Positions 1 to 60,491 of a stretch of 60,491 bases of DNA are shown here, in pieces; position 1 is the stretch's first letter; the number at the start of each line of letters is the position of its first letter. Source of the stretch: a virus. The notes under the pieces are model-generated. The model searched no databases. It had not been told where the DNA came from and was given only the letters and a program-made list of their open reading frames with translations. The stretch covers positions 1 to 60,491 of the IMG/VR virus record IMGVR_UViG_3300028835_000602; one strand, 5' to 3'. The position numbers were made by a program, and so were the translations under genes.

Positions 1-28
1 TAGATAACAGCAACCGAAGGAGGAAGGC

Positions 29-1918
29 ATGAAGAATATGGACACAGCGGAGAACGTGAGGTATCTGGGCCCGCATCAGATCCAGACAACGGACAACGTA
101 CGGACTACCAGCTCGAAGGAGGCGCAGGCAGACCTGGCAGAATCGATCAAGAGGCTCGGGATATTACAACCGCTCCTCTGCACGACCCGAGACGGGAAGA
201 AGGGTGGCTTCGTCCTGGTGGCCGGCTACCGGAGATTCCAGGCTGCCAAGGCCCTGGGACTCGGCAGCATCCCGGTGATCATCCGGCCCGGCATGAGCGA
301 GGACGACATCGTCAACTGCCAGCTCGAAGAGAATATCAAGCGGGAGGACCTGAACCCGATCGACGAGGGGCGGTTCCTTTCGGAGTACCGGAAGAAGAAG
401 CCGGACAAGACGTTCGAGGAGCTGGCGCAACGGATCGGGAAGACAGCGAAGTACGTGGCGCAGCGGATCGCCCTGGTCGACCGGTTGATTCCGGCGTTCC
501 AGGAGATGGTACAGAAGGGGGAACTTTCCCTCTCGAAGGCCCACGTCCTGGCAGCGATATCGGAGGAGGATCAGGACCAGTTCAGCCCGAAGGGGAAAGG
601 CCTGGACAGGTGGGGCAGGGAGTATAATAAAGACAGGCTGGAAGGCAACAGTACCGAGGACCTGGCCGAAAGGATCAGCGAAAAACTGAGGGCGGTTCAA
701 GGCCGGCTGTGGAAGAAAGTGGAGCCCCTGAAAAAAGGCGAGGGGCAGCTGCCGGACTGCGACAAGTGCATGAAACGATCCGACCGGCAGGGCTATCTCC
801 TGGGCGTAGTAGACAGCAAGAAGGCCATGTGCCTGGACTCCTCATGCTGGCGGGAACACGTGGCCCTCTTCTACGAGATGGAGCTGGAGAGACGCCGGAA
901 GAAGGGGCGCCGGATCCTGACGGCGGCCGAGGTTAAGATAGTAAACTGCTCCGATCATGAAGGGACGATAAGAGACTTCGGCCTGGTGGGATCGACGACC
1001 TACGTTCCCTACCGCCTTGAGGACTCGGGGAAATACAAGGCACGATGCTTATCATGCCCCGATATGGCGTTCTACATCAAGACCGGGCGCAACCTGGATG
1101 GCGGCGGGATAGCCAAGACCTGTTGCAACATTACCTGCCTGAATGAGAAGGCGGGAAGGAAGGCCACAAAGCTAAGTGCTACCGAGAAGAAATCCAATGC
1201 CGACAGGGCCACAGCCTATTCGGACCAGGTTGTAGAGGGATCGGCGCGAGTCTTCGCGGCAGCGGCCTGGGCCCTCGCCCGGGCGCGATCGGTAAAGACG
1301 GAGGGACCGGACTTGAAGGCTCTCCCGAGGGTCCTGCATGCGATCAACAGAAGGATCAGCGGGGATTCGATCGCCGGCTGGGGTGCGGGCTGGATACTCG
1401 ACAAGTGCGGCTGTGCCGTGAAGCAGGAGTACGACTATGTGGCCGCGGCTTTCACTAACTACTTCGAGATCGCACCGATCGACACCCTGGAGAAGCTTCC
1501 CCCGCGGCAGCTGGACGAGGCGATCCGGGCGCTCTCCTACCTTGAGGTGATGGAATACAGGCTTCCACACGGGAACCTGGTCAGTTCGAGCTGGACGGGA
1601 ACGATGACCAACTGCCACGTGATCACCGGGGACATGAGCGCCTTGAACGCCCAGGCCCGGAAGCTGTTCTCACCGTCGGACGAGGCCTTCCTGCAGTCGA
1701 TGGTGAAGTGCGGGATCCAGGCAGTGGGACGGTTCCACAAGATCAAGGGCATGGGAGGCAAACGGAAGGCCGTCGTCGAGAAGTTGATGGCGGCCGAGCT
1801 GACGAGCAAGGAGAAGATGTACCCGGCCCTGGATAAGATGTTCGACAAGGGGTTGTGGAAGAAGCTCTCGGCCAAGCCGAAACCGAAAGCCAAAAAGAAG
1901 ACAACCAAGAAGAAATAG
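29..1918 (+). CDS. ParB/Spo0J-like DNA-binding protein, 629 aa
   Basis: A large ParB-family protein. The N-terminal ParB/Srx nuclease-like domain (about residues 10-120) shows VAGYRR at 65-69 followed by the ENIKRED motif near 96, both hallmarks of the family. A ParB-type helix-turn-helix follows (about 125-175: IGKTAKYVAQR, SLSKAHVLA). The remaining ~450 residues are not recognised. They begin with a cysteine cluster (CDKC, then CLDSSC, about 247-277) that may bind zinc, and end in a Lys-rich tail. At 629 aa it is about twice a typical chromosomal ParB, and no ParA ATPase is nearby. This suggests a regulatory or DNA-targeting role rather than classical partition. The start has a GGAGGAAG site 6 bases upstream. 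Confidence 0.85.
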   Translation: MKNMDTAENVRYLGPHQIQTTDNVRTTSSKEAQADLAESIKRLGILQPLLCTTRDGKKGGFVLVAGYRRFQAAKALGLGSIPVIIRPGMSEDDIVNCQLEENIKREDLNPIDEGRFLSEYRKKKPDKTFEELAQRIGKTAKYVAQRIALVDRLIPAFQEMVQKGELSLSKAHVLAAISEEDQDQFSPKGKGLDRWGREYNKDRLEGNSTEDLAERISEKLRAVQGRLWKKVEPLKKGEGQLPDCDKCMKRSDRQGYLLGVVDSKKAMCLDSSCWREHVALFYEMELERRRKKGRRILTAAEVKIVNCSDHEGTIRDFGLVGSTTYVPYRLEDSGKYKARCLSCPDMAFYIKTGRNLDGGGIAKTCCNITCLNEKAGRKATKLSATEKKSNADRATAYSDQVVEGSARVFAAAAWALARARSVKTEGPDLKALPRVLHAINRRISGDSIAGWGAGWILDKCGCAVKQEYDYVAAAFTNYFEIAPIDTLEKLPPRQLDEAIRALSYLEVMEYRLPHGNLVSSSWTGTMTNCHVITGDMSALNAQARKLFSPSDEAFLQSMVKCGIQAVGRFHKIKGMGGKRKAVVEKLMAAELTSKEKMYPALDKMFDKGLWKKLSAKPKPKAKKKTTKKK

Positions 1919-2085
1919 ATCGGGGCGACGGCGTGGTTGCGCCGGGGGAGAACAACCGAGGGTGCCAAGTTATTCCCGCCTGATGTAAATAGTCAGGGTC
2001 TTGGGATAACAAATATCGGGAACAATTTCCAAGGTGCGCCCGACCCGAATTCTCCCCCTGCGCCCCGGTCTTAAAAGGAGGACCG

Positions 2086-2319
2086 ATGGAGATAAGAGGA
2101 ATAGTAGAGAAGTGGAATCCCCATCACTCGACCGTTCAGGTCACGCTTATAGCGAAGGCGGAAGAAGACTTACTGAACTTCATAAAACACGAAGCGCGCC
2201 CATTCAGGACCGTCCAGGATGCAGTAACTTACGGCGAGGACCTGGCCCATGAACTGGACATTGGCCTTGTGAAGTGGGAGTTCAGGGGTGTTCCAGATCC
2301 CCGGGAGGTATCGAAGTAA
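2086..2319 (+). CDS. hypothetical protein, 77 aa
   Basis: A small soluble protein I do not recognise. It is mildly acidic, with no membrane segment and no cysteine motif. The start is set by AAAAGGAGG immediately upstream. Its 3' end overlaps the likely GTG start of the RusA gene by 32 bases, so the two are probably translationally coupled. The 167-base gap before it (1919-2085) shows no convincing promoter. Confidence 0.6.
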   Translation: MEIRGIVEKWNPHHSTVQVTLIAKAEEDLLNFIKHEARPFRTVQDAVTYGEDLAHELDIGLVKWEFRGVPDPREVSK

Positions 2320-2815
2320 TGAAAGGCGAAGATACGGGTCACAATGGAAGCTCGGCCGGATCGACAAGTTCTTTGTGCCGGGGATCCCCGTGCAGAAGGG
2401 GCGCCCGCGGTTCTTCCGGATGGGGAAAGGAGTGAGAGCGTACACCCCGGAGAAGACGACGAACTACCAGAACCTGGTCAAGCTGAGCCATCAGCAGGCG
2501 GTCGGAAAGATGGAGCCCTGGGATGGTCCTGTTGCAACCACCATCCGGGCGGTCTTCCCGATAACGAAGTCAAAGCCGAAGTGGTTCAAGGATGCCTGCG
2601 AGAAGGCACAAGCGGAGGGGTGGGGGATCCCGGTAACCAAGACCCCGGACCTGGACAACCTGGTGAAGGCGGTTCTTGACGCGCTCGACGGGATCGCCTA
2701 CACGAACGACCGCCAGGTCTTCTCCCTGAAGGCTGCGAAGGTTTACGGGACCACCCCAGGGGCGCAGGTCATCCTCTACTGCTACGAGGGGCCAACCAAG
2801 GGGACTGCAAAATAA
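2288..2815 (+). CDS. rusA: RusA-family Holliday junction resolvase
   Basis: Predicted to cut Holliday junctions during phage recombination and replication. The family signature is clear: FFVPGIPVQKGRPRF near residue 29, then TPDLDNLVKAVLDALDG near 118, which carries the catalytic aspartates, followed by NDRQV. The length (175 aa) is slightly above the usual ~120-150. The frame opens at GTG 2288, overlapping the previous gene. RusA proteins usually begin just before the FFVPG segment, so the true start may lie further in; no ATG is available there. It belongs with the distant recombination genes at 50.6-54.9 kb. Confidence 0.9.
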   Translation: MFQIPGRYRSNERRRYGSQWKLGRIDKFFVPGIPVQKGRPRFFRMGKGVRAYTPEKTTNYQNLVKLSHQQAVGKMEPWDGPVATTIRAVFPITKSKPKWFKDACEKAQAEGWGIPVTKTPDLDNLVKAVLDALDGIAYTNDRQVFSLKAAKVYGTTPGAQVILYCYEGPTKGTAK

Positions 2816-2819
2816 CCGG

Positions 2820-3377
2820 ATGAAACCATTTAACATCATAGAATATGCCCTCTCGATCTTACCGAGAGGATCGGAAGCTGAAATCGAAGACGGCAACCTG
2901 GTCCTCACTCCAGCCTATGGTATACACTCCCGGAGAATCATATTAATATTGTGGGATCAGTTAGCCAGACGGCAATTACAGGATTCGATCAAAAAAATAA
3001 TAGTGAACCATACCTATTTTTATCCCAACGCAAACAAAAAGGAGGAAAGCATGAAGACATTACAGGAGCTCGAGGCATTGGCGGCCGAGAACCCGCCGGT
3101 GCAGAAGATGGATCCCCCGACGATCAGGGAAGCGAACGAGATCTTCCGGAGGATCAAAGTGGAGGAGGGAGAGGTTCGGGAACAAGCCATGGTCGATGCC
3201 CTGAGACTGCAGACGAACATGGACTACACGGCGCCGGAGAGGGAGCCGGCCAAGGGCGACTCGGTCCATATCATTCTGAACGCGGTGGCGGCCGGCCGGA
3301 ACATCTTCCCGGGGAAGAAGCCGGGGGACGACCTGCCGGCAAAGAACATCACGATGGAAGAGATGGTGGGAGGGTAA
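2820..3377 (+). CDS. hypothetical protein with strong internal start at 3051
   Basis: The frame is open from ATG 2820 (185 aa), but the best ribosome binding site (AAAAAGGAGGAAAGC) sits inside it, ahead of ATG 3051. That start would give a 108-aa product (3051-3377). The first 230 bases are AT-richer than the rest. Either the gene starts at 3051 and the upstream stretch is a fortuitous open frame, or two proteins are made from one frame. No recognisable domain; the C-terminal half is acidic and helix-prone. Confidence 0.55.
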   Translation: MKPFNIIEYALSILPRGSEAEIEDGNLVLTPAYGIHSRRIILILWDQLARRQLQDSIKKIIVNHTYFYPNANKKEESMKTLQELEALAAENPPVQKMDPPTIREANEIFRRIKVEEGEVREQAMVDALRLQTNMDYTAPEREPAKGDSVHIILNAVAAGRNIFPGKKPGDDLPAKNITMEEMVGG

Positions 3378-3381
3378 AACG

Positions 3382-4005
3382 ATGGACTTTAAAACTGCGT
3401 TCTTTGCCGTCTTCGTTTGCTGGCCGATAGCGATCGGGGCGATCATCGCAATCACCATTCACCTGATCAGGCGGATTCGCAGGCTCGAGAACGTAGCCTG
3501 GGAGGACAGACTGATCTGCTCGAGGAATATCCCGTCCCCCCATGACTTATATCCCAGCGAGTTCACGAAGATCATCAGCCGGGAGGATCTGGCAGTCGAG
3601 GAGCCGCCCCGGAAGGTCCGGTACGATCCGCCCTGGAAACCCCATCAGCTGGTAGCCCTGGGCCTGCATCTCCGGAGGACGACCAGAGGGGGATCGAGGG
3701 AGAGGTGCGACGAGGGAGAGGAGGCTGCAAGTCTCCCGGGGAGAACTCATGGCGGCATCGGGGGAAAAACAGACGGACTACTAAGTCGAGCGGCCCCGGT
3801 AGAGGGAAACTACGGGGAAGCCTGGAGACTGATTGATCGGATCTGCTGGTGGTTGAAGCGCTTCGCTCTCCTACCGATTGGAATGCACGAGCGAGTATCA
3901 GCAGAAGAAGCCCGGCGGATGGCCGGAAAACTGATGAAAGCTGCGGCCTGTTATGATGACGGGGTATGCCCTTTCTGCCAGGAGACAGCTAATGACAGAG
4001 ACTGA
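3382..4005 (+). CDS. predicted single-pass membrane protein
   Basis: The N-terminus (about residues 5-30, AVFVCWPIAIGAIIAITIH) is a convincing membrane segment followed by an RRIRR positive cluster, predicting a cytoplasmic C-terminus. The middle (about 95-150) looks unlike a folded protein: it is Arg/Gly-rich, and the parallel frame there is also open. This raises the possibility of a frameshift or a recent fusion. The C-terminal ~55 residues look normal and end with CPFC. It overlaps the next gene by 14 bases. Confidence 0.6.
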   Translation: MDFKTAFFAVFVCWPIAIGAIIAITIHLIRRIRRLENVAWEDRLICSRNIPSPHDLYPSEFTKIISREDLAVEEPPRKVRYDPPWKPHQLVALGLHLRRTTRGGSRERCDEGEEAASLPGRTHGGIGGKTDGLLSRAAPVEGNYGEAWRLIDRICWWLKRFALLPIGMHERVSAEEARRMAGKLMKAAACYDDGVCPFCQETANDRD

Positions 4006-4480
4006 GAAAAGAGAGAAGAGGAAGATCGAAAGGCTGCCATTGGTGGAGTCGATCGTTGCAGTCATATTCGACAAGAAGATTAACACCTGGCACGTGATGC
4101 ATGCCAGCGCGTTCGACTTCTCGCGAGCCCGGAGCAGCTGCAATGAATGTTGGGGCCGCGGGAAACACGGACAGACTGAGGCCGTCCTGGACCGAAAGGA
4201 TGGGACCAGGTTCCGAGCGAAGGTCCCCGTAGTTTGCCCCAGGTGCCACCGGTTCGTGGTGAAGACCAAGGAGGAGATCCAGCGGGAGGAGCTGGAGAAG
4301 GCGGCCCAGGAGAACCCCCCGGAAAAAATGGCTCCTAATTCGCCGTCTGACGGCCGATCGCCTGGACCGGAAGGGAATGACCAGGGGGATTCCAAGGCTA
4401 AAGAGGGATGGCTCAAGTGGGCTTTGATCCTCGCCTGGGCACTGGTCGCCTTCGGTGTTGCCGCCTATTTTTGGAGATGA
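3992..4480 (+). CDS. zinc-ribbon protein with C-terminal membrane anchor
   Basis: 162 aa from ATG 3992, chosen because CAGGAGAC lies just upstream and the start overlaps the preceding stop. A zinc-ribbon-like pair is visible (CNECWGRG, then CPRCHR). A charged, low-complexity spacer follows, and then a C-terminal membrane segment (WALILAWALVAFGVAAYFW). The arrangement is that of a tail-anchored protein with a cytoplasmic zinc domain. Function unknown. The frame is open further upstream to 3953. Confidence 0.65.
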   Translation: MTETEKREKRKIERLPLVESIVAVIFDKKINTWHVMHASAFDFSRARSSCNECWGRGKHGQTEAVLDRKDGTRFRAKVPVVCPRCHRFVVKTKEEIQREELEKAAQENPPEKMAPNSPSDGRSPGPEGNDQGDSKAKEGWLKWALILAWALVAFGVAAYFWR

Positions 4481-4482
4481 CG

Positions 4483-4764
4483 ATGGAGAAGATCAGGGAT
4501 AAGATTATCAAGGTGAACTTCACCGCCAGCGGAAGAAGGATCAACATCATCGGCTGGAAGGATGGGAGGATCTCCATCATCCGGCCCGGGATTCCGGAGG
4601 AGTTCGCGGTGGCGATGGAAACGAGATTACACCCCGAGAACCAGATCCTCCGGATTGACCTGTCGGTTAGGGAGGCCAAGGAGCTCGGCCGACACCTGAT
4701 CGAACTGGCGACCGAGAGTAGCGATCAGCCGGCGCCGGTGCAAACCGGGGAGGGCATCGAATAA
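4483..4764 (+). CDS. hypothetical protein, 93 aa
   Basis: Small soluble protein starting at ATG 4483, with GGAG six bases upstream; an ATG at 4477 overlaps the previous stop (ATGA) and is a second option. Mixed alpha/beta sequence, no recognised motif. Its stop codon (4762-4764) overlaps the ATA that begins the conserved part of the downstream methyltransferase, so the two genes are likely translationally coupled. Confidence 0.6.
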   Translation: MEKIRDKIIKVNFTASGRRINIIGWKDGRISIIRPGIPEEFAVAMETRLHPENQILRIDLSVREAKELGRHLIELATESSDQPAPVQTGEGIE

Positions 4765-5843
4765 AACATATAGATTTATTTTCAGGCATTGGGGGCTTTG
4801 CCCTGGCCGCCCGAGTAAACGGATTCGAGACAAAGGTATTCTGTGAAAACGATGAAAGATGTCAGTCCTTCCTCAAAAAAGCGTGGCCCGGAGCCCCCAT
4901 CATCGGAGACATCCGAGACTTCGATGGGACCAGGTGGACCGGTTCAACTCTCCTTACTGCCGGGGTCCCCTGCCAGCCGGCCAGTCGAGCCGGGAAGCAA
5001 AGAGGCGAAGATGATGACCGTTGGCTCTGGGGAGAAGTTGAGCGTATTATATCCGAGTCAAAGCCCGATTGGGTCCTTCTTGAGAACCCTCCTGGGATCT
5101 TCGACGTGGGGGTCAACGGAGTACCTCTTGAAGTGGAAGGCCGAGGCGTGGTACGAGAGGCAGATAAGGATTATTACAATCGGGTATTCTCACGACAGGA
5201 AGACCTGTACCTCGGAGTACTTAAGAAGCACCTCGAAGAGATGGGATATGAAGTCGCCCCACCACTTGAGATTCAGGCTTGTGCACTTAACGCCCCCCAC
5301 CTTCGGGCAAGATATTGGATTGTGGGGCACTCCAGTAGTAAAATACAACCGAAGAGGAGAAAAGTTCCGAAAAGGCCGAGAACCACTACCGTCGGAAGAG
5401 CTGGCGACGTGGCCCACGCCAAGAGCCGGAGTTCCGGGAAGTCGAAAGCCCGGAACGGGGGGGAAGATTCTAAGAGAGGAGTTGAAGAAGTCAACCTGGC
5501 CGACGCCGACTTCAGGAGATCGGAGGGGACCAGGAAGCGCTCAGCAGGGAATTCATGCGATAGCACGGGCGACTTGGTCCACCCCGAAAAGCTCTCCCAG
5601 CGGTCCGGACTATGCAAGAAGAAATCGGGAGGGAAGCGGCGGAGACGATCTGGCAACGCAAGCGGCAGATTTTGGGACAACTCCAGCTGGCTTCCGTGCT
5701 CCGATGAAAAGCTTCGTCGTGTACCTGGTAACTCTTTCGGCTTGGCTGATGGGATACACCATAGCCTACTTGAAGCACTGGGAAACTCGATCGTCTGGCA
5801 AGTCGCAGCGGAAGTAATAGGAGCGATTAAGGAGGCAAACTGA
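4761..5843 (+). CDS. DNA (cytosine-5) methyltransferase, non-AUG start
   Basis: C5 cytosine DNA methyltransferase, 360 aa if read from ATA 4761. Conserved blocks run in order: motif I DLFSGIGGFALAA (from residue ~5); motif IV GVPCQPAS with catalytic Cys; motif VI LLENPPG (usually ENV); motif VIII RARYWIVGHS; motif X GNSIVWQVAAEV near the C-terminus. No ATG, GTG or TTG exists between the in-frame stop at 4719 and motif IV. The first canonical start is GTG 5106, which would delete motifs I, IV and VI. ATA 4761 sits exactly where family members have Met (normally MKHIDLFSG) and has a GGGGAGGG site ~8 bases upstream. Either AUA initiation or a start mutation has occurred. The middle to C-terminal part overlaps a second coding-like frame. 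Confidence 0.8.
   Translation: MKHIDLFSGIGGFALAARVNGFETKVFCENDERCQSFLKKAWPGAPIIGDIRDFDGTRWTGSTLLTAGVPCQPASRAGKQRGEDDDRWLWGEVERIISESKPDWVLLENPPGIFDVGVNGVPLEVEGRGVVREADKDYYNRVFSRQEDLYLGVLKKHLEEMGYEVAPPLEIQACALNAPHLRARYWIVGHSSSKIQPKRRKVPKRPRTTTVGRAGDVAHAKSRSSGKSKARNGGEDSKRGVEEVNLADADFRRSEGTRKRSAGNSCDSTGDLVHPEKLSQRSGLCKKKSGGKRRRRSGNASGRFWDNSSWLPCSDEKLRRVPGNSFGLADGIHHSLLEALGNSIVWQVAAEVIGAIKEAN
4843..5817 (+). CDS. overlapping +1-frame ORF resembling methyltransferase C-terminal variants
   Basis: A 324-codon open frame fully inside the methyltransferase gene, shifted by one base. It is unlikely to be a random shadow. It carries three regularly spaced TWPTP-like repeats (TWPTPRA, TWPTPTS, TWSTPKS), a LLKWKAEA stretch, and ends with AWLMGY...LKHWETRSSGKS. 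From memory, such strings occur in phage proteins annotated as methyltransferases. The same DNA in the main frame gives DVAHA, LADAD and LVHPE, also family-like. No good ribosome site precedes GTG 4843, so it would need frameshifting or be an evolutionary relic. Confidence 0.3.
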   Translation: MKTMKDVSPSSKKRGPEPPSSETSETSMGPGGPVQLSLLPGSPASRPVEPGSKEAKMMTVGSGEKLSVLYPSQSPIGSFLRTLLGSSTWGSTEYLLKWKAEAWYERQIRIITIGYSHDRKTCTSEYLRSTSKRWDMKSPHHLRFRLVHLTPPTFGQDIGLWGTPVVKYNRRGEKFRKGREPLPSEELATWPTPRAGVPGSRKPGTGGKILREELKKSTWPTPTSGDRRGPGSAQQGIHAIARATWSTPKSSPSGPDYARRNREGSGGDDLATQAADFGTTPAGFRAPMKSFVVYLVTLSAWLMGYTIAYLKHWETRSSGKSQRK

Positions 5844-5844
5844 T

Positions 5845-5907
5845 ATGCTGACACAGGCCTGGGCGCTCGCGGCCTTCGGGGTCGCGGCCTGGGTGTTTGG
5901 ATCATAA
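5845..5907 (+). CDS. possible 20-aa hydrophobic micropeptide
   Basis: A 20-residue peptide beginning MLTQAWALAAFGVAAWVFGS, almost entirely a single hydrophobic helix. AAGGAGG lies 9 bases upstream of its ATG, although the same bases encode the end of the methyltransferase. It starts two bases after that gene's stop. It may be a tiny membrane peptide or a fortuitous ORF. Confidence 0.35.
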   Translation: MLTQAWALAAFGVAAWVFGS

Positions 5908-5939
5908 CGGCAAAGCCCCAAAGGGGCAAAGGAGTGAGT

Positions 5940-6167
5940 ATGAGAATAGTGGAATTTGAGGTCGACCTCTATGACGAGGTCGTCCTTCCGACCGGGGACA
6001 AGGGGGTCGTGACGATGCTCGGCATCGACGAATCCTGCCCCCAGGCGGTGGTGGCAGTGGTCGGCCAGGCTGACAGAAACTGGTGGCCCATAAGCAGGCT
6101 GAATCCGGCTCCGACGGAACCGGAAGCAGCCCCGACCGAGGAGGAAAAACCTCCGGCTGCCGAGTAA
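5940..6167 (+). CDS. hypothetical protein, 75 aa
   Basis: Starts at ATG 5940 behind AAAGGAG; a GTG at 5934 is less likely because it overlaps the ribosome site. The first ~55 residues look like a small beta domain (DEVVLPTGDKGVVTML...), and the last ~20 are a Pro/Glu/Ala-rich tail (PAPTEPEAAPTEEEKPP). Function unknown. It is the last gene before the terminator at 6231. Confidence 0.6.
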   Translation: MRIVEFEVDLYDEVVLPTGDKGVVTMLGIDESCPQAVVAVVGQADRNWWPISRLNPAPTEPEAAPTEEEKPPAAE

Positions 6168-6230
6168 AAAGTCGGGATAGGCCCGAGACAGCGTTCAACT
6201 TCGTACGGTCTATCTAATCAATGAGGAGAG

Positions 6231-6263
6231 GGCCTCCCTTAATCGGGGGGCCTTCTTTTTTTT
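6231..6263 (+). terminator. Rho-independent terminator T1
   Basis: GGCCTCCC (6231-6238) pairs with GGGGGGCC (6245-6252), with one G-U pair and a six-base loop, followed by a T-rich run (TTCTTTTTTTT). It ends the transcription unit of the 0-6.2 kb genes. The next promoter's -35 box begins about 12 bases further on. Confidence 0.8.
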
Positions 6264-6274
6264 CTCTTTTTTTC

Positions 6275-6303
6275 TTGACAGGATTCAAGGCCCGGGATAC
6301 TAT
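6275..6303 (+). promoter_or_regulatory. sigma70-like promoter P1
   Basis: Perfect -35 TTGACA at 6275-6280, a 17-base spacer, and -10 TACTAT at 6298-6303 (5 of 6 to consensus). The start point should be near 6310. The only thing between it and the next terminator is a ~95-base non-coding stretch, so it appears dedicated to a small RNA. Confidence 0.75.
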
Positions 6304-6309
6304 GGCGCT

Positions 6310-6404
6310 TCAAGGTCACGGTCCCACCTGGTCAGTGGGACATCTTCATTTTTTATCTCCTTTGGTTGGCCCGCCGCCCCCTCCCCGGGGGCGGCGGGTT
6401 TTTT
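6310..6404 (+). ncRNA. candidate phage small RNA with anti-Shine-Dalgarno linker
   Basis: A free-standing transcript of ~95 nt is predicted between P1 and terminator T2. It contains a perfect 7-bp hairpin (GTCCCAC 6321-6327 with GTGGGAC 6335-6341), then an unpaired A/T- and pyrimidine-rich linker containing ATCTCCTTTGG (about 6355-6365), and finally the 12-bp terminator stem. The linker is complementary to AAAGGAGAT-type ribosome binding sites, which precede many genes here. This layout (hairpin, C/U-rich seed, terminator) is typical of bacterial regulatory sRNAs. A role in silencing phage or host mRNAs is inference; a put-like antitermination RNA is an alternative. Confidence 0.6.
6370..6404 (+). 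terminator. Rho-independent terminator T2
   Basis: A perfect 12-bp GC stem (6370-6381 with 6387-6398, loop TCCCC) followed directly by TTTTTT. One of the strongest hairpins in the window. It ends the P1 transcript. Confidence 0.9.
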
Positions 6405-6406
6405 CC

Positions 6407-6436
6407 TTGACAGACTCTCTGCCAGCGGGCTATGTT
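6407..6436 (+). promoter_or_regulatory. sigma70-like promoter P2
   Basis: TTGACA at 6407-6412 follows the T2 tract by two bases. TATGTT at 6431-6436 serves as -10 with an 18-base spacer (or CTATGT with 17). It lies 37 bases before the ATG at 6473 and is the natural promoter for the long co-directional run of packaging and head genes. Confidence 0.7.
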
Positions 6437-6472
6437 TACACCGCTCCGCCCCGAGCGCGCAAGGGGAGACCC

Positions 6473-7045
6473 ATGCGCAAAACGAAAATCAGGAACCTGG
6501 TCGACGAGATAACTGAGCTTTTTCTGAGTTATGAGACGAGGTTCAAATCAGAGATCGTCTTATACCTGGTTTACCTCCAGGGCGCCCATATCCAAGGAAG
6601 GTATCGGAACAAGAGAGAGCCGGCCGCAGATGGACCGGCCGACGTAGATGAACCGACCGACCGGTGGCGCCATTGCCCGGAGGTGATGTCCCTTTTCCTT
6701 TACTGGCTGGGATACAACGAGGAGGAGATCGGGAACTTCTCATGCCGGAAGGTAGACCCAGGAATAAGTCAGCAGGCGGCGTCGAAGAGGCTGGGACACG
6801 GCGGCGATATTTTCAAAAAGAACTTCGGCCGGGATCTTCGAGAGACCCCGGGCCTGAAGATAAGTGATAACTTGGTGAGAGCCCGGGCATTTTTGCTCGG
6901 GCTTATTTTTGAGTACGTGGGGGAGTTGCAGGCAGACGGCCGGGAGGTGGCGGACGTGGAGAAGCTGGCGGACGAGTTCGCAGGCTTCCTGGAGGAGAGG
7001 GTGGGGAGGGGAAGGACCCCAAAAAGCCTGGTGGCGGGGAAGTGA
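6473..7045 (+). CDS. hypothetical protein, first gene after P2
   Basis: 190 aa from ATG 6473, with AAGGGGAG upstream. The frame is open back to 6221, but that extension crosses both promoters and a terminator and is rejected. Predicted mostly helical; the middle (EVMSLFLYWLGYNEEEIG, then QQAASKRL) could be a DNA-binding helical domain. I do not recognise the family. As the first gene of the P2 unit it could be a regulator, but this is only positional. Confidence 0.65.
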   Translation: MRKTKIRNLVDEITELFLSYETRFKSEIVLYLVYLQGAHIQGRYRNKREPAADGPADVDEPTDRWRHCPEVMSLFLYWLGYNEEEIGNFSCRKVDPGISQQAASKRLGHGGDIFKKNFGRDLRETPGLKISDNLVRARAFLLGLIFEYVGELQADGREVADVEKLADEFAGFLEERVGRGRTPKSLVAGK

Positions 7046-7084
7046 AGGCATCGGGCGGCCGACAACAAAAATGAGAGGTAAGCT

Positions 7085-7654
7085 ATGGGAAAGAAGACGG
7101 AAAAAAGGAAAGCGGCTGAGAACGAGATCCGGACAAACCTCGACGTCCGGATGATCCCCGTCTCGAAGATCAACCCTGCGAAGTACAACCCGCGCATCCG
7201 GCTGAGGCCGGGGGATCCGGAGTACCAGGCGATCCAGGCCAGTCTGAGGGAGTTCGGATATGTCGACCCACTGATCTGGAACGAGCGGAACGGGAACCTG
7301 GTGGGAGGACACCAGAGGTATGGGATCCTGGTCGACGACGGGGCGAAGGAGATAGCCTGCTCCGTGGTGGACCTCAACGCGGCCGCGGAGCGGAAGTTGA
7401 ACATTGCCCTGAACAAGGACCTCGGAAGGTGGGACCACCGGAAGCTTGCCGAGGTCGTCGCATGGCTCCAGAAGGATGATCCGGAGGTGGACCTGCAGCC
7501 GTGCGGGTTCACCCCGCTCGAGGCGGATGAACTGGTAGCCGAGTTCCTGTCGCCGCCGGCGCCTTCCGGAGAGCCTGCCGGCAGGGAGTACGGGAAGGGG
7601 ATCGGGGAAGTCTCCTGTCCGAAGTGCAAGCATGAGTTTATCCCGGAGATCTGA
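7085..7654 (+). CDS. ParB N-terminal nuclease-domain protein
   Basis: 189 aa. A ParB/Srx-like domain occupies about residues 20-110: VSKINPAKYNPR, then the GGHQRY motif near 79, then ALNKDLGRWD. In phages this domain often sits next to DNA methyltransferases, as here (the C5 methyltransferase starts 11 bases downstream). The last residues form half a zinc ribbon (CPKCKHEF). It lacks the long C-terminus of the first ParB-like protein. Likely role: DNA binding or nicking linked to modification. Confidence 0.85.
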   Translation: MGKKTEKRKAAENEIRTNLDVRMIPVSKINPAKYNPRIRLRPGDPEYQAIQASLREFGYVDPLIWNERNGNLVGGHQRYGILVDDGAKEIACSVVDLNAAAERKLNIALNKDLGRWDHRKLAEVVAWLQKDDPEVDLQPCGFTPLEADELVAEFLSPPAPSGEPAGREYGKGIGEVSCPKCKHEFIPEI

Positions 7655-7665
7655 GGAGGCCCGAC

Positions 7666-8724
7666 ATGCCGAGAAGGAAGCCGACGTTGATATCGACGTT
7701 CGCGGGCTGCGGGGGCAGCTCGCTGGGATATAGGTGGGCCGGGTACCGGGAACTGCTGGCCGTAGAGTGGGATCGGAACGCGGTCAAGACCTTCCGGCTG
7801 AACTTCCCGGACGTCCCAGTATGGGAGGAAGACATCGCCAGGCTCTCGGTCCGGGAGGCAATGCGGATAGCGGGCCTGAAGCAGAAGGGAGAGCTGGACC
7901 TGCTCGACGGGTCGCCGCCGTGCCAAGGGTTCTCCTCCTGCGGGATCAGAACCGCGATTGCAGACAGGACGAAGGACACCAGGAACCTCCTGTTCAGGCA
8001 CTTTACCAGGCTGCTCCGCGGACTCGGACCCCGGGCCTTCATCATGGAGAACGTCCCGGGGATGGTCCGCGGCAGGATGAAGGTCGTCTTCGCTAACATC
8101 ATGGGAGAGCTCGAGGCGGCCGGGTACAGGGTTGCCTGCAGGAGGCTGAATGCTAAGTGGTTCAATGTACCGCAGGACCGGACACGCCTGATTTTTATCG
8201 GAATCCGGAAGGACCTGAAAAGAGATCCGGTGTTCCCCGAGAATGGCGCAAGGATAATTACTGCAGCCGAAGCCCTGGATGGGATAGATCCAGGGGACGA
8301 AGTACCGTATCTCAATCTGGCATCGGGGAGAAAAATGGATGACTACGTACTCCGATACCTTAACAGACCGGGGGCCGTTCTGGACAGGATCTACAGGGAC
8401 GGGAAGGTCGTCTTCAAAGGAAAGTATTTCGCGTGGAGGAGACTGCACCCGAACAAGCCAGCGCCGACGATCGTCAGGGAAGACAGCAGCGGGATGAAAC
8501 TAATCCACTGGACGGAGCACAGGGGTCTGGGGATCCCGGAGGTCAAGGCCCTCTGCTCCTTCCCCCAGGACTTCCAGATGGCCGGGACATACAGGGAGAG
8601 GTACATGAGGCTCGGGAACTCCGTTATGCCGAGGTTCATGGAGGCAATTGCCCGGGAGGTCCGGAGGAGGATCCTCGAGAGGGCGCCGGTCTGGAAAGGG
8701 AAGAAGGCGGCAAAAAAGAAGTGA
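7666..8724 (+). CDS. DNA (cytosine-5) methyltransferase
   Basis: 352 aa, complete C5 cytosine methyltransferase. Motif I TFAGCGGSSLG (from residue ~10), motif IV GSPPCQGFSS with the catalytic Cys near 87, motif VI MENVPGM near 127, motif VIII VPQDRTRLIFIG near 167, and motif X RLGNSVMPRFMEAIA near 323 are all visible. The recognition region between VIII and X is ~110 residues. Together with the first methyltransferase it probably protects phage DNA from host restriction. Its stop overlaps the next gene's GTG start (GTGA). Confidence 0.95.
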   Translation: MPRRKPTLISTFAGCGGSSLGYRWAGYRELLAVEWDRNAVKTFRLNFPDVPVWEEDIARLSVREAMRIAGLKQKGELDLLDGSPPCQGFSSCGIRTAIADRTKDTRNLLFRHFTRLLRGLGPRAFIMENVPGMVRGRMKVVFANIMGELEAAGYRVACRRLNAKWFNVPQDRTRLIFIGIRKDLKRDPVFPENGARIITAAEALDGIDPGDEVPYLNLASGRKMDDYVLRYLNRPGAVLDRIYRDGKVVFKGKYFAWRRLHPNKPAPTIVREDSSGMKLIHWTEHRGLGIPEVKALCSFPQDFQMAGTYRERYMRLGNSVMPRFMEAIAREVRRRILERAPVWKGKKAAKKK

Positions 8725-9587
8725 GCGACGGAGACTACATCGAAGGGATCTGCGTGGTCTGCGAGGAGGAAAAGGACGTTGACCCGCAGGACAAGACCTG
8801 CATCGACTGCTGGTCGGAGAAGGATGAGGTGGAGCGGCTGCGGAGGAAGGGGGTCAGCAAGGAGAAGGAGGAGGAGCCAGAGAGGATGAAGGGGAGATGC
8901 GAGGGGATCGAGGGCGTGGTACTGGTGGCGGGATGCAGAAGGAGCTGCAACCTGATCCCGGAGACGCACTTGTGTGTGCCGTGCCATGCCGATCACCTGA
9001 AGAGAAAGTTGCTGGGCGATGTCGGCCCGGAAGAGACCGGAGAAGGGGAACCACAACCGCCCGGAGAGGACCCGGGCAAAAAGAAGGAGGACGCGGAGAT
9101 GGTCAAGAACGAGAAGAAGAGGAAAAACAAGGTCGCCGTCTGCCTGAAGTGTGGCGAAGAAATAACGATCATAGGGCGGGGGCTCTGTGGCAAATGCTAT
9201 TGGCAGGAGCACCGGGCTGGGACCCTGGACGCCAACTACCCGAAGAAGAAGTCGTGGGGAAGGAAGAAGAAGGCCGCTTCGGCCAGCCCGCCCCCGGCAC
9301 CCCCGGAGGAGCCGGCCGAAACCGCCGAGGCAGTTCTGGAGAGGGCGAAAAAAATCCACGCTCCAGGTGCCCGCATGAGCAAGGCGGAGCTGGAGAAGTC
9401 CCTGCAGGAAAAATCGGGCTTCGACAAGGTGATGGAGGATGGGAACGTCGAGGAAGAGGTTGCCAGTATGACCAAGGCGATCAGGCGGCTGGCGGATGAG
9501 GTAAACAAGTGGAAGCGGATCGCGGCCGAGAGACAGGCAAAGCTCGAGCTGGTCCGAGACATGCTGACAGAGCAGGCCGAGAAGTAA
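8721..9587 (+). CDS. multi-zinc-finger hypothetical protein
   Basis: 288 aa from GTG 8721. Cysteine pairs are spread along the N-terminal half: CVVC and CIDC (residues ~10-35), then C...CVPC (~75-95), then CLKC and CGKC (~137-158), suggesting three small zinc ribbons. A Pro/Ala-rich linker follows, then a helical, probably coiled C-terminus. ATG 9099 inside the frame is preceded by AAGGAGG and could start a second 162-aa product holding the last zinc pair. An upstream open extension into the methyltransferase is a shadow. Function unknown; it precedes the terminase genes. Confidence 0.65.
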   Translation: MSDGDYIEGICVVCEEEKDVDPQDKTCIDCWSEKDEVERLRRKGVSKEKEEEPERMKGRCEGIEGVVLVAGCRRSCNLIPETHLCVPCHADHLKRKLLGDVGPEETGEGEPQPPGEDPGKKKEDAEMVKNEKKRKNKVAVCLKCGEEITIIGRGLCGKCYWQEHRAGTLDANYPKKKSWGRKKKAASASPPPAPPEEPAETAEAVLERAKKIHAPGARMSKAELEKSLQEKSGFDKVMEDGNVEEEVASMTKAIRRLADEVNKWKRIAAERQAKLELVRDMLTEQAEK

Positions 9588-9621
9588 CAGGCAAAAAGGA
9601 CCAACCCTGAGGAGGAGACTG

Positions 9622-9807
9622 ATGGAAAAGGGACAGTTGAGTACACCATTGAAGAAAGGGAAACCCCCGGAGAGGAAGAAGATAAAGAGGATTCCAATTA
9701 AGGAGTTCCGCAAGGTGGGATTCCTATACGTCGCAAGGTTGAGGAAGAGCAAGGAAGCGGCCAGGCGAGGACTGCTCGGGTCAGTGATTCAACCTATACC
9801 GAAGTAG
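9622..9807 (+). CDS. small basic protein, 61 aa
   Basis: Strongly basic: KKGKPPERKKIKRIPIKEF near the start, then RLRKSKEAARRG. GAGGAGGAG lies 7 bases upstream of the ATG. It may bind nucleic acid. No family recognised. Confidence 0.6.
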   Translation: MEKGQLSTPLKKGKPPERKKIKRIPIKEFRKVGFLYVARLRKSKEAARRGLLGSVIQPIPK

Positions 9808-9839
9808 AAGAAATAGAGCTTTTAGAGCACTAAAAGGAA

Positions 9840-10547
9840 ATGAAACCGGAGCAGCGAGAACAAACGATCGAGAAGGTCCTGGGACACCTCACAGAAGGCG
9901 TGAGCATCAAGGATGCGTGCCTCAAAGCCGGGACGAAGTATTCGACCTTCTGGAAGTGGCGGCAGGAGGACTCCGAGGAGCGGACAGCCGCCCCGGAGGA
10001 CACGCCGGCCCAGGGGAAGAGCATCGACGAGAGGATCATGGACGCCAAGGAGGAGGCGGGCCTTCGGAGGCTGATGGACGAGGCCAGTGAGGTGGAGAAG
10101 GCACTGATCCTGCGGGCCAAGGGGTTCAAGCAAGTCGAGGAGGAGTTCATCCCGGAGACAGACAAGGACGGGAACATTGTCTACGAGGACGGGGATGGGA
10201 ACATTGTCTCCGCCAAGAGCGGGGTTCCCAGGGGCGCGAAGCCGCGGCTGATTCTGAAGAAGCGGAAGGAGAAGACGATCGCTCCGAGCGTGACGGCGAT
10301 CGCCCTGGCCCTGGTCAACATGGCGAAGTCGAAGCTGACGACGATCGAGTGGAAAAACGTGTGGGACGTCGCGCTGGACGACGAGACGAAAGAGGACCTG
10401 ATGGCGCTGTTCCGGAGGCTGGCCGTAGAAGACCGGGAAAAGGAGGCCGATGAGCCACCTGCGAAGTGTGATAAAAAGAAGGGAGAGCTTGGCACAGAGG
10501 CGAGCTCGAAAGTCATACGACGAAAGCGTGTGGAGGAAATTCTCTGA
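9840..10547 (+). CDS. putative terminase small subunit
   Basis: 235 aa. The N-terminus has a helix-turn-helix of the kind in small terminases (GVSIKDACLKAGTKYSTFWKW, about residues 20-40), which would recognise the packaging site. The rest is helical with an acidic middle and charged C-terminus. It overlaps the large-subunit gene by 98 bases in another frame, an unusually long overlap. The assignment is mainly from the HTH and position. Confidence 0.7.
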   Translation: MKPEQREQTIEKVLGHLTEGVSIKDACLKAGTKYSTFWKWRQEDSEERTAAPEDTPAQGKSIDERIMDAKEEAGLRRLMDEASEVEKALILRAKGFKQVEEEFIPETDKDGNIVYEDGDGNIVSAKSGVPRGAKPRLILKKRKEKTIAPSVTAIALALVNMAKSKLTTIEWKNVWDVALDDETKEDLMALFRRLAVEDREKEADEPPAKCDKKKGELGTEASSKVIRRKRVEEIL

Positions 10548-11952
10548 GAGGATGAACGAGTGGAGGAGGGTCCCGGAGATCTTCTTTAGCGAGATCCTGG
10601 GGGCTCAGGAGGTAGACCCGTTCCAGATCGAAACGATGCACGCCGTCCGGGACTATCCCCAGGTCGATGTGAAGTGCGGAAACGAGGTGGGGAAGACCTG
10701 GGTCTTCGCCGGGATCGCGGTCTGGTTCCTGACGGTTTACGGACCGAACGCATCAGTGATCGTGACATCCTCGACGGATCGGCAACTCTGGCATCAATTC
10801 TGGCCGGAGGTCCGGTCCTTCTACTACAACGCCCCGATCCGGCTGCCCGGCCGGGTGATGGAGTCAAAGCGGTGGGAGGTGAGCAAGGAGGAAAAGTGGT
10901 TCATGCTCGGCTTCGCCACCAGCAACGAGGCCAACTTCGAGGGGTGGCATAACGTCAATCAGCTCCTGATCATGGATGAGGCGAAGGGGATCCCGGACCC
11001 GGTCTGGAAGTCTGGCCGACGGCTCCTACGGGGAAAGGGGGGCGTAAAGAAGTGGCTGGTTGGCGGGACCCCCCCTCGTGCCCCGATCGGCGAGTTCTGC
11101 GAGATCTCCCTGGACCCGAAGAAAGCGGCCCGCTGGCACCATATCCATTGCACGGGCTGGAATAGCCCACGAGTCAGCAATGTGGAGTGCCAGAAGGACC
11201 TGGACCTACATAGGGCGGACAGTCCATTCTACCTCTCGATGGTAATGGGACAGATCCCGACGAAGGTGGCCGGGATGCTGGTCTCGATGGAAGATGTGCA
11301 GAGGGCCTGCGACCGGGAAATAAGACCGGGGAAAAGGGACGAGGTCCGCTTGAGTTGCGACGTGGCCCGGGAGGGGACGGATGAGACGGCGATCGGACTG
11401 CGCCAGGGGCTGCATATCGAGAAGTTCATCCACGAGGGGAAGGATCGGACAACCTGGTCAACGGCCAGGCTGAAGGAATTGGCCCGGAGGTTCGAGAGCC
11501 CGAAGGAGATCCCGATGTTCATTGACGACACCGGGGTCGGGGGGGGCGTGACGGACCAGCTGATCGCCGATGACTACTTCGCAGTCCCGTTTAAGTTCGG
11601 AAAGCGAGCCCACGATCCAACCAGGTACTACGACGCCGGCACGGAGATGTTCGCCGATTTCGGGAAGATCCTGGAAACGGAGGAGGTCGACCTGCCAAAT
11701 GACCCGGTGTTGAAGGCACAGCTCTGGTCGAGGACAAAGGTCTTCTACAAGCAAAAAGGGAAGCACGGGGCGGTGACAAAGCTCTTGTCAAAAGAGGAAC
11801 TGAAGAAGCACCCGGAATTCAGAGGAAAGAAATTTGACCAGGCGGACGCAGTAGGGATGTTGTTCGCCCAGTTCCCTCCGTACGAAGAGGATGAGACAGA
11901 TGTTGACCTGATGGGAACCGAGGATTTGATCCGGGAAGTTAAGGCTAAGTAA
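10450..11952 (+). CDS. terL: terminase large subunit
   Basis: 500 aa packaging motor. ATPase: Walker A-like CGNEVGKTW near residue 77 and Walker B LLIMDEAKG near 172. RNase H-like nuclease: SCDVAREGTDE near 302, FIDDTGVGGG near 357, and DQADAVGMLF near 463 provide the acidic residues. Length and motif order match classical TerL. AAAAGGAGG precedes the ATG, so translation can start independently inside the small-subunit gene. Confidence 0.95.
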   Translation: MSHLRSVIKRRESLAQRRARKSYDESVWRKFSERMNEWRRVPEIFFSEILGAQEVDPFQIETMHAVRDYPQVDVKCGNEVGKTWVFAGIAVWFLTVYGPNASVIVTSSTDRQLWHQFWPEVRSFYYNAPIRLPGRVMESKRWEVSKEEKWFMLGFATSNEANFEGWHNVNQLLIMDEAKGIPDPVWKSGRRLLRGKGGVKKWLVGGTPPRAPIGEFCEISLDPKKAARWHHIHCTGWNSPRVSNVECQKDLDLHRADSPFYLSMVMGQIPTKVAGMLVSMEDVQRACDREIRPGKRDEVRLSCDVAREGTDETAIGLRQGLHIEKFIHEGKDRTTWSTARLKELARRFESPKEIPMFIDDTGVGGGVTDQLIADDYFAVPFKFGKRAHDPTRYYDAGTEMFADFGKILETEEVDLPNDPVLKAQLWSRTKVFYKQKGKHGAVTKLLSKEELKKHPEFRGKKFDQADAVGMLFAQFPPYEEDETDVDLMGTEDLIREVKAK

Positions 11953-12024
11953 AAAAACCCTTGCGCAAAATTAAGGGGAGTGATAAAACGCCCCCCTCAC
12001 CGAATCCCATCCAAGGAGGACGCC

Positions 12025-12327
12025 ATGTTGGAAGTACCGAGGTATAAGGTCTGCAGATGCGACAGGGCGAGGATCCACCTGTGCGAGAACCCGATGGCCT
12101 TCGAGGAATCGAACTTCTGCGGATACTGCGGGAATAAGATCCAGGAGGAGCCGGCGAAGGTCTTCCTCGGCGTCTACTTCCTGCCGCCGTTCCCGGATCC
12201 GAAGAGGGGCGAGGTACAACAGGCTGCGGCGACGAGACAGCCGGTCATGATCTCGATCGAGGAGCTAAAAAAGCTGCTGATGAATGTAGACCCCCAGATC
12301 TATTTCAGAATAGACTCCAAAAAATAG
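12025..12327 (+). CDS. small zinc-binding protein, 100 aa
   Basis: Begins at ATG 12025 behind CCAAGGAGGACG; the frame is open to 11980. The first ~40 residues contain CRC, C and CGYCG, probably one zinc site. The C-terminal part is helical. Function unknown; sits between terminase and portal. Confidence 0.6.
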   Translation: MLEVPRYKVCRCDRARIHLCENPMAFEESNFCGYCGNKIQEEPAKVFLGVYFLPPFPDPKRGEVQQAAATRQPVMISIEELKKLLMNVDPQIYFRIDSKK

Positions 12328-12368
12328 CCCTCCGGTTGTGAACCCCGCCCATACTTAGGGAGGAAAGC

Positions 12369-14060
12369 ATGGCAAGGAAAAGACGGCTCAGGTTCTCGAT
12401 ATTCCACCGTCGAGAAAACCAAGAGAACGAGGACGACGGGAAGACCGGTAAAGACACGGCGCGGAAGATCGAAGCCGGCCAGAAGTCGCGGCCATCTTTA
12501 AGCCTCTACCTCCGACCCGGCAGAAAGATAATGGGGATAGTTCCCCGCCGGAATATCATCTACGACGTAGACGTCGAACAGCTGAAGAGGCTATCGACGT
12601 CGACCCTCCTAAAGAACCTGGTCAACATTTCCCCCGAGGCATCAATGGCGCTGTGGATCTTCATGCGCCTTTGTTCCGACGATACCTTGATCCACGTGAC
12701 GGACCTTAAGGGAAACGACTTTCCCCGCGGCCAGGCCTACATCGACGAGGTGGTGGCGAGGATCAGCCATGACCGCGGAGGCTTCCAGACGCTTGAGGGC
12801 CAGTTCTTCCGGACCACCTACACCCAGGCCGCAACAGCCCCCGAGGTTGTGTTAATGGAAAACCTCCGGGACACGAAGGACATTGTCGCAGTGGACCCCG
12901 GCAGCATCACCTTCTTCGAGCAGACGGAGGAGGACGGGACGATCAGGTACATCCCGAAGCAGATGGGGGGAGGCCAGGGGGGATGGGTCAGCCTGGACAA
13001 ACAGGGCTTCTACTACGTACCGATGGACCCGGACATCGGGGACCCCTACGGGGTATCGCCCCAGGTTTCGATGCTCCAGGTGGTCTTCTTCGACCTGCAG
13101 ATCCTGGCGGACCTCCAAAGAGTGACCCATAACCAGGGGAACCCGCGGCTCCACTTCAAAGTCGTCGAGAAGATAATCGCAAAGAACGCGCCGGTGAAGA
13201 TCCAGAACAACCCGAAGGCGCTGAGGAAATATATCGAGGACTACCTGGACAAGCTGCAGATCCGGATCGACAAGATGGAACCGGACGACAGCTACCTGAC
13301 GACGGACGCGACGGAGATCGAGGAGAAGGGCGGCAGCGGGAAGTCGGCCATCTCAGCAAAGATCCTGATGGACCTGCTGAAGTCGAAGATCGCCAACGGG
13401 TTAAAAACGCTGTCAATCTTCTTGAACATGCACACCGGGAAGACCGAGAGCTGGGGTTCGATCGAGTGGATGATCCAGATCGCCTCGGTGGACTCGATCC
13501 GGAGGGTGGTGAAGTCGGGGTTAGACTCGGCCCTGACTTTCGCACTTCAGGTAAAGGGGCTCCAGGGGAAGGTATCAAGGATCTACAAACCGATCCCGCT
13601 CTACAGCCGGAAACAGGCCGAGGAAGCAGACCTGGCTAAGACCCGGAGGATCCTCTTGTCAGTGAAGTACGGAATCATCGGCCCGGACGAGGCGGCAAAG
13701 GAGCTCTTCGGCATCGAGAAGGCGACAGGGGAACCAATGCTGGAGTTGGACGATACTCTGCTGATGAGGGCCAGCGCCATAGTTGGCCCGGAGGAGACCG
13801 CAGCCCGACTGGAGAGCGTGGAGTCGATGATAGTCGGGAGAGGATGGAAACCAGAGGATAGGACCAGATCAGTCAGCTCAGCAAAAAACACGATGGCGAC
13901 AGGCCCCAGGGGCGACAGGCTGCAGACGGTGAAGCGGAGCAAGGTCGACGACCTGATCAGATCCTACGAGCGGGACCTGGAGAGAACGATGCGCCGGACC
14001 ACGCGGCAGGTCGAGGACGTCACCCTGGAGAACCTGGAACTCGAGGGGGATGAAGAATGA
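12369..14060 (+). CDS. portal protein
   Basis: 563 aa. Position after TerL, size and internal patterns fit a portal: an N-terminal basic tail, a central region (VDPGSITFFEQTEEDG, then YVPMDPDIGDPYGVSP near 225), a long helical stretch (RKYIEDYLDKLQIRIDKME) that could be the stem, and a C-terminal charged region. It would form the dodecameric DNA gate and docking site for the terminase. AGGGAGGAAAGC precedes the ATG. Confidence 0.8.
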   Translation: MARKRRLRFSIFHRRENQENEDDGKTGKDTARKIEAGQKSRPSLSLYLRPGRKIMGIVPRRNIIYDVDVEQLKRLSTSTLLKNLVNISPEASMALWIFMRLCSDDTLIHVTDLKGNDFPRGQAYIDEVVARISHDRGGFQTLEGQFFRTTYTQAATAPEVVLMENLRDTKDIVAVDPGSITFFEQTEEDGTIRYIPKQMGGGQGGWVSLDKQGFYYVPMDPDIGDPYGVSPQVSMLQVVFFDLQILADLQRVTHNQGNPRLHFKVVEKIIAKNAPVKIQNNPKALRKYIEDYLDKLQIRIDKMEPDDSYLTTDATEIEEKGGSGKSAISAKILMDLLKSKIANGLKTLSIFLNMHTGKTESWGSIEWMIQIASVDSIRRVVKSGLDSALTFALQVKGLQGKVSRIYKPIPLYSRKQAEEADLAKTRRILLSVKYGIIGPDEAAKELFGIEKATGEPMLELDDTLLMRASAIVGPEETAARLESVESMIVGRGWKPEDRTRSVSSAKNTMATGPRGDRLQTVKRSKVDDLIRSYERDLERTMRRTTRQVEDVTLENLELEGDEE

Positions 14061-14115
14061 GGCGGACAAAGCAGGATGACGGTGTTAAAGGACGCGATGG
14101 AGGAAAGGACGTAAG

Positions 14116-14298
14116 ATGAACGAGCTGACAATAGCCGTTATCATAACTTCAATAATCCTTCTCATTCTCGGGCTCATAGTGGGCGGCAAAAACCGAAGGT
14201 TGAGCGCCCCTGACAGACCGCCTTGTCCTTACGACTATGGCAGGGTTCAAGAGCTTGAGACAAACCCGGATGGCCTTCAGGCATCGGAGGAGGATTAA
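14116..14298 (+). CDS. small membrane protein, 60 aa
   Basis: The first ~22 residues (NELTIAVIITSIILLILGLI) are a membrane segment followed by GGKNRR, giving a likely N-out topology. The soluble tail is short and acidic at the end. GGAGGAAAGGA lies upstream. Function unknown. Confidence 0.6.
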   Translation: MNELTIAVIITSIILLILGLIVGGKNRRLSAPDRPPCPYDYGRVQELETNPDGLQASEED

Positions 14299-14299
14299 G

Positions 14300-14353
14300 A
14301 TGGACCCCGACGACACAAGAGATCCGGAGCCAGACTACTGGGAGCAGTGGTAA
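14300..14353 (+). CDS. possible 17-aa acidic micropeptide
   Basis: ATG 14300 follows GGAGGAGGATTAAG at an ideal distance and encodes MDPDDTRDPEPDYWEQW. Its TAA overlaps the next ATG (TAATG). It may be a leader peptide that couples translation rather than a functional protein. Confidence 0.35.
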   Translation: MDPDDTRDPEPDYWEQW

Positions 14354-14592
14354 TGAGCCGAAAGGAACCATCAGCAGAGAGAGAGTTCTGGACGCAGGCC
14401 GGGTTGATCGCCGTCAAGCTGATCCTCCCTCGGTTAATCGCCTTGGTCTTTGGGGATGGCAACCCTAAAAAGAAGAAAAGGATCAGGGGCCGGACGAGGT
14501 ACCAGATTGATAAGAGGCTGGAAGCCAGTCGAATCAGAGCGGCCGCATGCAGACCATACGACTACAACTTCCCGGAGGACTTCGCAACATGA
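14353..14592 (+). CDS. small basic protein, 79 aa
   Basis: Starts at ATG 14353 (TAATG overlap); a GTG six bases earlier is the alternative. Contains a moderately hydrophobic helix (AGLIAVKLILPRLIALVFG) followed by KKKKRIRGRTR, so it may associate with the membrane or DNA. Its stop overlaps the next start (ATGA). Family not recognised. Confidence 0.55.
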   Translation: MSRKEPSAEREFWTQAGLIAVKLILPRLIALVFGDGNPKKKKRIRGRTRYQIDKRLEASRIRAAACRPYDYNFPEDFAT

Positions 14593-14786
14593 AGGGGAAA
14601 CTCGTCACGAGGGTTGTGTTAATCGGAGCAGAGTCAAAATGGGACACCGAGGCCCATCAGAAAGCGAAGTACCGGGGCTGCCAAAAGTGCGAAGTGCCAG
14701 GGATGGACCGGGTAGCCTTCTTTAAAAATACACCAATAACCAGGGAAACCGGAGCAACCTACGACAGGCCAGTGAACGGATCGTGA
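14589..14786 (+). CDS. hypothetical protein, 65 aa
   Basis: ATG 14589 overlaps the preceding stop, and its own stop overlaps the next GTG start at 14783, so it sits in a coupled chain. It has a single CQKC pair. Too short to classify. Confidence 0.5.
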   Translation: MKGKLVTRVVLIGAESKWDTEAHQKAKYRGCQKCEVPGMDRVAFFKNTPITRETGATYDRPVNGS

Positions 14787-15400
14787 AGATCGAGAACGCA
14801 AACCAGAAATCGACCGCAGTGGCAGCGATCCTGGCGTCCGGCCAGCGGGAAGTGGAGATCCTTGAGGAGCAATACTTCGCAGAGGCCTACGAACTGGGGA
14901 TGGTCTCAGCCGACGAGATAGCCGAGTTCGGCCGGGAGATGTCAGCAGCCACAGCGGCCAGCCGGGTAGGGGAAATGACGGAGGAGGAGAGAGGATATAC
15001 GGCCGGCTGGTTCGGAGCGATCCAGAAAGACGTCGACCGGGCTCTTGAGGGGGACTACGCAGACAAAGCCGCGGCAGGGAAAGCACTCAGGACCGCGGCA
15101 ACGAAGAAGCTGTTCCGGGTAGCGGCCTACGCCGGCGCCGCCCACAAGGTCTTGTTCAAGGGATTCAAGGAAGAAATGATCCTCCAGCGGGTGAACCTGG
15201 CGGCGAAGGCAGTTGTGGTCGAGGCGCTATTCACGGCGTTTCCGGAGGCGGATGTAATCGAGACATCATGCTTCGGCTGCCCCGGAGCGGTGGACGGGAA
15301 CCCCTATACCCCATCAACAGTACCATCCCCGGGAGAGTTTGAGTGCCTTACCAAGTGTAGACACTGGATCATGTATAGGAAAAAGCTTATTCAAAGCTAA
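14783..15400 (+). CDS. putative minor head protein
   Basis: 205 aa from GTG 14783. Helical body; the C-terminus (ETSCFGCPGAVDGNPYTPST, then CLTKCRHW) resembles the Cys-rich end of SPP1 gp7/Mu gpF-type head morphogenesis proteins, where C..C..A.DG..Y....P.PG...C.CR is common. Position just after the portal also fits. That family is normally longer, so this may be a shortened relative. Confidence in function is limited. Confidence 0.45.
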   Translation: MKIENANQKSTAVAAILASGQREVEILEEQYFAEAYELGMVSADEIAEFGREMSAATAASRVGEMTEEERGYTAGWFGAIQKDVDRALEGDYADKAAAGKALRTAATKKLFRVAAYAGAAHKVLFKGFKEEMILQRVNLAAKAVVVEALFTAFPEADVIETSCFGCPGAVDGNPYTPSTVPSPGEFECLTKCRHWIMYRKKLIQS

Positions 15401-15405
15401 AAAGA

Positions 15406-15504
15406 AGCTAACGGGGAGCCCCCCGGTACCCCCTACCCGGGGGTACAAGGAAAAGGAAAAGGAACAGGAGAAGGTAAAGGTAAAGGTAAAGGAGAAAGAA
15501 AGAG
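15406..15504 (+). repeat. inverted repeat copy A with hairpin and purine tail
   Basis: A 46-base core (15406-15451) followed by a purine-rich run of degenerate hexamers (GGAAAA, GGTAAA) to 15504. The core is 39/46 identical to the reverse complement of 45921-45966, aligned without gaps. It contains a perfect hairpin: GTACCCCC 15426-15433 with GGGGGTAC 15439-15446. The tail supplies the AAAGGAG ribosome site of the next gene. Function unknown. Confidence 0.75.
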
Positions 15505-15834
15505 ATGATACCCGAGGGATATGCGAAGACCGCCTGTGAGCTTGCCGATGATTTTAAGTTGATCGAGTTACCAAAGGGAGCTAAGTATAAGATAAAAATT
15601 CGGGAAGCTGGCATACCGGAGATCTTCATTAAACTATCGAACGGAAGGATAGAGAGGAGATGGCTGGAGATCGTTGAATTTGCGGAAGGTGAAGTCGAGA
15701 ATCCATCCGGAAAGATGGCACCCCTCGCAAAGGTGGTGAAGCCGGGAGATCTTCGCGAGGTGAACCAGTCGGGCCGTTTCGGTTGTGGACCACGCCCATA
15801 TATAGGCAATGAATGCATTCGTCGTACAAGCTGA
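15505..15834 (+). CDS. hypothetical protein, 109 aa
   Basis: Starts at ATG 15505 just after the purine repeat, which acts as its ribosome site. The sequence is AT-richer than its neighbours. A probable small beta domain (KYKIKIREAGIPEIFIKLSN). It overlaps the next small ORF by 26 bases. No family recognised. Confidence 0.55.
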   Translation: MIPEGYAKTACELADDFKLIELPKGAKYKIKIREAGIPEIFIKLSNGRIERRWLEIVEFAEGEVENPSGKMAPLAKVVKPGDLREVNQSGRFGCGPRPYIGNECIRRTS

Positions 15835-15973
15835 TGGCAAGAAGAAGTCGGTGGTACTGTTCCCGGACGACATCGGCGGGGGCCGGATAAAGAAGCAGGT
15901 GATCCCCGCCAAGGACGGGAAGAAAGGAACAATAAGAATAACCAGGCAATTCAGAGACGGGGGGAACAGATAA
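15809..15973 (+). CDS. small protein, 54 aa
   Basis: ATG 15809 to TAA 15973; the stop shares bases with the ATG of the protease gene (TAATG), a strong sign of coupling. The sequence (MNAFVVQADGKKKSVVLFP, ...) is basic and looks like a beta-rich small domain. The ribosome site is weak. No family recognised. Confidence 0.5.
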   Translation: MNAFVVQADGKKKSVVLFPDDIGGGRIKKQVIPAKDGKKGTIRITRQFRDGGNR

Positions 15974-18159
15974 TGTCACACCCAAGAGAGCATACCTGCA
16001 GGTTAAAGGATCCAGAACTGTTCGATCAGTTCCGGAGGGAGAACGGCAAGAAAGAACATCAGGGCAGGAAGTACGACGTGATGCACGGCCGACGGAAGAG
16101 TGATGGGGAATGGGAGAAACAGGCCTTCCGATATCCGAAGGGGACCTGGTCGGTCGCACAGGCCCGGAAACACAGCCGCAGCCATAAGGGGCGCTTCGAA
16201 GCAGCGAGCGGCCGCTCTCCGGAACATAGCTCGGTGGAGGTGCAACCCCCCCCCAGAACCTCGAGCATCGTAGTGGATCGTCTCCCCCCCGACGCCTTCG
16301 CCCTGGTGGTAGACCAGGGGGATGGCAAGTTCAACCTGCGATATCCCCACCACTGGGTCAGAAAGGGCGAGATATGCGAGATCGACGGCCGGTACGTCAG
16401 CGGGGAGATGTTCGTCCACCGGGGGATGCTGATCGAAGCCATGCGGAAGGCCAAGGAGGAAGGAGCGCCCGAGGAGGCCATCCAGCACATGCAGGGGCAC
16501 ATAGACGATCTGGGGGTGAAGATCCGGCAGCTGGCGCCGGCGATCGTGATCCCGGAACCAATCGCCCGGAGGATGAGGCCCGGCATGACGTCGGACATGC
16601 TACCGGCGGACCTGCCGATATTCGGGCAGGCGGACCTGGACCGGATGGTGGTAGAGATTGACACCCGCTCGGCCCGGTCCGGCGACGACATCGAGAAGTG
16701 GGAGATGGAGAAGATCAACTCGATCGCACTGGCGGACCTGGACCGAAAGGAGCTGTTCACGTTTTCGATGTGGGCATCCAACGAACTGCCCGACAGTTAC
16801 GGGACCAGGCAGGACCTCGAGACGACCCTGAGGAACTACGTGGCGGATCTGATCGATTCGCGGTCCCTGATGAAGTCTCACGGTATCGGGGGCCGGTGGG
16901 GGATAACCGGATCGGCGACGGACATGATGCCGATCGGGAACAGCTTCCAGGGGGATCTGACGCAACGGGATGGGAAGCAGGGCACGTGGCTGAGAGGCCG
17001 ATACTACATCCTCCTGAACACTGCCGTCGGCGACGGGTTGAACACGAACGACATTGTCAGGAACCTCCGAGCAGGGATCTGGCGCCGGGCTTCGATCGGC
17101 TTCACGATCGAAGCAATGGAGGGGAGAGAGAAGGGGTGGTACAAGTGCGAGATCTGCAACAATGACCTGATGTCAGAGGACTGCGACCACCTGCCGAACT
17201 TCAAGTACGAAGGGAAACTCTGCATAGCCCGGGTGATGGGCGGGAGCCTGCGGGAGACCTCGCTGGCCTACATGAACGCAGCCCAGGGGACGGTAGTGGA
17301 GAAGGCGATCCGGATGGCGAAGGACGGCAAACTCGATGATAAGGCGATGCTCGCCTTCCAGCTGATGTCCGGGGTGAGACTCCCCGACAGCAGGGGGGTG
17401 GTAACGATAGCGGCCGGTCCGGGGGGAGGATCCCCGGGATCCGGATCGCAGGAGGAAGAAACCAAAGCGGGAGCAGCAGCCCCCCCAGGGGGACAAGCAC
17501 CCGAAACCGAACAGCGAGGAAAAAGAAAGAAGGAGAAAAGAACCATGGAAGTAGCAAGAGCTGTTCTCACGACCCTGATGAGGGGGATCCACGAAGGTCT
17601 CCCCCAGGGGACGAAGATCCGCCGGACGGCAAGTGACGCGCTCGGGGCGATCGATGCGGCCGAGGGCGAGACAGAGGCGCGACAGGCCGTCGATACCTTC
17701 CTGGGGACGTTTAGCACAGAGATGCAGACGATCCAGGACCGGGCGACGGGCGCCGAAGCCCTGGTAGCAGAGCTTCCGGAAGCGGCCGAAGGCGAGACCA
17801 GGACCCCGGAGAAAGTGCGGGAGTTGGTCGAGTTCGCCAAAATCGGGCGGACCCACCGCGAGGCCGTGGTCACCGAGGCGTTGGCCCAGGGAGTACGGGC
17901 CGACAAGGATGGCTTCGACAAGGATCACTGGACGGAGCTCTTCGCCTCGAAGGGTGTCGAGTTCGTGCAGAAGCAGGGAGATCTGTGGAAGCAGGCGGCT
18001 GACCGGGGATTGAAGTCCGGAAGGATCTCGGACGATGGATCAGGCCCGGAGCCGGATCCAAAGAAGATCGGCAAGCCGGATCCGAAGACGGGAAGAATCC
18101 CGGACACGCAGCTGTCCGACAAGTACTACAGAGACGTTAAAACGCCCATCAGCAAGTAG
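15973..18159 (+). CDS. prohead protease with C-terminal scaffold region
   Basis: 728 aa. The N-terminal region has the pattern GTWSVAQARKHSRSHKGRFE, familiar from phage protease proteins. The middle holds ASIGFTIEAM, then CEICNNDLMSEDCDHLP, then SLRETSLAYMNAAQG: the Cys/His-rich block and 'S.G' and 'L.E.SL.Y.GA' signatures of large prohead protease proteins. After residue ~480 comes a Gly/Pro/Glu-rich linker and a helical, charged region typical of scaffolds. It would process the capsid assembly intermediate. An in-frame internal start at 17545 could make the scaffold alone. Confidence 0.75.
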   Translation: MSHPREHTCRLKDPELFDQFRRENGKKEHQGRKYDVMHGRRKSDGEWEKQAFRYPKGTWSVAQARKHSRSHKGRFEAASGRSPEHSSVEVQPPPRTSSIVVDRLPPDAFALVVDQGDGKFNLRYPHHWVRKGEICEIDGRYVSGEMFVHRGMLIEAMRKAKEEGAPEEAIQHMQGHIDDLGVKIRQLAPAIVIPEPIARRMRPGMTSDMLPADLPIFGQADLDRMVVEIDTRSARSGDDIEKWEMEKINSIALADLDRKELFTFSMWASNELPDSYGTRQDLETTLRNYVADLIDSRSLMKSHGIGGRWGITGSATDMMPIGNSFQGDLTQRDGKQGTWLRGRYYILLNTAVGDGLNTNDIVRNLRAGIWRRASIGFTIEAMEGREKGWYKCEICNNDLMSEDCDHLPNFKYEGKLCIARVMGGSLRETSLAYMNAAQGTVVEKAIRMAKDGKLDDKAMLAFQLMSGVRLPDSRGVVTIAAGPGGGSPGSGSQEEETKAGAAAPPGGQAPETEQRGKRKKEKRTMEVARAVLTTLMRGIHEGLPQGTKIRRTASDALGAIDAAEGETEARQAVDTFLGTFSTEMQTIQDRATGAEALVAELPEAAEGETRTPEKVRELVEFAKIGRTHREAVVTEALAQGVRADKDGFDKDHWTELFASKGVEFVQKQGDLWKQAADRGLKSGRISDDGSGPEPDPKKIGKPDPKTGRIPDTQLSDKYYRDVKTPISK
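17545..18159 (+). CDS. nested in-frame scaffold protein, 204 aa
   Basis: ATG 17545 lies in the protease frame and is preceded by GAAGGAGAAAAGAACC, a strong ribosome site in the middle of a gene. The product would be exactly the helical C-terminal scaffold-like region. Phage lambda makes its Nu3 scaffold in this way inside the protease gene C. The internal site is seen; the role is inferred. Confidence 0.55.
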   Translation: MEVARAVLTTLMRGIHEGLPQGTKIRRTASDALGAIDAAEGETEARQAVDTFLGTFSTEMQTIQDRATGAEALVAELPEAAEGETRTPEKVRELVEFAKIGRTHREAVVTEALAQGVRADKDGFDKDHWTELFASKGVEFVQKQGDLWKQAADRGLKSGRISDDGSGPEPDPKKIGKPDPKTGRIPDTQLSDKYYRDVKTPISK

Positions 18160-18188
18160 GGCGCAACGATCAAAAAACGGAGCGAATA

Positions 18189-18593
18189 ATGCCAGATCAG
18201 AACATTCCGATCAGGACGTTCGATCTCCCCAGGGGCGGAAACGCCTACGCGCCTTACGTGACGAGCCTGACAACCGATGACCTGGATGTCGCCGTGATGA
18301 TATCCGGCGGCTTCAGTGAGGTCACCGGGGTCACCGTCACGAAGGTAACGGAGAACGAACCGGCCATCGGGCGGCTTGCGGTCGTGGAAAACGACGGAGC
18401 CTGCTCGGTGCAGGATGCCGGCTACATGTGGTTTCCCTTTACGGAGGGCGACACACCGACACGTCGGCAGGGAGTGCGAGGCGGCCAGACCGCCGGCACA
18501 GTAAAAGGCGTGGCCCATTCAGACGGGGGCCGCGGACAAGTGGTGAGCGTTGACAGGACCAATCTCAAGGTCTACGTCAAGTTCTCCGCCTAA
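18189..18593 (+). CDS. putative capsid decoration or head protein
   Basis: 134 aa, beta-rich, starting MPDQNIPIRTFDLPRGG. Position between protease/scaffold and major capsid is the usual place for decoration (head-stabilising) proteins of the lambda gpD or DUF2190 type, which have similar size. No diagnostic motif; the call is positional. Confidence 0.5.
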   Translation: MPDQNIPIRTFDLPRGGNAYAPYVTSLTTDDLDVAVMISGGFSEVTGVTVTKVTENEPAIGRLAVVENDGACSVQDAGYMWFPFTEGDTPTRRQGVRGGQTAGTVKGVAHSDGGRGQVVSVDRTNLKVYVKFSA

Positions 18594-18607
18594 AGGGAGC
18601 GGAAACG

Positions 18608-19792
18608 ATGATACCAGAAGTTAGATTAGTCTACGCGGGAACCGACCGCGAATTCCAGTTGCCCGACAACGTGGAGATCGTGGGCGGAGCCTCAAGGGCG
18701 GCGGACATTGACCTGTCAGCCGGAATAGATGTTTACAAGCAGTGCTCCGAGGAAGGGATCAACCTCACGCAGTACCTGGAGCGCCGGGACCCGTCGCGGT
18801 ACGACGGTGCCGGGAAGCTCGTTGGCCTCGATGCATATCAACGGCAGCTGAGGCTGGCGGGGATCGTACCGGTCAGTTTCCCGGAAGAGGGCCGATTCGC
18901 CTCGAAGGGCGAGCGGTTCTTCCAGGCCGGCTATCCGGCGAGCAAGGTCCTGTTCCCTGAGTTCATAGATCGGGTGGTCAGGATGGTGCTGCTGCGGCCG
19001 GCGACGATCGACGCGATGTTAGCGTTGACCCGGATGATCACCTCGGCAACCTACCAGGCGATGGAAATCACCTGGGACGAGAAGGATGTCCGGAAGAAGC
19101 GGACGCCGCAGATGACGGAGTTTCCGATCGTCAAGTTGGCGTGGTCCGATACGCCGGGGAAGGTCCAGAAGTACGGCCGAGAGGTGCAGACCTCGTACGA
19201 GTTTATCCGCGAGGCTTCCCTCGACATTCTCCAGACAGCGATCACCCTGATCATGACCCAGACGAGGGTGTCCGAGTCGGACGACGCCGTGGCGACGATG
19301 TGGAACCAGGTGGCGGACAGTTACATCTACAAAGCCAACGGTTCCCAGGGGCTGGATACGGCTTCGTCGGCGGGCCAGGGTAACTTGACTTACAACGCGT
19401 GGTTAGCTTTCGCGTTGGAGTTTTTCCCGTACCAGGTCGACACGATCGTGGCGGGGAAGAAGGCCCTGATCAAGTGGGTAACGATGAGCAAGCCAGGCGC
19501 CGATATCATGGAAGTCCTGGCGGCTCTTCAAGAAGGACCCGCGACCGTACGATTCCGGCTCGAGCAGAACATCTGGGGCCCGGTCACGCTGATCTACAAC
19601 TCCGCAGTGCCCGACGATAACCTGCTTTGCTTCCAGAAGGAGTATGCGCTGGAGCGGATACTGCAGGTCGGCGGCGACATCACGGAGATGGAGAAGATGA
19701 TCAGGATGCAGTTCTCCTCGATCATCCTTTCCGAGATGGTCGGCTTCGGGATACTCTTCCCGCAGGTCATCCGGATCCTGAAACTGAACTAA
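18608..19792 (+). CDS. major capsid protein
   Basis: 394 aa, right size and position for an HK97-fold capsid protein. The C-terminal half has long helical and beta stretches without membrane segments (MTQTRVSESDDAVATMWNQV near 215, VDTIVAGKKALIKWVTM near 277, DNLLCFQKEYALERILQVGG near 338). AAAGGGAGCGG precedes the ATG. Highly expressed late gene by position; the hairpin at 19863 follows. Confidence 0.75.
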   Translation: MIPEVRLVYAGTDREFQLPDNVEIVGGASRAADIDLSAGIDVYKQCSEEGINLTQYLERRDPSRYDGAGKLVGLDAYQRQLRLAGIVPVSFPEEGRFASKGERFFQAGYPASKVLFPEFIDRVVRMVLLRPATIDAMLALTRMITSATYQAMEITWDEKDVRKKRTPQMTEFPIVKLAWSDTPGKVQKYGREVQTSYEFIREASLDILQTAITLIMTQTRVSESDDAVATMWNQVADSYIYKANGSQGLDTASSAGQGNLTYNAWLAFALEFFPYQVDTIVAGKKALIKWVTMSKPGADIMEVLAALQEGPATVRFRLEQNIWGPVTLIYNSAVPDDNLLCFQKEYALERILQVGGDITEMEKMIRMQFSSIILSEMVGFGILFPQVIRILKLN

Positions 19793-19862
19793 ACGCGGAG
19801 ACGCGAAAGGAACTGGGCGGGAGAGCGTCCTTACCAGGCAGCCTTCGCCGGTCACCTGGTGT

Positions 19863-19897
19863 GGGGGGCGGTGTTGATTCCGGTCGCACCGTCCCCC
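19863..19897 (+). other. stable hairpin downstream of the capsid gene
   Basis: GGGGGGCGGTG (19863-19873) pairs with CACCGTCCCCC (19887-19897) over 11 bp with one G-U pair and a 13-base loop. No T-run follows, so it is more likely an mRNA-stabilising or processing hairpin than an intrinsic terminator. It occupies the 136-base gap between capsid and the next gene. Confidence 0.5.
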
Positions 19898-19928
19898 GCC
19901 TCCCGCCTCATCTTCGGAGGATAGAATC

Positions 19929-20297
19929 ATGAGGAGATCCCTTCTGATAGGCATCATCTGCGCCCTTCTTCTGACCACCGTGCTCGGGGGAGGGCGCGCT
20001 TTTTGCCAGCAACAGAATGCTCCAACCCAGGGGACCGTACTGATCAAGACCCTGACGTTGGCGTCGACGGAATATAGCATCGACTTAGGCGCAGGGATAA
20101 AGGCATTCTCGGTACAGCTGCGGGGCGATTACAATTTGAGGATAGGCTTCTTCGCCGGCAGCACCTCGACTGCCTACTGGACGATCCCGTCAGCCGGTCC
20201 CCCGTACGTCAGCCCTCCCTGCTACACGAGCCTGGTGTTATATCTGCGCTGCGATGGGGCAGCCGGCCAGGTAGCCGAAATTGAATACTGGCGCTAA
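19929..20297 (+). CDS. small exported protein with signal peptide
   Basis: 122 aa. The N-terminus (RRSLLIGIICALLLTTVLGGGRAFC) is a signal peptide; the Cys at ~26 lacks a clean lipobox. The mature part is a small beta domain (STEYSIDLGAGIKAFSVQLR), with two cysteines at the end that could form a disulfide. Exported proteins are unusual next to a capsid gene. GGAGGATAG upstream. Function unknown. Confidence 0.6.
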   Translation: MRRSLLIGIICALLLTTVLGGGRAFCQQQNAPTQGTVLIKTLTLASTEYSIDLGAGIKAFSVQLRGDYNLRIGFFAGSTSTAYWTIPSAGPPYVSPPCYTSLVLYLRCDGAAGQVAEIEYWR

Positions 20298-20315
20298 GCG
20301 CGAAAGGGGTCTGAC

Positions 20316-20648
20316 ATGGAGATGGTACTGGCTTCGGCAGTTATATGGCGGGTTGTCGCCGGGATGGCGGTCCTTTATGGGGCCGTGCTGACCTTCTGGG
20401 TTGTCCCGACGAAGAAGACCGTCAGCAAGGTCCGGGATGACTTCAACGATTGCCAGAAGACCAACCCGGCGAAGATCGGGAGGCTCGAAGAGAGGATGGC
20501 GGGTGTCAAGCAGGACATTGCCCGCCACGAGAAGACGGTGGCCGACGTCGGCAAAATGAACGCCACGGTCGCCCGGATTGAGGGGAAGGTTTCCGGCCTC
20601 TGTACGATGGTCGAGAACCTCCCGAAGGAACTCAACGGAAAGGTATAA
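20316..20648 (+). CDS. membrane-anchored coiled-coil protein
   Basis: 110 aa: an N-terminal membrane helix (VVAGMAVLYGAVLTFWVV), then a helical region with heptad-like spacing (RLEERMAGVKQDIARHEKTV). It resembles small phage inner-membrane or holin-accessory (spanin-like) proteins, but no family is certain. AAAGGGGTC precedes the ATG. Confidence 0.5.
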   Translation: MEMVLASAVIWRVVAGMAVLYGAVLTFWVVPTKKTVSKVRDDFNDCQKTNPAKIGRLEERMAGVKQDIARHEKTVADVGKMNATVARIEGKVSGLCTMVENLPKELNGKV

Positions 20649-20660
20649 AGATAGAGCGGG

Positions 20661-23600
20661 ATGGAAAAGCGGATCGGAAGAATAATTGCTTTTATGGTTT
20701 TGGGATGCTTGCTCGTGTTGAGTAATGCGTTCTCCCAGACCCCAACTCCAACCCCAGCCGGTTACGTAACGTTCTGGTCCGAGACATTCAATAATTATTC
20801 GATCGGAACGATAGAAGGGTCCGGCTCACCTCCCCGCTGGACCGTTGATACCTCCGGGGCGACGATTGTCCCTCCCGATGATTATTTTGATGTTAGGTAT
20901 CGTACTGACTGGGAGAATCACACATATATGGCGGCTCGTGATCTCGATGGCGAGGCGATATGGATTAGCGAGACGATTGATACATCAGCTGCTGGTTTAA
21001 TCACAATTTCGGCCTGGAGCATAGCTTCTTACGGCCTGGAGCCTGCTGACGAGTACCGTTTAACTTATGATATTGACGGAGCAGAGACAACTTGGTTTTG
21101 GGAGACAAATGATTTCCCCGATGGTGCAAATACTTGGTGTACGGAAGGGACGGACGTTTCATCGGGAACGGATCTTATACTACGTTGGTATATTACAAAC
21201 AACGCCGATGATGAGCAATACGGTCTTGATAACGTTGCGGTTGGAAAAATCGTAACTCCGACCCCATCAGTTACTCCAACTGTAACGCCTACACCTACTC
21301 CAACATCATCTACTACCCCGTCAATTACTCCAACGCCAACTACAACGCCAAGCATCACCCCTACACCCTCTGTTACCCCTACGGCGCAATGTCTGCGGGA
21401 GTTCGGGGAGAACTGGCAGAGCAAGATGGGGATTCAGGGCGATTACTATTGGAGGTGGAGGCAACGGTTGTCTGACGATATGATTATTTCTGAATGGATA
21501 GCCGAGACCTTATTTTCAACGGGCCAGTGGGCGGAGAACACCTTCGCCTCAATTGATAATTCTAACTGGTTATACCAAAGAGCTTCGTTTGCCGTTAAAC
21601 TTGCGGAAGATAGCGCGCCCACGACAATCACTTGGACTGACGGGTCAAGTATTTATATCGCCGAATCAGATGAATCGTCAGATACGGAATGGAGTTGGGA
21701 GAATATAACTACTGTATTTGCGGGCGATGGATATACCTACCATGATGCTAATATTGGTTTTAGCAAATCGGCCTCCCCGCCAAATATTATAGTCATTGGT
21801 TCGTACGATGATGGAGTAAACCATATCGTCGTCTCAAGGCAAAATACCGCTACGGGGGATATAACAGCCTGGGATTCAACCCAAACTATGTCCAGCGGGA
21901 CGAATGACCAGGAAATATATGGGGTCATTATAAAAGTCGTTGGCGACTCTGGCGGAACGAAAAAAGAAATACTTGCTACGTGGAAAGAGCAATCGGTTAT
22001 AAAATCTCGCTATAGAAATAATAGCGAAACGTGGGGAATTGAGACAACAGTCGCCCTCGACGCCTCTGATGGGGAAGCTCAATTTGACGTGGAAAATACT
22101 CTTAATGCGGGGGTCGAGGGAGCCCATATCATTTATGTTGATGACGCTGGGAATATAATATCCGCCGAAAGGACCAGTGGAGTAGGCTTGGCGTGGACAA
22201 ACTATACGATTGTCGAGCCGAGTGATTCGCTCGGTTGCGTTGGGATAGTCCAGTATCAGGGAGGAGATCTTGGCTATGTGTGGGACAAGAACGATACTTC
22301 ATTTCAGTTCCGCACCCACGACCCGAACCACTCACCTCCTTGGATCCCATCATTGGACCAGCCAGCAAATAACTGGCCGCAGATAGATTTTGCTCGGCAG
22401 TCAACAGTTAATATCTCTCAGTCTCAATATCCTTCTCAAATTTCTAATTCAGGAAACCTTATAACTAACTGGATTGGAAATACGGAGAACGGTGGTTGTA
22501 CGATTGGCTGGGGGGAAATATACGATGTACCTCCGACCCCGAGTCCGAGTCCGACCGTAACCCCTACGCCTACGGTAACTCCATCCATAACTCCGACGCC
22601 CTCTCCGATAACACCTACTCCTTCGACAACACCATCGACAACGCCTACCCCTACGCCTACCGCAACCCCGACTCCATCGGTTACTCCTACCCCTACCGTC
22701 ACACCGTCTCCGTCTCCGACGCCCTCAATCCCCGATACCTTATCTAACCCGAGTTTTGAAGTTGGTAATGGCGGCGGGGGACAAAGCATTTCTGATTGGA
22801 CCGAACTCGGAACGCCGTCTCAGCTAACTTGGTCTTTAGCAAATCCTTATGAGGGAGTCCGTTCTTGTCGTGCAAATGCTTTAACGCTAACCCCTGGGGA
22901 TAGGGCGGTTATAAGTTATCCCATGAATGCCTTAGCGGGAGAAAATTATAGATTGAGTGGCTGGACGAGCATTACTGGAGTGGGTGATCCTGACACGGTA
23001 TATTATAATTATGCGTCATTGTTTTATAACGATGTCGATGATTTTCTTGGAGGGCAAACAGGAGCGTATCGAGGGGTCACGATAGATGTCTGGAGTAACC
23101 AATCTTTCACTGCTACTTCCCCTGGGTCTACTACCAGGTTACGGGTTTATTTTGACGCCATGGAGACTGAGAATAATGACAACGATACCTTCACGGATTA
23201 TTTTCAGGTTTACTTAATAACGCCGACGCCAACGGTTACGCCGACACCTTCTGTTACCCCCACCTCAACGCCCTCAACTACTCCTACCCCAACAGTGACG
23301 CCTTCCCCAAGTCCAACTTTAACACCCCAAAAGACCTCGACTCCTACGCCAACAGTTACGCCGACGGTGACACCATCGGCGACACCATCAACTACGCCAA
23401 CGGTAATGCCCACACCCTCCCCTACAATGACTCCCTGTGGTGGCCGGGCCTGGGTCCAGATGACTGATATTGAGAATATGACTTGGAACTCCGCTACGAT
23501 CGCGGAGGGTTTCGATGTTATCCTTCGTCCGTTTGGTTTAGGCATTGGCTACGAAAAAGGGCAAGTCTCTGGTATGACGGGGAGCTTTATAGATGGGACC

Positions 23601-24119
23601 GATAACCCCCCCTCGGCAAATATGTATTATTCGATATTTACCGAGGAAGCCAAAACTTGGTCTATATTTGATTTCACGGTTGATTACGACGGCACAAGTC
23701 GGCGCATATACGGACCCACTTATGAGACTTCTGGGGAAGTTGAGACATATTACTACTTTGACGATACAGGAGCCTCGTATGTAGATATCGGTCTTTGTAA
23801 TCTGGCGAGGGGGGTGCCTACGCCTACGCCCTCAGTAACGCCAACTCCTACTGCGACTCCGACGCCAACGCCAACGGCAACGCCTTCCCCTACCCCCACG
23901 GTTACACCAACAGTCACCCCCACGGTTACGCCTACGCCAACGCCAACGCCATCGGTGACATCTACTCCTACGCCATCCGTGACGCCGACGCCAACGGCGA
24001 CCCCAACACCATCTCCTACGCCTTCGGCAACCCCGACTCCTTCACCGACGATTGCACCAACTCCAGCATCTAAGCCAGGAAACATCATTCCAATTCTCAG
24101 GCGACGGAGGGGAGGATAG
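20661..24119 (+). CDS. giant exported multidomain protein with Thr-Pro linkers
   Basis: 1152 aa. A signal peptide ([18 protein letters not shown]) is followed by four beta-rich domains joined by Thr/Pro/Ser repeats ([12 protein letters not shown] type) at about residues 197-243, 625-690, 853-925 and 1053-1136. Domain 1 (~32-196) and domain 3 (~694-850, starting [10 protein letters not shown]) look like carbohydrate-binding jelly rolls. Domain 2 (~244-620) may be a beta-propeller. Domain 4 is unknown. The tail is [14 protein letters not shown]. The gene is far more AT-rich than its neighbours, which suggests transfer. The Thr-Pro codons vary freely, so the repeats are kept at protein level. 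Such linkers are classic O-glycosylation targets. Likely an adhesin or receptor-like protein. Confidence 0.7.
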
Positions 24120-24120
24120 G

Positions 24121-24558
24121 ATGGCCTACACGCCGAAGATACTGACGGATCCCGACGACCTGGACGCGATCAGGGCCCTGGTCGGGCTTGACGTGACGAA
24201 ACCCACGGACGTTGCCAAGCTCCCGGACACGACGTTGCTCTCCGTGGCCTACCTGCCAGCGAAAGAGGCCGCGGCGATAAAGGAGTTTACGAACTACGCG
24301 TCGCTGACCGGCCCAGACAAGGACCTCTTACGGTCGGTGGTGGCGAAGACGGTGGCGATCGTTGCGATCAGCAACCTGCTCGAATCGGAGACATCACTCG
24401 AGTACAAGTATACCCGGAAGCTGGAGAAGCAGGCCGAGCTGCTGCGGGCGGAGATCAAGGACGAGATGGAGATGATAACTCCGACCTCCGACGATGCGGC
24501 AGCCCCGGAGTTCTTCAGGCTGGTCGGCCCGACGAGGACGGCGAAGGCGGCCGAGTGA
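24121..24558 (+). CDS. putative head-tail connector protein
   Basis: 145 aa from ATG 24121, chosen for the GGGAGGATAG site; the open extension to 24052 lies in the previous gene. Helical throughout ([21 protein letters not shown]...), like small head-completion proteins. The call is positional. Confidence 0.5.
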
Positions 24559-24559
24559 G

Positions 24560-25156
24560 ATGGCGATAGAGGACTTCTATAAGATCTCCGGGGGGATCTA
24601 CTACAAGACGGCTTCCGTACTGGACGGGACAGCCCCCGGACCCACGATCGCACCTACCAGGCAGCCGGCCGGCCCGGCCCACATTTCGATCAGGCTGACG
24701 AATTCCGCGGCCGGCAGCGTGGAGGTTTTCGGAGAGGTGGCTGGCTCTCCAGACAGCGAGACGGTCGACTTGTCTTCAGGAGACGATGCCCGAGAGACGC
24801 AGAAGGAGTTCACGTCGATCGACAGGTTTGAGACGGCGATCGCAAGCGGGGAGATATCGGCGGAGGCACTGGCGGGGAGCGGGGAACCGGTTATCGCGGA
24901 GGTCCTGGGCGGCACGGTGATGATGAGAGTGAAAGCGCAGCGGGGGGACATCCGGATGGCGGCCGCCGGCGATCAGGAGATAGCGGACTACGTGGGGGCG
25001 TCGATGGCGGACTCCCTGCTGGTGGCCGGGCGGTTCGTACAGGCCGACTTGGGGGACGGACGATTGAAAAAATTTAGAATAATTTACGTGACACCATTAG
25101 CCGAACTTGGTAACGTGAACTTCGACCTGAAATTCCTAAAATCCGCAGGCCCCTGA
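24560..25156 (+). CDS. hypothetical structural protein, 198 aa
   Basis: Starts at ATG 24560. Predominantly beta in the first half and mixed later (GGTVMMRVKAQRGDIRM). It lies among head-tail joining genes and may be a structural protein. No family recognised. It ends 18 bases before the glycosyltransferase gene. Confidence 0.5.
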   Translation: MAIEDFYKISGGIYYKTASVLDGTAPGPTIAPTRQPAGPAHISIRLTNSAAGSVEVFGEVAGSPDSETVDLSSGDDARETQKEFTSIDRFETAIASGEISAEALAGSGEPVIAEVLGGTVMMRVKAQRGDIRMAAAGDQEIADYVGASMADSLLVAGRFVQADLGDGRLKKFRIIYVTPLAELGNVNFDLKFLKSAGP

Positions 25157-25174
25157 GGCCGTAAGGAGAAGACG

Positions 25175-27889
25175 ATGGATCTGATGGCGAAGATAGATAA
25201 GAAGAGCGGTGAGGCCGACATCACGGTCTCGATAGTAATCCTCACCCGGAACAACCTTCCGATCACAATCGACTGCCTGATGGCGGTGACCGAAACGCTG
25301 CCTGATGGCGTGGAAGCCGAGATCATTGTGGTAGACAACCACTCGACCGATGGGACCCGGATGTGGCTGGCATGGTTCGGATCGATGTACGCCAATCCGG
25401 AGACGAACCCCCACCCGACGAAGAAGATCAGGCTCCGACAGATCCTTTTGGACCGGAACTACGGGTTCCCGGCCGGCTGCAACCGCGGCTTCCGGAAGGC
25501 GAAGGGCGACGTGGTGGTATTCCTGAATAATGACGCGGTCGTTACGCCTGGCTGGTTCGAGGAGCTGCTGACTCCCCTGATCTACGTCCCGGAGGCCAGC
25601 TTCACGGCACCGGTGAGCAACTTCAGCGGGGGGAACCAGCAGGTCAAGGCCCCGTACACTAACCAGGAGCAGATGCTGAAGTTTGCAGAGGAGAACCTGG
25701 GAAAGAACCACAAGAAGGCGGTGGCATCGTGGATGGTGACAGGCCTGTGCCTGATGGCGCAGCGGGACTTCCTCCAGGAGCTGGTGGGGTTCCACGTCCC
25801 GGCCGGCCAGCTGTTCGATGAGCGGTTCTTCCCGGGAATGTGGGAGGACAACGATCTGTGTCTCCGGGCTCGGCTGAAGAGCCGGCAGAGCCTGGTGTGC
25901 CAGGGGGCGTTCGTCCATCACGAGGGATCGAAGACGATCAGCAAGTTGGAGATCACGCCGCGGGAGCTGTTCGAAAGGAACCAGCGGAAGTTCCGGGAGA
26001 AGTGGCAGAAGGAGTTCCCGGCGGAGGACAAGATCGTGGCGATGCTCCGGGTAAAGAACGGGATCCGGCACATCCGAAGGTACTTCGAATCCCTGGAATG
26101 GGTCGACGAGATCGTGGTGCTGGACACAGGATCGACGGACGGGACGATCGAGGTGGTCGAGGAGAACCTGAAGAGAAACGGCGGGAAGGTGGCGGCCTTC
26201 AACCGGTCCCGCTTCCGGGACAAGTCGTTGCAGGAATATAAGGAGCGGCAGTTCCTCCTGGAGATGGCACAGAAACGCAACCCGACGTGGATCGTCCGCC
26301 AGGATGTCGACGAGGCCGTGGAGCTGAAGATCCGGGACAAGCTCCCGCTGATGCTTCGGCCGCTGGACCCGCAGACCCTCTGCTGGCAGTTGCCGATGAA
26401 GACCTTCTGGCGGGGGGAGAAGAAGTACCGGATAGACGGGGACTGGGGCAAGATGTGCCCGATGGTCCTCTTCCGGAACATGCCGGGGGATAAGCTCTTC
26501 GACAACAAGCACCCCCAGGGATTCCACACGCCGACGGTCCCGGTCTTCCAGTCGGGCAACGTGGGATTCGTCAACGTATCGATCCTCCATTACGGCTACT
26601 CGAGCTACCGAGAGGCCCAGAGGAAGCATACCTGGTACGTGAAGACGGACACGGAGAAGCGAAGGGGGGCGATCGGCGGGAGGGGCAACTACTCGCACCT
26701 GGTGGACGAGAGTGGCCTAAAGCTGCTTGACTACCATCCGGACGGGGGGATCAGCCTTCTGATGATGGCGAGGGCCAACGAACTCGAGGGCGCCGCCAAG
26801 GTGATCGAAGCGGTGGCCCCGTTCGTTGACGAGATCATCCTGGTTTATACGGACAACCAAGTAGAAGGTGTCGCTACTGACATACTGGAGATAGCTATCA
26901 AAGCGGCATTGCTTGAATATACCGGATTCTCTAAGCTCCCGATTCTGAGGGTTTACAAATATGACTGGAACGACGACTTCTCGGCCGCCCGGAACTTCGG
27001 CCTGGCGAAGTGCACCCGACGGTGGGTGATGTACCTGGATCCGGACGAGGAGCTATCATCCCAGGACCTGGGAAAGATCTCGGCGGTGACCGAGAGGGAC
27101 GAGACGATCATCCATATCTTCTCGGTGCTGAACCTCTTCGACGATCCCGGGGAAACCCTCAAGCCGCGGGCGAACATACAGGAGTCGATCAGGTTGTTCC
27201 GGAACATGCCGGGGAAGATCTACTTCGCAAACCTCATCCACGAGACGCTATGTGACGCCCTGGAGAAGATAAAGGGGGGACCCCCCCCACCCGGGCGCCC
27301 CGGAGTTCTGGTGAGGCACAAGGGGTATTTGGCGAGCCAGGAGGACATGAACCGGAAAATGTACCGGTATGCGCAGTTGAGCATGAAATGGGCGGAGCAG
27401 GCCCCGAACGACAGCCGGCCGCTCTACAACCTGGGGCTGCACTATCTGGATCTTGACGATATCGACACGGCCCTGGACTACTTCGAGCGGGCTCGGAAGA
27501 AGGACGACGGAAAGCTGTGGCAGGTCAACCAGGCCCTGATGGGGATATATCTCCGGAACGGCCAGGTGCTCGCCGAGGAGACGATGAGGAATATGCCGGA
27601 GGGCCATCCCCGGGTCGAGCAATTGAAGAAGATCGTGGAGATCCTGGCGGAGAATGTCGGGGAGGTCCAGCACGTGATAAGGGAGGTCCCGGATGGCGAC
27701 AGCAACTCTAAGGCTCTACGACAAACAGGTGCAGGCGCGACTGCGGAAGTCGGCAAAGCGGGCGGTGACAAAATCGATCAGGCTGGTAAACAGGCAGTTC
27801 ATAAGAAACATCAGCCTGACGGATCACTCGCTAAAGGAACTGGCGGACATGGGGCATCCATATCGCCCCGGGGGAAACCCGCCGCATAG
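25175..27889 (+). CDS. triple GT2-family glycosyltransferase with TPR repeats
   Basis: 904 aa. Three GT2-type domains in tandem. Domain 1 (~15-285): VSIVILTRNN, VVDNHSTDGT, FLNNDA. Domain 2 (~288-510): VAMLRVKNG, LDTGSTDGT, RQDVDE. Domain 3 (~525-740): LLMMARANE, DDFSAARNFG, YLDPDEEL. These motifs hold the sugar-nucleotide and metal ligands. TPR-like repeats follow (~750-850: RPLYNLGLHYLDLDDIDTAL). The last ~66 residues overlap the next gene by 197 bases and look like out-of-frame sequence, so an ancestral stop was probably lost. It would glycosylate protein or polysaccharide in the cytoplasm. Its place among head-tail genes suggests a virion target. Confidence 0.85.
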   Translation: MDLMAKIDKKSGEADITVSIVILTRNNLPITIDCLMAVTETLPDGVEAEIIVVDNHSTDGTRMWLAWFGSMYANPETNPHPTKKIRLRQILLDRNYGFPAGCNRGFRKAKGDVVVFLNNDAVVTPGWFEELLTPLIYVPEASFTAPVSNFSGGNQQVKAPYTNQEQMLKFAEENLGKNHKKAVASWMVTGLCLMAQRDFLQELVGFHVPAGQLFDERFFPGMWEDNDLCLRARLKSRQSLVCQGAFVHHEGSKTISKLEITPRELFERNQRKFREKWQKEFPAEDKIVAMLRVKNGIRHIRRYFESLEWVDEIVVLDTGSTDGTIEVVEENLKRNGGKVAAFNRSRFRDKSLQEYKERQFLLEMAQKRNPTWIVRQDVDEAVELKIRDKLPLMLRPLDPQTLCWQLPMKTFWRGEKKYRIDGDWGKMCPMVLFRNMPGDKLFDNKHPQGFHTPTVPVFQSGNVGFVNVSILHYGYSSYREAQRKHTWYVKTDTEKRRGAIGGRGNYSHLVDESGLKLLDYHPDGGISLLMMARANELEGAAKVIEAVAPFVDEIILVYTDNQVEGVATDILEIAIKAALLEYTGFSKLPILRVYKYDWNDDFSAARNFGLAKCTRRWVMYLDPDEELSSQDLGKISAVTERDETIIHIFSVLNLFDDPGETLKPRANIQESIRLFRNMPGKIYFANLIHETLCDALEKIKGGPPPPGRPGVLVRHKGYLASQEDMNRKMYRYAQLSMKWAEQAPNDSRPLYNLGLHYLDLDDIDTALDYFERARKKDDGKLWQVNQALMGIYLRNGQVLAEETMRNMPEGHPRVEQLKKIVEILAENVGEVQHVIREVPDGDSNSKALRQTGAGATAEVGKAGGDKIDQAGKQAVHKKHQPDGSLAKGTGGHGASISPRGKPAA

Positions 27890-28178
27890 CCCGGCATGGC
27901 TGGTTCACAAGCAGTCTGGGGGCCTGGTACAGGACGCAGTTCTGAAGCCGGAGGTGTTAGAGACGGATGATTCGTTCGTCGCAAACTTCGGGCTGGATCC
28001 CAACGACCCCCAGGCCCGCGGTGTGGTGCTGGGGGACCAGGTGGGAATACCGATGATGCCACGGCCGGTAGTATGGGGAACTTTGGGACAGTTGAAGGAA
28101 GAGGTAAAGAAGACGATGATCGAAGAGATGAGAAGCGGATCAGGAGCTGGGACAATATCAGTGATAGGAACGGCATAA
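27693..28178 (+). CDS. putative head-tail joining / tail completion protein
   Basis: 161 aa, basic N-terminus (KQVQARLRKSAKRAVTKSIR) followed by GHPYRPGGNPPHSP, a pattern seen in HK97 gp10-like tail completion proteins (helix, then loops before a small beta domain). AGGGAGGTCCCGG precedes the ATG. Starts inside the glycosyltransferase ORF. Confidence 0.55.
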   Translation: MATATLRLYDKQVQARLRKSAKRAVTKSIRLVNRQFIRNISLTDHSLKELADMGHPYRPGGNPPHSPAWLVHKQSGGLVQDAVLKPEVLETDDSFVANFGLDPNDPQARGVVLGDQVGIPMMPRPVVWGTLGQLKEEVKKTMIEEMRSGSGAGTISVIGTA

Positions 28179-28179
28179 G

Positions 28180-28599
28180 ATGGCAGACGAGCGGACAATA
28201 GAGGACTTCCCGGAGTTGTGGAGGTACATCTGCATCAACGATGAGGAGTTGCGAAAGGTAATCGGAAACCGCGCGTATCCGACACACATCACCCAGGTCA
28301 CAGGCCCGAAATACCCGTGCGGAACTCTACACGACTTCGATGCGACGCCGGACGTCGGGATCCCGGCGCTCAAATACGGGAACTACCTGATGGAGTCATG
28401 GGCGGATACGGATGTGGTAGCGAAGACGATACAAAACCACTTTGAAAGATTGTTCCATACCCTGGCCGGCAAGAGGTTCGGGATCACGATCGGTCAATGC
28501 TATATGCTGAGGGGTCCCAAGGTGGGGCCCTTCGACCAGGAGAAGAGCAAGTTCCACCGGATGAGCTATTGGCGGGTGGACTGGTGGAAGACGGCTTAA
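28180..28599 (+). CDS. putative tail terminator / completion protein
   Basis: 139 aa. Order and size suit a tail terminator just before the tail tube gene. Sequence is mixed alpha/beta and ends MSYWRVDWWKTA, similar to DUF3168-like minor tail proteins that end in an aromatic-rich strand. No firm motif. Confidence 0.45.
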   Translation: MADERTIEDFPELWRYICINDEELRKVIGNRAYPTHITQVTGPKYPCGTLHDFDATPDVGIPALKYGNYLMESWADTDVVAKTIQNHFERLFHTLAGKRFGITIGQCYMLRGPKVGPFDQEKSKFHRMSYWRVDWWKTA

Positions 28600-28609
28600 C
28601 GAAGGCGGA

Positions 28610-28918
28610 ATGAAATCGAAAAAGGACAAGTTCGACCAGGCTCCCAACTCCCGGCAGGAGTGGCTGTGCAAAAGTTGCGCAACCGCCGGCAACCAGGTCG
28701 TGCTGGGGATCGTCGAGGGCGATTCCCTGCGGGTAAAGCACAAGGACCTGTACATCGAGATCTTCGGCGAAGCCAGAGTAATGATAAACTGCCCGAAGTG
28801 CGGCCAGAGGCAGGAGCTGAAATCGACGGCCTACGACCTGGTGATTGAATATCTAAAGAAACTGAAAGAGAAGGGGGAGCCGGCACCGGAGAGGCCCGGA
28901 CCGGCAGCGAAGGATTAA
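28610..28918 (+). CDS. zinc-ribbon protein, 102 aa
   Basis: Two cysteine pairs, CKSC near residue 19 and CPKCGQRQE near 62, spaced as in a zinc ribbon (Com-like). Lys-rich ends. May bind nucleic acid. It is followed by a 121-base gap (28919-29039) where I see no clear promoter. Confidence 0.55.
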   Translation: MKSKKDKFDQAPNSRQEWLCKSCATAGNQVVLGIVEGDSLRVKHKDLYIEIFGEARVMINCPKCGQRQELKSTAYDLVIEYLKKLKEKGEPAPERPGPAAKD

Positions 28919-29039
28919 CGACTATAAGAGCTTACGGAAGGATTCGCGTCCCTCCCGAGCTCACAAATAGATACCATTGTGACAGCCTGAGGCTGAAAGG
29001 CTCGAAACAGAACTGCGCATGGTAGTTAGGAGGTGGCTT

Positions 29040-29627
29040 ATGGGCTTCCAAGTCAACTACAACGTGCCGACGTATGAGAAGAGAAATCTCACGTTTGGCC
29101 AGGCGCGCGTTTTTCTCGGGCCTCCGGGAGAGACGCCTACTAAGGACGTCGGGGCGACGGACGGAAATGTCGAACTGACGTTCACGAAGGAGACCCTCGA
29201 GGTTTGGCAGGGTTCTCCGTCGGTGCTGATCGCGCAGTACATAACCCTCCAAGGAGCTACCCTTCGTTTCACAGCGATGGAAGGGATGGCGAGATTGGAC
29301 CTTCTGAGATATGCGCTCGGGGCGGGCGACTATACAGGAACGGAGGGTGTAGGCACCGAAATCCTCGACTACGGCGGGAATGCGAACCTCGCCGAGGTTG
29401 CGGCCCGCGTTTTCCACAGGATGCCTAATGGGACGTGCGTTTTCTTCTACGTCTGGAGGGCACAGTCGCAGGCCGATTCAACCCTGTCCTTTAACAAGAC
29501 CGGGATGAGTGGACTCCCGATCGAGTTGAAGGTGCTGGATGGTGAGTACGACTTCACCGGAGCAGCACTTTCGACGACCAACAAGGGCAGGCTGTTCAGG
29601 GTCATTAAAATCAACGCCCCGGTATAG
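29040..29627 (+). CDS. major tail tube protein
   Basis: 195 aa from ATG 29040, with AGGAGGTGG upstream (the frame is open to 29019). Beta-rich, starting GFQVNYNVPTYEKRNLTFG and ending TNKGRLFRVIKINAPV. Size, place before the chaperone pair and tape measure, and overall beta pattern fit a siphovirus tail tube subunit. Confidence 0.7.
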   Translation: MGFQVNYNVPTYEKRNLTFGQARVFLGPPGETPTKDVGATDGNVELTFTKETLEVWQGSPSVLIAQYITLQGATLRFTAMEGMARLDLLRYALGAGDYTGTEGVGTEILDYGGNANLAEVAARVFHRMPNGTCVFFYVWRAQSQADSTLSFNKTGMSGLPIELKVLDGEYDFTGAALSTTNKGRLFRVIKINAPV

Positions 29628-29651
29628 GGGCATTAACCAGGGAGGGACGCG

Positions 29652-30245
29652 ATGAGTTCCGGAGAGAAGAAAGAAGGGAAGAAGAAGGAAACCCCGACGG
29701 TAACACCTATGTCGCCGCCGGGAGAAGAGGGAAGGCCCCAGGCATCCGAAGCGGCGCTGAAGATGGTGGCAAACATCCGGACGCACCAGGATGCGTATAA
29801 GAAACGGCTCGATGATCTGAGGAAGATGATCCGGGAGGGCCACACGGTCGAGGGCTGGATCCTGGAGGAGATAAAGGTTCCGCCGATCAAGGGGAAGAAG
29901 GAGAAGCAGGCGATCAAGCTGATCCTCGAGCTCTTCACCAAGAACCCGGAATTAGCCCGTGCGCTGAACCGGGAAGAGGGCCAGGATCTGGAGCCAACTG
30001 AAATCCTGAACCTGATCCTGGGCGCCCTGATGAAGGCGGTGGAGCTGCTGGAGGAGATGGCGGCATTGTTCGTGGAGAAAGACCGGGACTGGGTACAGGA
30101 CAACCTGATGGTCCCTGATATGGTGAAGGTCATCTCCCCTTTCTTAACCGCCGAGGCAGAGGGCTTCGTGGACATGATCAAGACGTTCAAGGAAGCGGGG
30201 ATGATGGGGACGATCGGAGCGATTTTGCCAATGATTTCAAAGTAA
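29652..30245 (+). CDS. tail assembly chaperone (first frame)
   Basis: 197 aa, helical and charged, with a disordered N-terminus. It sits between tail tube and tape measure, the standard place for the lambda G-type chaperone. The downstream frame 30257-30532 is in -1 register and is open backward past this gene's stop, as in G/GT frameshift pairs. Confidence 0.6.
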   Translation: MSSGEKKEGKKKETPTVTPMSPPGEEGRPQASEAALKMVANIRTHQDAYKKRLDDLRKMIREGHTVEGWILEEIKVPPIKGKKEKQAIKLILELFTKNPELARALNREEGQDLEPTEILNLILGALMKAVELLEEMAALFVEKDRDWVQDNLMVPDMVKVISPFLTAEAEGFVDMIKTFKEAGMMGTIGAILPMISK

Positions 30246-30256
30246 CGCTCCGACTG

Positions 30257-30532
30257 ATGAGGATGGGGGCTGGCTCGTTCGAACAAGCGGTCGACGTAGA
30301 CAATGAACAGGCCGATAGGCTAATAGCATACGACGACGAGTTCCGATTCGAGCAGGCCGAACTGGTGGCAAACTTGATAGCGATAAAGGTCAGCCAGATG
30401 TTCGGTGAGAAGGAAATAGATTACCCTCGACCCTCGGCGGAACCGGACAAGGATAAAAAAAGACCGGCAGTGAAGGGCGCGCCGCCGCTCACCGATGCAA
30501 TCGTCGATGAGCTGGTGAATATGACGAACTGA
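30257..30532 (+). CDS. tail assembly chaperone (second frame, -1 extension)
   Basis: 91 aa from ATG 30257, but there is no ribosome site before it. The -1 frame continues upstream through GDDRSDFANDFKVTLRLMRM, overlapping the end of the first chaperone, so a fused product by frameshift is likely. Acidic and helical. No perfect slippery heptamer is obvious; G-rich stretches near 30197-30209 are candidates. Confidence 0.5.
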   Translation: MRMGAGSFEQAVDVDNEQADRLIAYDDEFRFEQAELVANLIAIKVSQMFGEKEIDYPRPSAEPDKDKKRPAVKGAPPLTDAIVDELVNMTN

Positions 30533-30542
30533 AAGAGGACGC

Positions 30543-30947
30543 ATGGATATCAAGGAAGCAAACAGAATAATGAAGAGCGCCGAAGTCAGAGATCGGAAGG
30601 CGCTCAAGGAGGAGGCGAAAAGCAGGATCCGGGAATACCTGGATGCCTCTCCGGAGGATCAATGGTCTCTGACGACGCTGACGTACAGACACAAGTTCGA
30701 CAAAGCGGGCTTTCTGATCGAGGCCATGAAATGGAAGGGGCTGATTAGGGGCTTCAAGGTGGAGAGGGTGAAGATCCTCTCCGGGGTGCAAGTGATAGTC
30801 TACGTAAGGTTGACGTTCACAAACGGGAGGTCGAGGACGGTGATGATACCGATGACTAAGGAAGCAGACATCCGAACGCCGGACATCGACGCCTCACTTG
30901 GAGTGGATGGCAGGAACGCCCCGCCATTTTACCAGGTACACAATTAA
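30543..30947 (+). CDS. hypothetical protein, 134 aa
   Basis: Helical N-terminus with many Lys/Glu, then a beta region (VQVIVYVRLTFTNGRSRTVMIPM). GAAAGAGGACGC upstream. Lies between the chaperones and tape measure. No family recognised. Confidence 0.55.
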   Translation: MDIKEANRIMKSAEVRDRKALKEEAKSRIREYLDASPEDQWSLTTLTYRHKFDKAGFLIEAMKWKGLIRGFKVERVKILSGVQVIVYVRLTFTNGRSRTVMIPMTKEADIRTPDIDASLGVDGRNAPPFYQVHN

Positions 30948-30977
30948 CACCCGGATCGTTCTTTTCGCGATGCCCGC

Positions 30978-33900
30978 ATGGATGAACTGATCGCGGAACT
31001 AATCGGGACGGTCTCGATAAAGGGACTGGAGAAGACCGCGGCCGACATTAACAAGGTCGCGCAGAATCTCCGGAAGCTTTCCAACCAGACCGGCCAGCAG
31101 CTGGGAAAGCAGGAGAACCGCTATCGCTCCTGGTCCCAGCGGATCAAGGGCTTCGCCGAAAAGAACGGTGCCGCCCTGCGATCCATGGGCCGCTACCTCA
31201 CCGTCCTGGGAGCAACCCTCACCGCACTGGTTACCAAGTCGGGCCAGCTTTTCGTCGCTTATGAGAAGGGCGCGTCCGACATTTCCACCCTTTTGTCCGG
31301 TGGGCTGACGGAGATCTCCGGCCAGATGGCGATTTTCGACCAGGGGATAAAGCAGCTCTCCGTCGACTTCGATCAGACCACTGACAATCTCCAGAGGGGC
31401 CTGTACGACATCCTCTCTGCGTCGATTGCCCCGGCGGATGCGCTCCAAGTGCTGGCGGTGGCAAGTGAGGCGGCGACTGCCGGGCTGACCTCTGTCGGGG
31501 TGTCGGCCGATGCCCTGACGACCATCCTCAACGCCTACCAACTGGAAGCCTCCCAAGCCACCGAAGTCAGCGATAAGCTGTGGGCGATTGTCAAGCGGGG
31601 GAAAGTCACCTACGAAGAACTTGCCGGGAGCATCGGGCTTGCCGCGTCAACGGCGGCCGTTGCCGGGCTACGCTTTGAAGAACTCGGAGCCCTGATCGCC
31701 ACCGCCACCCGGGCGGGGGTGAGAAACCGGATCGCCATGACGGGGGCACGGTCCACCCTGCTTGCCTTCCTCAAAAACACCGACGAGCAGAAGGAAGCCG
31801 CCCGCAAGTTTGGATTCGAGCTGAACGAGGTGACTCTGGCGGCTGAGGGGCTTGAGGGAGTTATCAAGAAACTGGCTGGGGCAAACGACCTGAACCGGGC
31901 GGCGACTGCCGCGGAGATCGTCGAGATTTTCCAGAACCGCCGGGCCTTGAATGTCCTGGCCCCGGTCCTCCAGGACGTCGCAGGTTTCACGAAAGACATC
32001 GCTTTGCTGAATGACTCGGCGGGGCTCTCCGCGCTCGCTTTCTCGAAGCGGGCGGATGACCTGGGCTTCCAACTCGGGCAGCTTTCCAAGCAGCTGAAGA
32101 TACTGATGATAGATTTCTTCGAGCCGCTGGTTCCCCTGATTAGAGGTATCGCCGACGCTATTGGTGGACTCCTGAAGTGGTTCGAGAATTTGAACGCGGG
32201 TATGAAGGGGGTAATCGCAACGATCACCCTGCTCTCGGGGGTGTTGCTGACGCTGACTGGAACCCTGGCATTTCTCCTCCCTGGTCTTCTCAAGTTTGGG
32301 GCATTACTGTCTGGGCCAATCGTGATCGGGATAGCCGCCGCTGTAGCTGTGCTCGTCGGGGCGGGGGGTCTGATAGCCGCAATCAGCGCAGCGAATAGCG
32401 AGTTCGAGGATGCGGGAAAAAATGCGTCGGAGTTTGCGGCGCGGCTTAAACAGACAGTGGCTGAGTATGAATCGACGCAAAAGAGGATCGAGCACCTGAT
32501 CTCAAAGTATGACGAGCTGAAGCTGAAACTGGCTGAACAGGAGAAGGGGACGGACGATTATATCAAGACGCAGAAGGAGCTAAAGAAGACTATCGACGCA
32601 ATTCTGAGAATAGTTCCGGATGCGGGGGGAGCGTGGAACGACTACGGGGTCATCATCGACATCGACAAGAAGAAAGTCGAGGAGTTCACCGAAGCTCAGA
32701 AAGAGAACCTTAAGATCACCCAGGAAATCGCGTCGATTACATCGGAAATCACCGCCCGCAGGCTCGAAGAAAACAGGGAGGCCAGGGAGGAGGAACGAAA
32801 GCAGGTCCAGGCCGACATCGAATTTTATACCCAGCAACAGGCTGCATTGAGGGCCAGGCTGGAGGCAGCGACAGTCCCAGGCCAGCCCCTGGAACTGATC
32901 CCCCCGAAGGCGACGATCGACAGATACAAGCTGGACATCCTGGAACTTGATAAACGGCTGAACCCGCTTAAGAAGACACTGGCCGAGCTGAATAAGGAGG
33001 GCAAGGAACATGAAGCGGCGTTACTGAATATGGCGTCCGGCCTGAAATTCATGTCCGATCAGGGGAGAATCTCAACAGCACAGCTTAACACCACCCTCGA
33101 TTCACTTCGAGGACTCCGGGCCGCATACAACGGATTGGTTGCGGGGGCCATCGAGCCGACGAAGACATCAATCGACATCCTCGGCGAAGCCTTCGCCAGG
33201 AGCAAAAAGGAGTTTCCAGACTTCAGGGCATACATCGACGACGTGCGGGAGGCCAGCCGGGCAACGATCAACTGGGGTGAGGTCGCCGGGAAGATCGGGA
33301 AGGAAATGGCGGACCTCGAGGCCGAGTTGGAGACCCTGTGGGAAGCGGGGGATTTCGAGGCGTTCTTTAAGAAACAGGTGGCATGGCTGGAGCTCCTGAA
33401 ACGCCAGAATAGCGCAATCACAGAGCAGGGGGACGAGGTTAAGAAGCTGGCGAAGGTAATCGACGAGACGGCCCAGCGGATGCTGGAGTTCGAGGGCTTC
33501 TCGATCCAGTCGCTGATCACCTACCTCGAGCTGCAGCGGGACAAGTTCGAGCAGGGATCGAACGAGTGGCTGGCCTACGAGCAGCTGAAGGTTAAATATA
33601 CTGACGAGGCAGCCGCGCAGATCATCCAGATCTGGGGGAACGTCACGACGGACTTCAAGGCCGGGCTGAGCGATATGCTCCAGGCGGGGCTCCAGGGATG
33701 GGACAACCTGGGGGACGCAGTGGACGACTTCGGGAAATCGATGGTGGCGTCCCTCCGCAAGGCGTTCGCAGACTCCATAATAGAGAAGCTGGGATTCGAC
33801 AATTTATTCAAGGAGAACATCCTTGGGCTTGAGGGGATACTTGGAGGCTTCGGACAATCAATCGCCTCGACATTTGGCGGTATCTTCTCCTCTATTGGGG

Positions 33901-36329
33901 GTGGCGGAGCTGGAGTTGGGGCGACTTTTGATTTAGCTTCATCTGGGATCACTGGGGCTGGAGAAGCAGCTGAATACACTCTGGGGGAATTGAAAGAATT
34001 AGGAGCTACTGTTAGCGAAGTAGGAGGGGAAACGTGGGTTGATTTAACGAATACTGGCTTGGTTGAAGCTGGAGAGGCGGCTGAATATACCACCGGAGAA
34101 CTTCAAGAAATGGGGATTGCCGCCAAGGAATCGAGCTCTTCATTCGCTTCGATCCTCCCTCCAGTCGCTGCAGTTGCATGGGCTGTCACCAACCTTGTAA
34201 CCAATATCGAGGGCCTTAAAACAAAATTCAAAGATGGTAAGATTGAAGCTCGTGATTTCACTACAGCACTTGGCGAGATTGCAAGTCCCGTAACCTCGCT
34301 TCTCCCGGATATGGGACGGCTGGATGAGGCTATCAAAGGCATGGCAGCGGGCTTTGCTATCCTGGGACCTCCCGGCGCAATTATCGGAGGATTGATCGGG
34401 GCCTTCGGGGGTGCCGTAGGAATCAAGCATGGCACAAGCGGACTGGAAGAACTCGGCCTGGCAATGGATAAAATTGTTGAGAAGGGCGATCAGTTTGCAG
34501 AACAGACGGTTGCCCGGCTTCGCCAGCTAACGCATGGGGAGAGAGGTGTCTTATCTGAAATAGCTGACGCCGAACATCGAGGAGGCGGGGAACTACTGGA
34601 AGTCCTTGAAATGAACTTCGCCGGTCGCCAGGCTTGGTTTAATAAGTACATCGTCCAAAGTGAGGCATTCTCGGACGCTCAGCTAAAGCAAATCCAGGAT
34701 ATGCTCGGCCTCTATGAGAACGCGCAAGATCGCCAGGTGGCACAGGAAAGCGAGGCGTTTGAGGCATCACTGCAATCAATGGGGACTTATGTATGGGAGT
34801 GGGCTCAACTAAATCGCCACCAACGAGATGAAATTGGCGGATGGGAAGAAGCCTTCAAAGAAGCGACTGATAATGTCAAAGCAAACGGAGGTGATTTCCG
34901 AGAAGCATTCATAGAGGCACTAAGAGGATTGCCGGATATCACTGATGAGAGCATGCAGGCTTTGCTTGATGCTTTCGATCAGGCCAGCGGCACATTTGAG
35001 AAGAGCAAATTATTCACCGGTGGAATAGACCTGGGAACGAACGACTGGAGGGAATGGTCAGATGGAATCGCTACCGCCGTTAAATTAGCAGGATCAAATA
35101 TCAAGACTTTTACCGGGGATATTGAAGGCGTTATTGACCAATGGTTAGCAGGAGAAGAATTTGATCTTGAAGAGGCGTTGCTCCGGATTCCCGGAATGAC
35201 ACGCGATCTTGCAGAGAGTTTCAAGCAAGAAGCCGAGGCACTAAAGGACCAAGAGCTAACGGACTTCGGATTCAGTGATGAGAATATCGCTAACCTCGAA
35301 AAATCCATGGCAGAGGTTGAAAGAATCGTCTCGGAGAGCGGGGGGCTGGAGGGTTTCCGGGAGAGATTCAGCGCGGAACTCGGTGGACTGGGTGACGCCA
35401 CACGACAAGAAGGACGGAAGCTCGGACTTTTATTCAGCGAAGGATTCGATATTGAAGGTGGTCTCAGCGATATAGATTTATCAGAGACCTTTTCCCGTAT
35501 TCAATCTGAGGCATCGACTGCCGGATATGACGCAGGAGCTGCCTACAAGGAAGGATTCGAGGAGGGAGCCAGCGGTTCCGGGATTCTTGGAGATGTAATG
35601 TGGAGTATGGCAGTTGTCCAGGAGGCGATCAATAACTTCTCTAAATGGGGAGAGGAGATTGGCAAGGAATACAAGGAAGGCTTCGCCAAGGAAGCTGAAA
35701 TAGGAGACCTTACCGGGCTCGATATTGATAGCGAGATAAGGAGAACCGGGAGGGAGCAGGAGGATATAGATGACAGAGGGTTAATCGAAACCCTTCAAAG
35801 GGTTGGCGGCTCTTTAGATGGGGTAGATGAAAGTACAGGAGAAGCCACTTCATCCATATTCTCGATGGCAGAGGAGATAGATAGCACTAATGACTTCTTC
35901 GCCTTACTGAGGAGCTTGCTCGATCAAACGGCTCTCTCTCTCAATATTTTCAATAGCAAACTTGGAGCTACCCCGGAGCCGGACCCCTTCGGCTCTACGA
36001 AGCCAGGAAGGGGAATCGGGGCCGGTTTTTCCCTTGACAACCTTCGGGAGATCGTGGCATCTTTGGCTCAGGCTCCCCGGATACTGGCAGGAGCTTTGAC
36101 CGGCGTCCCCCTACCAAGAGCTGGAACCCTGCGCGCGCCGGAGATCCCGGGAGGACTCGGGGGAAGGGAAATAACCGTCCGACAGGTGAGTGAATATCAT
36201 CTGCACTTTGACAGCTTTGAGGACGAGGACCGCGTTGTGAAGGTGGTCCGGGACAAGCTGAGGCCAGCCCTCGAGGATGATCTGCAGAGGACCGGCCGGA
36301 CCCTGGAGGATCTGCTGAAAAGGACCTGA
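30978..36329 (+). CDS. tape measure protein
   Basis: 1783 aa, the longest gene. The N-terminal TP901-type tape measure core (~90-350: YEKGASDISTLLSGG, SVGVSADALTTILNAY, GLRFEELGALIATATRAGV) is followed by membrane-like segments (~400-465, MKGVIATITLLSGVLLTLTG) and long helical regions. At roughly 0.15 nm per residue it predicts a tail near 270 nm. Bases ~33880-35960 are clearly AT-richer than either side, and a ~20-residue repeat lies in that part, suggesting an acquired segment. The ribosome site is poor (no AGGAGG), unusual for this genome. Confidence 0.85.
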   Translation: MDELIAELIGTVSIKGLEKTAADINKVAQNLRKLSNQTGQQLGKQENRYRSWSQRIKGFAEKNGAALRSMGRYLTVLGATLTALVTKSGQLFVAYEKGASDISTLLSGGLTEISGQMAIFDQGIKQLSVDFDQTTDNLQRGLYDILSASIAPADALQVLAVASEAATAGLTSVGVSADALTTILNAYQLEASQATEVSDKLWAIVKRGKVTYEELAGSIGLAASTAAVAGLRFEELGALIATATRAGVRNRIAMTGARSTLLAFLKNTDEQKEAARKFGFELNEVTLAAEGLEGVIKKLAGANDLNRAATAAEIVEIFQNRRALNVLAPVLQDVAGFTKDIALLNDSAGLSALAFSKRADDLGFQLGQLSKQLKILMIDFFEPLVPLIRGIADAIGGLLKWFENLNAGMKGVIATITLLSGVLLTLTGTLAFLLPGLLKFGALLSGPIVIGIAAAVAVLVGAGGLIAAISAANSEFEDAGKNASEFAARLKQTVAEYESTQKRIEHLISKYDELKLKLAEQEKGTDDYIKTQKELKKTIDAILRIVPDAGGAWNDYGVIIDIDKKKVEEFTEAQKENLKITQEIASITSEITARRLEENREAREEERKQVQADIEFYTQQQAALRARLEAATVPGQPLELIPPKATIDRYKLDILELDKRLNPLKKTLAELNKEGKEHEAALLNMASGLKFMSDQGRISTAQLNTTLDSLRGLRAAYNGLVAGAIEPTKTSIDILGEAFARSKKEFPDFRAYIDDVREASRATINWGEVAGKIGKEMADLEAELETLWEAGDFEAFFKKQVAWLELLKRQNSAITEQGDEVKKLAKVIDETAQRMLEFEGFSIQSLITYLELQRDKFEQGSNEWLAYEQLKVKYTDEAAAQIIQIWGNVTTDFKAGLSDMLQAGLQGWDNLGDAVDDFGKSMVASLRKAFADSIIEKLGFDNLFKENILGLEGILGGFGQSIASTFGGIFSSIGGGGAGVGATFDLASSGITGAGEAAEYTLGELKELGATVSEVGGETWVDLTNTGLVEAGEAAEYTTGELQEMGIAAKESSSSFASILPPVAAVAWAVTNLVTNIEGLKTKFKDGKIEARDFTTALGEIASPVTSLLPDMGRLDEAIKGMAAGFAILGPPGAIIGGLIGAFGGAVGIKHGTSGLEELGLAMDKIVEKGDQFAEQTVARLRQLTHGERGVLSEIADAEHRGGGELLEVLEMNFAGRQAWFNKYIVQSEAFSDAQLKQIQDMLGLYENAQDRQVAQESEAFEASLQSMGTYVWEWAQLNRHQRDEIGGWEEAFKEATDNVKANGGDFREAFIEALRGLPDITDESMQALLDAFDQASGTFEKSKLFTGGIDLGTNDWREWSDGIATAVKLAGSNIKTFTGDIEGVIDQWLAGEEFDLEEALLRIPGMTRDLAESFKQEAEALKDQELTDFGFSDENIANLEKSMAEVERIVSESGGLEGFRERFSAELGGLGDATRQEGRKLGLLFSEGFDIEGGLSDIDLSETFSRIQSEASTAGYDAGAAYKEGFEEGASGSGILGDVMWSMAVVQEAINNFSKWGEEIGKEYKEGFAKEAEIGDLTGLDIDSEIRRTGREQEDIDDRGLIETLQRVGGSLDGVDESTGEATSSIFSMAEEIDSTNDFFALLRSLLDQTALSLNIFNSKLGATPEPDPFGSTKPGRGIGAGFSLDNLREIVASLAQAPRILAGALTGVPLPRAGTLRAPEIPGGLGGREITVRQVSEYHLHFDSFEDEDRVVKVVRDKLRPALEDDLQRTGRTLEDLLKRT
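33945..34115 (+). repeat. duplicated 20-residue motif inside the tape measure gene
   Basis: GITGAGEAAEYTLGELKELG (from 33945) recurs as GLVEAGEAAEYTTGELQEMG (from 34056), 111 bases apart in the same frame. The core GEAAEYT.GEL is shared and third codon positions have diverged, so the duplication is not recent. Confidence 0.7.
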
Positions 36330-36742
36330 TGAGTGTCGGACCGAAAATCGGAAAGGAACCGGACATCATCGACCTGACGGGGACTGGCGCCCTGGTTACT
36401 TTGAACTGGGTACCCATACGGGACACGCATCAGTTGGAAGCGGGCAACTCCAGGGACTACAACAAGGGCTGGATCCTGGAGGCGACGGTGGACTGGACGA
36501 GAGAGGCGCTGGTTCCGATGTCCTTCTCCGACGATCTGGCGGACCTCTACAGCCTAACGTGCGACGACACGATTTTCTTCTGGCCGTTCCCGGACAAATA
36601 CCCCGGTTCGTTCTATAAGGTGAAGCTGGTGGGGAAGTGGGACCTGAACCCCCCCCGTGGGCTGACGGGCATGGGGCTGGCCGGGAGGATGATGTTAGTG
36701 GGGAAGGAAGTCTACGACGAGAAACCGAAGTTCCTGACCTAA
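36329..36742 (+). CDS. putative distal tail protein
   Basis: 137 aa; ATG overlaps the tape measure stop (ATGA). Beta-rich with conserved-looking aromatics (DDTIFFWPFPDKYPGSFYKVKLVGKW). Its place right after the tape measure fits a distal tail or tail-tip component. Confidence 0.5.
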   Translation: MSVGPKIGKEPDIIDLTGTGALVTLNWVPIRDTHQLEAGNSRDYNKGWILEATVDWTREALVPMSFSDDLADLYSLTCDDTIFFWPFPDKYPGSFYKVKLVGKWDLNPPRGLTGMGLAGRMMLVGKEVYDEKPKFLT

Positions 36743-36753
36743 GGAGGACGCAA

Positions 36754-37050
36754 ATGCCTAACGTGAAACCAACGAGGGACGTGGTCATCGTGAAACCGGT
36801 GGCCCCGGAGGAAGTGAGCAAGGGCGGGATATTCATCCCGCAGACCGGATCGGATGACCAGAAGTACGGCAGCCGCGCGATGGTGGTGGCCTGCGGGCCG
36901 AAGGTGAAGAGTGACCTGAAGCGCGGGCAACTGGTGATCCATAACCGCTACGCAGGGAGCGAGTTCAAGTTCGGGGATGAGCGGCTGCTGGTGATGAGGG
37001 AGGAAGACATCGTCGCCATGCTGCACCCGGAGGAGGGGGAAGAGACGTGA
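36754..37050 (+). CDS. groES-like: GroES-like co-chaperonin
   Basis: 98 aa starting at ATG 36754 behind AAGGAGGACG. Cpn10 fold signatures: PTRDVVIVKP at the start, EEVSKGGIFIP (the mobile loop region), VVACGP, then LVIHNRYAGSEFKFGDERLL and the end VMREEDIVAML, matching the '..VLV.REEDILA..' ending of GroES. It would cap host GroEL to fold phage structural proteins, as T4 gp31 does. No GroEL is encoded here. Confidence 0.9.
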   Translation: MPNVKPTRDVVIVKPVAPEEVSKGGIFIPQTGSDDQKYGSRAMVVACGPKVKSDLKRGQLVIHNRYAGSEFKFGDERLLVMREEDIVAMLHPEEGEET

Positions 37051-37277
37051 GACCGATGCCCTTCCTGGTTCCATTCCTGTGCCCCCATTGCGGGCAGTTG
37101 ATCAGCTATTACATCACCCGCAATTTCCCGTTCGGCCACGACGAGGATGTCGGCCGATTCGAGAAGGAGGACAAGAAGGACAGCCTGGCGTGCTCCCGGT
37201 GTGGAGAGCCGATCGACATTAAGATAACGATCAAAATAAAAAAGGGGGAGAAAATCCACGAAGGGGGTGAACAATGA
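37047..37277 (+). CDS. zinc-ribbon protein, 76 aa
   Basis: GTG 37047 overlaps the co-chaperonin stop; ATG 37056 is the alternative start. Two zinc knuckles, CPHCGQ and CSRCGEP, about 38 residues apart. Lys-rich C-terminus. Its stop overlaps the next ATG. Confidence 0.6.
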   Translation: MRPMPFLVPFLCPHCGQLISYYITRNFPFGHDEDVGRFEKEDKKDSLACSRCGEPIDIKITIKIKKGEKIHEGGEQ

Positions 37278-38374
37278 CAGCACCATCTATTAGGGGCTAT
37301 ACATCGGATCCGCCCTGGGGGGAGAACAGAATCGCGGATACTGAGGACAAGGCATTTAAGCTCGGGAATACGACACCCGGAGGAGCAGGCGTCAATGACT
37401 TCGAGCTTTATTGGTTCAACCGGGGCTATGCGAAGCTCTACGACCCTCGGTTAACCATAATCCCGCACCCGACGATGGATCAAGGAAGCGCTGCCGATAC
37501 AACTGTGGTAATGCGGCTCGGGGAATATTTCTCGATCCCTCCCCCAACTCATATCCTCCCCACTGACACGCCTGCTACGCCCGCGAATACGGGCGACTGG
37601 GACGTTGTCGGAAAACGGGGGCCGATGCAGGATCCATTCCTGTCTTTCGAGAATATCTTTAAATGTGGGATAAGGTGGGGACCTGGGATAAATGCAACCC
37701 CCGGCTGGATCCGGAAGGCGTTTCAGTGGGACGGGAGCTTCAACCCGGACACCTGGGACCTGATCTACATGCCGCTGTCTGATCTCCACACCCCGGATAT
37801 GACGTGGTATGACCCCTGGGTGAAAGTAGATAACGGGTGGGATGTTGAACATTGGCCTGATGTTTCAATGTGGCCGCCGCCAGCTACATCTTTAACGGGT
37901 TACTTCTTGCAGATGTCTAACCCTTTTGGAACTTTCGGGGGTCTTTTTTTACACGATAACGCGGGAAAGCCTTGGTACGATAGCGTTTCAAATTCAATTG
38001 GATACTATGCAACCGCCCTTGTTAACATCAGAAATACTTCTGGACCAGGTTATGAGTTCAGAATAATTATCGATGATGGAACTTATAAGTTCGACGTGAT
38101 AATCAAGGAAACAGAGGTAACTACTTCGGGGGTCAGTGGTGCCTCGCCTTATGCGGTTTCCCTGGCAGGTGATTACGTCGAAGTGGGGGTAGGAGTACAG
38201 GGGACAGAAGCAACTGTTTATATCGACGATACCGCCAGGATAACTGGAACTTTATCAGTTGCATCTACGGGAAAGGCAATAAAATTTGGAATTTTAAGCC
38301 AGGCTGTTTTCGGACATACGAATCTGGCTTCGATCAAATACTACCTCGGCGGCAAGACGGAGCCGACGGGTTAA
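37274..38374 (+). CDS. putative tail-associated protein with C-terminal beta domain
   Basis: 366 aa. The N-terminal ~190 residues are GC-rich with many Trp/Pro (phage structural look). From ~37850 the DNA becomes AT-rich and encodes a jelly-roll-like domain (YEFRIIIDDGTYKFDVIIKE, then ATVYIDDTARITGTLS) that resembles a LamG or carbohydrate-binding domain. This suggests a receptor- or glycan-binding module grafted onto a tail protein. Confidence 0.55.
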   Translation: MTAPSIRGYTSDPPWGENRIADTEDKAFKLGNTTPGGAGVNDFELYWFNRGYAKLYDPRLTIIPHPTMDQGSAADTTVVMRLGEYFSIPPPTHILPTDTPATPANTGDWDVVGKRGPMQDPFLSFENIFKCGIRWGPGINATPGWIRKAFQWDGSFNPDTWDLIYMPLSDLHTPDMTWYDPWVKVDNGWDVEHWPDVSMWPPPATSLTGYFLQMSNPFGTFGGLFLHDNAGKPWYDSVSNSIGYYATALVNIRNTSGPGYEFRIIIDDGTYKFDVIIKETEVTTSGVSGASPYAVSLAGDYVEVGVGVQGTEATVYIDDTARITGTLSVASTGKAIKFGILSQAVFGHTNLASIKYYLGGKTEPTG

Positions 38375-38413
38375 ACCAAAAATGAGACATCTGGTTCAAT
38401 CGGAAAAGGCGCA

Positions 38414-38555
38414 AGTGAGCCGCGTTATTTCCCCGCTCACTATCTGGCCTCAAAAGAGGTATTGAGATACCAGTTCGGGGGAATGGGAGAACCAGCCGCA
38501 GGATCAGCGGACAACCGAGAGCAGGAGGGGGCGATCGGGTGTTTCAGTTAAACAC
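38414..38555 (+). other. structured leader upstream of the tmRNA
   Basis: In the 195-base gap before the tmRNA: AGTGAGC 38414-38420 with GCTCACT 38435-38441; CTGG/CCAG (38444-38447, 38470-38473) enclosing CCTC/GAGG and TAT/ATA hairpins; and GTGTTT 38539-38544 with AAACAC 38550-38555. Together these suggest a folded precursor leader that may guide RNase processing. No convincing promoter is seen. Confidence 0.45.
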
Positions 38556-38569
38556 TTACAGCCAGAGCA

Positions 38570-38886
38570 GGGGGTGAAACGGGATCGACGGTTAGATAAA
38601 TAAGACTTGGCGCATGTCGAGGTTGGCCGGGGGGCCTCGTAAAAACCCGGCCGAAGAAGTAATTGGCGAAGCAATGCCATTAGCAGCTTAGACAAGTCTA
38701 AGCCGGGGACCGATCGACGCCGATAGATTATATCCCCGCAGGGATCGGTTGACTTTTGGGGGAACCGTTTTCAAAGCAAAACGGGAGCCTTTGAAGAAGT
38801 AAGGCCGTGCCGCCTTAAGAGCACTAAGCATGTAGTGCCAACCTTATTTGCTATTCCGGACGGGGGTTCGACTCCCCCCACCTCCA
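38570..38886 (+). ncRNA. ssrA: transfer-messenger RNA (tmRNA, SsrA)
   Basis: One-piece tmRNA of 317 nt. The acceptor stem GGGGGTG (38570-38576) pairs with CACCTCC (38879-38885) and has the G3-U pair used by alanyl-tRNA synthetase; the discriminator is A38886 and CCA is not encoded. T-arm: GGGGG TTCGACT CCCCC (38862-38878). Pseudoknot PK1: CGAGG 38618-38622 with CCTCG 38635-38639, and GGCCGGG 38625-38631 with CCCGGCC 38646-38652. Twelve bases later the tag frame begins: GGC at 38665 to TAG 38689-38691, encoding GEAMPLAA. CTAAGCATGTAGT near the 3' end matches the conserved pre-T-arm region. It would rescue stalled ribosomes and tag proteins for degradation using host SmpB. Confidence 0.93.
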
Positions 38887-38893
38887 TAAAAAA

Positions 38894-39082
38894 ATGCTAA
38901 CTGACATAGAAAAACTGATCGAGGCGGCCAAGAGTAAGAGGATAAGGTTCTTAAAAGTTCGGGGTGCCCTCAAATCGTCAACCATTATCGGCGAGAATTA
39001 CGAGACCCCGGAGCTGGACGCAAAGATCATGTCTTTCGACACCCTGATCGAGACCCTGGAGACGACAATCAAAAATGCCTAA
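38894..39082 (+). CDS. hypothetical protein, 62 aa, directly after the tmRNA
   Basis: ATG 38894 lies only 7 bases after the tmRNA 3' end, with AAAAAAA in front and no ribosome site. Helical (MLTDIEKLIEAAKSKRIRF). If the tmRNA is cut out by processing, the mRNA for this gene would be essentially leaderless. It overlaps the next gene by 8 bases. Confidence 0.5.
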   Translation: MLTDIEKLIEAAKSKRIRFLKVRGALKSSTIIGENYETPELDAKIMSFDTLIETLETTIKNA

Positions 39083-42000
39083 CCCCATCCTCAATCCATC
39101 CTTCGAACTCGACCCCGCCCTCGTCAACTGGACCGTGACGGCCGGCGGGGCTGACGTTTCCCGGTCAGCCAGCTTCGCCTACGACGGGACCTATGCCCTC
39201 CGGATGATTAATCTTACCACGCTTTATTCCCAACACTCGATTACGTCCGATCAATTCGCGGTTGACGGCTCGAAGCTCTACCGCTCACAGATCTTTCATC
39301 TGACGGAGGACGTCGCCGGCGGGGATCCCACCCGGATCAAGTACTTCTGCTTCATCAACTGGTATGATTCAACCCCTTCTCTCCTCGGGCTGACCTGGAT
39401 CGTGCAGTTCGAGCGGAACCCATCCTTCGACACCTGGTACAGGTACGAGACGTACCTCATCAAGCCTCTGTTCGGGGCGGTGAACGCTGAAGTCGTGATC
39501 AGAATGGCGGACGACGGGCCGACGGGGAACTACGGCTTCGCGGACCTGATCTCGCTCGAGGAGATGAGTGACGATGAGGAGACCGGGAACCGGATCACGG
39601 GGAATATCAACACGCTTGTCGAAGTGGCCGACGCCAGGATTACCGGGAGGATCCTCCGGAGGATGATCTGGTCGACCACGCCGACGTCCGAGTTCGACGA
39701 CGAGGAGGCCCGGACCTGCGGCCAGAGTCCGGCGATCAGGGTGCTGGTCTTCCACGACTCCTTTCCGGACAATCCCATCCCGGGCCCTTCCGGACAGCTG
39801 AAGTACATTGACGTGACGGACCGCCTGATGACGCCGGGGGTGATTTACCGGGAGATGACGAAGGGAGTCGGCCGCCCACCCTCGCTGGTCACCTCGGACA
39901 TGTTGCTGACTTTCGACGACAGCGACCGGTACTTCAACGACCGGCAGGAGGGCTCGCTATTCTACGGGCTGGACTACGCCGGGTGGAACCAGGACCGGCG
40001 GGTGGAGGTGTGGGCCGGCTTCAACTACGCCAACGTTGCGGAGGTCCTCCGGAAGGCGAAGTTCTCGATAAAAAAGCTGGTCCCGAATGCGGAGACCGGA
40101 AAAGCCGTGATGCACTTGAAGGACGGGGTGGCGAAGGCGTACGAGGAGAAGATCGGTGTACCGTCGGACGAGACGGTGGACGGACTCGGCCGCCAGGTGG
40201 GGACGTCCCGGCCGCTGGAGTACCCGCGGGACGTGGTCGACGCCTCGAACGACAAGATCGTAGTCCGGACAGACACGGCGGGACCCCCGGCCGGATGGCA
40301 GAACATCTTCATCCCCCGGGGGACTTGGGGAAAGGAGAAGCGGGCGGAGCTGCTGCAGCTGAACCTGAACGAACATGGGGTCTACAAGGCGGCCGGCTAC
40401 AGCTTCGCGGTGACCTACGACGGGGAGAACGACCAGTTCATCATAATCCTGAGCGGTGGAGCCCTGGGCCTCGAGCTGGACGGCGCCGCGAGTACCGCAG
40501 ACCCCCTCTACGGGTTCTCGAACATAACCCACGGAGGACCCGGGACCTACGAGATCAAGTCCGACCTGGTCCCGGTGACGGCGACGGAGACCTTCAAGAA
40601 CGTGATCGAGGATCTGGCGGTCGCCCAGGGGGGGCTGGGATTCGACAACCTGGACATCGAAGACCTGGCGCTGACCTTCCGGAACGTGGCACTCTACAAC
40701 ACGAACGTAGGGACGGCGATCCAGGACATTGCAGAGGTGGGGGTGGGATCCCTGTGGACGGAAGGGATGGACGTGCTGGTTTTCCGGGCCTTCGGCTCGA
40801 TGCCGACGGAGGTCTACCGGGACTTCCGGGGGGACACGAACCGCCAGGACATGGACTATATCGGCCAGGACACCGAGACACAGGTGAGGGAGGTTCAGGT
40901 GACGGGAAGGTACGGGGACGTATCGGTGGCCGAGAGCGGGGGGAGTGTGGGGCAGGTTGTGACGATCGACAGCGGGATCGCAGAGACCCCGGCCCAGGTG
41001 GAGGCGATGGCAACCGGCTACCTGGCGCAGTACAACCTGGCGCCGGCCGGGGTGGAGCTGGACATCGAATACTTCCCATCATGCGAGCCGGGGAAGATGG
41101 TGAGGATCTTCGACAATGCAAAGCCGGATGATCCGATCCTGGGACACGTGGTCCTGAACAATCTGAACCTGGCGAACAAGACGGGGCGGATCGTCGTCAA
41201 GCCGTTCAGCCGGGTGAAGGTATGGGCGACGAAGGAGGACTGGGACGCGTTCGATGCGGAGAGCGGGAACCCCCTGATCGTGCCGACGGGGACCAGCGAG
41301 TTGCAGCTATCACTTCAGGATACGGCCGCAGCCTGGCGCGAGTACGTGGTGGACGCCGGCGCCGGCAAGACGGCGAAGTGGCTGGCGTTTAATAAGACGG
41401 ACGATGACGACTCCCTGCTTTTTTTCCATGACCGGTTCGACACGACTCCGGTGGGACGGTACACGGTCCTGCCGGCGGAGATCCTCTACGAGACGCTGAC
41501 GGGCTACCTGAGCTACGACGCGGAGGAGAAGCAGGCAGTCCTGGCGACGGAGTACGCAACCACGTCGGTGATCCTATTGGTGAACGGGATCAGTGTGGCG
41601 GACGTGAAATGCGAGCATGAGATAATGGTGACGGCGGTGATCGGGGAGGGGATAATCATCGGACAACTCCGAAGAGCAGATGCGGACAACTTCTATATCA
41701 CCGCCTGCCGGCGGGCCGGGGAGTCCCCGCGGATCGGGAAGATGGTGGCGACGGTGAGGACGGGGGATCTATACAAGCCGGACACAGAGTCCTACTACCC
41801 GCTGAATACCTGGCTAACGGTGACACAGCAGATCGCGAGTTCGAACCTGGCGTATCAGGTCGACCCGGGGATAGCGGAGGGAACGGCCCAGGACACGGAC
41901 CTGCCGGCCGCAGGGGGGGTCTCCCAGGGGATCCGGGGGGCGACGGCGGTGATGAGGGCGATCCGGCTCTCCCGGTTCACGAGCTCCCCCGGGACAATCG

Positions 42001-42173
42001 CCTACTCCTTCTGGACGGCGGCAAATCCCGGAGGGCCCTGGACGCCGGCGGCGAGCTTCGCGGCGGCCCCGGACAGTCGACTTTTGAAGACCCGAGTGAC
42101 GATAAGCCGGGCGACGAAATATGACTCTTTAGGGCTTGCGGATAATATGAGCGTGAACTATAATATCAACTGA
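39075..42173 (+). CDS. tail hub / tip protein with N-terminal carbohydrate-binding domain
   Basis: 1032 aa. Residues ~1-165 look like a CBM4/9-type jelly roll (NPILNPSFELDP, ... YRSQIFHLTED). The central part (~235-720) resembles siphovirus tail-hub proteins: YIDVTDRLM, LLTFDDSDRYFNDRQ, a long beta region, then MATGYLAQYNLAPAGVELDI and GKMVRIFD. The C-terminal ~270 residues are another beta domain. It would sit at the tail tip and help contact the host glycan surface. Confidence 0.65.
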   Translation: MPNPILNPSFELDPALVNWTVTAGGADVSRSASFAYDGTYALRMINLTTLYSQHSITSDQFAVDGSKLYRSQIFHLTEDVAGGDPTRIKYFCFINWYDSTPSLLGLTWIVQFERNPSFDTWYRYETYLIKPLFGAVNAEVVIRMADDGPTGNYGFADLISLEEMSDDEETGNRITGNINTLVEVADARITGRILRRMIWSTTPTSEFDDEEARTCGQSPAIRVLVFHDSFPDNPIPGPSGQLKYIDVTDRLMTPGVIYREMTKGVGRPPSLVTSDMLLTFDDSDRYFNDRQEGSLFYGLDYAGWNQDRRVEVWAGFNYANVAEVLRKAKFSIKKLVPNAETGKAVMHLKDGVAKAYEEKIGVPSDETVDGLGRQVGTSRPLEYPRDVVDASNDKIVVRTDTAGPPAGWQNIFIPRGTWGKEKRAELLQLNLNEHGVYKAAGYSFAVTYDGENDQFIIILSGGALGLELDGAASTADPLYGFSNITHGGPGTYEIKSDLVPVTATETFKNVIEDLAVAQGGLGFDNLDIEDLALTFRNVALYNTNVGTAIQDIAEVGVGSLWTEGMDVLVFRAFGSMPTEVYRDFRGDTNRQDMDYIGQDTETQVREVQVTGRYGDVSVAESGGSVGQVVTIDSGIAETPAQVEAMATGYLAQYNLAPAGVELDIEYFPSCEPGKMVRIFDNAKPDDPILGHVVLNNLNLANKTGRIVVKPFSRVKVWATKEDWDAFDAESGNPLIVPTGTSELQLSLQDTAAAWREYVVDAGAGKTAKWLAFNKTDDDDSLLFFHDRFDTTPVGRYTVLPAEILYETLTGYLSYDAEEKQAVLATEYATTSVILLVNGISVADVKCEHEIMVTAVIGEGIIIGQLRRADADNFYITACRRAGESPRIGKMVATVRTGDLYKPDTESYYPLNTWLTVTQQIASSNLAYQVDPGIAEGTAQDTDLPAAGGVSQGIRGATAVMRAIRLSRFTSSPGTIAYSFWTAANPGGPWTPAASFAAAPDSRLLKTRVTISRATKYDSLGLADNMSVNYNIN

Positions 42174-42304
42174 TGAAAGCGAACCAGTGGTCGAAACTCA
42201 GGAAGGACTGCCCCTTCCACAGCTATGACCCCCTGCGGCATCCAAGACATTCTTGCCATTACCGAGGGGCAGGGTGTATAAAAAAGATCTGCCCGAAGCT
42301 ATAA
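42173..42304 (+). CDS. Cys/His-rich miniprotein, 43 aa
   Basis: ATG 42173 overlaps the previous stop (TGATG). Sequence features CPFHSYDP, then HSCHY, GCIKKICP: five Cys and several His, typical of tiny phage metal-binding proteins. No separate ribosome site, so translation is probably coupled. Confidence 0.5.
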   Translation: MKANQWSKLRKDCPFHSYDPLRHPRHSCHYRGAGCIKKICPKL

Positions 42305-42425
42305 TATAATCAGGCGGGAAAGGAGTGCCGGGAAATCGTGTCGTATCACGGGTGGACTGAGACACCAGACTTCGCCGAACCGACGACGGCCCCGTCTTAA
42401 AATAAAACCCAAAAAAGAGGACGCT

Positions 42426-43715
42426 ATGAACCAGATGAAAGGACCGGCGATAACCCCCCTGCTGAAATTCATCAGGCCCGGCATGATCGGTGCGGAGATC
42501 GGGGTGCAGCAGGCCCTGAGCTCGGTCGAGATCCTGAAGGCTGGAGTGAAGAAGCTGATCTGCATCGACCCCTGGAAAGCCTACCCCGGCTACGACGAGG
42601 TGGACGGGATCCCGGTGGCGCAGTTCGAAGCCTGGAGAAAGACGGCACTGGAGAACCTGCAGCACTTCGCCAGGAAGGGCCGGGTGGCGGTGATCGAGAA
42701 GACGTCCGAGCAGGCCGTCGAAGAGTACGACGTGTTCGAGGCCCTGCAACTCGAAGGCCGGAAGTTCGACTTTGTCTTCATCGACGGGAACCACTCCTTC
42801 GACTACACCTGGCGGGACATCCTGCTTTTCTGGCCGTACGTGAAGCCCGGGGGAATCATCTGCGGACACGACTACACGGTCTCTGGCCCCCATCACCAGG
42901 TCAAGGAAGCGGTGACGGCATGGCTCGACCGGAAGACGGAGCGGGGGATGAAGTTCGAGCAGCACGGCGACTGCTGGGTGATCCAGAAGCCGAAGAATTC
43001 GACGGACAACTTCTTCAAGCCGATCGACATGGTGATGTTCACCTGGGACCGGAGGGAGTACACGAAGATGACGCTGGACACCCTGCTGTCGACTAACTGC
43101 GGGTTGCCGTGGAACGGGGTCAACTTCGTTGTGATCGACCACGGATCAACCGATGGGACCCTGGAGCTGTTGCAGACCTTCATCGACGAGAACCCCGGAG
43201 TGATCAGCTACTTTGAAGCTGCGGGGGAGAATCGCGGAGTCGCCAACGGGTTCCAGCACTTCCGGGATTACTATACGAGCCCCGAGGTCTTTTCCCAGAC
43301 GATCGGGAAGATCGACAACGACAGCATCTTCACGGACGATTGGCTACGGCTCCTCCACCTTTGCCTGTACGATCACGAGGATTTGGGGATCGTCGGAGCC
43401 CAGGAAGGATACGACACTTGCTGGAGCGAGACACCCCCGGAGGGCTACTTCCCGGCGCAGCACGTGGGCGGCAGGTTCCTGGCGAAGAAGGCTATCTTCC
43501 ACTCGATGCCGACGCTCCAGGGGAAGGGAGTATGGGGATGGACGCAGTTCCAGTACAAGGTGACGGCGGCCGGCCGGTGGAAGATCGGCTGGTGCCATCC
43601 CAGGGCGGTGATCGAACACGTGGGGGACTGGGGAGAGCATCACGAGAAGGCGATCACGACACCGGAATACGAGGCCTACATGAAGAAGGTGCGGGGAGGG
43701 CAGTACAAAAAATGA
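42426..43715 (+). CDS. SAM methyltransferase - GT2 glycosyltransferase fusion
   Basis: 429 aa in two halves. Residues ~1-185: class I methyltransferase of the Methyltransf_24 type (GAEIGVQQALSSVEIL motif I, LICIDPWKAYPG, FDFVFIDGNHSFDYTWRDI, VKPGGIICGHDY). Residues ~195-429: GT2 glycosyltransferase (MVMFTWDRREYTKMTLDTLL, VIDHGSTDGTLEL, then GKIDNDSIF as the metal site). Together they could add and methylate a sugar, capping a glycan. AAAAAAGAGGACGCT precedes the ATG. The 121-base gap upstream (42305-42425) shows nothing clear. Confidence 0.8.
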   Translation: MNQMKGPAITPLLKFIRPGMIGAEIGVQQALSSVEILKAGVKKLICIDPWKAYPGYDEVDGIPVAQFEAWRKTALENLQHFARKGRVAVIEKTSEQAVEEYDVFEALQLEGRKFDFVFIDGNHSFDYTWRDILLFWPYVKPGGIICGHDYTVSGPHHQVKEAVTAWLDRKTERGMKFEQHGDCWVIQKPKNSTDNFFKPIDMVMFTWDRREYTKMTLDTLLSTNCGLPWNGVNFVVIDHGSTDGTLELLQTFIDENPGVISYFEAAGENRGVANGFQHFRDYYTSPEVFSQTIGKIDNDSIFTDDWLRLLHLCLYDHEDLGIVGAQEGYDTCWSETPPEGYFPAQHVGGRFLAKKAIFHSMPTLQGKGVWGWTQFQYKVTAAGRWKIGWCHPRAVIEHVGDWGEHHEKAITTPEYEAYMKKVRGGQYKK

Positions 43716-43912
43716 ACTTACCCCTTCATAAGATACATGATTCGTATGGGAGTTATGGGCGGCTGCTTCTGCCATGGAAAGGCAGGGACAGATGGGGGAA
43801 GAGAAAATGGCTGGCCTGTTTCAAGTTCGGACGATGTGGAATATCTAAGTCTAAAATCAGAATCACTGGCCGGAGCGGTTTTCATAATTGCACGAAGACT
43901 GGAATATACTAA
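43712..43912 (+). CDS. small basic protein, 66 aa
   Basis: ATG 43712 overlaps the fusion gene's stop (ATGA); GGGGAGGG lies 10-12 bases upstream. Rich in Lys/Arg/Gly/aromatics (GRDRWGKRKWLACFKFGRCG). Could be real and coupled, or a fortuitous frame before the next glycosyltransferase. Confidence 0.4.
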   Translation: MNLPLHKIHDSYGSYGRLLLPWKGRDRWGKRKWLACFKFGRCGISKSKIRITGRSGFHNCTKTGIY

Positions 43913-43922
43913 GGGGGAATCA

Positions 43923-44597
43923 ATGAAGGACTGGACACCAGGGGACAGGGGACCGACCGTCGCAATCCTGATCGCAACGTACCAGCGGGGCAAGATGCTC
44001 CGGGAAGTCCTGGCAAAGCTCGACTATCTGACCAGGTACAGGGGCTTTTTCGTGACGATCGTGTGGGACGGGGACCGGGAGGGGTTCGATGGTTTTAGCC
44101 AGGAGGACCGGGAGCGGTACGACTTCCCGATCAGAACGCACCTGATGGGGACGAACAGCGAGTACGTCCGGGCGATGAACACGGCATATAAACTGAGCCT
44201 GGACGCGGACCTGTTCGCCCACTGGTCGGATGACACGTTCCCGACCGAGGCATGGCTAACCGCGGCCGTCGAGCGGTTTCTGGAGAGCTTCCCGGACGGT
44301 AAGGGGATCGTATCCTTCAACCACTTCTGGGGGGAGCAACTAATCACGCACGGTATATTCGATCGGAAGTTCGTGGAACTCCTGGATTACCCTGGCAAGA
44401 ACTTCTTGTATCCCGAATATATTCACTTCGGGGCGGACAACGACCTAACGATGCTGGCGAAGCGCAACAAGGCGGTGGTTTATGCGGCTGACATCAAGGT
44501 AATCCACCCGACTCCGAAGGAGACATCGGAGTATGCGTGCGCTTTCCATCGGAAGCATGACGGGGAGGTCTGGAAACGCAGGGAGGCCGGGGGCTGA
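43923..44597 (+). CDS. GT2-like glycosyltransferase
   Basis: 224 aa from ATG 43923 (AAGGGGGAATCA upstream); the frame is open to 43737 but that part overlaps the small basic gene. GT-A fold signs: TVAILIATYQRGKMLREVL, FVTIVWDGDREGF, then HWSDDTF as the DxD-like site and NDLTMLAKRNKAVVY later. Third glycosyltransferase gene in the genome. It probably acts with the preceding methyltransferase-glycosyltransferase fusion. Confidence 0.7.
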   Translation: MKDWTPGDRGPTVAILIATYQRGKMLREVLAKLDYLTRYRGFFVTIVWDGDREGFDGFSQEDRERYDFPIRTHLMGTNSEYVRAMNTAYKLSLDADLFAHWSDDTFPTEAWLTAAVERFLESFPDGKGIVSFNHFWGEQLITHGIFDRKFVELLDYPGKNFLYPEYIHFGADNDLTMLAKRNKAVVYAADIKVIHPTPKETSEYACAFHRKHDGEVWKRREAGG

Positions 44598-44624
44598 GAC
44601 CCCCCCCTGATTAAAGGAGACGGC

Positions 44625-45518
44625 ATGGAAGATCAGAAACAGCACACGGGAATGATCACCGGGAATATCCTGGAAAGGCGTCGCCCGATCAGAGATCCGG
44701 CCGGGGACCACGATGGCTACCACCGCCGGCAGGACCGGAAGCATTGGAGATACGAGCTGGTGGAACCGGTGACGATCGAGGACACCCGGCCGTTCGACAT
44801 CCTCCTGACCAGGAGCAAAGGCTTCATCTCCCCCATAATCATCTTCTTCGAGCTTGTTGATGGGAAGGTGGCCTCGTTCTCCCACTCAGGACAGATCCTA
44901 CCCGGCTACATCGTCTCGGAGGCGAACTACCCGTATTATGAGAGAACTCCGTTGCAAGACTACCTGACGGCACAGAAACAGGGTAAAACGAGGCTGACCA
45001 TCATCAGGATCAAACCGGAGATGTTTGGGAGCCTGGAGATGCAACGAGAGGCGGAGGCCCACTGCCTGTCTTATCATAACAAAATAGCCCTGGTCTCCGG
45101 GGTAGGGAGGCAGTCGCTTCACCATCCCGCACCGAACCGGGGAGACATCCGCAGGGTTATCGCATACCAGACGGGACACCCCTATGACGCGATCGGGGGG
45201 CTGTTCCCGATGGCCCTGATGAGCATCGTCCGGAACCTGTTACCGTTCATTAAGAAGGGAAGATGGGAGAATATCCCGGAGATCAACCAGCAGGTGATCT
45301 TCATCTGTTCGGGGATCATCAACTGGGGCTGGGCCTGGTTCATGAGGGAGAGCGGGATCTGCCTTTTCCCGGCCAGCATGTCGAAGCTGGTACCGTCGCC
45401 CCAGGACCTGTGGGCATCGGCTCATACCAGGTACGTGTCGGGGTTCAAGAAAATCTATCAAGAGCCGGTCCATCGCCGAGATACGATAGGCTTTGGCTTG
45501 CAACATTTCATTTCATAA
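44625..45518 (+). CDS. permuted NlpC/P60-like (YiiX-type) hydrolase, possible lysin
   Basis: 297 aa. The pattern FDILLTRSKG...SFSHSGQIL (catalytic-type His near 87) followed far downstream by VIFICSGIINWGW (Cys near 227) is that of circularly permuted papain-like NlpC/P60 enzymes, which cleave peptidoglycan peptides or lipids. It precedes a two-helix holin-like gene, so it is the best candidate for the lysis enzyme. No other endolysin is evident. AAAGGAGACGGC precedes the ATG. Confidence 0.6.
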   Translation: MEDQKQHTGMITGNILERRRPIRDPAGDHDGYHRRQDRKHWRYELVEPVTIEDTRPFDILLTRSKGFISPIIIFFELVDGKVASFSHSGQILPGYIVSEANYPYYERTPLQDYLTAQKQGKTRLTIIRIKPEMFGSLEMQREAEAHCLSYHNKIALVSGVGRQSLHHPAPNRGDIRRVIAYQTGHPYDAIGGLFPMALMSIVRNLLPFIKKGRWENIPEINQQVIFICSGIINWGWAWFMRESGICLFPASMSKLVPSPQDLWASAHTRYVSGFKKIYQEPVHRRDTIGFGLQHFIS

Positions 45519-45532
45519 AGGAGGAAAAGACA

Positions 45533-45811
45533 ATGGTAAAGAATGGAGCACACAAGAGTACCCGGGCACTGGCGACGAAGCTGGTGATCGGCGTCTTCGT
45601 CCTGAGCTTCCTTATTCTAACCTGCACCGTGGCCTACTGCGTCTGGTCGAAGGCCCACGGGGGGACCGCGGAGATGCCGGTCGAGATCTACATGGCGATG
45701 CTTACTTCGATGACCGGACTGGCGAGTACGATCATCGTCTTCTACTTCTTCAAGAACAGCGTGAGCGGAAACGGGGTCACGCCGCCGCCAATACCACCGC
45801 CAACTCCCTGA
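45533..45811 (+). CDS. holin-like protein, two membrane helices
   Basis: 92 aa from ATG 45533 behind AAAGGAGGAAAAG; upstream in-frame extension rejected. Two membrane segments: LVIGVFVLSFLILTCTVAYC (~17-36) and MAMLTSMTGLASTIIVFYFF (~54-73), and a Pro-rich tail. Size, topology and place after the hydrolase suit a class II holin. Confidence 0.6.
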   Translation: MVKNGAHKSTRALATKLVIGVFVLSFLILTCTVAYCVWSKAHGGTAEMPVEIYMAMLTSMTGLASTIIVFYFFKNSVSGNGVTPPPIPPPTP

Positions 45812-45862
45812 CCCCGTGGGGAGACTTCGGCGAATCAGGGGGGGTCGGGAAACCGGCCCTCC

Positions 45863-45966
45863 CTTTTCCTTTACCCCTTCCTTTACCTTCTCCTGTTCCT
45901 GTTCCTGTTCCTGTTCCTTCTCCTTGTACCCCCGGGTGGAGGCACCCCAGGGGCTCCCCGTTAGCT
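45863..45966 (-). repeat. inverted repeat copy B with hairpin and tail
   Basis: On the minus strand this reads like copy A at 15406. The 46-base core occupies 45921-45966 (39/46 identical), and the pyrimidine run 45863-45920 is the counterpart of A's purine tail, with four CCTGTT hexamers. The hairpin is retained through G-U pairs (GTGCCTCC with GGGGGTAC on the minus strand), which suggests selection on structure. Confidence 0.75.
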
Positions 45967-46294
45967 TTTACTGGCTGTTGATCTGGAGTTTCCCGGAAAG
46001 ATTTAAAGCCCTAAAAAACCGGATTGGAGCCACCCCCCATTTTTCGGCCTTGATTTTTCAAAAAAAAATTTGCCCTGATTTCTGGAAAGACGTGGAAAGC
46101 CAGGAAGCCCCTTGCACATGATTATCAGCGACTTACGACAACCCGGCTCCCACTGCCAGAAAAAGGAGCCCATGGAGGGCAAAGATTTCTTTGGACAAAT
46201 ATCCGGGATTAGGGCATTATTGGGTTAGTTTTTAAGATCGGGGAAGACCGTGACCATGACCAAAAAGACCGGCGAAAAATCAGATAGTTATTCA
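45967..46294. other. gene-free region
   Basis: About 330 bases without a credible gene, more AT-rich than average, including a run of nine A's at 46060-46068. A weak promoter-like pair (TTGGAC near 46191, CATTAT near 46215) could drive the structured RNA that follows. I see no tRNA or repeat apart from copy B at its left edge. Confidence 0.4.
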
Positions 46295-46381
46295 GAAGCT
46301 CGGCATGACGACAACTCCGAGGCGGACGTCGCCCAGGCGATAGGACAAGCCGCGGAGGGACAATGCCGGGCTTCTTTTTTT
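46295..46381 (+). terminator. long stem terminator / structured RNA
   Basis: GAAGCTCGGCAT (46295-46306) pairs with ATGCCGGGCTTC (46363-46374), 12 bp with one G-U, followed by seven T's (46375-46381). The 56-base interior folds again (CTCC with GGAG, GCGG with CCGC, TCG with CGA). It would end transcription of the lysis cassette, or be the 3' end of a small structured RNA started upstream. Confidence 0.6.
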
Positions 46382-46437
46382 CACTGGACTGGAAGGCCGG
46401 GGGTAGAAGAAATGAATGATGAATTGAGGTCAGAGAG

Positions 46438-46842
46438 ATGAAGAAAATGCCTGACCTTAAAGCGGCCTACGAAGGGCTCTACCATAAAGTCACTCAAGGA
46501 TTGAGAGAAGGGGAGGGGAGTATTCCAGAATGTTACGTGGTCAATAGATGGAGCCGGGCAATAGTTAGGGCGATGAGAAGAGAGAAGGGGGTCGCCTGGA
46601 TCGGCAATATCAATATCTACGAGGAAACACGGGGGAAACCAGTTATCCAGGAGTATAGAAAGGGAATGGTTTTTAACTTCGAGGTAGCTTTCGTTTTGCC
46701 AGTCTTCGATCAAATTCTTCAGGATATGATTCTCGCCAGGGATATGAGCAAGTACACAACGTCGTCTGCTGATTATAAGCGGATCATCGAAATCTTTAAA
46801 CGCATCGAGGAAGTCGGCGGCCTTTCTCTGATATGGAGTTGA
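46438..46842 (+). CDS. hypothetical protein, 134 aa
   Basis: First gene after the terminator at 46381. Mixed alpha/beta, with VVNRWSRAIVRAMRREKGVAW and a long C-terminal helix. AT-richer than the packaging genes. GAGGTCAGAGAG precedes the ATG. Not recognised. Confidence 0.55.
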   Translation: MKKMPDLKAAYEGLYHKVTQGLREGEGSIPECYVVNRWSRAIVRAMRREKGVAWIGNINIYEETRGKPVIQEYRKGMVFNFEVAFVLPVFDQILQDMILARDMSKYTTSSADYKRIIEIFKRIEEVGGLSLIWS

Positions 46843-46845
46843 ATA

Positions 46846-47508
46846 ATGAAAACCATCTGGACAGAAGTCGGCCGGGAATTCAGTGACACCCCGGAGAAGA
46901 GAGAGAAGATCAGGAGAGCGATCAGCAACCTGGAGTGGATTGACCTATCACCAGGAGAGAAGATTAAACTGCCGATGATGGTCGCTTACGGGCTCGACGC
47001 GGTGAGGAAGGGTTGCAATATGCCAGCCCTTTCAAAGATTGCATATAGCCACGAAATGGCACCCTTCGGACTTTATGCCATGCAGAGCAACTACAAAGAT
47101 GTTCACGTCCACGTCTTTATTATTGATACCGGGATCGAAGCAGTTCCGGTGTGCATCGACAAGTATTTCCGCCAGCGAAAACTTCTCCAGGCCGGCCATC
47201 TGATCAGCCAGGAAGAAGACCTCCACGACCGGACCGGGGCTCCGAAGTTCTACGAACCGGACCCGCTACAAGAAGCCTACTATACACCGATCGACATCTT
47301 CGACGATGCCGGTCAGAAGTGCCCCCTTGAGGTCCACTACTACATGGAAGAGAGCGATGACAGGGGAAGGTTTCCAGAGATAGACTTCATCCTGAACGCG
47401 GGGGGGCTGATCATTCCCTGGAAGGTCCTCAACCCCCTTCATCAGGAGGGAATAACCAATGCAGTCGACGATGAGGCAGCCCTGGGGCGCCAGTGGGCGA
47501 GGAAATAA
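46846..47508 (+). CDS. hypothetical protein, 220 aa
   Basis: Contains a helical N-terminus (TPEKREKIRRAISNLEWIDL) and a beta region rich in His/Val (YKDVHVHVFIIDTGIEAVPV). No motif I can assign. Weak ribosome site; starts 3 bases after the previous stop, so coupling is likely. Confidence 0.55.
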   Translation: MKTIWTEVGREFSDTPEKREKIRRAISNLEWIDLSPGEKIKLPMMVAYGLDAVRKGCNMPALSKIAYSHEMAPFGLYAMQSNYKDVHVHVFIIDTGIEAVPVCIDKYFRQRKLLQAGHLISQEEDLHDRTGAPKFYEPDPLQEAYYTPIDIFDDAGQKCPLEVHYYMEESDDRGRFPEIDFILNAGGLIIPWKVLNPLHQEGITNAVDDEAALGRQWARK

Positions 47509-47510
47509 CG

Positions 47511-47894
47511 ATGAATGTTAACTGGACCGAACCGATAAAGAGGAAGCTCGAGGAATACGGGTGGGACGTTCCCATGTTCGCCGAGAGGCTGGCAGTGACC
47601 CCGTACCGGGCAAACCAGATCATCGAGATGGACAACCCGCAGATCCCGATAATTATTAAGGTTGAGAAGGTCCTGCTGTGCGGGTTTGAGATTTTCGGGC
47701 TGGGGAAAGTTTACCGGTTCATATGCGAGAAGGGCATGGACTTGGAAGATCTGGCGAAGGGAATGGGGATGACGAAGGACGCGGTCCGGAAGATGCTGCG
47801 AAGGATCGACGAGAATCCCCTGAAGATGGAATATCAACAACTGCTCAGAGTGGCGATGCTCCTGGAGAAGGACGTCCGGGAGATCGGCGGCTGA
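47511..47894 (+). CDS. double helix-turn-helix regulator
   Basis: 127 aa from ATG 47511 (AGGAAATAACG upstream; GTG 47493 possible). Two Xre-like HTH halves: WDVPMFAERLAVTPYRANQIIEM (shown as two helices, ~18-40) and MDLEDLAKGMGMTKDAVRKMLRRI (~82-105). Probably a transcription factor; its proximity to the 46-kb terminator suggests it controls the replication or late switch. Role inferred. Confidence 0.6.
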   Translation: MNVNWTEPIKRKLEEYGWDVPMFAERLAVTPYRANQIIEMDNPQIPIIIKVEKVLLCGFEIFGLGKVYRFICEKGMDLEDLAKGMGMTKDAVRKMLRRIDENPLKMEYQQLLRVAMLLEKDVREIGG

Positions 47895-47915
47895 GCGAAA
47901 AAGGAGGAAGCGGGC

Positions 47916-48218
47916 ATGAAGAAAGCGTTGGAGAACCTGAAGAAGCAGATCGGCTCCATGATCGACGAGGATGCCGGCAACATCAAGAAGGCATTTATGC
48001 AGGCCGACGGAGACAAGCTCAATATCAGCCTCGGTGCTGCGATCATAGCGGAAGCCCCCGGGAAACACACGGTCAAGAGCTCCATGTCCTTTACGATGGA
48101 GCAGGTGAGGAACTCCCGGGAGGACATCGTCGACGAGAACCAGTCAGACCTTCCCGGGACGGAGGTCGACAGAAAGAAGAAGACCTCGAAGGAAAAACAA
48201 CCGGTGAAGGGGAAATAG
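47916..48218 (+). CDS. hypothetical protein, 100 aa
   Basis: AAAAGGAGGAAGC precedes the ATG. Helical N-terminus, then a strand-rich middle (KLNISLGAAIIAEAPGKHTV), Lys-rich tail. Resembles small phage proteins of unknown function that accompany recombination genes. Ends 8 bases before the tRNA-like gene. Confidence 0.55.
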   Translation: MKKALENLKKQIGSMIDEDAGNIKKAFMQADGDKLNISLGAAIIAEAPGKHTVKSSMSFTMEQVRNSREDIVDENQSDLPGTEVDRKKKTSKEKQPVKGK

Positions 48219-48225
48219 CAGGACA

Positions 48226-48298
48226 GGGGCGGTACGCTTAGTGGTAGAGCGAGGGGACAGGATCCTCACACGCGCTGGTTCGAATCCAGTCCGCCCCA
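48226..48298 (+). tRNA. tRNA-like gene with abnormal anticodon arm
   Basis: 73 nt. Perfect acceptor stem (GGGGCGG 48226-48232 with CCGCCCC 48291-48297), discriminator A, perfect T-loop TTCGAAT on stem GCTGG/CCAGT, and D-arm GCTTAGTGGTAGAGC. The anticodon arm is poor: AGGGG/CCTCA has an A-A mismatch and a G-U, and the loop ACAGGAT has C instead of the near-universal T at position 33. One extra base lies between positions 9 and 10. Formal anticodon AGG, but identity elements for proline are absent. CCA is not encoded. It could be a decaying tRNA, a decoy, or a processing signal. Confidence 0.65.
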
Positions 48299-48313
48299 TA
48301 AAGGAGAATGATG

Positions 48314-48481
48314 ATGTTCTATAATGCCAGAAAAACCAGGAAACTTATCAGGGGGATCTGCCCGAGCTGCGACCGGAAGCGGCTGGTTTTCCAGGATGAC
48401 GGGCTTTGCCCGGGCTGCTCGGGGAGGAAGATTAAAAAAGATGACTCGATACGACGACAACCGAAAAGCCGGCCGGAGTGA
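48314..48481 (+). CDS. zinc-ribbon miniprotein, 55 aa
   Basis: AAGGAG followed by three consecutive ATGs (48308, 48311, 48314); the last has the best spacing. CPSCDRKR and CPGCSGRK form a compact zinc ribbon, ends strongly basic. It starts 16 bases after the tRNA-like gene and overlaps the next gene by 41 bases. Confidence 0.55.
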   Translation: MFYNARKTRKLIRGICPSCDRKRLVFQDDGLCPGCSGRKIKKDDSIRRQPKSRPE

Positions 48482-48818
48482 AACGATCCCCTTTATCGAG
48501 GGAGAGAGAGCGTGTGACCGGCATCAGCGAAAGAAGGATACGAACTTGGGGAAGCTCCCAGAGATCTTCGAATGGTGCAAAGAACAGGGCCTCTTATTAA
48601 AGGTGCTGAACGAGGGCTATCACTGGGTCTTCAAAAAGAAGGATTGGTTCGTTGCAGACTGGTGGCCATCCTCGGCAAAGCTGGTTATAGGCAGGCAATG
48701 GGATAAGGGAATTCACTGCCACGATCACAACCAGGTACAACGGAAGATATTGGAGGCGGTGAAAATTAAACAGACATCAGAGGTTATGACGCGAACTAAG
48801 GGGAGCCCGCCGGGTTAG
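48441..48818 (+). CDS. hypothetical protein, 125 aa
   Basis: Chosen start ATG 48441 (GGGGAGGAAG upstream); open further back to 48324. Rich in Trp, with KVLNEGYHWVFKKKDWFVADW and WWPSSAKLVIGRQWDKGIHC, resembling a small phage domain of unknown function. A 97-base gap follows with a GAGGACG/CGTCCTC hairpin at 48840-48865. Confidence 0.55.
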   Translation: MTRYDDNRKAGRSETIPFIEGERACDRHQRKKDTNLGKLPEIFEWCKEQGLLLKVLNEGYHWVFKKKDWFVADWWPSSAKLVIGRQWDKGIHCHDHNQVQRKILEAVKIKQTSEVMTRTKGSPPG

Positions 48819-48839
48819 CTGCTCGTTAGTAACAACCCC

Positions 48840-48865
48840 GAGGACGGAGCGGGTTCCACGTCCTC
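48840..48865 (+). other. 7-bp hairpin in intergenic gap
   Basis: GAGGACG (48840-48846) pairs perfectly with CGTCCTC (48859-48865) around a 12-base loop. No T-run. The gap (48819-48915) also contains GGGGAGCCCGCCGGG just upstream, reminiscent of the start of inverted repeat copy A. Possible mRNA processing or weak regulatory element. Confidence 0.35.
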
Positions 48866-48915
48866 TCGCGCTTTATAAAAAGAGAAACTGAAGGACCAAC
48901 CAAAGGAGGAGAACG

Positions 48916-49218
48916 ATGCCAGAACCAATGAAGACGAGCGATAAGCTAAAGGCCGTCCTCTGCGATCCGGAGGGCAAGATCGTGATCAAGGGGAGTAACG
49001 GCGATAAGACTCTCCTGAAAGAGGCGATCACAGAGGTTGAGGCTCAGGAAAGATTCAATAGCGAGGGAGTGACACCCGAAAGGCTGAGGGAGATCATCGA
49101 GCAGATCGACCGCGACACCCTGTCGCCGGAGGAAAGGGAGGGCTTCTGCTTCCTTCTCCTCCGAAGAATACTTCAAAAAGGAAATCCAAGACAGCAACCA
49201 AAGGAGGTAGGACCATGA
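48916..49218 (+). CDS. hypothetical protein, 100 aa
   Basis: AAAGGAGGAGAACG precedes the ATG; the stop overlaps the next start (ATGA). Small alpha/beta domain with an acidic helical C-terminus (TPERLREIIEQIDRDTL). Not recognised. Confidence 0.55.
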   Translation: MPEPMKTSDKLKAVLCDPEGKIVIKGSNGDKTLLKEAITEVEAQERFNSEGVTPERLREIIEQIDRDTLSPEEREGFCFLLLRRILQKGNPRQQPKEVGP

Positions 49219-50573
49219 TAATAGGATTCGCGGATCAGGTCCGGCTGCCACGCTGTGAAAAGATACGGCTTGGCGTGAAGTTGACCGGAAAGAAAAAGTG
49301 CTGGAGCTGCAAGGGCAGCGGAGAACACAGCGGGCGTCCCTGCAGGAGATGCTACGGGACGGGCAAGTCACAGTTCCCGAGAGAGACGGACTTCTTCGTG
49401 TTGCCATACGAGAGGGTGGCAGCGAAGGACGCCGATCCGGACCTGAAGGAGGCTTTCTTCGGGGAGTCGGTAAGGCTGACAACGGAGGGGGAGAGGATCG
49501 CGAAGGTCTTCGGGAAGACCCCCCGGGAGCTGACGGTGATGATCCCGCTCGAGGACAAGGAGTTGTTCTTCTCCCAGGCCCTCAAACGGTGGACGGCGAC
49601 CGGACTCAAATGCCGAAGCATCCACCAGCCCGGAAACCAGCGGGCCTTGAGCCTCGCGGATGACGGGAGCGGATTCGAGGAGATCGACTGCCCCTACCAG
49701 AAGTGCGACTACTACCAGAACGGGGAATGCGGGGAGAATATCAATCTGATGATATTGCTCCCCGACGTTGGAATACAGCACGGGGTCTACCAGATTGATA
49801 CTGGCTCTTACCATAGCACCCTCGATCTGGAAACGGACATTAGATATATCCGGGACGTTGTAGTACAGATTAAGGCCGGCCGGCCGTGGATCTCTATGAT
49901 ACCACTGACGCTGTGGAGGGAGCCGAAAGAGACCCATGCCCTGGGGAAGACACAGATACACTACTGCATGCGGCTGAGGATCGAGGACGATGTTCTGGAG
50001 AACCTGACGCCCAAATCCCTGCCGAAGGCCCCCAGGCAGTACCGCCTGCAGCGGGGGGACCCCCTGGACATTGAGGAAGACATTAACCCGGCCGTCGTCT
50101 CAGAGCTCGTTCTGGAGCTCAAAAGGAAGCGCGACGCTGGCAAAGCAGGGGAGGTCGCCCCCTCAGCAGCCCCAACCAGCCAGGCCGCCATAGACCAGAT
50201 ATGGGCGAAGATCGAAGAGACCTACAAGGAGGTTCCCGGAAGCGATCCGAGCCTTCCGGTCTGGATGAAGATGAAGGCCAGGTACGAAAACCATCCGGAG
50301 ATTCTGCTGGACTACCTGGGGGAAGTGCTGGCGTGGCACAAGAACGGCAACCCGACGGACCAGGTGCCGCATCAGCCTAAGACCCCGGAGGAAGAAAGCC
50401 GAAAGGTGGCGCCGGCATTCCCCCCGGAGGAGAAGGCCCCCGCCCCGTTTCCGGAAGACGATGAAGAACCACCGGCCGCCGGAGCAGCTGCCCGCAGGAG
50501 CCCGGAGGGAGGCGGAGGAGGAGAACCGGAAGAAACCAAAAAAGCCGAGGAAGACGAACCGTCACTACTTTAG
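49215..50573 (+). CDS. Gp3-like (recombination directionality factor family) protein with DnaJ-type zinc finger
   Basis: 452 aa. The core matches the Gp3-like family by pattern: GESVRLTTEGERIAKVFG, CPYQKCDYYQNGECGENINL, ILLPDVGIQHGVYQIDTGSY, then PWISMIPLTLWREPKE. Ahead of it (residues ~29-55) lies CWSCKGSGEHSGRPCRRCYG, a DnaJ-like CxxCxGxG zinc module not usual for this family. The C-terminal ~130 residues are disordered, Pro/Glu-rich. No integrase is present, so a recombination or ssDNA-related role in replication is more likely than control of excision. Confidence 0.65.
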   Translation: MIIGFADQVRLPRCEKIRLGVKLTGKKKCWSCKGSGEHSGRPCRRCYGTGKSQFPRETDFFVLPYERVAAKDADPDLKEAFFGESVRLTTEGERIAKVFGKTPRELTVMIPLEDKELFFSQALKRWTATGLKCRSIHQPGNQRALSLADDGSGFEEIDCPYQKCDYYQNGECGENINLMILLPDVGIQHGVYQIDTGSYHSTLDLETDIRYIRDVVVQIKAGRPWISMIPLTLWREPKETHALGKTQIHYCMRLRIEDDVLENLTPKSLPKAPRQYRLQRGDPLDIEEDINPAVVSELVLELKRKRDAGKAGEVAPSAAPTSQAAIDQIWAKIEETYKEVPGSDPSLPVWMKMKARYENHPEILLDYLGEVLAWHKNGNPTDQVPHQPKTPEEESRKVAPAFPPEEKAPAPFPEDDEEPPAAGAAARRSPEGGGGGEPEETKKAEEDEPSLL

Positions 50574-50600
50574 AGAAGCGATCAAAAGGAGAAAGGAACG

Positions 50601-51728
50601 ATGAAGAAAGTTAAGTCATTTTCCCACACAAAGGTCCGGGTCTACGAGGCATGCCCCCTGCAGTTCAAGGGGATCTACATCGACGGCCTGGACGTCGAAT
50701 CCGTTAACCCTAATATTGTCTTCGGGAGCGTGGGGCATGTGGTTTTCAGCCGGTACCTGAAGCACCTGAAGGAGAAGGGGCTGAAGACAGACATCACCGC
50801 CATCCGGAGGATCGCCAGGGAGACTTTCTCGGACAAGGAGGTCCGGAAGGAAAACCCGCTGCCGGCGGCCAGGCTCGATGAACTGATCGAAATATCCGAG
50901 CGGTTCACGGAGGTGACGATGATCGACGAGAGCTTTTATGGCTCGGAGATATCGTTTGCCTTCAAGCGGGATCTGACGCCCTGCGAGTTCAATGATCCGG
51001 ACGTTTTCTTCCGGGGCCGGCTGGACCGGCTGGACATTGAGGGAGCGGTAGCGACGATCACGGACTACAAGACGTTGTGGCATGCGGATTATGATCCCCT
51101 GCAAGCGGAGAACTACGCCTGGGCGATCTTCCTGCTTTTCCCGGAGGTGGTAACGGTTATCCCGCAGTTCTTCTTCCCGCGACCGGACATCATGAAGCGG
51201 GCAAAGGAAGCCTTCGACCGGGAGGACCTGGAGGGACTACAAAAGCGGGTCCTGCTGCGAATAGAGTTGATCGAGTGCGACACCGACTTCTTGCCGACAC
51301 CGGGATCAGCCTGCTCCTACTGCGTACTGGATTGCCCGGCGGCCCTCTCGAACCTCCGATCGGTCAAGAGCCTGGAGGATGCGGAGAAAGCCGCCAATGA
51401 TCTCCTGCTCCTGGCGAAGAAGAAGAAGGACGCGGAGGAAGCGCTGAAGTCCTGGCTGAACGAGAACAACGATGGGAAGGTGACGGTCAACGACCAAGTG
51501 TTCGGCTTCCACACGACCGAGTCGATATCCTTCCCCGACGTGAGGGATTTTAACGCGACCTGCCAGGAGTTCAACCGGGACCCGAACGCCTTCCTGAACG
51601 TGAACAATACCAAGGCGAAGAAGCTCCTGAAGGACAAGGACGAGAAAGTCCGGGCGGCGTTCGCGAAGATCGCGGAGGAAAGCCGGAAGCAGACCTGGGG
51701 AAAGCGGAAGGCCAAGAAGGGGGAGTAA
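50601..51728 (+). CDS. PD-(D/E)XK nuclease (RecB/Cas4-like)
   Basis: 375 aa. Nuclease motifs: an N-terminal SHTKVRVYEACPLQFKGIYI (as in RecB-like enzymes), VFGSVGHVVFSRYL, FRGRLDRLDIEGAVATITDY followed by KT (D...DYK catalytic core). CSYC...C near 240 could complete a Fe-S cluster with an upstream Cys, as in Cas4/AddB types. Likely a DNA end-processing exonuclease working with the ATPase at 52.9 kb. GAAAGGAACG precedes the ATG. Confidence 0.85.
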   Translation: MKKVKSFSHTKVRVYEACPLQFKGIYIDGLDVESVNPNIVFGSVGHVVFSRYLKHLKEKGLKTDITAIRRIARETFSDKEVRKENPLPAARLDELIEISERFTEVTMIDESFYGSEISFAFKRDLTPCEFNDPDVFFRGRLDRLDIEGAVATITDYKTLWHADYDPLQAENYAWAIFLLFPEVVTVIPQFFFPRPDIMKRAKEAFDREDLEGLQKRVLLRIELIECDTDFLPTPGSACSYCVLDCPAALSNLRSVKSLEDAEKAANDLLLLAKKKKDAEEALKSWLNENNDGKVTVNDQVFGFHTTESISFPDVRDFNATCQEFNRDPNAFLNVNNTKAKKLLKDKDEKVRAAFAKIAEESRKQTWGKRKAKKGE

Positions 51729-51733
51729 CGACG

Positions 51734-51934
51734 ATGGTACACCATCACGGGATCACCCATTACAGGTTATTGACCAACGACATCAGGAAGAGCCTGGAGG
51801 TTGAAATCGAAACCTATCTCCAGGGCGGATGGGAGCTTCACGGTGGACCATTCGCAACCGGAAGCATCTACCAAGTCAAACCGGATGGAACCAGATGCGG
51901 GGAGATCGCCCAGGCGGTAATAAAGAGAGGATGA
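51734..51934 (+). CDS. DUF1737-like small protein, 66 aa
   Basis: Pattern YRLLTNDIRKSLEVEIETYL...GGWELHGGPFATG...Y.Q matches the DUF1737 fold (a short domain of unknown function, often in phages). It overlaps the next gene by 4 bases (ATGA). Confidence 0.65.
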   Translation: MVHHHGITHYRLLTNDIRKSLEVEIETYLQGGWELHGGPFATGSIYQVKPDGTRCGEIAQAVIKRG

Positions 51935-52383
51935 CCAGGAAGATCACAGTCGATTGCTTGTTTGCCGAGGACGGGAGGCTCCGTGCCACCGACGGCCGCT
52001 ACGCCCGGGACAAGGAGGTCATCCAGAGCTTCAACAAGAAACACGCAGGCAAGGAGGGATTTCTGACGCTCCAGGTCGGGGCGCGGTCCAGGCGGTTGAA
52101 GCTGATGAGGTTCTTCCACGGTCCCCTGATCGACGCCTATGTCCGGCTGACCGGAGACCCCGACAGGGAAGCCATAAAGAAGTTCCTGAAGAGGGAGTAC
52201 CTGGTCGAGTATGAGGAGCGCGACGGTAAGATGTTCGCCTACGTGAAGAGCCTGCGGGACGTCTCCGACGCGGAGATGGTGAAGTTCGTCAACGATTGCT
52301 GCGACCGGCTGGCTCACGAGGGGGGGCACCTGACGGAGTACGAGAAGGATGAATGGGACGGCACAAAAACGAAAAAAGAATAG
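51931..52383 (+). CDS. hypothetical protein, 150 aa, recombination region
   Basis: ATG 51931 coupled to the previous stop. Basic N-terminal half (GARSRRLKLMRFFHGPLIDA), acidic helical C-terminus (LRDVSDAEMVKFVNDCCDRL). The overall pattern is reminiscent of NinB/replication accessory proteins, but similarity is too weak to assign. Confidence 0.55.
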   Translation: MTRKITVDCLFAEDGRLRATDGRYARDKEVIQSFNKKHAGKEGFLTLQVGARSRRLKLMRFFHGPLIDAYVRLTGDPDREAIKKFLKREYLVEYEERDGKMFAYVKSLRDVSDAEMVKFVNDCCDRLAHEGGHLTEYEKDEWDGTKTKKE

Positions 52384-52393
52384 GGGAATAGAT

Positions 52394-52705
52394 ATGAGCG
52401 GAAACATTATTACACTAACCAGGGAAGAGGCGCTGCCGATTCTGAAGCTCATGCTCCCGAGGATCCTGACGCGTCAGAATGCCCGCGAGACTGCGCGCGC
52501 CCTGGGGATCCCGGTCGGGAAGGACAAGGCCGATACGATACAGAACCTGATCGAGTCTGATGCCGTAGAGAGAGTAACATCATTCAAGACCGCCTTCTCC
52601 CACCCGATATTCATGGGCCTCATGATGGAGGGGGACCGGAAAGTCACGCACCGGGCGATACATATAGATTTATGCGTGGACTTAAAAAAAGAATATCCAG
52701 AATAA
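52394..52705 (+). CDS. hypothetical protein, 103 aa
   Basis: From ATG 52394 (TAGGGGAATAG upstream); longer in-frame extension rejected. Helical, with PRILTRQNARETARALGIPV suggesting a helix-turn-helix or SAP-like helix pair. Not recognised. Confidence 0.5.
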   Translation: MSGNIITLTREEALPILKLMLPRILTRQNARETARALGIPVGKDKADTIQNLIESDAVERVTSFKTAFSHPIFMGLMMEGDRKVTHRAIHIDLCVDLKKEYPE

Positions 52706-52733
52706 ACGGAGCAAAAAAAGAGGAGAGGGGAAA

Positions 52734-52922
52734 ATGGAAGGGATTATTACAGTTAGAATAATGGAAGCTGCACGGCCAGATGGACCGCCAAGGCAAATGC
52801 TGGTGGATCACATAGCGGAACCAGATGTAGAGTGCGCAATTACGGAATGCGAAATTTTATTAAATCACCTAAAAATAAGGCTGAGAAATCTTCAAAAAGG
52901 AGGGAACGATGTACCTGAATAA
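52734..52922 (+). CDS. hypothetical protein, 62 aa
   Basis: GAGGGGAAA precedes the ATG. Beta then helix; ends by overlapping the ATPase start by 14 bases. Unknown function. Confidence 0.5.
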   Translation: MEGIITVRIMEAARPDGPPRQMLVDHIAEPDVECAITECEILLNHLKIRLRNLQKGGNDVPE

Positions 52923-54876
52923 CTTCAGACTGACCGGCTTTATGAACCACGTGGATACCTACATCGAGTTCGCAAAGCTGACGTTCATCGATGGAGTGAA
53001 CAACGCTGGCAAGACGGGAATCCTGGACGCTTTCAGCCAGCTTCTGACCGGCCGGAGCTCCCGGATCAATCCGGACAAGGGGGTGGACCGGAGGATTGAC
53101 GGGGGGAAGATCGTCGGGAACATCGAGGACCTGGGCGTGGTAGAGAGGAGGGTCGGGGAGAACGAACTGCAGGTGGCGGATTGGGCGGGGAACCTGACCA
53201 GGCAACAGGACGCACTGTATAAGCACCTGGGAGTCGGGAAGAAGACGGTCCAGGCCATGATGAGCTGGGGGAGCTTCATCGACCTGGCACCGGCGGACCA
53301 AAAGGAGATGGTCTTTTTCCTGCTGAATATAAAGCTACGGCACGACGAGCTGGTGAAGGAGTTCCTGAAGTTCTCGAAGACGGCGGATCCCCTGAACAGG
53401 CTGAATATCGACAAGGATGATTCCATAAACCCAGAGGGCTTCAAGGACATCCTCAAGGTGGTTACCGATGGCCGGAGAGACGCGAAGCGAGATCTGAAGA
53501 AGCTCGAGGCCCAGGAGAGGCCAGCGCTTCCGGAGATCCCAGAGGAGGCCGCGAAGATGAATCTGGAGGGGGCGAAGGAGATATTGCAGGACCTCCGGGA
53601 CAGCAAAGACAAGCTCCTTAAGAACCTGCCGACGGAGGGCGACAAGGAGGCCCTGAGGCAGATCACAGAGCGAGTGAAGGAACTGGAGGAGGAGAAGACG
53701 GCCTGCGACAAGCTGATCGACGGGGACGAGTTCACGAAGCTGGAGGAGCGCAAATCAGAGCTTGAAAGCCAGATATCGGCCCTCCGTACTAAAAAAGAGG
53801 GGATCTCCAGCGAGAAGGCGGCTATGGAGGCCCAAAAGGGCATCCTGGAGGAGACGCTGAGAAAACTCGAGAAGTTCAAGGGCGGATGCCTGGTGATCCC
53901 GTCGGTGGACTGCAACGTCTCGGAGGAGGAGTTGAAGAAACTGAAAAAGGAGACAGGCGCAAAACTGACGAAGCTGAAGAAGGAGCTGACCCCGATGGGC
54001 ACTGCCCTGGGGACAGTGGAGTCCGACATCGACATCATGAGGGAGGAGCTGGAAGGGGCGGGGAAGAAGATGCAACAGATGGCGGAGGCGAAAACCGAGC
54101 GATCAAAGTTGAACCTGAAGCTGGCCGAGAAGAAGATCTCCCTCGAGAAGCTGAGCAAAAGACTTGGGGAGCAGAAGAGCAAGAAGACGGTGCAGGAAGA
54201 GATCGAGCGGATGGGGAAGAGGATAGAGAAGGGGGAGAAGCTGGTCGACGCGGTCAAGGACTTTGACCGGATCGATGGGGACCTGAAGAAGCTCGACGAA
54301 GACCTGGAGGCAAATCGCCAGGAGGTGGCGGACCTGGAGACCCTGGTGGAGGCGTTCGGCCCGAAGGGGATAGTGAAGAATGTTCTGTCGGACCGGATAA
54401 CAATGTTCGAAGACAGGGTCAACGAGACCCTGGAGGTCCTGACGGACGGCCACTACTCTATCGAGATATCCTTGGACCCGGACTTCGAGATACTGGTGAA
54501 CTTCGGGGAGAAAGACAGGCTCTCCCGGCTGCCGCTCTACAAACTTTCCCGCTCGGAGAAGATGCGGGTGGGGCTGAACCTGCAGGCGGCGATCTGCGTG
54601 ATAACGGGGTTCAGCCTGCTGGTCCTCGACGAGGCGGAGATGCTGGCCCCGAGAAACAAGAAACTCCTGAGCAGTTTCCTCCGGAAGATGGTCCTGGGGA
54701 AGGATGCCCCGATCGGACAGGCGATCGTGGTGAAGACGATCACCGAGGAGGACGAGGACGGCCGGCCGGTGTACAAGGCGAAACCCGATACCAAGGACGT
54801 TAAACGCGTCCTGATCGACAACGGGTCTGTGATTGATGCCGAGGAGTTCTCGAAGAGGTACGGGAAGAAAAAATGA
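52909..54876 (+). CDS. SbcC/Rad50-like SMC-type ATPase
   Basis: 655 aa. Walker A GVNNAGKTG near residue 30; long charged coiled coil (~190-470) interrupted at its centre by VIPSVDCNVSEEE, where Rad50 has CxxC (only one Cys here, so no classical zinc hook). Signature motif LSRSEKMRVGLNLQ near 545 and Walker B LLVLDEAEM near 570. With the PD-(D/E)XK nuclease it likely processes DNA ends for recombination-dependent replication (compare T4 gp46/47). No Mre11-type partner is seen. GGAGGGAACG upstream. Confidence 0.85.
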   Translation: MYLNNFRLTGFMNHVDTYIEFAKLTFIDGVNNAGKTGILDAFSQLLTGRSSRINPDKGVDRRIDGGKIVGNIEDLGVVERRVGENELQVADWAGNLTRQQDALYKHLGVGKKTVQAMMSWGSFIDLAPADQKEMVFFLLNIKLRHDELVKEFLKFSKTADPLNRLNIDKDDSINPEGFKDILKVVTDGRRDAKRDLKKLEAQERPALPEIPEEAAKMNLEGAKEILQDLRDSKDKLLKNLPTEGDKEALRQITERVKELEEEKTACDKLIDGDEFTKLEERKSELESQISALRTKKEGISSEKAAMEAQKGILEETLRKLEKFKGGCLVIPSVDCNVSEEELKKLKKETGAKLTKLKKELTPMGTALGTVESDIDIMREELEGAGKKMQQMAEAKTERSKLNLKLAEKKISLEKLSKRLGEQKSKKTVQEEIERMGKRIEKGEKLVDAVKDFDRIDGDLKKLDEDLEANRQEVADLETLVEAFGPKGIVKNVLSDRITMFEDRVNETLEVLTDGHYSIEISLDPDFEILVNFGEKDRLSRLPLYKLSRSEKMRVGLNLQAAICVITGFSLLVLDEAEMLAPRNKKLLSSFLRKMVLGKDAPIGQAIVVKTITEEDEDGRPVYKAKPDTKDVKRVLIDNGSVIDAEEFSKRYGKKK

Positions 54877-55328
54877 AAGAACGACCGAAAGACTTTAACA
54901 CCAGGGAAATCCGGGCGATCCTGGAAGACCGGAAGACCCAGTTTAGGTGGGTGATTAAGCCGCCCTTTGAGATTCATCCAAACGGATTTATAACGAGGCC
55001 GAAGGGGACCGATCGCTTCCATCCCTATAAATTCCCCTACGGAATCGGAGATATTATCTGGGCAAGGGAGGCTTGGGATTTTCGTCCAATGGCAAGACGC
55101 TCGGCGATAATTGGATATAAAGCCGATGGTTGTACCCGAGGCGTTACTGTTCCCGATAATTGGAGTGGAGTAGTCTATGATGATAGGACGAGAACGCGCC
55201 CCTCAATTACTATGCCCCGCTGGGCCTCAAGAATCACGCTGGAGATAACGAATATCCGGGTGGAGTGGTCGAGCAATCCACCGGTCGGGATAAGCGAATT
55301 CCAGCTAATTAAAGAGGGAAGCAAATGA
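54873..55328 (+). CDS. ASCH/PUA-like phage protein, C-terminally short
   Basis: 151 aa; ATG overlaps the ATPase stop. FNTREIRAILEDRKTQFRWVI, YGIGDIIWAREAW and MPRWASRITLEITNIRVEW are typical of the ASCH-like phage family that probably binds RNA or modified nucleotides. Relatives usually continue for another 50-100 residues; here the protein ends shortly after the core. From ~54940 the DNA is distinctly AT-rich, unlike both neighbours. Confidence 0.7.
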   Translation: MKERPKDFNTREIRAILEDRKTQFRWVIKPPFEIHPNGFITRPKGTDRFHPYKFPYGIGDIIWAREAWDFRPMARRSAIIGYKADGCTRGVTVPDNWSGVVYDDRTRTRPSITMPRWASRITLEITNIRVEWSSNPPVGISEFQLIKEGSK

Positions 55329-56689
55329 CACAAAAAAGATTGCCGGAAGGGGTCCGGTGCCCCCCGCACAACCTGGAAGCGGAGATGAGCGTTCTGGGGG
55401 CGATGCTCCTGGACAAGGATACCATCCCCAGGGTGCTGGAGGAGATCGACATCGACTGCTTCTACCGGGACGCCCACCGGAAGATCTTCGAGGCGATCAT
55501 CCGGCTCTACGAGGAGAGGGAACCAGCGGACGTGGTGATGATGACGGAGGAGTTGCGGAAGACCGGGGACCTGGAGAAAGTCGGCGGCCCGGAATACATC
55601 ACCACGCTGATCAACTACATCCCGACGACGGCCCACCTGGAATCCTACATGAGGATACTACTCGACAAGTCCACGCTGCGGAAGCTGATATCGACGGCGA
55701 CGATCGCGATCAACCAGTCCTACGACGAGAAGGTGGAGGTCAGGGCACTGCTGGACGAGGTCGAGGGGCAGTTCTTCACCCTGACCAGGCAGGAGACGAG
55801 CCGCGAGATAGAACCGATGCGGCAGCTGATGAAGGGGGCCATGGACACGATCGAGAAGCTGGAGAGCAGCGACGGGATGGTGACGGGGCTGAGCACCGGT
55901 TACAGGGACTTCGACGCGTTGACCTGCGGGATGCAGCACTCGAACCTGATAGTGATAGCCGGCCGGCCGTCGATGGGAAAGACGGCGCTGGCGCTGGGAA
56001 TAGCGGAGTACGTGGCATTGAGAGAGGGGAAGGCGGTGGGGATCTTCAGTCTGGAGATGACGCGGGAAGAGATGGCGCTCCGGCTGATCTCATCCTATGC
56101 GAAGATCAACGCGCAGAATATGCGGCGGGGGTTCCTGTCAAACAATGACCGGAACAACCTGATACTGGCGGCCAAAAAACTGTCGGATGCCCCGATATAC
56201 ATAGATGACAAGCCGTCGCTGACGAACCTGGTACTGCGGGCCAAGGCCCGGAACATGAAGATCCGGTACGACATCGATCTGCTGATAGTCGACTACATGC
56301 AGCTCCTCCAGGCGACGACCGGCCGGAGGGAGGGCCGGCAACAGGAGGTATCGGACATATCGAGGTCCCTAAAAAACTTGGCCCGGGAGCTGGGGATCCC
56401 GATCATCGTGCTATCACAACTCAACCGGGAAGTGGAGAACCGCCCGGACCGGAAGCCGCGGCTTTCAGACCTGCGGGAGTCGGGGGCGATCGAGCAGGAT
56501 GCGGACATCGTGGCACTGATGATGCGGCCGGGATTCTACCCGGACCTGGTGGCGGACGACGCGAACCTGGTAGGGATGGCCTTCTTGAATATAGCAAAGC
56601 AGCGGAACGGTCCGACCGGAGAGATCAAGCTGCGGTTCCTGGAGAAGCATACGCGGTTTGAGGACTATACCGAAATGAGGGAAGAATGA
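55325..56689 (+). CDS. dnaB: replicative DNA helicase DnaB
   Basis: 454 aa, full length. N-terminal primase-interacting domain (PPHNLEAEMSVLGAMLLD), then RecA-like ATPase: LSTGYRDFD, Walker A AGRPSMGKT near 212, IFSLEMTREEMALRL, LLIVDYMQLLQ (Walker B) near 322, SQLNREVENR, LRESGAIEQDAD near 380. It would be the ring helicase of the phage replisome, loaded by the nearby initiator. Start overlaps the previous stop (ATGA). Confidence 0.97.
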   Translation: MTQKRLPEGVRCPPHNLEAEMSVLGAMLLDKDTIPRVLEEIDIDCFYRDAHRKIFEAIIRLYEEREPADVVMMTEELRKTGDLEKVGGPEYITTLINYIPTTAHLESYMRILLDKSTLRKLISTATIAINQSYDEKVEVRALLDEVEGQFFTLTRQETSREIEPMRQLMKGAMDTIEKLESSDGMVTGLSTGYRDFDALTCGMQHSNLIVIAGRPSMGKTALALGIAEYVALREGKAVGIFSLEMTREEMALRLISSYAKINAQNMRRGFLSNNDRNNLILAAKKLSDAPIYIDDKPSLTNLVLRAKARNMKIRYDIDLLIVDYMQLLQATTGRREGRQQEVSDISRSLKNLARELGIPIIVLSQLNREVENRPDRKPRLSDLRESGAIEQDADIVALMMRPGFYPDLVADDANLVGMAFLNIAKQRNGPTGEIKLRFLEKHTRFEDYTEMREE

Positions 56690-56692
56690 AAG

Positions 56693-56778
56693 AGAGTGGG
56701 GCGGTGGTTCCCGGTTTGGACACCTCCTTGTCCGGGCGTCGAGCGCACCTTCCAGCGCAATCCCCGCCGCCCCGCTCT
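56693..56778 (+). ncRNA. structured RNA element with anti-Shine-Dalgarno loops
   Basis: In the 103-base gap after dnaB. AGAGTGGGGCGG (56693-56704) pairs with CCGCCCCGCTCT (56767-56778), 12 bp with one G-U. Inside are two hairpins: GGAC/GTCC (56718-56721, 56730-56733) with loop ACCTCCTT, and GCGC/GCGC (56743-56746, 56755-56758) with loop ACCTTCCA. The first loop is the exact complement of AAGGAGGT, the ribosome site used throughout this genome. No T-run follows, so it is not a standard terminator. May be an mRNA element or sRNA; on the opposite strand the loops would present GGA motifs. Confidence 0.6.
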
Positions 56779-56792
56779 TTAAAGGATAGAAG

Positions 56793-57059
56793 GTGAAGAA
56801 GCTGACAATTAGATACGTTGTAAGCCTCGCATTGAGGGCCATCATAGCCCGGATTCTCCTCATGGGCGTTCTGGTGATCGTAGCCCTCCGGGGGTGCCGT
56901 TGCCCAAAGTGTGGGGGGAGGCTGAGGAGAAAGAACTGTCCGATGGCGACCGCCCAGGGCCGGGAATGTTTTCCGCACTGTGGGTGCGGGAAGACCCATC
57001 AATGTGCCAGGTGCTTCTCCTGGTTCGACGACAAGGAGCTGCGGAAGACCGAACGATGA
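56793..57059 (+). CDS. membrane-anchored zinc-ribbon protein, 88 aa
   Basis: Starts at GTG 56793. N-terminal helix (LALRAIIARILLMGVLVIVAL) then CRCPKCGGR and further Cys/His pairs (CFPHCGCG, CARC), giving one or two zinc sites. Its stop overlaps the next ATG. Start choice is uncertain because the ribosome site is weak. Confidence 0.5.
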   Translation: MKKLTIRYVVSLALRAIIARILLMGVLVIVALRGCRCPKCGGRLRRKNCPMATAQGRECFPHCGCGKTHQCARCFSWFDDKELRKTER

Positions 57060-57586
57060 ACAACAAGCTCGAAGAGAAACTGAAGAAGCTACTCACGCTG
57101 GCTGAGCGGGGGATTGATGGGGAGAAGGACAACGCCCGGGAACTGCTGGAGATCCTGCTGAAGAAGCACGGCCTGACGATCGAGGACATCGAGCAGGAGG
57201 ACCGCTACATGTTCATGTTCGGGTACGAGGGGGAGACGCAGAAGCAGCTCCTGGGCCAGGTGATCAGCAAGGTCCTGGAGCTCGAGGCGGAGGATATGGA
57301 CAGGATACGGGAGAAGGCCGATCAGAATGCCCTGGGGGCGGAGATGACGCGGGGCCAGATGGTGGAGGTGGACTTCGTATTCCGGGTTTACCGGGAGGCC
57401 ATGCAGGAGGAGCTGAAGCTTTTCCTGCTCGCCTTCGTCAGCCGGCACGGACTGGTACCGAAGGGGGACGGAGCCCACTCGGATGGGAAGGTCTACGACT
57501 TCCTGGACTTGGAGAAGATCAGGATAATCGCCAGGCTGATGAAGCCGGTGACAATAAAGAAGGAGATAGCCGATGAAGTGGAGTAG
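57056..57586 (+). CDS. DUF2786-like protein, 176 aa
   Basis: From ATG 57056 (overlap ATGA); the long upstream extension is a shadow. The N-terminus EKLKKLLTLAERGIDGEKDN, then LLEILLKKHGLTIEDIE, matches the DUF2786 pattern. The rest is helical with AFVSRHGLVPKGDGAHSDGK. Unknown function, common in phages. Confidence 0.65.
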   Translation: MNNKLEEKLKKLLTLAERGIDGEKDNARELLEILLKKHGLTIEDIEQEDRYMFMFGYEGETQKQLLGQVISKVLELEAEDMDRIREKADQNALGAEMTRGQMVEVDFVFRVYREAMQEELKLFLLAFVSRHGLVPKGDGAHSDGKVYDFLDLEKIRIIARLMKPVTIKKEIADEVE

Positions 57587-57788
57587 AAAGTCATGGTGGG
57601 CGGCATTGCTCGGAGCAGCTACCGGGACGCAGATAGGGCCCTTCGCGACGACGGATACTAAGATCAGGGCTCCCAAGTATAAGCGTGGGCGCCCAGACAA
57701 GGAGACCCCTCCCCGGGCCTTCGGAAGGCCGGGGTGGTCCCGGGGTACCAAGATGAAGTGGAGAAACAGGACGCTCTGGTCGTCTTGA
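57573..57788 (+). CDS. small basic protein, 71 aa
   Basis: GGAGATAGCCG precedes ATG 57573, which overlaps the previous gene. Very basic and Trp/Arg-rich (MKWSRKSWW... MKWRNRTLW). A strong hairpin (57711-57734, GGCCTT/AAGGCC extended by CCCC/GGGG) lies inside it. Could be a DNA-binding peptide or a spurious frame. Confidence 0.4.
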   Translation: MKWSRKSWWAALLGAATGTQIGPFATTDTKIRAPKYKRGRPDKETPPRAFGRPGWSRGTKMKWRNRTLWSS

Positions 57789-57819
57789 AGATGCCAGTAG
57801 AAGACTTTGAGGAGGCGAT

Positions 57820-58110
57820 ATGACCGACGAACTTAGGCGAGAAAAGGACCGGCTCTCAATCGTGGTGGATAGATTCGCAGAGGAGATGAAGGAAAAACTC
57901 TACGAAAAGGCGGAGGAAGGGTTCAGGGGATGGGACGAATGTTCGCCGGGAGATGACGAACTCGATGAGATCATGAAGAAGCTGGTCCGCCACACGATAG
58001 CAATAGCCTTTGACGGAGAAGATGAGGCGATCGACGTTGCGAACCTCGCAATGATGATCTGGCTTTCGGACTTTAATGAGCCAGCAAAATTCGGGATCCT
58101 CAGACCATGA
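57820..58110 (+). CDS. hypothetical protein, 96 aa
   Basis: GAGGAGGCGAT precedes the ATG. Acidic helical protein with FRGWDECSPGDDEL and the end IDVANLAMMIWLSDFNEP. This pattern (GW...D...DVANFAMMI) recurs in small phage proteins of unknown function. Overlaps the next gene by 4 bases. Confidence 0.6.
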   Translation: MTDELRREKDRLSIVVDRFAEEMKEKLYEKAEEGFRGWDECSPGDDELDEIMKKLVRHTIAIAFDGEDEAIDVANLAMMIWLSDFNEPAKFGILRP

Positions 58111-58433
58111 ACATCCAGTGGTACAACCATATCCTCGGCCGGCTTGAGTTCCCCCAGGAACACAAGATCAGGAAGATCCTGGAGAACGACTGCCTGCAGG
58201 AGATCCCGGATGGGGACGGGTGGATCTGCAAGCCGATCGAGGGGTACAATACCCGGACCTATACCATGACACCGGCCCCGGACGGCTTCAACTGCAACTG
58301 CCAGGGATTCCAGAAGAAGCTGAGGGATGGGAAGATCACGCCGTACTGTTCACACGTTAACGCGTTGAGGATCTGGCTGGAGGTCCACGGCGGACCGGGC
58401 CAGGAACAACGGCAGCTTTCACTTGGAGGATGA
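58107..58433 (+). CDS. SWIM zinc-finger protein, 108 aa
   Basis: FNCNCQGFQKKL...YCSHVNAL fits the SWIM motif CxCx(n)CxH, which binds DNA or proteins. The N-terminus is a small alpha/beta part. ATGA overlap with the previous gene. Confidence 0.7.
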   Translation: MNIQWYNHILGRLEFPQEHKIRKILENDCLQEIPDGDGWICKPIEGYNTRTYTMTPAPDGFNCNCQGFQKKLRDGKITPYCSHVNALRIWLEVHGGPGQEQRQLSLGG

Positions 58434-58437
58434 GAAT

Positions 58438-58647
58438 ATGAAACTACACCCGCGGGAAAAGAACGTCAGGGAAGCCGAATTAAAGCTATCGAAATTTTTG
58501 ATTGAACTCCAAAAAGAGCTGACCCCAGGAGAATATTTACGGGTCGTAGCTGGAAAACTGAGCGACACGTGGGGATCGACAGCGAAGTATATTATACGGG
58601 AGGAGCGCCATCCCGGAGAACCAGATAAACCAGGTGGGCTTGAATAG
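58438..58647 (+). CDS. hypothetical protein, 69 aa
   Basis: ATG 58438 with GGAGG 8 bases upstream; TTG 58423 is the alternative. Helical, AELKLSKFLIELQKELTPGE. Not recognised. Confidence 0.5.
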   Translation: MKLHPREKNVREAELKLSKFLIELQKELTPGEYLRVVAGKLSDTWGSTAKYIIREERHPGEPDKPGGLE

Positions 58648-58661
58648 GAAAGGAGTCAGAA

Positions 58662-59720
58662 GTGAGGCCGATATTTATAGATGGAGACAGATTCACAAAC
58701 GATCCCTGGTACTGCCAGCTCTCGCCGGTCGCCGCGCACCTGTACGACTTCATGGAGTCGAACTGCGACCGGGCCGGCTTTTACGTGTGGAACATTCAGC
58801 AAGTTTCGACGCTGCTGAAGTACAACATGGCGCAGCTGAACGAGGCGTTGCCCGAGATGCTGAGGACGCGGGATCCGGAGAACGGTCAGAGGGTTTACAT
58901 GGAGGGGAGCGTGATATACCTGCACCACCGGCTGAACGTCTCGGACCCGAACGGGCTGATGGTGACGTCGAACGCTCATATCGGGATAATCAAGAAGCTG
59001 ATCCGGAAGGCGCCGGACTTCCCGGAGTGCATGAAGCACCTGCCGGGGACGTTCGCGGAGGTGAGCAAGGAAGCGCGGGAGAGGATGGCGGGATTGCTGA
59101 AGGCCAAGAAGAAACCGAAGGCCCTCCAATCGCTGATAAACACGATCGAGGCGGCCCTGAGGAGCCCCCAGGACCCGCAGGAACTCCAAGGGATGCAACA
59201 GAGCCTGGCGTTCGAGGAGACGGTTCCCAAGGAGGTTATCACGTGTATGCAACTGCTGAAGCGGCAGCCGGGATACCACTTCAACCAGGAGGTGGACAGG
59301 CGGTTCCTCCTGGACCTGATGGTGGAGTTTAAGTTTTCGGAAGGGGACCTGACAGAAGTTGCAAAGGACGTAATAGCCAGCTGGATCGACGAGCCGATCG
59401 TGAAGGGGAGCAGACCCCACTCGAAGATCAGGAACTGGTGCAGGGCGCGGTGTAACCGCAAGAAGCGGGACGAGGTCGGAAGATCGACGTGGAAGGAACC
59501 CAGCCCCGGGACGACGGCCAGGATCGACCAGGAGAAGAAGGAGGAGGAGCAGATTGCTAAAGAACGGGAGTGGATGAGCAAGCACTGCGAGGAGAAGGAC
59601 ATCGAGACAGTGACGAAGAAATTCAAATGCAGCCGCGGGGTGGCGATCTGGTTTATGAACCAGGCCCGGCGCCGGCTTAAACTGGAACCGCTCGAGGGAG
59701 CGAAGGACCCGACGGAATAA
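58662..59720 (+). CDS. phage replication initiator-like (DnaD/O-like) protein
   Basis: 352 aa from GTG 58662 (AAAGGAGTCAG upstream). The N-terminal part FIDGDRFTNDPWYCQLSPVA, then VYMEGSVIYLHHRLNVSDP, resembles phage replication proteins with a winged-helix domain that bind the origin. The C-terminus is basic and helical (KIRNWCRARCNRKKRDEV), suited to helicase loading. The nearby DnaB gene supports this; no direct origin repeats are seen. Confidence 0.6.
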   Translation: MRPIFIDGDRFTNDPWYCQLSPVAAHLYDFMESNCDRAGFYVWNIQQVSTLLKYNMAQLNEALPEMLRTRDPENGQRVYMEGSVIYLHHRLNVSDPNGLMVTSNAHIGIIKKLIRKAPDFPECMKHLPGTFAEVSKEARERMAGLLKAKKKPKALQSLINTIEAALRSPQDPQELQGMQQSLAFEETVPKEVITCMQLLKRQPGYHFNQEVDRRFLLDLMVEFKFSEGDLTEVAKDVIASWIDEPIVKGSRPHSKIRNWCRARCNRKKRDEVGRSTWKEPSPGTTARIDQEKKEEEQIAKEREWMSKHCEEKDIETVTKKFKCSRGVAIWFMNQARRRLKLEPLEGAKDPTE

Positions 59721-59731
59721 AGGAGGACGCG

Positions 59732-60019
59732 ATGATAAAGCTAAGGAGGATAAGTTTCGACGATGCGATCGATCTGCTGAAGAAGAACGGCACGCGGGAG
59801 GAGGTCGTGAAGAGGGCGATACTGATGGCGAGGGGGAAGCCGATCTATTGGGGCGACGATAACGGCCTGAAGTTCATCCTCGTCCGGGTTGGAAACAAGT
59901 CGAGGGAGCGGTTCGGGATCTCGAAGCGATGCACCTACCGGAAGCGCGGGGTGGATCCCTACAACTTGTCCATCGGATTCTCGATCGCCTTCCTACGGGC
60001 ACTTGATTTAAAGGAGTAA
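59732..60019 (+). CDS. hypothetical protein, 95 aa
   Basis: AAAGGAGGACGCG precedes the ATG. Basic alpha/beta protein (DDAIDLLKKNGTREEVVKRA, then RFGISKRCTYRKRGVDP). Not recognised. Confidence 0.55.
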   Translation: MIKLRRISFDDAIDLLKKNGTREEVVKRAILMARGKPIYWGDDNGLKFILVRVGNKSRERFGISKRCTYRKRGVDPYNLSIGFSIAFLRALDLKE

Positions 60020-60023
60020 TGAG

Positions 60024-60491
60024 ATGAGCAAAATAGAATTTATTCCAACAGATCCCCTCCTGGAAATAGGTGAGTGGGAAAGGCGATCAGGCAGAAAGAT
60101 AAACGACGAGGGACTCTTGAACAGGGAGTCACTGGTTTATGGGGCAACCTTCGACCAGCTCGAGGACTACTTCCGGAAGGGGCCGGGAAGCATACCAATA
60201 CCCCCTCTACCCCTACCCCCCCCGACGAGGGACGTGAAGACGGGAGGGGGAAAGCCGCCGCCCCGGATCATAAAGACCAAGCGGATCGACGAGAGGGCCA
60301 GGCACTCTAAGGACCTGGAAATAATCGACGAGGCCTCGATGGTGGCGATCGAGGAAATAGCGCGAGCCATGGGAAGACGGATCCGGAAGATAGTGAAACC
60401 GCAGCCGAAGTACATGTCGCGGCGGATCTGGAACTGGTGCCTGGCGAGAATGGTAGTAATCAAAGCCGCCCCCATGGGCCTGGTATGTTCC
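60024..60491 (+). CDS. hypothetical protein, reaches window end (stop likely at bases 1-3)
   Basis: ATG 60024 follows AAAGGAGTAATGAG; the frame stays open for 156 codons to the last base. If the molecule is circular, the next codon is TAG at positions 1-3, giving a complete 156-aa protein. Features: a Pro-rich spacer (SIPIPPLPLPPPTRD), then a helical basic C-terminus with RRIWNWCLARMVV. Not recognised. Confidence 0.65.
   Translation, partial: MSKIEFIPTDPLLEIGEWERRSGRKINDEGLLNRESLVYGATFDQLEDYFRKGPGSIPIPPLPLPPPTRDVKTGGGKPPPRIIKTKRIDERARHSKDLEIIDEASMVAIEEIARAMGRRIRKIVKPQPKYMSRRIWNWCLARMVVIKAAPMGLVCS

Follow-up and report, generated by a model that had tools for sequence, protein, structure and literature searches.

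The window, a 60,491-base phage record analysed over its whole length, encodes a complete one-piece tmRNA (ssrA), an RNA that releases ribosomes that have become stuck and labels their incomplete product for degradation. That the gene is real, complete and phage-encoded is well supported: ARAGORN made a single call in the whole window, this tmRNA with the tag GEAMPLAA, and Infernal matched positions 38570-38889 to the Rfam family RF00023 over model positions 1-374, i.e. its full length, with 126 bits (E 7.1e-49) against a gathering score of 47 bits. A chance match is excluded. The two methods agree on the complete one-piece molecule of the original prediction, which had proposed a covariance search as its check.

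Architecture of the tmRNA

Stems and pseudoknots were read off the sequence and verified by script, and each pseudoknot was compared with 5000 dinucleotide shuffles of its segment (Table 1). The acceptor stem pairs throughout and contains the G3-U70 alanine identity pair, which together with the T-arm confirms the tRNA-Ala-like acceptor described earlier. The one pseudoknot located previously, PK1, proved exact in its coordinates: stem 1 pairs 38618-38622 with 38635-38639 and stem 2 pairs 38625-38631 with 38646-38652, both entirely by Watson-Crick pairs. To these parts we add three further H-type pseudoknots, for a total of four, the hairpin P5 over the stop codon, and the helix P2. PK2 is weak when taken alone because of its shuffle count (166 of 5000).

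The tag frame also lies where it had been placed, 12 bases past PK1: the resume codon is GGC at 38665, exactly 12 nt 3' of the pseudoknot, and the frame ends in LAA and a TAG stop. In E. coli, the resume codon likewise follows PK1 by 12 nt, and U85 and A86, at -5 and -4, help to set the frame, A86 being essential (PMC2481249); the phage tmRNA carries the equivalents of both, a U at -5 and an A at -4 (GTAATT before GGC). CCA is not encoded, the 3' end reading CCTCCA-TAA, which implies CCA addition by the host.

Table 1 Features of the tmRNA and its neighborhood.
Feature	Positions	Strand	Evidence
Complete one-piece tmRNA (ssrA)	38570-38886	+	ARAGORN; Rfam RF00023; 317 nt without CCA
Acceptor 5' strand GGGGGTG, partner CACCTCC (38879-38885)	38570-38576	+	7/7 pairs: 6 Watson-Crick and G-U
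Helix P2, 5' strand, partner inside 38827-38860	38591-38617	+	duplex -19.6 kcal/mol; 9/2000 shuffles as good
PK1, CGAGG/CCTCG and GGCCGGG/CCCGGCC	38618-38652	+	same-size pseudoknot in 4/5000 shuffles
12-nt spacer GAAGAAGTAATT, PK1 to resume codon	38653-38664	+	sequence
Tag frame GGC GAA GCA ATG CCA TTA GCA GCT TAG (GEAMPLAA-stop)	38665-38691	+	ARAGORN, sequence
Hairpin P5 around tag stop codon, 8 bp	38686-38703	+	8/8 Watson-Crick
PK2, GGGGA/TCCCC and CCGATC/GATCGG	38705-38748	+	166/5000 shuffles
PK3, CCGTTTT/AAAACGG and CAAAG/CTTTG	38765-38793	+	6/5000 shuffles
PK4, TAAGGC/GCCTTA and GTGC/GCAC	38800-38824	+	4/5000 shuffles
T-arm, 3' acceptor strand and discriminator A	38855-38886	+	RF00023 match, sequence
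Tape measure protein gene	30978-36329	+	PHROG 1533, E 1.6e-43
Phage GroES co-chaperonin gene, between tape measure and tmRNA	36754-37050	+	phrog_3188, E 1.2e-17; Pfam Cpn10 on longer ORF
366-aa orphan ORF directly upstream of tmRNA	37274-38374	+	without PHROG, Pfam, phage or PDB match
62-aa orphan ORF, start 8 nt after tmRNA	38894-39082	+	no Shine-Dalgarno

Genomic context and relatives

The window contains genes for a ParB-like protein, terminase large subunit, portal, major head protein, tape measure, exonuclease, and DnaB helicase, and is a divergent tailed phage; the virus belongs to an unclassified siphovirus-like lineage known solely from environmental DNA. Phage genes flank the tmRNA on both sides within the 60-kb record, so the gene does not sit in a host flank. 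It is encoded on the same strand as the late, structural genes, 2.2 kb past the tape-measure gene. A location between tail genes, as first described, is likely by position; the tape measure demonstrates it on the upstream side only, and the immediate neighbors (37274-38374 and 38894-42173) are without assigned function. For the 366-aa upstream ORF, searches of PHROG, Pfam, phage, and PDB sequences gave no match, and the predicted structure of its protein, with a pLDDT of 29, was too poor to be informative. Downstream, the 62-aa orphan is followed by one of 1032 aa. The 195-nt stretch upstream of the tmRNA is hairpin-rich, folds no better than its shuffles (z -1.3), and matched no RNA family, including riboswitch families. 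No promoter-like site was found near the tmRNA with the limited range of promoter types searched, and sites of other types are possible.

Several further features of the window were recorded. Before the start of the 62-aa ORF, the tmRNA end reads CACCTCC, not a Shine-Dalgarno sequence (38886-38894), and excision of the tmRNA would make the mRNA of this ORF nearly leaderless. With the longer GroES ORF (36637-37050) as query, the nearest named-phage matches were Bacteroides phages, at 37% identity. A tRNA-like match at 48226-48298 (41.8 bits, Rfam) has no ARAGORN call and, by eye, an irregular anticodon arm (ACAGGAT loop, C at position 33); it is perhaps a degenerate or unusual tRNA. Two 89-nt stretches far apart in the genome (15405-15493 and 45879-45967) are inverted copies with 83% identity, and the 904-aa protein encoded at 25175-27889 carries TPR-like repeats as well as two stretches of glycosyltransferase family 2.

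Relatives of the virus are few. IMGVR_UViG_3300024432_000032 (39,606 bases) shows 100% identity in the two compared stretches of 21,182 and 13,525 bases and has the same tmRNA in the same arrangement of phage genes; it is therefore the same virus and provides no independent evidence of conservation. Capsid and terminase searches of IMG/VR returned this identical contig and nothing else, and the named-phage relatives of the portal and capsid proteins, at up to about 30% identity, are spread across many hosts. Among 47 IMG/VR contigs with the conserved tmRNA 3' end, 21 received a standard tmRNA call from ARAGORN, 2 a permuted call, and 24 no call. Many of the 21, with bacterial-type tags such as ANDESYALAA, may be host flank. 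Three other IMG/VR records hold complete tmRNAs with the unusual tags GKQPSKAEPMKLAA, GKNNVSFAITSYRVAA, and GKNKVSFAITSYRVAA, and those with GKNNVSFAITSYRVAA and GKNKVSFAITSYRVAA also hold tRNA genes.

We searched for GEAMPLAA, in any codons, in 84,980 prokaryotic (bacterial and archaeal) species genomes and found no contig encoding it; in IMG/VR the sole other contig was the identical record, whose recovery indicates that the search pattern works. It follows that, within the genomes searched, the tag is phage-specific. A search with the 5' domain returned just two deltaproteobacterial-type MAGs, with tags ADDYAYAVAA and ADDYKYAVAA and tmRNAs of 358-361 nt, whose middle parts differ strongly from that of the phage. 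When the tmRNA was compared by BLAST with 297 genomes of the phylum of these MAGs, matches covered almost solely the T-arm and 3' end. Thus no near-identical bacterial ssrA was found by tag search, 5' domain search, or tmRNA comparison, and the tag, 5' domain, BLAST, capsid/terminase, and portal/capsid searches did not identify a host. The GE start of the tag would suggest Bacteroidota, but such a host is unlikely in view of the G+C content of 57% and the strong Shine-Dalgarno sequences that precede many of the genes.

Possible roles of the phage tmRNA

The gene is probably a functional phage tmRNA that works with host SmpB to rescue ribosomes late in infection, the tagged products then undergoing ordinary ClpXP-type degradation. 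Ribosome rescue is the sensible default role. The tmRNA would be transcribed together with the late structural genes and excised by host tRNA-processing enzymes, after which host enzymes would add CCA and alanine and host SmpB would bind the RNA. In the infected cell it would then rescue stalled ribosomes from broken or non-stop mRNAs, and the stalled peptide would gain (A)GEAMPLAA, whose LAA end should bring ClpXP-type degradation. SmpB was not found in the 60-kb record, so the phage tmRNA would need that of the host; none was found either in five other tmRNA-bearing IMG/VR records, one of them the near-identical record, all of which may be fragments.

In favor of function we count the full-length RF00023 match and ARAGORN call, G3-U70, the T-arm, the four pseudoknots, P2, and P5, together with the phage context, the precedent of other phage tmRNAs, and the 12-nt spacing and the U-A at -5/-4, both shown by experiment to affect frame and activity (PMC2481249). 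Against it we count that no promoter-like site of the types searched was found nearby, the unencoded CCA, and the identity of the second record. Although the middle part is very different from that of the two bacterial tmRNAs compared, the stems have stayed paired, which suggests that the structure has been under selection.

Rather than serving ordinary turnover, the short tag, unlike host tags, could shift protease or adaptor handling in favor of the phage, a reading we consider unlikely. It would be in keeping with the finding that GEAMPLAA occurs in none of the 84,980 species genomes and in no IMG/VR contig besides the identical record, and with its lack of an E. coli-type SspB-binding motif. 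The tag is also short, at 8 aa, the commonest length among tmRNA tags being 10 aa and some having only 2 aa (PMC11915505). However, the LAA end recognised by ClpX is retained, and because tag sequences vary freely among tmRNAs, an unseen tag is weak evidence for altered tagging; that GEAMPLAA changes proteolysis is speculation. The fuller version, in which the late-made tmRNA tags stalled proteins for different handling by host adaptors and proteases and so redirects protein turnover in the infected cell, seems rather improbable.

It is equally unlikely that the gene is a host ssrA gained by imprecise excision or recombination and unused by the phage. Phages often integrate at ssrA and gain pieces of it (PMC9004378, PMC3203893), and ARAGORN called no tmRNA in 24 of the 47 IMG/VR contigs that carry a tmRNA 3' end; but the present copy is full length and intact with all stems maintained, no recombinase or repeated 3' end was found in the window, and the bacterial searches returned no near-identical gene. 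It is very unlikely that the RNA acts chiefly as a decoy, binding up host SmpB or alanyl-tRNA synthetase and so inhibiting host trans-translation. There is a precedent in phage DS6A, whose TLD-only RNA has been proposed to act in this way; tmRNA is inhibited by a similar molecule that consists of a TLD alone (PMC4131195, PMC11915505), and the failure to find a phage SmpB would fit. A decoy could nevertheless do without a resume codon in the right place, an open frame for the tag, an LAA end, or four pseudoknots, all of which are kept. The retention of spacer, frame, LAA end, and stems under divergence, seen in a single lineage, would argue for selection and against both an unused passenger and a decoy.

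Finally, we rejected the reading that the tmRNA 3' end is an attP for integration into host ssrA, which is extremely improbable even though ssrA is a common integration site and the window has a Gp3-like recombination directionality factor domain at 49215-50573 (PF18897, E 2.1e-27): searches of the 60-kb record, which may be incomplete, turned up no tyrosine integrase, resolvase, or large serine recombinase, attP usually lies beside int, the tmRNA 3' end is single-copy in the window, and for such a site the 3' end would suffice without the whole gene. With no integrase found in this record and no second 3' end, the gene is not a leftover of an attachment site either.

Comparison with known tmRNAs

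Phage tmRNAs are an already known kind of gene; specific here are the tag and the site in the tail module instead of a tRNA cluster. A 2021 survey found tmRNA in 402 of 18,146 phage genomes, about 2% (PMC9004378), which makes the earlier statement that few phages carry ssrA roughly right; the carriers are not confined to large mycobacteriophages, small tmRNA-bearing siphophages having been published (PMC12656738). Proposals for the role of phage tmRNAs include rescue, the recycling of host proteins, and the manipulation of translation (PMC4131195, PMC9004378, PMC12656738). The present gene is a structurally complete tmRNA outside the large tRNA-rich phages in which phage tmRNAs were first reported. 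Consisting of a single gene of 317 nt whose tag is easy to recognise, it would be convenient for testing the role of phage tmRNA if the host were found. If the altered-tagging reading were true, a phage tag would redirect protein turnover in the infected cell.

Like the bacterial one-piece tmRNAs of RF00023, the phage tmRNA has a TLD with G3-U70, P2, PK1-PK4, P5 over the stop codon, an LAA tag end, the 12-nt spacer, and the upstream U-A. It differs from them in its length (358-361 nt in the two compared), its unencoded CCA, its phage location, and its 8-aa tag unseen in the species searched. A full ssrA in a tailed phage is shared with the Bxz1-like and Wildcat mycobacteriophages and Bacillus phage G (PMC4131195); subcluster C1 mycobacteriophages are about 155 kb with some 30 tRNA genes, whereas the present record contains, in about 60 kb, a single weak tRNA-like match and, compared with the Bxz1-like phages, Wildcat, and phage G, has its tmRNA gene downstream of the tape measure. 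The Bradyrhizobium elkanii phages are described as having a tmRNA, no tRNA genes, and no annotated lysogeny genes (PMC12656738), features in which they resemble the present record; their host is different and no sequence link is established. The OM43 phage Melnitz also has a complete viral tmRNA, proposed to serve the upkeep of hijacked translation, but it is two-piece and lies beside a glutamine riboswitch (PMC9004378), whereas the tmRNA described here is a one-piece molecule without a riboswitch family match upstream.
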